In this document: one piece after another, positions 1 through 32,327 of the stretch
Layout of the letters: the number at the start of each line of letters is the position of its first letter
Numbering within the stretch: the first letter of the stretch is position 1
Source: Candidatus Kuenenia stuttgartensis
GTDB taxonomy: Bacteria > Planctomycetota > Planctomycetia > Pirellulales > UBA1268
Assembly: GCA_943332855.1 (NCBI GenBank)
Contig: CALQRA010000027.1
Location: 1 to 32,327 of the forward strand
DNA length: 32,327 bases
Reading direction: 5' to 3'
The notes under the pieces: model-generated
The model's database searches: none
Told to the model about the DNA's origin: nothing
Seen by the model: the letters and a program-made list of their open reading frames with translations, nothing else
Translations under genes and position numbers: made by a program

Positions 1-843
1 CCCGAGACCGATGTCGCCGCGCAGCTCCGCTACACCGCCGTCCGCGACAAGGTGGGGGATTCGTGGCCGATTGCCTCCTACAGCGAGTTTGCCGATGACC
101 CGTCACCGACGCCGGCCGAGATGCTCTCGGCGGTGTCGTTTCTCGTTGGCGACTGGATCGACGAGAGCCCCGAGGGGAAGACGACGATCAGCTACCGCTG
201 GGAGGATGAGGGCAACTTTCTCCTTGGCGACTACACGCTCGCGGTTGCCGGGATGCCAGAATCCCGCAGCCATCAGCGGATCGGCTGGGATCCGCTCGAG
301 GGGGTGATCCGCAGCTGGACGTTCGATTCCGACGGTGGCTTCAGCACCGGCGAATGGGTACCGACGGAAGCCGGCTGGGTGATTAAGTCAGATGCCACGA
401 TGCCCGACGGCACGACCGGCTCGGCCACCGTGACGGTGACGCCGACCGACGCTGACCACTTCATCGTGCGTTCGAGCGATCGGATCATCGGCGGCGTCGA
501 TGAGCCGGAGTTTGAGCTGACGGTGGCCCGCCGGCCGCCGCAGCCCGAAGGGGCGCTTCCGGGTGGCGAAGCGAAGCCGGCCGCACCCCCGGCCGCCGAG
601 GCCCCGAAGGCGGTTCCAGCGCAGCCGACCCCCGCCGCTAAGCCGGCCGTGCCCGCCACTCCCACCACACCGGCCGTCAAGATCGTGCCGGCCGCGCCAT
701 CTGCCCCGCCGCCAGCAGCCCCGGCTCCCGCTGGTGGAAAGCCGGCCACGCCCGCTCCGGTCGGCAGCGTAAAGCCCGCGGTGCCTGGGGTTCCTGCCGT
801 GCCGGCGCCGCCGGTCGTCCCTGGCAAGCCTTTGGGGAAGTGA
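1..843 (+). CDS. SnoaL/DUF4440-type protein with C-terminal DUF1579-like domain and Ala/Pro tail (5' end missing)
   Basis: The frame is open from base 1, so only the C-terminal 280 residues are present; the GTG at 52 is internal. The first residues (TAVRDKVGDSWPIASYSEF) look like the end of a SnoaL-like (SgcJ/EcaC, DUF4440) domain. They are followed by a beta-rich domain with FLVGDWIDE, RIGWDPLEGVIRSWTFDSDG and a closing ELTVARRPP, the pattern of planctomycete two-domain proteins usually named SgcJ/EcaC family. About the last 95 residues are an Ala/Pro/Val/Lys low-complexity tail (repeated PAVPA, PAAPA), which is unusual for that family and may be a wall- or surface-spanning linker. No catalytic residues can be assigned, and the enzyme name carried by the family is historical. 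The gene ends with TGA at 841-843 and is followed by a hairpin-rich spacer. Confidence 0.7.
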   Translation, partial: PETDVAAQLRYTAVRDKVGDSWPIASYSEFADDPSPTPAEMLSAVSFLVGDWIDESPEGKTTISYRWEDEGNFLLGDYTLAVAGMPESRSHQRIGWDPLEGVIRSWTFDSDGGFSTGEWVPTEAGWVIKSDATMPDGTTGSATVTVTPTDADHFIVRSSDRIIGGVDEPEFELTVARRPPQPEGALPGGEAKPAAPPAAEAPKAVPAQPTPAAKPAVPATPTTPAVKIVPAAPSAPPPAAPAPAGGKPATPAPVGSVKPAVPGVPAVPAPPVVPGKPLGK

Positions 844-949
844 GTCGGAGCCCGCGCGGGGAAGTGATTCGGCGCGACCGAACCAACTCCCCGTCAGCCA
901 CGAAGAGTTTTCCCCCGCCTGCAAACTTAAAAAATCATCGGAGACCGAG

Positions 950-1023
950 CCGGCTGCCGGGGCAGCCGGTCGATCCGGGGAACGTGGAACACCCTCAAAA
1001 CGCCTGTGTTTTGCGGGAGTGTT
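950..1023 (+). other. Two strong hairpins in the spacer before the repeat-protein gene
   Basis: The 315-nt spacer 844-1158 contains no convincing gene. Bases 950-957 pair perfectly with 962-969 (CCGGCTGC/GCAGCCGG, 4-nt loop). Bases 988-1001 pair with 1008-1023 (outer AACAC/GTGTT, inner CAAAAC/GTTTTG, two single-base bulges, about 14 pairs). Together with the T-tailed hairpin at 1036-1055 this gives three consecutive stem-loops. They could be the 3' end of the upstream transcript or a structured leader of the downstream gene. Confidence 0.5.
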
Positions 1024-1035
1024 GACCGTCGCATC

Positions 1036-1055
1036 AAGCGGCGGGGCGCTTTTTT
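1036..1055 (+). terminator. Candidate intrinsic terminator
   Basis: AAGCG (1036-1040) pairs with CGCTT (1047-1051) around a GCGGGG loop and runs into six T residues (1050-1055). The stem is short (5 bp), so it may work as a terminator for the upstream gene or as an attenuator ahead of the gene at 1159. Confidence 0.45.
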
Positions 1056-1158
1056 ATCGACAGCCTGCTCGTCGCGCGACCCTGCCGAGGGGTCCCGCGG
1101 CGACGGATTCCAACGACTCATCCCGGGATTTGATCCCAACTTCAAAGGTGCCTTTCGA

Positions 1159-4100
1159 ATGCGCGCGATGCTTGCGTGTGCCTGTGCGGTGCTCCTTGTG
1201 GCGGCGATCCCGCTCGTGGTCGAAGCCGGGCCGCCGATGGGGAGAGTGGGGGGGGGCGGTGCCCGATCGGCTGCTCCCGCGGCCCGGCCGCAGATGAACA
1301 TGCAGCGGCCGAGCCCGCAGATGTCGCGGCCAGCCCCGCAGATGAATCGCCCGAGCCCGCAGATGCAGCGGCCGAGCTCCCCGCAGATGTCGCGGCCGAG
1401 CCCGCAGATGAACATGCAGCGGCCGAACATGGGGCAGGCGATGCAGCGCCCGGCGCCCGGCGGCATGACGGGGATGCAAGGGATGCAGCGCCCCGCTGCC
1501 CAGCCCAATTTCCAGCGCCCCGGCATGGGGACGAACATGGCCCGCCCCTCGTTTCCCAGCGCCGCCAACCGGCCTGCCCCGCAACCCGGCCAACTCGGTG
1601 GCGGCGTGAACCGACCCGGCATGGGAGGCGTCGGGGGCCCTGGGATGACGCGGCCTTCGCCGCAGCCGGGGAATCTTGGCGGGCTCAATCGCCCCGGTGG
1701 TCTTGGTGGCGGTCTTGGCGGAGGTGCCGCTGGACTGCCGGGCCAACTCGGAGGGCGGCCCGGTGGGCTCGGTGGCGCAGGCACGCTTCCCGGCCAGCTT
1801 GGCGCCGGCTCGGCGAGCCGCCCGGGTGGTGGCTTTGCCAATCGGCCCGCTCCGTCGTTTCGCCCCGGCCAAATCGGCGGTGCGGGCCCAGGGGCTGGTG
1901 GCGCCGGAGGCTTGGGGGGCAATCGTCCTGGTGGGCTCGGCGGCGGCAACGGCCCTGGCGGAGCGACCACGCTCCCCGGTCAGATCGGTGCTGGCGGGAA
2001 TCGCCCCCTCGGCCCTGGTGGAGCCACGACGCTGCCTGGCCAGATCGGCGCTGGCGGTAACCGTCCCCTCGGCCCTGGTGGGGCCACGACGCTCCCCGGC
2101 CAGATCGGCGCTGGCGGTAACCGCCCCGGCGGCCCTGGTGGGGCCACAACGCTTCCCGGCCAGATCGGCGGTGGCGGGCCTGGCGGCGGTGGATTCGGCG
2201 GCGGTAACCGGCCGAGCCTCGGCGGGATCGCGACAAAGCCCTCGTTCCCGCAACCCGGGGGCGGATTTGGCCCCAATCGCCCCGGTCCCGGCGGCGCGAC
2301 GACGCTCCCCGGCCAGATCGGTGGTGGTGGGAATCGCCCGACCGGTCCTGGTGGCGTGACGACGCTCCCCGGTCAGATCGGCGCTGGCGGCAATCGCCCC
2401 GGTGGGATCGGCGGCGGGAATCGCCCGACTGGTCCTGGTGGCGTGACCACGCTCCCTGGCCAGATCGGCGGCGGAGGGAATCGCCCCGGTGGGATCGGCG
2501 GCGGGAACCGCCCGACTGGTCCCGGTGGCGTGACGACGCTCCCCGGTCAGATCGGCGCTGGCGGCAATCGCCCCGGCATCGGCGGTGGCGGCAACCGGCC
2601 AGGTGAAGGAGGCTTTGGTGGCGGCAACCGTCCGGGCGGGATCGGTGGCGGAAGGCCGCTCCCCGGCCAGATCGGCGACGGAAATCGCCCTGGCCGTCCT
2701 GGTGAAGGGGGCTGGAATCAGGGTGGGCGCCCCGGCATCGGTGGCAATCGGCCAGGTGGCTGGAATGGAAACCGCCCCGGCGACCTCAACGGCAATCGGC
2801 CGAACTGGAACAACCGCCCCGGCGCCAACGGCAACAACAACAACATCGGCAACAACGTCAACATCAACAACAACAACTTCAACAACTACGGCGGTGGTGG
2901 TTGGGGGGGCGGCTACGGCGGCGGCTACTACGGCGGTGGCGGCTACAACAGCGGTTGGAACAACGGCTGGAGCAACTGGGGGGCGTTTGGCGTCGGCGCC
3001 GGCGTCGGGGCCCTGGCCGGCTGGGGCCTCGGCAATTCGTGGGGCTATGGTGGCTATGGCGGATACGGTGGCGGCTATGGCGGCTATGCCAACGCCTGGA
3101 ACACCGGCTACGTCAATCCCTACTACGACAACTGGTACAACGGCTGCTGGGGGAATGGCTGGGCTTCGCCGGTCGCTTTCGGCGCGGCGACCCTCGGGAT
3201 GTCGTCGATGGTCAACTCGTGGGGGCTGGGCTCGAGTTCGCTCGGGTATGCGACCAGCTACGCCAATCCGTACTACGGCGCCGAGGCGGCGACGGTGGCG
3301 TCTGCCTCCCCCTACGACTACTCCCAGCCGATCGTCGTCAATAACTACATCACGAGCGACGGTGGCAGTGCCACGAACTCCGCGCAAGGTGGCGACGGTC
3401 AAGGGGGCGACGGCGGGGCCGGCACGGCGGCGGCCCAGATCACTCCTGCCCAGGCGGAGGCCAACAAGGCCCTCGACGAAGCCCTCGGGAAGTTCAAGCA
3501 GGGCGACTACCCCGGCGCGCTTGCGAGCATCGACCGGGCGGTGAAGTCGGCGCCCAACGACACTGTGCTCCATGAGGTTCGGGCGCTGTCGCTCTTTGCC
3601 CTCGGGCGCTATCCCGAGTCGGCGGCAACGCTCAATTCGATTCTGGCCGTGGCGCCGGGGATGGATTGGACGACGATGAGCGGCCTGTATGGCTCCGTCG
3701 ACACCTACACCGGCCAGCTGCGGAAGCTCGAAGACTTTTGCCGCTCGAATCCGGGCAGTGCCGCGGGGCATTTTGTCTTGGCTTACCACTACCTCGTCGG
3801 TGGCCACGCCGATCTCGCGGCTGAAGCGCTCAAGGTGGTGGTGGCGAAGCAGCCGGGCGACATCGTCTCCAAGCGGCTGCTTGAGTCGCTCGAGCCGCCG
3901 GCGGAAGTGAAGGCGGAGGAGCTGGCCGCTCCGGCGGAGGCTCCCAAGCCGGCCCCCGCGTCGGCTGCGACTCAGCCGGCGGTGCAAACGCCAGCGCAGG
4001 CTGAGGCCCCGGCCGAGGCCGAGCCAGCCGGCCCGGAGACTGATCTCGTTGGCACCTGGAAGGCCACCGAGGGGAAGAGCTCCGTCACGCTCACGATCGG

Positions 4101-4320
4101 CGAGGATTCAGCGTTCACCTGGAGGGCCGAGCCGGAAGGGAAGCCGGCAATCGAGCTGAAGGGAACGCTCGACAGCAACGCCGATCAGATCGCCCTCCAG
4201 ACGGAGGCCCAGGGGACGATGGTCGCCAACGTGAAGTCGAAGGGACCCGATGCTTTCGACTTCCTCGTCGAAGGAGCCCCGAAGGACGCCAAGCCGCTCC
4301 AGTTCGCCAGGCAGAAATAA
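1159..4320 (+). CDS. Large secreted Gly/Pro/Asn-rich repeat protein with TPR-like and C-terminal beta domains
   Basis: 1053 aa. The ATG at 1159 is chosen over an upstream in-frame start because it opens a clear signal peptide (MRAMLACACAVLLVAAIPLV, then VEAGPP) and has AAAGG nine bases upstream. Order of parts: PQM/RPSPQM repeats (about residues 45-115); Gly/Pro-rich LPGQ(I/L)G.GNRPG repeats (about 140-530); an Asn-rich stretch (about 555-575); Gly/Tyr/Trp repeats with GYGGYGG and NPYYDNWYNG (about 577-735); a two- to three-helix-pair TPR-like segment (about 765-910, FKQGDYPGALASIDRAVKSA); an Ala/Pro/Glu linker; and a terminal beta domain beginning DLVGTWKATEGKSSVTLTI (about 965-1053). Planctomycete secreted proteins often join such low-complexity regions to TPRs. 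A role at the cell surface or in the periplasm is inferred; no enzymatic motif is visible. A terminator-like structure follows. Confidence 0.8.
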   Translation: MRAMLACACAVLLVAAIPLVVEAGPPMGRVGGGGARSAAPAARPQMNMQRPSPQMSRPAPQMNRPSPQMQRPSSPQMSRPSPQMNMQRPNMGQAMQRPAPGGMTGMQGMQRPAAQPNFQRPGMGTNMARPSFPSAANRPAPQPGQLGGGVNRPGMGGVGGPGMTRPSPQPGNLGGLNRPGGLGGGLGGGAAGLPGQLGGRPGGLGGAGTLPGQLGAGSASRPGGGFANRPAPSFRPGQIGGAGPGAGGAGGLGGNRPGGLGGGNGPGGATTLPGQIGAGGNRPLGPGGATTLPGQIGAGGNRPLGPGGATTLPGQIGAGGNRPGGPGGATTLPGQIGGGGPGGGGFGGGNRPSLGGIATKPSFPQPGGGFGPNRPGPGGATTLPGQIGGGGNRPTGPGGVTTLPGQIGAGGNRPGGIGGGNRPTGPGGVTTLPGQIGGGGNRPGGIGGGNRPTGPGGVTTLPGQIGAGGNRPGIGGGGNRPGEGGFGGGNRPGGIGGGRPLPGQIGDGNRPGRPGEGGWNQGGRPGIGGNRPGGWNGNRPGDLNGNRPNWNNRPGANGNNNNIGNNVNINNNNFNNYGGGGWGGGYGGGYYGGGGYNSGWNNGWSNWGAFGVGAGVGALAGWGLGNSWGYGGYGGYGGGYGGYANAWNTGYVNPYYDNWYNGCWGNGWASPVAFGAATLGMSSMVNSWGLGSSSLGYATSYANPYYGAEAATVASASPYDYSQPIVVNNYITSDGGSATNSAQGGDGQGGDGGAGTAAAQITPAQAEANKALDEALGKFKQGDYPGALASIDRAVKSAPNDTVLHEVRALSLFALGRYPESAATLNSILAVAPGMDWTTMSGLYGSVDTYTGQLRKLEDFCRSNPGSAAGHFVLAYHYLVGGHADLAAEALKVVVAKQPGDIVSKRLLESLEPPAEVKAEELAAPAEAPKPAPASAATQPAVQTPAQAEAPAEAEPAGPETDLVGTWKATEGKSSVTLTIGEDSAFTWRAEPEGKPAIELKGTLDSNADQIALQTEAQGTMVANVKSKGPDAFDFLVEGAPKDAKPLQFARQK
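1966..2580 (+). repeat. In-frame 60-bp and 87-bp coding tandem repeats
   Basis: The core TTLPGQIG occurs eight times. The four copies near 1969, 2029, 2089 and 2149 are exactly 60 bp apart. A second block has copies near 2302, 2362, 2449 and 2536 (60, 87 and 87 bp apart). The 87-bp unit is the 60-bp unit plus a 27-bp insertion encoding an extra GGNRP-type motif. All spacings are multiples of three, so copy-number change keeps the frame. Confidence 0.85.
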
Positions 4321-4353
4321 ACCGCAGGAGGGGCTCCAGCCGAGGCCCGCCAC

Positions 4354-4401
4354 GAGCCCCTTCCACTTCACTCCAAGTGGGGGTTCGCGGAGGGGTTTTT
4401 T
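4354..4401 (+). terminator. Candidate terminator of the repeat-protein gene
   Basis: CCCCT (4357-4361) plus CC (4363-4364) can pair with GGAGGGG (4389-4395), enclosing an inner CCACTT/AAGTGG hairpin, and the stem runs into six T residues (4396-4401). A competing GGGGCTC/GAGCCCC pairing (4330-4336 with 4354-4360) is also possible. Confidence 0.45.
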
Positions 4402-4485
4402 GGTGGAAATGGCGGCTTGGGTGGTCTGGGTGGAATCGACTCCCGGGGCGGAAAATCAAGATTCCGTGAGTTTCAGGCGAACTGT

Positions 4486-4514
4486 TTGACAGGTTTGGCG
4501 AGATCGCCTAACTT
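4486..4514 (+). promoter_or_regulatory. Sigma-70-type promoter of the PEP-CTERM gene
   Basis: TTGACA (4486-4491), exactly 17 nt, then TAACTT (4509-4514). The -35 matches the consensus perfectly. Transcription would start near 4521, giving an 80-nt leader that ends in AAAAAGGG just before the ATG at 4601. Confidence 0.65.
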
Positions 4515-4600
4515 ACTCCGCGTCAGGGCAGGTTTCTGTTGATGATTTTGAAGGAACTTATCTGGTTCCGCAGGTTTTTCACTCCAAAAAGGGTTTTTGC

Positions 4601-5890
4601 ATGAGACTCAATTTCGCTTTCGCGCGAAAGGTTGCAGTCGGCCTCATCGCCGTCGGCTCCCTTGCGTGCCTCGCGACTGACACGTTTGCGGCCAACCGCA
4701 CGTGGACGTCGTCAAACATTTCGGCCGGTTCGTACCGTGCCAAGTGGGGTACCGGATTTGCGAGCAACTGGGCTGGTGCTGTTGTTCCCACGACGGCTGA
4801 CATTGCCACCTTCGGTACGAACGCCTTCGGTCAGTACGCGATCCAAGTTCAGCCTGGCACGCAGGTTGGTGGTCTCCGGTTCAACAACACCGGCGCCAAT
4901 TCCTACGTGTTCAGCACGAACCCCCTCGCTGTCGGTAGCTTCGGCGTCAACAACCAGTCGGGCCGCCAGCAGACGCTCGGCACGACGACCCTTCTTGCCG
5001 ACCAGACCTGGTCGGGTGGCGCAAGCGCGTCGATTGTGGCCAATAACACGGATCTCGCCGGTTTCAATCTGACGACGTCCACCGACGTGACGTTGAACAC
5101 GTTGACCAACACCGGCGGCGCCGCGACGGTCACGGTTGCCGGTGGCAACACCGTCGTCGCTGGCGGTGGTCCATTAGCGGTCGATTTCGCAGTCACCTCG
5201 GGCTTCCTCAGCACGCAAAACGTGTCGGGCGGTTCGGGCTTCGATACGACTGGGAGCAACCTCGATGTCAGCGGCACCGGCACTTACAACAACACGATTG
5301 TGAGCAGCGTGGCCGGTGACACGAACTGGAATCTCGTCACGATGTCCGCTGGCACCATCGACACGATGGGCGTCGGTGGTAACTTGATCACGAACGGCTA
5401 CACCCAGACGGGTGGCTTGGTCAAGCAGTATGTTGGCTATGACTCGGGCCTTGATATCCTCACCAATTCGTCGGTGCAGGCGACCAACGGTGCTGGGTCT
5501 CCGACCGGGCCGCTCTCCTACGGTGGTACCCTTGACATTGATTTTTCGGGTGCTGGTGCCCAAGTCTTCGCCGTCGGCACAACCTGGAATCTTTTCCAGG
5601 GCGTGAACGCTGGTGGGGCTGCTGCCTCGAACTTCTCGACCGCTTTGCTCGACAATGTTGATGCTAGCAGTCCGTATGCTGGCCTCTCCTTCAGTCAGTA
5701 CGGGACCGAGTGGTTCACGCCGAAGGGTACGGATGGCACGTGGCTGGTGTTCCAGGCTCAGAGTGGCAACCTTGTCGTGGTGCCTGAGCCCTCGACGATG
5801 GTCTTCGCCGGCCTCGGCGTGGCGATGTCTGGCTGGACGATGTGGAAGAAGCGTCGCCTCAGCAAGCTCCTGGCTGCCAAGGCTGGCTGA
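4601..5890 (+). CDS. PEP-CTERM sorted surface protein with beta-strand-rich passenger
   Basis: 429 aa. It has a signal peptide (ends near TDTFA), then a long Gly/Thr/Asn/Ser-rich region rich in short beta strands. Its start (WTSSNISAGSYRAKWGTG, then ASNWAG and PTTADIATFG) resembles autotransporter-associated beta-strand passengers found in planctomycete surface proteins. The C-terminus is a PEP-CTERM signal: VPEPS at residues 394-398, a hydrophobic segment (FAGLGVAMSGWTMW) and a basic end (KKRRLSK), as recognised by exosortase. No exosortase is encoded in this window. The AAGGG purine run eight bases before the ATG is the probable ribosome binding site; it lies in the loop of a short AAAAA/TTTTT palindrome (4584-4596). 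Codons are more T-rich (GGT, GCT) than in neighbouring genes, compatible with high expression. Promoter and terminator make it a single-gene unit. The exact function is unknown. Confidence 0.85.
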   Translation: MRLNFAFARKVAVGLIAVGSLACLATDTFAANRTWTSSNISAGSYRAKWGTGFASNWAGAVVPTTADIATFGTNAFGQYAIQVQPGTQVGGLRFNNTGANSYVFSTNPLAVGSFGVNNQSGRQQTLGTTTLLADQTWSGGASASIVANNTDLAGFNLTTSTDVTLNTLTNTGGAATVTVAGGNTVVAGGGPLAVDFAVTSGFLSTQNVSGGSGFDTTGSNLDVSGTGTYNNTIVSSVAGDTNWNLVTMSAGTIDTMGVGGNLITNGYTQTGGLVKQYVGYDSGLDILTNSSVQATNGAGSPTGPLSYGGTLDIDFSGAGAQVFAVGTTWNLFQGVNAGGAAASNFSTALLDNVDASSPYAGLSFSQYGTEWFTPKGTDGTWLVFQAQSGNLVVVPEPSTMVFAGLGVAMSGWTMWKKRRLSKLLAAKAG

Positions 5891-5941
5891 ATCCCGTCTC
5901 TTTTGGGGTGAATAATCTGGCCTGACACCAGACGAGTTTTC

Positions 5942-5982
5942 AAAGCCTGTGGCGGGCGCTTCGGCGTCCGCCACAGGTTTTT
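5942..5982 (+). terminator. Strong intrinsic terminator of the PEP-CTERM gene
   Basis: CCTGTGGCGG (5946-5955) pairs perfectly with CCGCCACAGG (5968-5977). The stem extends inward through a GT pair and CGC/GCG to a TTCG tetraloop, and is followed by TTTTT (5978-5982); the A run before it can pair with the T run. Confidence 0.93.
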
Positions 5983-6156
5983 CTGTGCGCTGAGGTGACG
6001 GGGCGCACGGTACGTTTGGCCCCGCGGATTTGTCCGTGAGAGGCTCGCGGCGATCCGGGGAGATCCGGGGAGAGCAGAAAGAGCGAGCTGGAAGGCGGGA
6101 TCAGCCCCCCGGCCTACGTGCCGACCCCGGGTTGTGGACGTGACGGCTCGGAGCCT

Positions 6157-6558
6157 TCAGGCCGCAGCGTGGCGGTGGAGCAATTCCGCCGGGATGACGT
6201 CGAGGGCTGATTCATGCGTGGCTGCCAAGACCACCGGTGGGGCATGACCGGCCCGGGCGGCCTCGAGCCAGCGGAGAGCGCAGAGGCACCAGCGATCCCC
6301 CGCCACGAGCCCCGGGAAGCCCCACTGTGGCTGCGGGGTGACCAGATCATTGCCGACCGACACCGTGAAGGCGAGAAAATCTGCCGTCATCACGGCGCAG
6401 ACGGTGTGCGCTCCCGGATCGGCGGCAACCGACCGACAGCAGCCGTCGCGGAGAAAGCCGGTCAGCGGCGCCAGGGAACAGGGAGCCAAAGGCTCGCCGA
6501 GGACGTTCCGATCAGGCGCCCGCTCGGGAGCGGGGGGAGGGCGTTCGAAGGCGATCAT
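6157..6558 (-). CDS. DUF2237 family protein
   Basis: 133 aa from the ATG at 6558. An in-frame start 96 nt further upstream adds only Pro/Arg-rich sequence that does not look like the family. The body matches DUF2237 closely: NVLGEPLAPCSLAPLTGFLR, DGCCRS, HTVCAVMTADFLAF, GNDLVTP, WGFPGLVAGDRWCLCALRW, APPVVLAATHESALDVIP. Six cysteines (27, 40, 41, 54, 91, 93) are at the conserved places and could bind a metal or form disulfides. The biochemical role of the family is not established. It is transcribed divergently from miaE across a 158-nt gap with no convincing promoter on either strand. Length is normal for the family. Confidence 0.85.
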   Translation of the reverse strand: MIAFERPPPAPERAPDRNVLGEPLAPCSLAPLTGFLRDGCCRSVAADPGAHTVCAVMTADFLAFTVSVGNDLVTPQPQWGFPGLVAGDRWCLCALRWLEAARAGHAPPVVLAATHESALDVIPAELLHRHAAA

Positions 6559-6716
6559 CGATGGTGCATCTGTGGGGGGCTCGGGCTCCGGGGGCGGCGG
6601 CCGGTGCCGGCATTGCCCCCGGCTATGATGCACCCTCGGGCGGTCCGGCGGCAAGCCACGGGAGCCGATCGACTTTGCCAGGATTGATCACGATTCGTCA
6701 CAGGCTGAGAAAAACG

Positions 6717-7292
6717 ATGCTCTCACTGGAGGAGCCGACATCCGGGCGCTGGCTTTCGCAGGTGGAGGGGCATCTCGAGGAGCTCCTCATCGACCACGCC
6801 CATTGCGAGAAGAAGGCCGCCGGCGTGGCGATGAACCTCCTTTTTTCGTATGTCGATTGCGTGCCGCTGGCGCGGGCGATGACGGAGATCGTCGAAGAAG
6901 AGCTGCAGCACTTCCGGATGGTGCTCGATCTCCTCGAGCGCCGCGGGGTCCGGTTTCGGAAGCTCGCCCCGTCGTCGTATGGCGCTCGACTCCAGGGCTT
7001 GGTGCGCCGCGAGGAGCCGGCCAGGGCCGTCGATCGGCTCCTCGTCGCCGGGCTCATCGAAGCCCGCAGCTGCGAGCGCTTCGCCCTCCTCCGCGACCAT
7101 GTCGCCGATGGGGAGCTCCGCGACTTCTGGGGAGGCCTGTTTGAATCGGAGGCCCGGCACCACGCCACGTATGTGCGCCTCGCCAAGGAATTCCAACGGG
7201 AAGAGGCGGTGGTGGCGCGGCTCAAGGAGCTTGCCGCCGCCGAGGCGGCCATCATGGCCGAGGGGGAATCGGAGCCGCGAATGCACTCCTGA
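6717..7292 (+). CDS. miaE: tRNA-(ms2io6A37) hydroxylase MiaE
   Basis: 191 aa. MiaE is a non-haem diiron monooxygenase that hydroxylates the isopentenyl group of 2-methylthio-N6-isopentenyladenosine at position 37 of tRNAs reading U-starting codons. The ferritin-like four-helix pattern and diiron ligands are visible: E31 (HCEKKAAG), E62..H65 ([10 protein letters not shown]), E115 ([10 protein letters not shown]) and E145..H148 (ESEARHH). The ATG at 6717 is chosen because the family begins with about 20 residues before the first ligand helix; an upstream in-frame start at 6561 adds only low-complexity sequence. No good ribosome binding site is seen. The partner enzymes MiaA and MiaB are not in the window. 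The following ATPase gene starts 91 nt downstream on the same strand. Confidence 0.9.
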
Positions 7293-7383
7293 GAAAGTAC
7301 GATGTCAGGAGGCCTCGAGGCGAGCGCTCGCCGGGAGCGGGCCCCGCTTTCATGCGATCCACCCTCCAAACTGGCCGCAAGAC

Positions 7384-9375
7384 TTGACCAGCGCCTCTCA
7401 AACTCCCGCCGCGGCCACCCCGAAGCTTCATCCCGGCAGTGGGGAGGCCGGGCCCTTTGCGATCCATGAGGCGATCGCCGTCGGCGTGCTGGTGGCGCTG
7501 GTGATCCATGGGATTCTTGTCTGGATCGGCGCTGGTGAGGTGCCGGCCCTCTCGGCGCTGTGGGAAATGCTGCCGGCTGGGCGGCCCCCGCCGCCGACCC
7601 GCGCCGATCTGCCCCTCCTGGAGATCCTCTTGGTTGGCGGGGCGATCCTTGTGGCCGGGCTCCTGCGGCAGGTGCTGGCCGGGGTGTTTGGGGCCGATCT
7701 CCTCGCCGGGGTGGCGATCCTCACGAGTCTCTTCCTCGGGGAGTGGCTGGCCGGGGCGCTGGTTGTGCTCATGCTCTCCGGCGGGAAGGCGCTCGAGGCG
7801 CGCGCGGTGAGCCGGGCGGGGAGTGTGCTGGCGGCGCTGGCCCGGAGGATGCCGACGCTCGCTCATCGCCGCCAGGCAGGGGGGATCGTCGACGTGGTGC
7901 TTGGCGATGTGGCCGTGGGGGATGTCGTCGTCGTCCTCCCCCACGAGATCTGCCCGGTCGACGGCGAGGTGGTGGCCGGGCATGGAACGATGGACGAGAG
8001 CTATCTGACGGGTGAACCTTGGCGCATGCAGAAAGCGCCGGGGGTGGCGGTGTTGTCAGGGGCCATCAACGGCCAGGGGGCGCTCGACGTCCGCGCCGCG
8101 CGCGTGGCTGGCGACAGCCGTTATGCCAGGATCGTCGATGTCCTCCGGGCGAGCGAGGAGCATCGTCCTCGCCTCCGCCGACTTGCCGACTCCCTCGGCG
8201 CCCTTTACACGCCGCTGGCGCTGGCCGTGGCCGGCGCGGCGTGGTGGGGCAGCGGCGATGCCACGCGATTTCTCGCTGTCCTCGTCGTCGCCACCCCCTG
8301 CCCGCTGCTGATCGGGATCCCAGTGGCGATCATCGGTGCGGTGTCGCTGGCGGCCCGGCGCGGGATCGTCGTCCGCGATCCGGCGATCCTCGAACGGCTC
8401 GCCACCTGCCGGACGGGGATCTTCGACAAGACCGGCACGCTCACCTACGGCACCCCCCACCTCACCGAGGTGATCACGCTCGGGGAGATCGGCCGCGACG
8501 AGATTCTCCGGCTCGCCGCCTCGCTCGAGGCCTATTCCAAGCATCCGCTCGCTGCGGCAGTGACGGCGGCGGCTGCCGATCTGGGTGGGGCGCTCCCGGT
8601 GGAGGAGGTGTCGGAGCGGCCCGGTCAGGGGCTCACAGGGCGCGTCGGCTCCGCGGGAGTGACCCGCGAGGTGGCGATCACCAGCCGCACGAAGCTCGCG
8701 GCCGTCGTGGGCGCCGACGGGCTGCCGGCGGCCGCCGGAGGCCTGGAGTGCATCGTCGTCGTCGAGGGCCGGCCCATCGGCCTGCTCCGCTTCCGCGACC
8801 GCCCCAGGAAGGATGGCGCCAGCTTCGTCGAGCACCTCGGGCCGACTCACGGGCTCAATCGCGTGATGCTCGTCTCGGGCGACCGGGAGAGCGAGGTGAG
8901 GTGGCTGGCGGATCGGGTTGGGATCACGGAGGTCCACGCCGGCATCTCCCCGGAGGGGAAGCTGCGGATCGTCGAAGAGGCGACCCGGGAAGCGCCAACG
9001 CTGTTTGTCGGTGATGGGATCAACGATGCGCCAGCGCTGGCGGCGGCCACCGTCGGGATCGCGATGGGGACCGCCAACGACGTCACCGGTGAAGCGGCCG
9101 GCGCCGTCGTCATGGATTCGTCGCTTGAGCGCGTCGACGAGCTCTTCCACATCGGCAAGCGCCTCCGCGAGATCGCGCTGCAAACCGCCGTCGGCGGCAT
9201 GACCGCGAGCCTCGTGGGGATGGGATTCGCGGCGGCGGGGCTGCTCTCGCCGGCCGCCGGGGCGCTCGTCCAGGAGGCGATCGATGTCGTCGCCGTGCTC
9301 AATGCCCTCCGCGTGGGGCACGACAACGGCCGGCTCACCGACTATGGCAACGGCCCCGACGCGCCCGGCTCGTGA
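7384..9375 (+). CDS. Heavy-metal P1B-type ATPase with TPC transmembrane motif
   Basis: 663 aa if started at TTG 7384. There is no in-frame ATG or GTG between the end of miaE and the first membrane helix, so the TTG is inferred. Catalytic motifs are complete: TGE 209-211 (dephosphorylation), DKTGT with phospho-Asp348, the P1B-specific SKHPL with H387-P388, and GDGIND 543-548. Eight membrane segments are visible: four before the actuator domain, two around residues 280-320 and two at the C-terminus. The ion-path motif reads T304-P-C306-P instead of the CPC of Cu+ and Zn2+/Cd2+ pumps, placing it in the less studied TPC group. There is no N-terminal CxxC metal-binding domain, and no His- or Cys-rich tail. 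Export of a transition metal from the cytoplasm is the likely role, with the metal unknown. It shares its strand with miaE, but no functional link is evident. Confidence 0.88.
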
Positions 9376-9390
9376 CGACCTCACGCCGCG

Positions 9391-10170
9391 TCATTCCAGA
9401 CGCTGCCCCGCCTTGGCATCGCGACACGGCGCACCCGGTCGGAGCGCCCGCTCGGCAACTCCGGCCGCCGCCGAGCCGCCGAGCCACAGCGCCATCCCGG
9501 CGAGTGCCCCGGTCACGATGGCCGCCGGCCCAGCGGCGGCCGCGGCCGCGGCACAGACCGCGGCGCTTGTCGCCATCCCGGCCGATTCGCCCGCCCGACG
9601 GCTGCGCTCGGGGGAGTGGCCAGCCTGATGGGCGCTCCACTCGGCGGCGATCGCTGCCCCCTCGGCAACGAGCGTGGCCGGAAGGAGTGTCCGCAGGCCG
9701 AAGCGGACCGTCGTGCCGAGGGCCGTGCGGATCAGCACCCGTTCGGCGGCTCCGGCTGCGGTCCGTGCGGCCACGACCGCTGCCACCCGGCTCGCGGTGC
9801 TGGCAACCCGGGCCGCGAGGAGATCGACCTGCCGGCTCCCACGCTCGCCGGTGGCGCACCAGGTGGCGAAGTGCTCGCAGTTTTCCACCACCGGGCAGTA
9901 GCCGTCGCGTCCGACGAGCGACAGGGCCCGCGCGGCGATCTCGTCGGGGGGGTGGAGGGCGGGCGGATCGGTGATCACGCGGATCGGCGCGCCGGCGGAA
10001 AACTCCCCCCTGCTCGTCCGGGCGACGCTGCCGCCGTCGAAGATCCGCTCCGGATCATCGGGGCGGGCGTGGACGACCGTGCCGTCGCCCAGATCGATGC
10101 CGTGGTGGGTGTAGGTGACCGTCGAGCCGGCGAACCGGCGCTCCACCGCGAGTCTGTCGCCCCGTGCCAT
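9391..10170 (-). CDS. LRAT/NlpC-P60-like protein with hydrophobic C-terminal region
   Basis: 259 aa. The ATG at 10170 is chosen because it is preceded by GGGAGGAGCGG, a very good ribosome binding site; an upstream in-frame start lies before that site. The N-terminal 110 residues are an LRAT domain (permuted papain-like fold): GDRLAV, then THHGIDLGDGTVVH (H22, H23, H34) and NCEHFATWC (nucleophile C98). These correspond to the His-His-Cys catalytic set of lecithin:retinol acyltransferase-like and H-rev107-like enzymes, which act as acyltransferases or thioesterases on lipids. The C-terminal half is an Ala-rich helix region (about 115-170) and a strongly hydrophobic part (about 205-245) with one or two membrane segments or a hairpin. 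Bacterial LRAT proteins are poorly characterised. It lies 161 nt downstream of the kinase gene on the same strand and could be the third member of that operon. Confidence 0.75.
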   Translation of the reverse strand: MARGDRLAVERRFAGSTVTYTHHGIDLGDGTVVHARPDDPERIFDGGSVARTSRGEFSAGAPIRVITDPPALHPPDEIAARALSLVGRDGYCPVVENCEHFATWCATGERGSRQVDLLAARVASTASRVAAVVAARTAAGAAERVLIRTALGTTVRFGLRTLLPATLVAEGAAIAAEWSAHQAGHSPERSRRAGESAGMATSAAVCAAAAAAAGPAAIVTGALAGMALWLGGSAAAGVAERALRPGAPCRDAKAGQRLE

Positions 10171-10331
10171 CCGCTCCTCCCTCGAGACTTGCCTTCGGAC
10201 TGCAGCCGGCCCACCGGCGTTTTTCACAGCGCACCGCAGATCTGGGGAAGTCTACGCCGCCGGCCGCGGCGAGGTTCGGAAGGGGCATCGGCCGGCCGTG
10301 CGGAGTGTTTCGGCCGGCCGGGCACCCGGTG

Positions 10332-12215
10332 CTAGTCGGCCCGCATCCGCTGGCGGAAGTACTTGAGCCCGGGGATGAAGAAGCAGGCCGCGCTGACCAG
10401 GCCAAACACGATGTGGGCGTGGTCGGGCATCTTGCACATCACCAGCGCCGTCGCGAACAGCGCCGCCGCCTGGACATAGAACGCCCCGGAGAGGATCCCC
10501 GCCTTGGCGAAGAACCCCATCCCGGCCACGAGCGCCAGCACTGGCGAGAGCGTGAGCACCGGCAGGTGCATGAGATCCTCGACCCAAAACAGGAGCACGC
10601 TGCAGATCACGCTCCCCCCCCAGATATGAGCGATCTGCCGCTCGACCGCCGTCACCGGGCCAGTGCGGTGCCGCAGCGCCCAGAAGATCGGCGCCCAGAG
10701 GGCGAGGCCGCCGGCCCAGAGGACCAGGTAGGGCCAGCGGGTCGTGACCCCCTGCCAGGCGAGGACGTCGGTGGTCACCGAGAGGGCGAGGAGGACGACC
10801 GAATGCCACATCCACAGGAGGCCCCAGTTCTCGAGGACGACCGCGTGGTGCGTCTCCCGGAACAGCCGCGACACGATATCGGCCAGCCCGCCGCGCCGCG
10901 CGGCGACCGGCTCGCCGGCGAGGTAGGCGCGGAGATCAGCGGCGAGGGTGCCGGCGGAGCTATAGCGCAGATCGGCCGGCTTCTGCAGGCTCTTCAGCGC
11001 GATCAACTCCAGATCACGATCGACGCGCCGGTCGATCGAGCGCGGCACCGGCGGATCGGACTCGAGCACGGCTAGGAGCGTGTCCATCGGGCTCGAGCCC
11101 TGGAACGGCGGACGGCCGATGAGCATCTGGTAGAGGATCGCGCCGAGACTCCAGACATCGCTGGCCGGGCCGACGTCGCCGCGGCTGCCGGCCGCCTGTT
11201 CCGGCGACATGTAGCAGGGGGTGCCGAGGATCGCGCCGGTGTGCGTCACCGACGCGTCGGCCTCGAGCCGCTTCGCCAGACCGAAGTCGGAGACGCGCGG
11301 GAAGCCGTCGAGATCAATGAGGATGTTTGAGGGCTTCAGGTCGCGGTGGAGAACGCCGCGCGAGTGGGCGACATGGACGGCCTCGGCCACCTGCGCCATG
11401 AGCGTGGCGGTCTCGCGGGCGGGGATCGGGCCGGCGGCGAGACGGCGGGCGAGGGTTGTCCCCTCGACGTACTGCATCGAATAGAAGGGAAGCCCCTCGA
11501 GCTCGCCGACCTCGAAAACCGACACGATGCCGGGATGATCGAGCCGGGCCGCAGCCTCCGCCTCGCTCTGGAACCGGGCCAGGTCGGAGGCCGAAGCGAG
11601 CTCCCGGCGCAGGAGCATCTTCACCGCGACGATCCGCCCCAGGCTCCGCTGCCGGGCCCGGTAGACGACCCCCATCCCGCCACGGCCGATCTCCTCGAGC
11701 AGCTCGTAGTCGCCAAACAGGGCCGGGAGCGTCAGCGCCCCCGGTGTCACCCCGTCGCCGGCCGCCTGCAGCGGATGGAGCGGAGAGAGCGGCTGGGCAG
11801 TGCGGGCGTTGGCGAGGGTCGGATTGGCGCCGCGGCCCGGCGGTGGAGTAAAGATCGCCGACTCCCGCGCCACCGCGTCGGTGACCATCATCGCCGCGAA
11901 CAGTTCGCGGAGCTGCGGGGCGAGGTCGGGGTGGGTGCGGACGAGGGTTTCGAGCCGGTCGGGATCGTCGCCGTGGTCGGCCAGTTCGTCGAGGAGCTCC
12001 GCGAGCCGGGATTCCTGGGCGGCGGAGAGCGGTTCATCGACGGCGCGGCGGCGCCCCCGGGATCGATCCCCGCGGACGATCCCCGCTCCACTCGCGTCTC
12101 CCGCGCGCCCCTTCATGTCGTCGCCTGCCCCTCGTCGCTGCCCCTCGTCGCTGCCCGAATCGTCCGCCGATGGCCGTCGCCCCTGCATGGTAGGGGGACG
12201 GGCAGGGCTGGCCAT
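10332..12215 (-). CDS. Membrane-bound Ser/Thr protein kinase (Hanks type)
   Basis: 627 aa from the ATG at 12215, ten bases after the sigma-factor stop; later ATGs at 12188 and 12116 are alternatives, and none has a strong ribosome binding site. An N-terminal helical segment (LDELADHGDDPDRLETLV.., about residues 75-110) is typical of planctomycete kinases downstream of ECF factors. The kinase domain is complete: GRGGMGVVYRA (177-187), VAVKML with K199, HRDLKPSN (290-297), DFG (310-312), activation segment to CYMSPEQA (334-341) and DVW. All catalytic residues are present, so it should be active. The region from about 462 to 615 holds five or six membrane helices, ending in a basic cytoplasmic tail. 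No extracellular sensor domain is obvious; the membrane bundle itself may be the sensor. It is probably co-transcribed and translationally coupled with the upstream sigma factor, which could be its target. Confidence 0.9.
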   Translation of the reverse strand: MASPARPPTMQGRRPSADDSGSDEGQRRGAGDDMKGRAGDASGAGIVRGDRSRGRRRAVDEPLSAAQESRLAELLDELADHGDDPDRLETLVRTHPDLAPQLRELFAAMMVTDAVARESAIFTPPPGRGANPTLANARTAQPLSPLHPLQAAGDGVTPGALTLPALFGDYELLEEIGRGGMGVVYRARQRSLGRIVAVKMLLRRELASASDLARFQSEAEAAARLDHPGIVSVFEVGELEGLPFYSMQYVEGTTLARRLAAGPIPARETATLMAQVAEAVHVAHSRGVLHRDLKPSNILIDLDGFPRVSDFGLAKRLEADASVTHTGAILGTPCYMSPEQAAGSRGDVGPASDVWSLGAILYQMLIGRPPFQGSSPMDTLLAVLESDPPVPRSIDRRVDRDLELIALKSLQKPADLRYSSAGTLAADLRAYLAGEPVAARRGGLADIVSRLFRETHHAVVLENWGLLWMWHSVVLLALSVTTDVLAWQGVTTRWPYLVLWAGGLALWAPIFWALRHRTGPVTAVERQIAHIWGGSVICSVLLFWVEDLMHLPVLTLSPVLALVAGMGFFAKAGILSGAFYVQAAALFATALVMCKMPDHAHIVFGLVSAACFFIPGLKYFRQRMRAD

Positions 12216-12225
12216 GGTCCGGCGG

Positions 12226-12960
12226 TCATTCCCCGCTCTCCCCCCCCTCGTCTCCGCCGTCGAGGAGCACCCGGAGCCGGCGCATGGCACGCAGATAGCG
12301 CATCCCCGCCGCCGGCTTCGAGAGCCCGAGGACGTCGGCCGCCTCGGCGGTGGAGAGGTGCTCGAAGTGCCGGAGGAGGACGATCCGCCGATCGCCGTCG
12401 TCGAGTTGCTCCACCGCGGCGGCGAAGCGGCGCTCGAGCTCGTGCCAGGTGGCGGCGGCGGCGGGGGTCAGCTCACGGTCGGCCAGGCGGGCGACGCCAT
12501 CGGTGGCGGAGTGGTCGTTGTCGGGGGGGCCGGCGAGCGCGACCTCGCGGTCGAGGCTCCGCGACGCGGCCACCCGATGCCGGCGGTGGGCGTCGATGAG
12601 CCGGTCGCGGGCCATGTGCCGCAGCCAGAGCTGGAAGGGCATCGTCGGGTTGGCGAGGTAGTCGCCCAGCCGACGGTTCGCCTCGAGCATGACGTCTTGG
12701 ACGATGTCGCTGGCGTCGACGCGCCGCTGCATGACGCGGTCCATCCGCCGGTCGACCATCCGCCGGATCGCGTCGCGGTGACGGGCGAGCAGGCCGTTGA
12801 CGGCGTCGTCGTCGCCGTCGCGGACGCGGTCGAGGAGGATCTGCGTCGGCGGTCCATCCACCCACGGGCCGGCGGGGGCCGGGGGAGCGGGGAGGGCGCC
12901 GCCGGCCCCGGGGCCGGCAGTGGCATCGTCTTCGACGGGCTTTCGGCCGGAGTCGTTCAT
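12226..12960 (-). CDS. ECF-type RNA polymerase sigma factor
   Basis: 244 aa. The ATG at 12960 is preceded by GAGGACCGC; an in-frame start 96 nt upstream lacks support. After a 35-residue Ala/Pro-rich leader come sigma region 2 (LLARHRDAIRRMVDRRMDRV, then DASDIVQDVMLEANRRLGDY and MPFQLWLRHMARDRLIDAHR) and region 4 (EQLDDGDRRIVLLRHFEHLS, then TAEAADVLGLSKPAAGMRYL). The spacing and the VDASDIVQD motif fit planctomycete ECF factors of the sigma-70/SigZ-like type that sit next to Ser/Thr kinases. No anti-sigma gene is present, so activity may be set by phosphorylation from the adjacent kinase. That idea is inference, though such pairs are recurrent in planctomycetes. It is transcribed divergently from the S41 protease gene. 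Confidence 0.9.
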   Translation of the reverse strand: MNDSGRKPVEDDATAGPGAGGALPAPPAPAGPWVDGPPTQILLDRVRDGDDDAVNGLLARHRDAIRRMVDRRMDRVMQRRVDASDIVQDVMLEANRRLGDYLANPTMPFQLWLRHMARDRLIDAHRRHRVAASRSLDREVALAGPPDNDHSATDGVARLADRELTPAAAATWHELERRFAAAVEQLDDGDRRIVLLRHFEHLSTAEAADVLGLSKPAAGMRYLRAMRRLRVLLDGGDEGGESGE

Positions 12961-13030
12961 GCGGTCCTCTGCTCTCCTCATCCTACCAACGTGTCGAGAG
13001 GGTGGGGGCTGCCGATCGCCCACGGTTTTT

Positions 13031-13059
13031 TTGACCGAGTGGTTTCCATGATCCATAAT
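13031..13059 (+). promoter_or_regulatory. Sigma-70-type promoter of the S41 protease gene
   Basis: TTGACC (13031-13036), 17 nt, CATAAT (13054-13059): one mismatch in each hexamer. Transcription would start near 13066, about 65 nt ahead of the GTG at 13131. The same 170-nt gap must also carry the promoter of the divergent sigma-factor operon, for which no clear match is seen. Confidence 0.6.
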
Positions 13060-13130
13060 CGTCGGCGGTTCAAGGACAGACCGCTGCCTGCCGCCACGGG
13101 ACGCGGCAATTCGTCAACGGACTGTTATTC

Positions 13131-15110
13131 GTGGACGTTGCCCAGTACGAGGCGTATTCGACCCGTGGACCGGGGGATTGTTTCCCCGGGCACTGCCCCT
13201 GCTGCCACGGGGGTCATCGTGCGGGTTGTGCCGATCGCGGTGACGCTGCCGTCGCCGTTCGCCGTCGTGGCACTTGGCCCCGGATCGCCGCGGCCTTCGC
13301 GGCTCTGCTCGCCGTTGCGTCGGCGGTGTCGACCGCGCAGGTTTTGCCGCAGATTGTGCCCGTCTATGGTCAGGACGACGCCGGCGCCGCGATCGCCCCC
13401 GAGCCCGATCCTTCGATGCTCCCGGCGACCGCGCCGTTTCAGATCGCCACGCCCCAGCCGGCCGCGGCGACGCTGCGGGGGGGATTGTCCGGCGCCCCGA
13501 CTGTCCCCCTCCCCACCGCCACCGCGCTGCCGGAAGCGCCGCAGATCGCGGTACCGGCGGGGGCCGACGAGCTCTCCGGTCGGTTGGCGATTCTCGCCGG
13601 GGAGCAGCGTTGGGGGGAGGTCGTGGCCGCCTGCGAGCCGCATGTCCGCCAAGGGACGCTGCCGACGACGCTGGCCGACCGCTACGATCTCGCCCGGATC
13701 CACTGCGACCTCGTTCGCCGGCACTCCGAAGGGGGCTTCCGGCAGCGTCTGGCTGGTCTCTCGGAGGCCGAAGGCCGGCGCCTCCACGCCGAGGTGCTCT
13801 CGCGAATCCGCAGCCACCATGTCGACGCCCCCGATTTCCACCGACTCACCCTCCGGGGGCTGCGAGCGATGGAGGTGGCGATCGACCATCCGCTGTTCAC
13901 CTCGTATTACGCCCCCCAGGCGACGCCGGACCGCCGGACCGCCTACCGGGAGCAGGTGGCGCGGCTCGTCGGCGGACGGATGGTCAACTCCCAGGCCGAC
14001 GCCGAAACGGTGGTGGCGTGGGTGGCGCGGATCGGCCACTCCACCCTTGGCATCCCCCCCTCGGTCACGCTCCTGGAGATGACGGCCGCGTCGATGGGAG
14101 GCCTCGACGAGTATTCCGCATTCCTCACCAACGGCCAGCTCGACGATCTCTACGCGCAGATCGAGGGGAACTTCGTCGGCCTCGGAGTCGAATTGAAGAC
14201 GGCCGCCGACGGGCTGCTGGTCGTCCATGTCATCGTCGGCAGCCCGGCCGAACGGGGTGGGCTCCGGGGGGGTGACCACATCGTGGCGGTCGACGGCCGG
14301 TCGATCGGTGGGATGTCGGTCGACGAGTCGGCCCAGCTCCTCCAGGGGCCGGAGGGATCCTCCGTGACCCTCGACATCGTCCGTGGCGCTGCCGCGGCCG
14401 GCCGGGTGGCGCTGCGGCGCGAGCATGTCGAGGTGCCGAGCATCGAGGACGTGCGGATGCTCGATACGGGAGCCGGCGTCGGCCACCTCAAGATCTCCTC
14501 CTTCCAGAAGACGACGGCAACCGATCTGGCGTCGGCTCTGCGGCGGCTCGATGCCGGCGGGATGCGCTCCCTCGTGATCGACCTCCGCGGCAATCCCGGC
14601 GGCCTCCTCTCCTCGGCCGTCGATGTTTCCGATCTGTTCCTCGAACGCGGCCTCGTCGTGGCGACGCGGGGGCGCAGCCCAGAGGAGGATTTCAACTATT
14701 CCGCCAGCCGGCCCGGCACTTGGCGGATGCCTCTGGTGGTGATCATCGACGGTGATTCGGCCAGTTCCAGCGAGATCTTCGCTGGGGCGATCCGCGATCA
14801 CGGCCGCGGCACGATTGTCGGCAGCCGGAGCTTCGGAAAGGGGTCGATCCAGGGGATCTTCCCGCTCGAGATCGGTGGCGTCGGCCTCCGGCTCACCACC
14901 GCCAAGTTCTTTTCCCCCAAGGGAAAGCCCTACAGCCGGGTGGGCGTCGAGCCCGATCTGGTCGTCCACACCACGGCCCGGTTGCCGGAGGGGGCCGACG
15001 GCCTACCGGCGGTGGGCGACGCTCCGCTCGAGGCGGCAATCGCCGCCGCCCGCCGTGCGACGGTGCGGCACTCGACCCGCCCCGCCCCCCGCGCCCAGGC
15101 TGCCAGGTAG
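13131..15110 (+). CDS. PDZ-containing S41 (CtpA/tail-specific) processing protease
   Basis: 659 aa. GTG 13131 is the only usable start between an in-frame TAA (13056-13058) and the membrane segment. A cytoplasmic N-terminus with a Cys cluster (C17, C22, C24, C25, C33 plus His residues) precedes a membrane anchor (IAAAFAALLAVASAV, about 52-66). Next come a Pro/Ala linker and a helical region (about 120-330), then a PDZ domain (about 340-420, with GNFVGLGVEL and GLRGGDHIVAVDGRSI), then the S41 catalytic core. The serine/lysine dyad is S545 (DSASSSEIFAGA) and K570 (SFGKGSIQG), 25 residues apart as in CtpA. DLRGNPGG is also present. It should cleave exported proteins near their C-termini, outside the cytoplasmic membrane. 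The gene stands alone, divergent from the sigma/kinase operon; regulation by that sigma factor is possible but unproven. Confidence 0.9.
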   Translation: MDVAQYEAYSTRGPGDCFPGHCPCCHGGHRAGCADRGDAAVAVRRRGTWPRIAAAFAALLAVASAVSTAQVLPQIVPVYGQDDAGAAIAPEPDPSMLPATAPFQIATPQPAAATLRGGLSGAPTVPLPTATALPEAPQIAVPAGADELSGRLAILAGEQRWGEVVAACEPHVRQGTLPTTLADRYDLARIHCDLVRRHSEGGFRQRLAGLSEAEGRRLHAEVLSRIRSHHVDAPDFHRLTLRGLRAMEVAIDHPLFTSYYAPQATPDRRTAYREQVARLVGGRMVNSQADAETVVAWVARIGHSTLGIPPSVTLLEMTAASMGGLDEYSAFLTNGQLDDLYAQIEGNFVGLGVELKTAADGLLVVHVIVGSPAERGGLRGGDHIVAVDGRSIGGMSVDESAQLLQGPEGSSVTLDIVRGAAAAGRVALRREHVEVPSIEDVRMLDTGAGVGHLKISSFQKTTATDLASALRRLDAGGMRSLVIDLRGNPGGLLSSAVDVSDLFLERGLVVATRGRSPEEDFNYSASRPGTWRMPLVVIIDGDSASSSEIFAGAIRDHGRGTIVGSRSFGKGSIQGIFPLEIGGVGLRLTTAKFFSPKGKPYSRVGVEPDLVVHTTARLPEGADGLPAVGDAPLEAAIAAARRATVRHSTRPAPRAQAAR

Positions 15111-15134
15111 ACCGCTCTCGGTGCGCGGCGCGGC

Positions 15135-15163
15135 TTGAAACTCACCTTCCCGCGGGCTAGGCT
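15135..15163 (+). promoter_or_regulatory. Candidate promoter of the glutamine synthetase operon
   Basis: TTGAAA (15135-15140), 17 nt, TAGGCT (15158-15163). If used, transcription starts near 15170 and leaves a leader of about 385 nt before the ATG at 15557. Confidence 0.45.
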
Positions 15164-15556
15164 GCTTCCGACTCGGTCATGTTCTCCGCAGGCTTTCTTC
15201 TTCTGGCTGCGGGATGGTGACGGGGGTGTCGGTCGATCGGTTGAGCGGGAGATCACGCACGTTGTGCCCAGGCGCGACGGTCGGGCATGGCGGTGCCCGG
15301 TCGTAGTGTCGGCGTGTCGAACCGCCAACCGGAGTCCGTGCCCCCCGGCTGCCCATGATCGAGCCCCGCCGATCTTCCGTCACCGTCCGTTCCAGACTGG
15401 TGGCGGTCTGTCCCTGTTCTGTGCCCGCTTCATTCCCGCACCATTCCCGCTTTGGGCCCTGCGGCGTGCTGCGACGGTCCGTCCGTCGCGGCGCCTGTAA
15501 GCCCGTCTTTCAATGCCCTCCTCCCGTAACCCGCCATCACGAAGAAGGATCCATTC
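15164..15556 (+). other. Long non-coding leader of glnN with a hairpin near its 3' end
   Basis: The 446-nt gap 15111-15556 holds no convincing gene; the short ORFs in it have Arg/Pro-rich shadow composition and no ribosome binding sites. GCGACGG (15471-15477) pairs with CCGTCGC (15483-15489) around TCCGT, and the stem extends to 15467-15493 with two GT pairs. A smaller GGGCA/TGCCC hairpin lies near 15283-15300. No known glutamine riboswitch motif is recognised by eye. Confidence 0.35.
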
Positions 15557-17731
15557 ATGACCTCTGCCCGTGCCAGCGCGATCGCCGCCATCAACAACTA
15601 CAAGTCGAATGGCCAGGCCTGGAACTTCCGCGAGACGCCCACCAACGAGATCTTCGGAACCAACGTCTTCGGCGATTCGGTGATGAAGGATCGGCTGCCG
15701 AAGAGTGTCTACAAGGCCCTTCAGGCGACGATCAAGCAGGGCAAGCCGCTCGATCCGACGATTGCCGACGCCGTCGCCCTGGCGATGAAGGATTGGGCGA
15801 TCGAGAAGGGGGCCACCCACTATGCCCACGTCTTCTACCCGCTCACCGGGCTGACCGCCGAAAAGCACGACAGCTTCCTCTCCCCCACCGGCGACGGCGA
15901 CGCGATCTTCGAGTTCTCCGGCAAGGAGCTGATCCAGGGCGAGCCCGACGCCTCGAGCTTCCCCTCCGGCGGCCTGCGGGCGACGTTCGAGGCCCGCGGC
16001 TACACCGCCTGGGATCCGACGAGCCCCGCCTACATCCTCGACAACCCCAACGGCACGACGCTCTGCATCCCCACCGCCTTCTGCTCGTGGACGGGCGAGG
16101 CGCTCGACAAGAAGACCCCGCTGCTGCGGTCGATGCAGGCCCTCGACAAGCAGGCCCGCCGTGTCCTCTCCCTCTTCGGCCACAAGGATGTCGGGCAGGT
16201 GTCCGCCTCGTGCGGTCCGGAGCAGGAATACTTCCTCATCGACCGCAATTTCTACTTTGCCCGCCCCGATCTGGTCATGACCGGGAGGACGCTGTTCGGC
16301 GCCAAGCCGCCGAAGGGGCAGGAGTTCGAGGATCAGTACTTCGGCGCCATTCCGGAGCGCGTCCTGGCGTTCATGCTCGAGGTGGAGCGCGATCTCTACA
16401 AGCTCGGCGTGCCGGTGAAGACGCGGCACAACGAGGTGGCCCCGGGGCAGTACGAGATCGCCCCGGTCTACGAGAATGCCAACATCGCCACCGACCACCA
16501 GCAGTCGATCATGCAGACGCTGACGCGCGTCGCGCAGAAGTACGGCATGTCGTGCCTCCTCCACGAGAAGCCGTTCGCCGGGATCAACGGCTCCGGTAAG
16601 CACGTCAACTGGTCGATGGGCTGCAAGCTCGGCAATCTCCTCGAGCCGGGTGAGACGCCCCACGCCAACATGCAGTTCCTCGTGTTCTGCGCGGCGGTGA
16701 TCCGGGCCGTCCATCTCCACGGTGATCTCCTCCGGGCGGTCGTGGCCCACAGCGGCAACGATCACCGCCTCGGGGCCAACGAAGCCCCCCCGGCGATCAT
16801 CTCGATCTTCCTCGGCGAGCAGTTGGCCGACGTCTTCGAGCAGATCGAGAAGGGGAAGGCGACCAGCTCGAAGTCGAGCGGCACCCTCACGGTTGGTGTC
16901 CACACCCTTCCCCCGCTGCCGCAGCATGCCGGCGACCGCAACCGCACGAGCCCGTTCGCCTTCACCGGCAACAAGTTTGAGTTCCGCGCGGTCGGGTCGG
17001 CACAGTCGATCGCCGGGCCGCTGGTGGCCCTCAACACGATCGTCGCCGAGAGCCTCGACTACATCGCCACGGAGCTGGAGAAGGCCACTGGCGGCGACAT
17101 GGCGAAGCTGCCGCAGGCGGTCGAGACGCTCCTCCAGCAGATCGTTTCCGAGCACAAGGCGGTGATCTTCAACGGCAACGGCTACGCGCAGGAGTGGCAC
17201 GACGAGGCGAAGAAGCGCGGGCTCCCCAATCTCAAGGCCACGCCCGACGCCCTCTCCGTGCTCACCTCGCCGACGAATATCGCCCTGTTCGAGAAGTATG
17301 GCGTGCTAACAGAACGCGAGCTCCGCAGCCGCTACGAGATCTACATGGAGCGGTATTGCAAGGACATCAACACCGAGGCCCAGTCGGCGATCCAGATCGC
17401 GAAGACGATGATTCTCCCGGCTGCCTACCGCTACCAGGGGGAGCTCGTCGGCACGGCCCACAAGCTCAAGGATCTCGGCAAGACCGTCCACATTGGTACG
17501 CTCGACACGCTCACCACGCTCGTCGGTGAGCTCGAAGCGGGCATCATTGCCCTCGAGAAGGCGGCCGGCCATCACGGTGGCGGCGACATCCAAGCCGAAG
17601 TGGCCCACTTCCATGGGACCGTCATCCCGGCGATGGTCGCGCTCCGTGAGATCGCCGACCAGGTCGAGTCGATCCTCCCCGACGATCTCTGGCCGCTGCC
17701 GACCTACCGGGAAATGCTGTTCATCAAGTGA
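15557..17731 (+). CDS. glnN: Type III glutamine synthetase
   Basis: 724 aa, the usual size of GSIII (type I and II enzymes are about 350-470 aa). It makes glutamine from glutamate, ammonia and ATP in the cytoplasm as a large oligomer. Family signatures: N-terminal [37 protein letters not shown], the type III catalytic stretches [24 protein letters not shown] (about 289-302), NGSGKHVNW (344-352) and [14 protein letters not shown], and the C-terminal helical region ending [12 protein letters not shown]. The ATG has GAAGGA seven bases upstream. The last codon overlaps the rsmG start (GTGA, 17728-17731), so the two are translationally coupled. No PII or ammonium-transporter gene lies nearby. Control may act in the long leader. 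Confidence 0.95.
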
Positions 17732-18510
17732 GCAGCACCACGTCAGGCACGCCCGACGGGGGACCACCCCCCGTCGGGCCCCTCGATCCGTCGGCACTCG
17801 CCGGGGCCATCCGGGCGGAGTGTGAGCGGCTGTCGCTCCCGCTTCCGGCCGGTGTCGAGGCGGGCTTGGCGGCTTATGCGATGCGCCTCTGGGCCTGGAA
17901 CGAGCGCCTGAATCTGACGCGCCACACCGATGTCGAGCGGTTTGTGTCGCGCGATATCGCCGATGCGGTCGCCGTGGCCGGGAATCTCGCCGCCGGCGAG
18001 CGCGTCCTCGATGTCGGCACCGGCGGGGGCGTGCCGGGCGTGCTCCTGGCGATCCTCCGCCCCGACCTCCGCGTCGAGCTCTCTGACAGCGTGGCGAAGA
18101 AGGCCAAGGCCGTGCGGGCGATCGTGGCCGAGGCGGGGCTGTCGATCCCCGTCCACGAAGGGGCCGCACAGGAGCTCGTGAGCCGGCGGGGCGAGAAGGA
18201 TCGCTTCGATGCCCTCGTCATCCGCGCGGTGGCGCCGCTGATCAAGCTGCTCAACTGGTTTGAGCCGCTGGCCGACCACTACGGGCGGATGCTGATCATC
18301 AAGGGACCGCGCTGGGAAGAGGAGAAGGGGGAGGCAAGACACCGCGGCTGGGTCAAGCAAGTGACCGTGCGCCGCGTGGCGTCCTGGCCGATCCGCGGCA
18401 GCGACAACGAGAGCGTCCTCCTCGAGGTCCGCCGGAGGGAAACCCGCGAGCCATCTCCAGCCCCCACCTCAGCACCCCCCCCCGCCCCGCCATCCCCGCG
18501 AAAGCGTTGA
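17728..18510 (+). CDS. rsmG: 16S rRNA (guanine527-N7)-methyltransferase RsmG
   Basis: 260 aa. RsmG methylates G527 of 16S rRNA using S-adenosylmethionine; its loss gives low-level streptomycin resistance in other bacteria. Seen here: [14 protein letters not shown] with the family [12 protein letters not shown], the SAM-binding loop [10 protein letters not shown] (95-104), [19 protein letters not shown], and [18 protein letters not shown] followed by [12 protein letters not shown]. The GTG start overlaps the glnN stop in GTGA. The last 25 residues are a Pro/Ser/Arg tail not typical of the family. rsmG usually sits near gidA or parAB; here it is tied to glnN instead. Confidence 0.92.
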
Positions 18511-18564
18511 TGGCGACCGTTCGGCCCTGAACAGCCGGGGATGGTTCCGAGCGCACGTCGGCAG

Positions 18565-18602
18565 GGCCCGCGGCTCCCCGGAAGGCCCGCGGCTCCCCGG
18601 AA
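18565..18602 (+). repeat. Perfect 19-bp tandem duplication
   Basis: GGCCCGCGGCTCCCCGGAA occurs at 18565-18583 and again at 18584-18602. It lies just upstream of the gene at 18618, and the second copy ends next to its purine-rich ribosome binding region. Confidence 0.8.
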
Positions 18603-18617
18603 GGATAGAATGGGGGC

Positions 18618-20954
18618 ATGGCCAACTCTCCCGCCCGCTTCGTGGTTGCCATCGTGGCGTTGGTCGCGTCGTCATCGATGCGTCCGGCCGTGGCCGAGGA
18701 TCACCCCGGCGCGGCGATCTACCGCGAGCACTGTCGTCGCTGCCATGGCGACAACGGTGTCGGCACGCCGGCAGCCCCGGCTCCGCTTGTCGGTGACCGC
18801 TCCGTCGGGCAGTTGGCCCGGTATGTCGCCGATACCATGCCGGAGGACGACCCGACCGCCGTCACCGGCGAGGCGGCAGCCGCGGTGGCAGAGTGGATTC
18901 ATGGCCGCTTCTATTCGACGCTGGCCCGTGACCGCCATCGACCGGCCCGGGTCGAACTCGCCCGGCTGACCGTTGGCCAGCACCAAAACGCCATCGCCGA
19001 TCTCGTGGCCGGGTTTCTCGCCCCCCTTCCTCACGTGAGCCCGGAGCGGGGGCTCCGCGGCGAGTATTTCCAGGGGCGCGACTTCAACCCCGCCCGCCGG
19101 GTCTTCGAGCGGCTCGATCCCGCGGTCGGCTTCGACTTCGGCGTCGAGGGGCCCGATCCGGAGCGCTTCGAGCCGGGCCGGTTTGCGATCCGCTGGCAGG
19201 GCTCGATCGTGCCGGTGGAGTCGGGGGTGCATGAGTTCATCGTCCGCACCGAGCAGGCCGTCCGGCTGCTGGTCAACCATCCCGACTGGGACGGCCCGCC
19301 GCTCATCGACGCCTGGGTGAAGTCGGGCAACGACACCGAGTACCGTGGCACGATCCACCTCCTCGCCGGACGGGCCCATCCACTGCGGCTGGAGTTCTCG
19401 AAGGCCAGCCAGGGGGTCGACAACCCGGTCCACGAGAAGCCGAGGCGGGCCTCGATCGAGCTCCTCTGGCGGCAGCCGCACGGGTCGGTCGAGCGGGTGC
19501 CCTCGCGGAACCTGATCCCCAAGCACTCGCCGGCGACGTTTGTCGTCACGACTCCCTTCCCCCCGGACGATCGCAGCATCGGCTACGAGCGCGGCAGCAC
19601 CGTCTCGAAGGAATGGCTGGAGGCGGTCGAGGCGGCGGCCGTCGAGAGCGCGGCGGCGATCCGTGAGCGGGCCGGGCAACTGGCCGGCGTGAAGCCCGAT
19701 GCCCCGGACCGGGCCGAAAGGCTGCAGGCCTTCGCCGCCACCTTCGCCGAGCGGGCCTTCTGTCGGCCCCTCGACGCGCCGGTCCAGGCGCTCGTCGCGC
19801 ATCCCTTCGTCGCAGCGCCCGACGTCGACGCGGCGCTCGAGCGATCGCTCCTCCTGGTCCTCTCCTCCCCCCGGTTCCTGTTCCGCGAGCCGCCGCTCCG
19901 GGCCGATCCGAGTCTCGCTTCGTGGGACACCGCCGCCCGGCTCTCCTTCGGCATCTGGGACTCGATTCCCGATGAGGCCCTCCGCACCGCGGCGGCCCGG
20001 GGCGAGCTCGGGACGCCCGAGCAGGTCGAGGCCCAGGTGCGGCGGATGTCAGCCGATCGGCGGGCGCTCGCCAAGCTCCAGACCTTCCTCCTCACCTGGC
20101 TGCGGGTCGACCGCCCCGCGGAGATCGCCAAGGATCCGTCCCGACATCCGGGATTCGATGCCGCCGTGGTAAGCGACCTGCGGACGAGCCTCCGGCTGCT
20201 CCTCGACGACATCGTGCTCCCCGCCGCCGGGCCGGCCGACTACCGGCGACTGTTCACCGCCGACGAGGTTCCGATCAATGGACGACTGGCTCCGTTCTAC
20301 GGCGTCGACCTTCCGGCGCGCTCCGACTTCGTCCCCGTTCGGATCGACGATGGCCACCGGGCCGGCGTCCTCACCCACCCCTATCTGATGAGCGTGCTCG
20401 CCTATCCCGGAGAGAGCTCACCGATCCACCGGGGGGTGTTCCTGACGCGGGGGATCCTCGGCAATGTTCTGAAGCCGCCGGCCGAGGCGGTGGCCCCGCT
20501 CGCCCCCGACCTCCATCCCGGTCTCTCCGCCCGACAGCGCGTCACCCTCCAGACGAGCCCCGCGGCCTGCCAGGGCTGCCACGCCGTCATCAATCCGCTC
20601 GGCTTCGCCCTCGAGGGCTTCGACGCCGTCGGTCGCTGGCGGGGAAACGGGAGCGAGACCGACGGGAGCTACCTGCCCCGGGAGGGCCCGGAGGTGCAGT
20701 TCGATGGGGCAGACGGATTGGCGGCCTATCTCGCCACGAGCGCCGATGCCGAGGAGGCCTTCCTCCAATCGCTGTTCCATGCGCTGGTCAAGCAGCCGAT
20801 CCGGGCCTGGGGGCCGGAAACCCTCCCGCAGCTGCGCCGGTCATTTGCCGCCAAGGGCTTCGATATCCGCGAGGCGGTTGTCGATATCATGAAGGTGGCG
20901 GCCTTTCCCCCCGTTCCACCACCCCCGGAGACGACCGATGATCACGCGCCGTGA
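18618..20954 (+). CDS. Planctomycete cytochrome c protein with PA14-like and DUF1592/DUF1588/DUF1585 domains
   Basis: 778 aa, exported ([20 protein letters not shown], cleavage near AVA-ED). A first haem motif C39-R-R-C42-H43 lies in a small N-terminal cytochrome c domain with TMPEDDP supplying a likely axial Met. A PA14-like carbohydrate-binding domain follows ([12 protein letters not shown] from about 146 to 285). The planctomycete domain series comes next: DUF1592 around [23 protein letters not shown]1588 around [20 protein letters not shown] with a second haem-type motif C651-Q-G-C654-H655, and DUF1585 at the C-terminus ([20 protein letters not shown]). These proteins are hugely expanded in planctomycetes, and a role in periplasmic oxidation of complex polysaccharides has been suggested but not proven. 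GGGGG seven bases before the ATG serves as the ribosome binding site. The end overlaps the DUF1552 gene by 17 nt. Confidence 0.9.
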
Positions 20955-22269
20955 ACTGTTGCGGAAGCTCGGGGTCGGTGCGGCGGTAGCGCCGTTCCTC
21001 GGCAATCTGACCAGCTTCGCAAACGCCGCCGCGGCGCGGCAGCGGCTCGTCATCGTCTTCAGCCCGGACGGCACCGTGCAGGAGAACTTCTGGCCGACCG
21101 CGGCCGGGTCATTCACCGGGCCGGAAGGGGATGCCGAGACAGCGGTGGAACTGCGTCCGATCCTCGCGCCACTGGCCCCGTTCAAGGATCGCCTCCTCAC
21201 GCTCAAGGGAGTCGGCAACAAGATCCGCGGCGACGGCGACGGCCACATGCGCGGCATCGGCTGCCTCCTCACCGGTGTCGAGCTCTTCCCTGGCAACATC
21301 CAGGGGGGGAGCGACACGCCGGCCGGCTGGTCGAGCGGACCGTCGATCGATCAGGAGATCGCCCGATTCCTCCAGGCGCGCCCAGAGACCGCCACGCGCT
21401 TCGGCTCGCTCGAGTTCGGGGTGCTCGTCCCCGACCGGGCCGACACCTGGACACGGATGGTCTACGCCGGCCCGAACAAACCGGTGGCACCGATCGACGA
21501 CCCCTACCAGATGTTCTCCCGGCTTTACGGGAGCGTGAAGCACCGCGAGAGCCTGCGGAGCGTGCTCGACGAGCTTCACGAGGATCTCGCCAGGGTGTCG
21601 GCAAGCTTGCCGGTGGAGGATCGGAGGCTCCTCGAGGAGCACGCCGACCTCGTCCGCGGCTTCGAACGGGAATTGGTGGCCCAGCGCGAGGTGGCCCAGC
21701 ACGACGTGCCGGTCCTCGAGCCGGGCATTCTCGAGGCGAACGACCGGATGCCGACGATCAGCCGGATGCAGATCGATCTGCTCGTGGCGGCCCTCGCCGC
21801 CGACTTCGCGCGCATCGTCACGCTCCAGTACACGAACTCCGTCGGCCAGCCGCACATGAAGTGGATCGGGGTCGACGAAGGGCAGCACGATCTCTCCCAC
21901 GAGCCCAACAGCAACGTCGACGCGCAGGAGAAGCTGACCCGGATCAACACCTGGTATGCCGGTGAGGTGGCCCATCTCGCGGCCCGTCTCGCCGCGACGC
22001 CGGAGCCGGGAGGGGATGGATCGATGCTCGATCACACCACGATCCTGTGGACGAACGAGCTCGGCGAGGGCAACTCGCACACGCGCGAGGACATCCCCTG
22101 GGTGATGATCGGCGGGGGCTTGGGGTTCCGCACCGGTCGGGCGCTCGAGTTTAAGTCGGTGCCCCACAACCGTCTCCTCCTCTCGCTGGCGCATGCCTTC
22201 GGGCACACCGGCCTCGAGCGCTTCGGCAATCCCGACTTCTGCGGCGACGGAGCCCTCGTGCTGGGGTGA
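20938..22269 (+). CDS. DUF1552 family exported protein
   Basis: 443 aa. It starts with a twin-arginine-type signal ([20 protein letters not shown], cleavage near ANA-AA), so it is probably exported folded. The body is typical of DUF1552: [73 protein letters not shown], and near the end [20 protein letters not shown] followed by [16 protein letters not shown]. The fold resembles the alkaline-phosphatase-like/DUF1501 group, but no activity has been shown. Its start lies inside the end of the DUF1592 gene. This DUF1592-DUF1552 order is a conserved planctomycete gene pair, so the products probably work together outside the cytoplasm. Confidence 0.92.
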
Positions 22270-22286
22270 TCGGGGCCGGCGGTGCG

Positions 22287-23498
22287 TCAGGCCTGCCGCG
22301 GGAGCATCCGATCGGCCTCGTGGAGGACAACGAGACTGTCGGCTCGGTGGGCGAGCCGCTCGACCGCCTCGGGGTTTGCGGCATGACCGAACTCGAGGTC
22401 CTCGACAATGCCCTGGTCGAGATCGGAGAGGAGCACGAGGCGGCGGTCGCCGAGGGCTTGGGCGAAGAACCTCGTCACCACGGCGTCGGCGATGAGGATC
22501 GGGTCGCCCGAGGTAAGCGCCTCCCGCACCAGCGGCACCAGCGCGACTCCCTGGCGCCAGCGTTGGAACACGGGGCCGGGCGTGGCGGCGAACCGGCTGG
22601 CCAGGCAGATCGTTCCCTCCGGGTGGGTTGTCCGGGCCGCGGCCGCAACGGCTCGCACGAGGGCCCCAAGCCCGGCCTCGGGGACGGCGAGCGAGGCAAT
22701 CGTCAAGCGGGCTGAGCCCGGCAGCCGTGGCCGCCATAGCGCCGCATGCCGCCGGGCCTCGCGGGCGGCGGAGCGGGCCAGACCGAACTCGATGGCGTGG
22801 AGCGTGCTGCTGCGTCCCGGTACGACGCAAAGGTTGGCCATCGTGCCGAGCTGCCAGCCGATCTCCCGGGAGCGTTCGCGGAGCGGTGCCAGGGCCTTTC
22901 GCCCACTCCGCGCCAGCTTGCGGAGCACATCGGCCCGGTCCGCCCCCGGTGCGAAGGCCGGCCAGAGTTCGCCGTCGAACGTGGCTCCCCCCAGGCCTGC
23001 GTCCCATCCATGGAGGCCAACGGTGACGACGACGTCGGCCTCGACCAGTGGCCGCGCGACATAGAGCGGATTCCCCTCGGCGTCGGGACCGAGATAGGCC
23101 GACCCCGATTCCTGGGACGGATCGAAGAGGATCGCCCCTGCCCGCAGTGACGGCGCTGCGGTGTCGGCGGCGGGATGCGGGGTGAGCGGCGGGGCATGGA
23201 GGATGGTGAGATCCCCGGCCGACACCCCTGCCGACGCCAGCCGCCCGCAGATCGTGGCGACGATCTCATCCTCCGCGGGGAGGCGGCCACAGAGGGCGAG
23301 GGCAACGCGATCGCCGGGGACGACATGGGCCACCAGCGGAGGGCCGCTCCGCGGGCTGTCGATGGCGCCTGCCACCAGCGCCGTCGCGGCAGCGCCGCCG
23401 GCTCCGGCGGGGCCGCGGACATCAAAGGCGATGTCCGCCGCAGACGGCTCGAGGACGAGGGGATCGGCACAGCCGTAGTCGAGGAGGATCGGTTTCAC
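22287..23498 (-). CDS. LarA-like (DUF2088) protein lacking the cofactor-anchoring lysine
   Basis: 403 aa from GTG 23498; the frame is open to an ATG-like start at 23657, but those 53 residues do not resemble the family and the homologous part begins KPILLDYG. The N-terminal LarA domain has DRVALALCGR, then DEIVATICGRLASAGVSAGD and LTILHAPPLTP. The C-terminal domain has EADVVVTVGLHGWDAGLGGA, then TFDG. LarA lactate racemases attach a nickel-pincer cofactor to a lysine ten residues after a catalytic histidine (H174/K184 in Lactobacillus plantarum). Here the histidine is kept (H163) but the lysine position is T173. The GTHRP-like segment carrying the other catalytic histidine is also replaced. 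The protein is therefore probably not a pincer-dependent racemase. It is convergent with the DUF1552 gene, with 17 nt between them. Confidence 0.7.
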   Translation of the reverse strand: MKPILLDYGCADPLVLEPSAADIAFDVRGPAGAGGAAATALVAGAIDSPRSGPPLVAHVVPGDRVALALCGRLPAEDEIVATICGRLASAGVSAGDLTILHAPPLTPHPAADTAAPSLRAGAILFDPSQESGSAYLGPDAEGNPLYVARPLVEADVVVTVGLHGWDAGLGGATFDGELWPAFAPGADRADVLRKLARSGRKALAPLRERSREIGWQLGTMANLCVVPGRSSTLHAIEFGLARSAAREARRHAALWRPRLPGSARLTIASLAVPEAGLGALVRAVAAAARTTHPEGTICLASRFAATPGPVFQRWRQGVALVPLVREALTSGDPILIADAVVTRFFAQALGDRRLVLLSDLDQGIVEDLEFGHAANPEAVERLAHRADSLVVLHEADRMLPRQA

Positions 23499-23760
23499 GG
23501 TGCAGGACGCGGAGGGGGCGGGGGAGCCGACGCGGGGGCTCGTTGACTGATTCTCTCCCAGCCGCCGGTCGGAGAACAGCAACGGGTCTGCCGCTGCGGA
23601 AAACCCGACCGTCAGGGATTTCCCCGCCGGTATTTCTTCCCGCACCGGCACGTGCATACCTGGGAGGTGCCACGCTCATCCCCGGCATTCGAGGACGACG
23701 ATGCACAACCATCATCACACCACCTCCGGGGCCCCCCGGACCTGCCAGGAGACCGCCGCC

Positions 23761-24267
23761 ATGCCGTCACAGCCCCTCGAATCGATCCGTCGCGCCTCGG
23801 TGGTGCTGCTGCTGGCGGCCGTCGTCGCTGCCACGGCCGTTGCCCAGGATGGCTCCGTCGGCGGCGGGCGCGGCGTGCCGGTGATCGGTTCTCCGGCCGG
23901 GGCTGACTGCGAGAGCTGCCGCTCCCAGATGCGACCCCCCTGGCATGGCAGTGCCGTGGCGGGGTATGGGCAGCGGGTCAGCCAAGGCCATGGCGTGGCC
24001 CCGTGCATGACCGGGGCGTGCGGGCCCGGCCATGCGGCCCCCTCCCGGGCCTGCGGCCCGACCCCCTGCGGCCCCTGTGCGCCGGGGATCTGCGGCTCGA
24101 CCGGATTCTGCCATGCCCCGGTCGGTGGGGGAGGAATGCACTATCCGCTTCCCCCCTGTCTGCCCCGGCTCCACGCCTTCCTGCGGGACGGCATGGTGCT
24201 CTCGCCGCAGCCGCTGGTGGTGCCGAAGTGCCACGAGTGCGGCGCGGTCCTTCCCACCGGCTTCTGA
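23761..24267 (+). CDS. Small Cys/Gly/Pro-rich secreted protein, unknown function
   Basis: 168 aa from ATG 23761, which opens a clear signal peptide (PLESIRRASVVLLLAAVVAA, cleavage near AVAQ) and has AGGAG ten bases upstream. An in-frame ATG at 23701, with GAGG six bases upstream, would add a His-rich 20-residue leader and cannot be excluded. The mature protein has about 13 cysteines, many as CxxC or CxxxC (CESC, CGPTPCGPCAPGIC, CHEC), among Gly/Pro/His. This suggests disulfide cross-linking or metal binding in the periplasm or cell wall. I do not recognise a family. It ends 16 nt before the end of the convergent transporter gene. Confidence 0.6.
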   Translation: MPSQPLESIRRASVVLLLAAVVAATAVAQDGSVGGGRGVPVIGSPAGADCESCRSQMRPPWHGSAVAGYGQRVSQGHGVAPCMTGACGPGHAAPSRACGPTPCGPCAPGICGSTGFCHAPVGGGGMHYPLPPCLPRLHAFLRDGMVLSPQPLVVPKCHECGAVLPTGF

Positions 24268-24283
24268 CCGCTGCGACGGGCAG

Positions 24284-25696
24284 CTAGCCCGCCCAGAGCC
24301 GGCCCACGGCGAGCATCACCAGCGTGATCACCACGGCGCCGGCGAAGTCGATGATCGCCCCGCTGCGGATCATGTCGTGGAGGCGGATCCGTCCTGTGCC
24401 GTAGACGATGGCGTTGCACGGCGTGCTCACCGGCATCATGAATCCGAGGCTCGCCGCGAACGTGGCGGCCAAGCCCGCGGTGAGCGGATCACCGCCGCTG
24501 GCCCCCGCCAGGGCCATCGCCACCGGCACGACGATGTTCGCGCTGGCCGTGTTGCTCGTGAACTCGCTGGTGATCACCGCCATCAGCGTCGCCGCCGTGA
24601 TGAGGATCACGTTTCCCGGCGGCAGCCAGCCGGTCAGGCTCTTCCCGAGGGCGTCGGCGAGCCCGGTGGAGCGCGAGAGCTCCCCGAGGGCCATGCCGCC
24701 ACCGTAGAGAAGAATGATCCCCCAGTCGATCCGCTGGGCCTCCTCCCACTGAAGCGCTCTGCGGCCTGGTCCGCCGGGGAGGATGAAGAGGAGCACGGCG
24801 CCGACGAGCGCCGCGACCCCCTCGGGAACATGCCCGGCGAACCAGGCGGGGATCGGGTGCTTTGTCCCAAGGAAGAGCCCGAGAACGCCCGGCACGATCC
24901 ACAGGCAGACCGTCGTGCCGAAGGCGAAGCCCGTGCTCCTCTCCCCCACCGACCAGGTCCCTAGCCCGGTCCGCTCCCGGGCCACGAGCTCCGCCACGCC
25001 GGGGAGCCGGTCGACACCGGCCGGAAACATCCAGCCGAGGACGAGCACGGCCACGGTGGTGAGGATCGCCGCCGCCGGCACGCCGATCGCGCACCAGGTG
25101 AGGAACGAGACCTCGATGCCGAGCTCGTTGCGGATGAAGGCCAGGCCGATGAGATTCGGCGGCGTCCCGATGGGCGTCGCCAGGCCGCCGATGCTCGAGG
25201 CAAAGGCGACGGCGAGCATCAGCCCGGTGGCGAAGCGCGGGTCGAGCCGCGGGCCGGTCTGGTCGCCGGAGTGTGGGCCGCAGTTGGCGGCATCCTCGAT
25301 CGCCGCGAGGATGCCAGCGGCGATCGTCACCATCATCGCCGTTGTGGCGGTGTTGGAGATGAAGGCGCTGATCGTCGCCGACACCAGCGCCACCGCGGCG
25401 AGGATCCGCCCGGGGCGCTCCCCCACCGCCGGGAGCCCGAGCACGAAGAACGCCAGCCGCCGGTCGAGGCCGTGGACACGGATCGCCTCGGCGAGCATGA
25501 ACGAGCCGATGAACAGGAAGATGAGCGGGTCGGCAAAGGGAAGGAAAACTTCCTTCGCCGGAGCCACCCCCGCCATGACGCAGGCGACCACCCCGGCCAG
25601 CGCCGTCACCGGCAGCGGCAGCGCCTCGGTCACCCACAGCACCACCACCCCGGCGAGGATCAGGGCCAGGCTCTGGGCCTCGGGGTTGAGTGGCAT
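24284..25696 (-). CDS. DASS/SLC13 family sodium:anion (dicarboxylate or sulfate) symporter
   Basis: 470 aa and about 11-12 membrane helices. It carries both SNT motifs that define the Na+ and substrate sites of the family: SNTATTAMM (114-122) and TSNTASANIV (about 380-389). Also present are FLFIGSFMLAEAI, SSIGGLATPIGTPPN and MMPVSTPCNAIVYG. The substrate (C4-dicarboxylate, citrate or sulfate) cannot be told by eye. The ATG at 25696 is chosen: the in-frame GTG at 25729 lies inside the loop of the terminator that ends the upstream ppdK transcript. The start codon is only 12 nt beyond the terminator's T run, so the leader is either extremely short or transcription reads through from ppdK. If the substrate is a C4-dicarboxylate, co-expression with ppdK would fit anaplerotic metabolism. 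Confidence 0.88.
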   Translation of the reverse strand: MPLNPEAQSLALILAGVVVLWVTEALPLPVTALAGVVACVMAGVAPAKEVFLPFADPLIFLFIGSFMLAEAIRVHGLDRRLAFFVLGLPAVGERPGRILAAVALVSATISAFISNTATTAMMVTIAAGILAAIEDAANCGPHSGDQTGPRLDPRFATGLMLAVAFASSIGGLATPIGTPPNLIGLAFIRNELGIEVSFLTWCAIGVPAAAILTTVAVLVLGWMFPAGVDRLPGVAELVARERTGLGTWSVGERSTGFAFGTTVCLWIVPGVLGLFLGTKHPIPAWFAGHVPEGVAALVGAVLLFILPGGPGRRALQWEEAQRIDWGIILLYGGGMALGELSRSTGLADALGKSLTGWLPPGNVILITAATLMAVITSEFTSNTASANIVVPVAMALAGASGGDPLTAGLAATFAASLGFMMPVSTPCNAIVYGTGRIRLHDMIRSGAIIDFAGAVVITLVMLAVGRLWAG

Positions 25697-25707
25697 GGGC
25701 GGGGTTG

Positions 25708-25744
25708 AAAAAATCCCCCGGGGGAGCACAGGCTCCCCCGGGGG
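25708..25744 (-). terminator. Strong intrinsic terminator after ppdK
   Basis: Read on the minus strand, a perfect 12-bp stem (25744-25733 with 25726-25715; CCCCCGGGGGAG/CTCCCCCGGGGG) with a 6-nt loop is followed by A and six T residues (25713-25708). It starts 31 nt after the ppdK stop codon. Confidence 0.92.
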
Positions 25745-25775
25745 CAGTGAAGGTTTCCGCAGAAATTGACCGGTG

Positions 25776-28547
25776 TCACCAAGTCTTGCCGAGGGCGGCC
25801 TGGGCCGCGGCCAGCCGGGCGACCGGCAGGCGGAACGGCGAGCAACTCACGTAATCGAGACCGAGGTGGTGGCAGAAGAGGACCGAATGGGGGTCGCCGC
25901 CATGCTCGCCACAGATCCCGAGCTTGATGTCGGGGCGCGTCTTCCGCCCCTTCTCGACGGCCATCTGCATGAGCGCGCCGACGCCGGTGGTGTCGATCGA
26001 GGCGAACGGGTTCGCCTTGAAGATCCCCAGGTCGGTGTACTTCTGCAGGAAGGAGCCCATGTCGTCGCGGCTCATCCCCAGGCAGGTTTGGGTCAGGTCG
26101 TTGGTGCCGAAGCTGAAGAACTCGGCGCTCTCGGCGATCTCGTCGGCCGTCAGCGCGCCGCGCGGGATCTCGATCATCGTGCCGACGAGATACTTCACCT
26201 TCACCCCGGTCTCCTTCGCCACCTTCGCCGCCACGGCGTGGACGATCTCGAGCTGGTTGTCGAGTTCCTTCTTGAAGCCCACCAGCGGGATCATGATCTC
26301 AGGCTTCACTTTGATGCCATCCTTTTGCACCTTCGCGGCCGCCTCGAACACAGCCCGAGCCTGCATCTCCGAGATCTCGGGGTAGCTGACGCCGAGGCGG
26401 CAGCCGCGGTGGCCGAGCATCGGGTTGAACTCGTGGAGCGCCTCGACGCGGCGGTGGACGACCTCGACGGGAAGCTTGAGCTTCTTCGCGAGGTCGGCCT
26501 GGGCCTTCTCGTCGTGCGGCACGAATTCATGCAGCGGCGGATCGAGGAAGCGGATCGTCGCCGGGCGGCCGTCGAGGGCCCGGAAGATCCCCTCGAAATC
26601 GTCGCGCTGGTAGGGGAGGAGCTTCGCGAGGGCCGCCCGACGGGCGTCGAGCGACTCGGCGAGGATCATCTCCCGCATCGCGTCGATCCGGTCACCCTCG
26701 AAGAACATGTGCTCGGTGCGTGTCAGGCCGATTCCTTCGGCGCCGAAGGCGATCGCGTGCCGGACCTGCTCCGGGGTGTCGGCGTTGGTGCGGATGCCGA
26801 GCTTCCGGTGCTTGTCGGCGAGCTTCATGATGAAGGCGTAGTACTGGTAGACCTTCGAGTCTTCCGGCTTCATCGTGTTGCTAACGAGCACCTGCTTGAG
26901 CTCGCTGTCGGCGGTCTTGATGGCGCCGGAGAAGACTTCGCCGGTGCTCCCGTTGATCGAGACATCCTCCCCCTCCTTGAGGGTCGTCGAGCCGCAGACG
27001 AGCGTTCCCTTGGCGTAATCGATCGAGATCGCGCCGGCACCGGCGACACACACCTTCCCCATCTGGCGGGCGACGAGGGCTGCGTGGCTCGAGACACCAC
27101 CGCGGCTGGTCAGAATCCCCTCGGCCGCGATCATGCCACGGAGATCCTCCGGTGAAGTCTCGACGCGAGCGAGGACGACCTTCTTCCCCTTCTCGGCGAG
27201 CTCCTCGGCCTTGGCGGCCGAGAAGACGAGCTGCCCGGTGGCGGCACCGGGGCCGGCGGCCAGGCCGGTTGTCAGCACCCGGCCCGCCTTCTTCGCCTTC
27301 TCGTAGTCGGCCCGATCGAAGATCGGGGCGAGGAGCTGCGAGAGGGCATCCGGATCGGCGCTCTGGATGGCGTGCTCCGGGGTCATGAGCTTCTGCTTGA
27401 CCATGTCGTGGGCGATCTTCACGTAGGCCAGCGCCGTCCGCTTGCCGTGGCGCGTCTGAAGCATGTAGAGCTTCTTCTTCTCCACCGTGAACTCAAAGTC
27501 TTGGACGTCGCCGAACTTCTTCTCCAGCTTCTCGCGGACCTTCTCGAGCTGCTTGTAGGTGTTGGCAAACTCCGTGTCGTGCGCCATCTCGATGACCGGC
27601 TTCGGCGTGCGGACGCCGGCCACGACGTCTTCCCCCTGGGCGTTGACGAGGTATTCGCCGTAGAAGACATCCTCGCCGGTGGCCGGGTCGCGGGTGAAGG
27701 CCACGCCGGTGGCGCAGTCATCCCCCATGTTGCCAAACACCATGCTCTGGACGTTGACGGCGGTGCCCCACTCGTCGGGGATCTTGTACTTGCGACGGTA
27801 GATGATCGCCCGTTCGTTCATCCAGCTGCCGAAGACGGCAGTGATCGCTCCGATGAGCTGCTCGAAGGGATCCTGCGGGAAGGTCTTCCCGGTGCGCTCC
27901 TTGATGAGCTTCTGAAAGCGGCTGATGAGATCCTTGAGGTGATCCTCGGTGAGCGCGGTGTCTTCCTCGACGTGGGCCTGGTGCTTGACCTTCTCCATCA
28001 CCTCTTCGAACGGGTCATGCTCGTTCTCGTGGCGCTTCTGCACCCCCATGACGACGTCGCCGTACATCTGGATGAAGCGGCGGTAGGAATCGAAGGCGAA
28101 GCGGCCATTGCCGGTGGCCTTCTTCAAGCCCTCGACGGTCTTGTCGTTGAGGCCGAGATTCAGGATCGTGTCCATCATCCCCGGCATGCTGTCGCGGGCA
28201 CCGGAGCGGACGCTCACCAGCAGCGCGTTGGCCGGGTCGCCGAACTTCTTCCCGGTCTCCTTCTCGAGCAGCTTCACGTAGTGGGCGATCTCCTCCTCGA
28301 GCCCCTTGGGGAACTTCTTCCCCGAGGTGTAGTAATCGATGCACATCTGCGTCGTGATCGTGAAGCCCGGGGGAACCGGGAGCCCGATCTTCGTCATCTG
28401 CGCGAGATTCGCCCCCTTGCCGCCAATGATCGCCTTCATGGTGCCGTCGCCGTCGCACCGATCAACGCCGAAGTAATAGATCATCCTCCCCGGCTTCGAC
28501 GCGGCGGGCTTCTTGGCGGCAGACTTCTTCACGGACGATTTGGCCAT
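25776..28547 (-). CDS. ppdK: Pyruvate, phosphate dikinase
   Basis: 923 aa. The enzyme interconverts pyruvate + ATP + Pi and phosphoenolpyruvate + AMP + PPi in the cytoplasm. Domains: a Lys/Ala-rich leader (1-20), an ATP-grasp domain with [20 protein letters not shown] and [20 protein letters not shown], the swivelling phosphohistidine domain with [15 protein letters not shown] (H488), and the PEP/pyruvate barrel ending [20 protein letters not shown], then [20 protein letters not shown] with the catalytic Cys. Two residues before H488, where plant PPDK has its regulatory threonine, there is a serine (S486). The ATG at 28547 has no good ribosome binding site; M22 is a possible alternative start. 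It has its own promoter and terminator. Direction is unknown: gluconeogenic PEP formation or PPi-linked glycolysis. Confidence 0.96.
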
Positions 28548-28609
28548 GGGGGCGACGTGACCTTTCGGGGAGGGGGAAACCGGCGGAAAAAAGGCGGCAA
28601 ACCGGGTCG

Positions 28610-28638
28610 AATCTACGTTGACGTTTCCCGGCCGTCAA
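28610..28638 (-). promoter_or_regulatory. Sigma-70-type promoter of ppdK
   Basis: On the minus strand, TTGACG (28638-28633), 17 nt, TAGATT (28615-28610). Transcription would start near 28603, leaving a leader of about 56 nt. Confidence 0.6.
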
Positions 28639-28688
28639 CGCGGCGCCCCGGCGGCTTGGCAGCTGGGGGCCGGGAGGGCCCTGGCCGC

Positions 28689-28707
28689 GGAAAACGGCTT
28701 GTTTTCC
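28689..28707. other. Perfect 7-bp inverted repeat between gldA-like gene and ppdK
   Basis: GGAAAAC (28689-28695), 5-nt spacer, GTTTTCC (28701-28707). It lies about 50 nt upstream of the ppdK -35 box and about 80 nt past the dehydrogenase stop. It could be a regulator binding site or a 3'-end hairpin of the dehydrogenase transcript; there is no T run after it. Confidence 0.4.
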
Positions 28708-28788
28708 AGGATATGCAGGGGGCCCGCGCGAGAGGGGGCGGGGCCTTTCCGGCGGCCGGGTGCCGCGGCGCTCCCGCTCGGAGGCCGG

Positions 28789-29913
28789 TCATCCCCCCTG
28801 CCCCACCGCGTCGGCCCGGCGGATCGCCCCCTCTACCATCGCGGCCGTCACCGGGAACGGCTCGTTGTGGGTCACCTCGCCGGTCTGGACCGCGCGGGTG
28901 GCGATCTGCTGCAGCAGCCCCCCATCGATGCCACCGAGGCCGAGCTGTCGGAGCGTCACTGGCAATCCGACCGATCGGCAGAAGGCGAGCACCTCGGCGA
29001 TCTCTCCGGCCGGCGCATCCTCGAGGCAGAGCTGCGCGAACGTCCCGAAGGCGACTTTCTCCCCATGGAGCGCGGCATGGCACCCGGGGGCCACCGTCAG
29101 CCCATTGTGGATCCCGTGGGCCGCTGCCAACCCCGCTGATTCAAACCCGAGCCCTGAGAGGAGCGTGTTGGCCTCGACGATCCGCTCGAACGCCCCCCGT
29201 GCCCCGGCGTCCATCGCTCTGCCGCCGGTCTGGTTCGCGGCCCGCTGCGCCGCCAGCGCCGCGGTGCCATCCGCCCGGAGTGTCTTCCAGCAGAGCTCGG
29301 CAAGCGCAAGCGCGGCGCGGGTCGGCGTGCCGCCGCGGCTGTGGGTCGCACCCGAGCGGGCGCAGGCCCGGGCCTCAAACCAGGTCGAGAGGGCGTCCCC
29401 CATTCCTGCCACGAGGTAGCGCTCGGGGGCGGCGAGGATGACGTCTGTGTCGACGAGGACGAGGGCGGGGTTGCGGGGATGGAGCCTCGACTCCTCCACA
29501 ACGCCCTCGTCGCTGTAGATCACCGAGATCGCGCTGGTCGGTGCGTCGGTCGAGGCGATCGTCGGCAGGGAGACGATATCGAGATCGAGCTCCGCGGCCA
29601 CCGCGCGGGCCGTGTCGATCGCCTTTCCGCCCCCCGCTCCGACGATCGTCCGGGCCGCGAGGCCCCGGGCCGCATCGGCCACCGCGGCAATCTCGCGCCG
29701 AGAACATTCGCCGCCGAAGGGATGGATGGTAGGGGCGAAGCCGGCGGGCCCGAGCGACTGCTCCCAGATCGCGCCGAGCCTCCGGACTGCCGAGGCACCG
29801 GCGAGGATAAGCACCGGCCCTTCGAGCCCGAGCCGCGTCATCTCGTCGCCGAGCGTGGCCGCCACCCCCGGCCCCTGCACGTAGCGCGACGGCGCCGCAA
29901 ATACTTCAGCCAT
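28789..29913 (-). CDS. gldA: Glycerol dehydrogenase-like iron/zinc alcohol dehydrogenase
   Basis: 374 aa. The ATG at 29913 follows AGGAG by eight bases; the in-frame TTG two codons earlier is less likely. NAD-binding motif GAGGGKAID (92-100), STDAPTSAISVIYS, and the metal ligands D173 (GMGDALSTWFEA), H266 (AAAHGIHNGLT) and H283 (LHGEKVAFG) match GldA, so it should oxidise glycerol to dihydroxyacetone with NAD+ or act on a related small polyol or hydroxyketone. Length is normal for the family. It lies 241 nt upstream of ppdK on the same strand, and ppdK has its own promoter, so the two need not be co-transcribed. A metabolic link through dihydroxyacetone and lower glycolysis is possible. Confidence 0.9.
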   Translation of the reverse strand: MAEVFAAPSRYVQGPGVAATLGDEMTRLGLEGPVLILAGASAVRRLGAIWEQSLGPAGFAPTIHPFGGECSRREIAAVADAARGLAARTIVGAGGGKAIDTARAVAAELDLDIVSLPTIASTDAPTSAISVIYSDEGVVEESRLHPRNPALVLVDTDVILAAPERYLVAGMGDALSTWFEARACARSGATHSRGGTPTRAALALAELCWKTLRADGTAALAAQRAANQTGGRAMDAGARGAFERIVEANTLLSGLGFESAGLAAAHGIHNGLTVAPGCHAALHGEKVAFGTFAQLCLEDAPAGEIAEVLAFCRSVGLPVTLRQLGLGGIDGGLLQQIATRAVQTGEVTHNEPFPVTAAMVEGAIRRADAVGQGG

Positions 29914-30012
29914 GGTCAAGGCTCCTGGAGGAATAGTCTGTGTCAGTCACTGTCGGCGGCCAGTGTTGTGCCTGAAAGTTCGGACCCCGCGGTCACTTGC
30001 CGAGCAGCCTCC

Positions 30013-32327
30013 TCACTCCGCCGTGCCGAGCCAGCGGTCGATGATCGTGTCGATCGCACCATCCTCGCGCATCGAGAGGATCACGGCGTTGAGCCGCTCG
30101 CGGAGCGGGCTCCCCGCGGGGAGCACCAGCCCGAAGTCGAACGACTCAAACACCGGCCCGACGAGACGGTAGTTCGAACGGTCCGGCCGGGAGATCGCAT
30201 GACGGAGGGTTTGGTTCTCGGCGATCACCGCGTCCACCTCCCCCGCGTCGGCGGCCGCGAACACCTCTTCGAGCGTGCGGAACTCGATTGGCACCCCGCC
30301 GCGGGCCCGGATCGCCTGCCCACCGACGCCGGTGGCCTGCGTGCCGACCACGCGGCCGGCCATGTCCCTGGGGCCGTGGATCGTCCCCCCGATCCGCTCG
30401 GCCGTGAGCGTCGCCGCGAGCGTTCCGGTGAACAGCGCGATGACGACCGTGCCGACGAGCATCCAGCCGGTCGCCAGGATCCGCCCCAGCACCGTGTCGA
30501 CACGCTTGTCGTCACACCCGCTGGCGATGAGCGAGCTGATTCCCCACCATGTCCCCTCCCACGCGCCCCGCCGCCAGTCGCGCGGGAAGCTGTGGGAGTT
30601 GACGCCGCGCTCGCACCACCAAAGGAGATGGCCGACGAGCACCGTCAGGGCCAGGAGCCCCGCGAGCACCCCGAGCGCCTGACGCGAGAGGAGGATCGAG
30701 AGCGGGCCGAGCCAGGATTCCTCGTCGGTCTTTGGCACCGCGATCCTCAACCCCGAATGGAACACCGAGTGGGTGAAGTCGAAAATCTCCTCGCGCTCAC
30801 GTGTCATCGCCACCGGCCCGAGGAACAGGTCGACCTCCCCCTTCTGCACGGCCGCGAGCCCCTCGACGAGCGAGTCTCGAACGACGTACTCGGTGGTGAC
30901 GCCGATCCGGAGTGACATGTCTTCCCAGAAGTCGACCGAGGGCCCCATCGGCTTGCCATCTTTGATCTGGAGCGTCACCCCCACCGGCGCGACGCCGACC
31001 CGGAGCGTCTCGGCTCCGTCGGCCGCCGCGGACCCCCACGCGCCGCCCGAGGCGAGAACGAGGGCCACGACCGTGGCCGTGCGCCCGCCGCCGCGGGCCG
31101 CGAGTGCCACCAAGCCCGCGCCGATCGCCATCAAGAGCAAGGCCGCCGGGAGCGCGCCGGCGGGAAGCGTCGTCGAGGCCCCGGTCGCAAGCTCCTGCAC
31201 GCTCCCGTCGACCCCGCCGCCGCCGGCGAGCGCCAGGAGGAGGAGGGGCATCGTGTTGTGAACGGAGTGGAGCACGATCGACGGCAGGAGGCTCCCGGTG
31301 GCGACCCGCAGCCACCCGGCCACGAGGCCGAGGGAGAACGTCGCCGGCATCCGCTCGGGGAGGATATGGGCGACGGCGAACAGGGCCGCCTGGACGACGA
31401 CGGCGGCGGCGAGCCGGCGACGTGTCGGGCGCTCGCCGGCGAGGGCCGAGAAGAGCCATCCCCTGAAGAGCAGCTCCTCGGCCACCGGCGGGAGGAGGGC
31501 CATCAGCGTCCAGGAGACCCACCATGGATGCTGCTGGATGAGCCCGATGAGCCGCTCGGAAAGGCTGCGGATCGCCGGCGAGACCTCGGTCCCCTGCAGC
31601 GCCAGCATGAACGCCGCGGAGAGGATGAAGAGTCCCGCCCCGAGACTTGCTGCCCCGAGCACCGCCGCCACCGTCCGCCCTGCCGAGGGGGGCAGCACGA
31701 GGCCGAGCGTTCGCCGCAGGTCGACCCGCTGCCAGGCGAGCATCGCAAGCAGCGGCAGGAGCACGGCGATCCCCTGGTGGATCGGGATACCCACGAGGAG
31801 ATTCTCCGGTGTGAAAGCTTGCACGTACCACAGCGCCGCCAACCCCGCCACGATCGGTACGATCCCCTGGAGAACCGTGGGGAGAACGCGCGGGGCCGGC
31901 CGGGCGAGGAGGCCGCCGGTGGCATCGGGGCCGCGGAAGAGAATCTCCTCATCGGTGAGCAAGGTCGCGGTGCCGCGCAGGAGCAGCGCGGTCAACAGGG
32001 CCGAGGAGAGGAGCGTGAGGAGGAGCGGGAGAAGCGAGGAGATGATCCCTCCCCCGTCGGGATCGGGCGTGCCGGTGAGGGTGTCGCGGGCGACCATCAC
32101 CTGCCCCATGAACGGCACCAGCGCCAAGGCGCCGTCGCCGCGGAATCCGGGCACCAGCGCCATCCCGGAGAGCGCCGCCACGAGGAGGATCACCGGCGTG
32201 AGCGTGTTCTGGGCCTCCTTGCCACTCCTCGATGCCGTCGTCACCGCCAGGCAGGTGGCGGCGGCGAGCGCTGCCAGGCCGACGAACGCGATCACCGTCA
32301 CCGCCGCCCCGGCGCCGAGCGCCGGCA
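30013..32327 (-). CDS. Fusion: ABC-2/NatB-type permease end + CPBP intramembrane protease + ionotropic-glutamate-receptor-like channel (5' end missing)
   Basis: The frame is open through the right edge, so the N-terminus is missing; residues are numbered from an internal GTG at 32301. Residues 1-110 look like the end of an ABC-2/NatB permease (ASRSGKEAQNTLTPVILLV, then ALVPFMGQV). Residues 140-405 are a CPBP (CAAX protease-like) domain with all motifs: EELLFRG (275-281), F308..H312 and H345..N349. Residues 407-428 form a signal-peptide-like hydrophobic segment ending SAAADG. Residues 431-762 are a GluR0-type receptor: ligand lobe S1 (ETLRVGVAPV to PVAMTREREEIFDFTHSVFH, likely ligand Arg503), TM helix (about 541-562), pore region (WWGISSLIASGCDDKR), second TM (about 608-632), ligand lobe S2 (HGPRDMAGRVVGTQATGVGG to IDTIIDRWLG). 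The expected TVGYGD filter reads ASGCDD. ABC-2/CPBP fusions are known in planctomycetes; the receptor part is the oddity. A lost stop codon or assembly error is the main alternative. Confidence 0.8.
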   Translation of the reverse strand, partial: PALGAGAAVTVIAFVGLAALAAATCLAVTTASRSGKEAQNTLTPVILLVAALSGMALVPGFRGDGALALVPFMGQVMVARDTLTGTPDPDGGGIISSLLPLLLTLLSSALLTALLLRGTATLLTDEEILFRGPDATGGLLARPAPRVLPTVLQGIVPIVAGLAALWYVQAFTPENLLVGIPIHQGIAVLLPLLAMLAWQRVDLRRTLGLVLPPSAGRTVAAVLGAASLGAGLFILSAAFMLALQGTEVSPAIRSLSERLIGLIQQHPWWVSWTLMALLPPVAEELLFRGWLFSALAGERPTRRRLAAAVVVQAALFAVAHILPERMPATFSLGLVAGWLRVATGSLLPSIVLHSVHNTMPLLLLALAGGGGVDGSVQELATGASTTLPAGALPAALLLMAIGAGLVALAARGGGRTATVVALVLASGGAWGSAAADGAETLRVGVAPVGVTLQIKDGKPMGPSVDFWEDMSLRIGVTTEYVVRDSLVEGLAAVQKGEVDLFLGPVAMTREREEIFDFTHSVFHSGLRIAVPKTDEESWLGPLSILLSRQALGVLAGLLALTVLVGHLLWWCERGVNSHSFPRDWRRGAWEGTWWGISSLIASGCDDKRVDTVLGRILATGWMLVGTVVIALFTGTLAATLTAERIGGTIHGPRDMAGRVVGTQATGVGGQAIRARGGVPIEFRTLEEVFAAADAGEVDAVIAENQTLRHAISRPDRSNYRLVGPVFESFDFGLVLPAGSPLRERLNAVILSMREDGAIDTIIDRWLGTAE

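Follow-up and report, generated by a model that had tools for sequence, protein, structure and literature searches.

Prokaryotic ionotropic glutamate receptors (iGluRs) of the GluR0 type (Group 1, PMC2950845) have the order S1-M1-pore-M3-S2, lack M4 and carry the K+ filter TVGYGD. In the survey of Ger et al. (2010; PMC2950845), 22 prokaryotic iGluRs were sorted into two groups, one with the K+ filter and one with unrecognised pores; planctomycetes do not occur in its main text. A different family, NCBIfam ABC_perm_CPBP (NF041647), comprises ABC permeases with a CPBP domain and has no channel module. The gene described here combines both architectures. Its N-terminal two thirds correspond to NF041647, of which positions 6-634 of 636 are matched in an intact relative, and its C-terminal part shares the segment order of the GluR0-type channels. 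It differs from the latter in the filter, which reads TGGC[DE][DN]K in the family, and in the fusion itself, since most channel homologues inspected in the wider phylum are stand-alone proteins of about 360-490 aa with TVGYGD.

The window, i.e. the whole analysed stretch of 32,327 nucleotides, is contig C27 of a genome of 4.9 Mb in 361 contigs. On its minus strand a frame of 770 codons without a stop (30013-32325) runs off the contig end. The end of another contig of the same genome, C59, shares an exact overlap of 129 bp with the window end and contains the missing N-terminus. Joining C27 and C59 resulted in a gene of 1077 aa with an ATG start, the window contributing the C-terminal 770 aa and the stop codon (30013..32325, minus strand) and C59 the 5' part. 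The joined protein aligns continuously to relatives carrying the whole gene on one contig, and in intact relatives of this kind every domain lies in one chain. A preliminary description made from the window sequence had read the end of a permease, a CPBP protease and an iGluR-like module in one unbroken frame, with an ABC ATPase expected upstream. The open frame, the Pfam domains above cut-off, the NCBIfam match, the C59 join and the intact relatives confirm this three-part fusion and the predicted ATPase as genuine and conserved. All four domains named for the search, ABC2_membrane, Rce1-like/CPBP, SBP_bac_3 and Lig_chan, were found. An AlphaFold model of the window part was unusable, with a mean pLDDT of 38 on a shallow alignment.

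The C-terminal part of an ABC-2/NatB-like permease, together with linking membrane helices, is encoded at 31546..32325 (minus strand). NF041647 matches residues 7-364 of the window protein, and ABC2_membrane was detected in the intact relatives as well as in the N-terminal C59 piece (ABC2_membrane_2, PF12679, 71.5 bits). The curated cut-off of NF041647 (435 bits) is reached neither by a fused relative (380.9 bits) nor by an unfused one (411.4 bits), and the match of the gene itself is split (199.5 and 197.8 bits). The gene directly upstream of the fusion matches ABC_tran (PF00005) with 106.3 bits, and its stop codon overlaps the ATG of the fused gene (ATGA). Hence, an ABC-2 membrane domain and an adjacent ABC ATPase, as in NatAB-like ABC-2 exporters, are both present. 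The order NatA, permease-CPBP with or without the channel, often a dehydrogenase, and PPDK is kept among the relatives. In the window, the two downstream genes were assigned by inspection: a glycerol-dehydrogenase-like gene (28789..29919, minus strand), which serves as a syntenic marker outside the system, and a PPDK-like gene (25776..28547, minus strand), which follows the locus in fused, tandem and reduced relatives. Upstream of NatA, at positions 48-4191 of locus L049, lies a gene set that is syntenic across fused relatives; it comprises another ABC ATPase, a weak match to ABC-2 permeases and a membrane-like ORF without Pfam match.

The permease is followed by a CPBP/Rce1-like domain (31249..31524, minus strand; PF02517 at residues 268-359 of the window protein, 74.5 bits versus a cut-off of 22.4). 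Its sequence contains EELLFRG of the EExxxR type (motif 1, 31459..31479), FAVAHILPER of the FxxxH type (motif 2, 31351..31380) and the HxxxN-type motif HSVHN (motif 3, 31255..31269), all on the minus strand. By the Pfam cut-off and all three motifs the domain belongs to the CPBP/Rce1-like family and is a predicted intramembrane protease.

The C-terminal module shows the order S1-M1-P-M3-S2 of the iGluR superfamily, with SBP_bac_3 (PF00497; residues 451-767 of the window protein, 66 bits versus a cut-off of 26.4) split around Lig_chan (PF00060; residues 557-656, 40.8 bits versus 30.8). Guided by Lig_chan and by alignment to AMPA receptors, M1 was placed at 30616..30702; the pore loop lies at 30490..30561, and M3 at 30391..30486 (all minus strand), the latter ending in LFTGTLAATLTAERI, like SYTANLAAFLTVERM of AMPA receptors by the same alignment. 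A profile of the family channels matched the pore and M3 of AMPA receptors with an E-value of about 1e-32; its best PDB match was 2pyy, the ligand-binding domain of a bacterial iGluR homologue (E about 1e-45). The filter of the window protein, ASGCDDK (30505-30525), takes the place of TVGYGDK in phylum relatives. Throughout the family (f1) the filter follows T/A-G/S-G-C-D/E-D/N-K, summarised as GGC[DE][DN]K, the Cys and the Lys being kept in 52 of 52 sequences; the GluR0-type K+ filter is absent from all of them and present in 24 of 29 outgroup rows, drawn from the phylum and the order. In the alignment the family GCD falls on the GCD of AMPA receptors (pore QQGCD). One genome, G012, possesses two channel paralogues (L055/L060), and the divergent copy G012b has a GGCENK filter and no permease link. 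Since this stand-alone paralogue already carries GGCENK, the pore change is apparently older than the fusion. Other planctomycetes (L079, L080 and L098) encode tandem iGluR-like pairs with one TVGYGD and one LLLGHKG pore, which suggests heteromeric channels in these organisms.

The ligand-binding fold consists of an S1 lobe (30727..31008) with a conserved Arg in TREREEIFDF (30775-30804) and an S2 lobe (30022..30390) with an acidic residue in AVIAENQTL (30205-30231), both on the minus strand. The binding Arg, at the position of GluA2 Arg485, is kept in 52 of 53 rows and the S2 acidic residue (Glu or Asp) in 49 of 50. At the position of GluA2 Thr480 the Thr/Ser is lost, Ala being found in 53 of 53 rows, and the S2 Ser/Thr pair has mostly given way to [AGS]V. 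Because of these two losses, the ligand of the channel may be something other than an ordinary amino acid. Together with the missing K+ filter, the altered pocket would also suit a channel half that conducts no ions and serves the transporter as a membrane-anchored ligand sensor or accessory domain. We regard this as improbable, because M1, pore and M3 are still well conserved (pN/pS 0.28), the invariant Cys and Lys in the altered filter speak for changed function rather than decay, and the counterpart of the motif in the alignment is the GCD of AMPA receptors, which do conduct.

The preliminary description had suggested a check of related genomes for the same domain order and had named a stop codon or frameshift near 31083, or separate genes in all relatives, as evidence against a fusion. 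Checked on the DNA, the junction is open, with neither stop nor frameshift, in 27 out of 72 family genomes from five genera (11 in the window's genus g1, 8 in g3, 5 in g8, 2 in g7 and 1 in g6), and the same order is present in tandem in 20 more. Excluded from this count was G381, whose fused-gene match (L137) contains five in-frame stops and may represent a pseudogene or poor sequence. An assembly or sequencing artefact that deleted a stop codon might be suspected from the location of the gene at a contig end and from a further congener, G011, in which a run of C at the junction shows a shift by one base, owing to an error or to a break of recent origin. Such an artefact is ruled out, its probability being practically nil, by the 27 independent genomes with an open junction, many of them in mid-contig. 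Two further loci, L010 (G003) and L017 (G009), appeared as mosaics when compared with positions 30016-32325 of the window: the closest match of the permease-CPBP half is in the window's lineage and that of the channel half in G005 or G002, the change from one to the other falling near the junction. Interspecies recombination or chimeric bins may account for this.

In the 20 tandem genomes each half has a gene of its own, the two being adjacent and their order unchanged. Sixteen of these pairs overlap by 4 nt (RTGA), which implies coupled translation; two overlap by about 40 nt and two are about 30 bases apart. Only one tandem pair is divided by an in-frame stop, at positions 4383-4385 of L053 (G032), as if a fused gene had been broken by one stop codon. 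In four genomes (G012, G014, G029 and G353) the channel was located at another site or at a distance from the permease; other genomes have just one half. Some relatives keep permease-CPBP without a channel at the locus, so the link to the channel is not obligatory. In the channel tree, fusions occur on each of the three deep branches within the family and again in g8 inside the tandem clade, and the starred branches require at least two changes of state. A fused ancestor needs three changes (old fusion, split and re-fusion) and a tandem ancestor four (four fusions). A fused ancestor is therefore only slightly more parsimonious in this tree, and either direction is possible; the permease tree, with its long branches, contains more noise. 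The coexistence of fused, tandem, dispersed and reduced forms in one family, together with these forced changes of state, could mean that nothing but a common operon links the two proteins and that the absent stop codon is inconsequential read-through. However, the open frame persists across deep divergence, with 44-59% identity between genera, and most tandem cases have 4-nt overlaps. Both observations suggest that tight co-production matters, and neutral read-through appears quite improbable to us.

The stretch between CPBP and S1 bears on whether the product stays in one piece. In the fusions it consists of a full-length hydrophobic helix followed by a shorter hydrophobic stretch with a positive n-region. 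The extra helix after CPBP in the window protein, LPAALLLMAIGAGLVALAA (31096..31152, minus strand), is shared with the C-terminus of unfused permease-CPBP proteins, which stop just past it. The second element, RTATVVALVLASGGAWGSAAA (31021..31083, minus strand), resembles an internal signal peptide, with a positive n-region, a short h-region and an AxA-like site; in the clearest cases among the fusions, a segment of this type has 13-18 uncharged residues. An AxA-like site follows the short h-region in 17 of 19 tabulated fusions, G008 and G013 having no clear one, but these counts discriminate poorly, because the proteins are Ala-rich and AxA-like sites are common by chance. Within the window's genus, pN/pS of the signal-peptide-like segment is 0.62 versus 0.15-0.32 for the main domains; this segment and the loop before it are the least constrained parts of the fusion, and the segment changes in sequence in the manner of signal peptides. 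Every tandem-encoded channel inspected begins with a signal peptide, the same kind of segment as at the fused junction. The simplest reading of these sequences is that the fusion retained the signal peptide of the channel. The segment probably is a cut site of signal peptidase I, by which two proteins would arise from one frame, rather than a signal anchor.

With somewhat better than even confidence we propose that the frame yields a co-made pair in a fixed ratio, possibly separated by signal peptidase I. One partner would be a NatB-like ABC-2 permease that includes a glutamic intramembrane protease of the CPBP type and is driven by the ABC ATPase encoded upstream, the other an iGluR-like channel subunit (S1-M1-pore-M3-S2). 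The ribosome would thread the permease-protease into the membrane, leaving the C-terminus of its last helix in the cytoplasm, and the internal signal-peptide-like segment would send S1 across the membrane. There signal peptidase I would probably cut, and the freed channel subunit could tetramerise beside the transporter. On binding a small, carboxylate-bearing extracytoplasmic ligand, the S1/S2 clamshell would close and thereby open a pore no longer of the K+ type, and ligand and ion flux might accompany or tune export and proteolysis by the NatA/permease-CPBP unit.

Alternatively, the chain may remain uncut, as a one-polypeptide receptor-channel-transporter-protease in which S1/S2 binding is relayed through the covalent link to the CPBP and ABC parts. 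The stop-free frame in 27 genomes is compatible with this, the topology works without cleavage, and the fused state on all three deep branches would suit an old fusion that selection has maintained. Nevertheless, the AxA-bearing segment has been retained, the low constraint on it and on the loop before it is not what a working coupling element would show, and separate genes suffice in 20 relatives, so that we consider an uncut chain possible but not likely. It is likewise doubtful that a non-K+ iGluR-like channel joined to an ABC exporter permease and a protease forms a single-chain machine in which an extracytoplasmic ligand and ion entry directly gate export or proteolysis. Accordingly, what stands of the preliminary description is the three-part architecture, its occurrence in relatives, the ATPase and the apparent newness; its picture of a lasting single polypeptide with ligand-controlled export or proteolysis has against it the signal-peptide-like junction, the 20 split relatives and the changes of pocket and pore relative to amino-acid-gated K+ channels.

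The receptor-channel on a permease-CPBP chain had been put forward as a new architecture, and it is apparently new: neither the permease-CPBP-iGluR arrangement nor the GGC[DE][DN]K filter was found described in the literature searched, a scope that left out most subscription journals. No relevant account of a planctomycete iGluR, or of a CPBP-ABC fusion in planctomycetes, came up in full-text searches. At the sequence level the fusion is a new combination of known families, with permease-CPBP already an NCBIfam entry, and its function is a predicted one. Its interest lies in the fact that a bacterial relative of neurotransmitter-gated channels, whose physiology in bacteria is almost unknown, is tied to a defined transporter-protease by fusion and coupled translation. 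The fusion thereby offers a concrete handle on the role of such channels in bacteria. Furthermore, the passage of one bacterial family from a K+ filter to an AMPA-type GCD pore provides a natural experiment on the loss of K+ selectivity by iGluR pores.

A precedent for one gene encoding two membrane partners is the cytochrome b/c1 precursor FbcH of Bradyrhizobium, in which signal peptidase cuts an internal signal peptide. The likeness is confined to the internal signal peptide between two membrane partners; the proteins are unrelated, and cleavage in our fusion is only presumed. The channel itself resembles AMPA receptors in the pore, where GCD falls on GCD, and in M3, which ends in LAATLTAERI in the family and LAAFLTVERM in AMPA receptors. 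An acidic residue at the +4 position, the conservation of which is discussed in PMC12226733, is common to both. In contrast to AMPA receptors, the family channel has no N-terminal domain and no M4, carries Thr or Ala at the Q/R site and is fused to an ABC permease. In GlnPQ-type ABC importers (PMC8025302) a type-3 solute-binding fold is likewise covalently joined to an ABC membrane subunit, whereas in the present fusion a channel pore interrupts the binding fold, and the transporter is an ABC-2 one with a CPBP domain.
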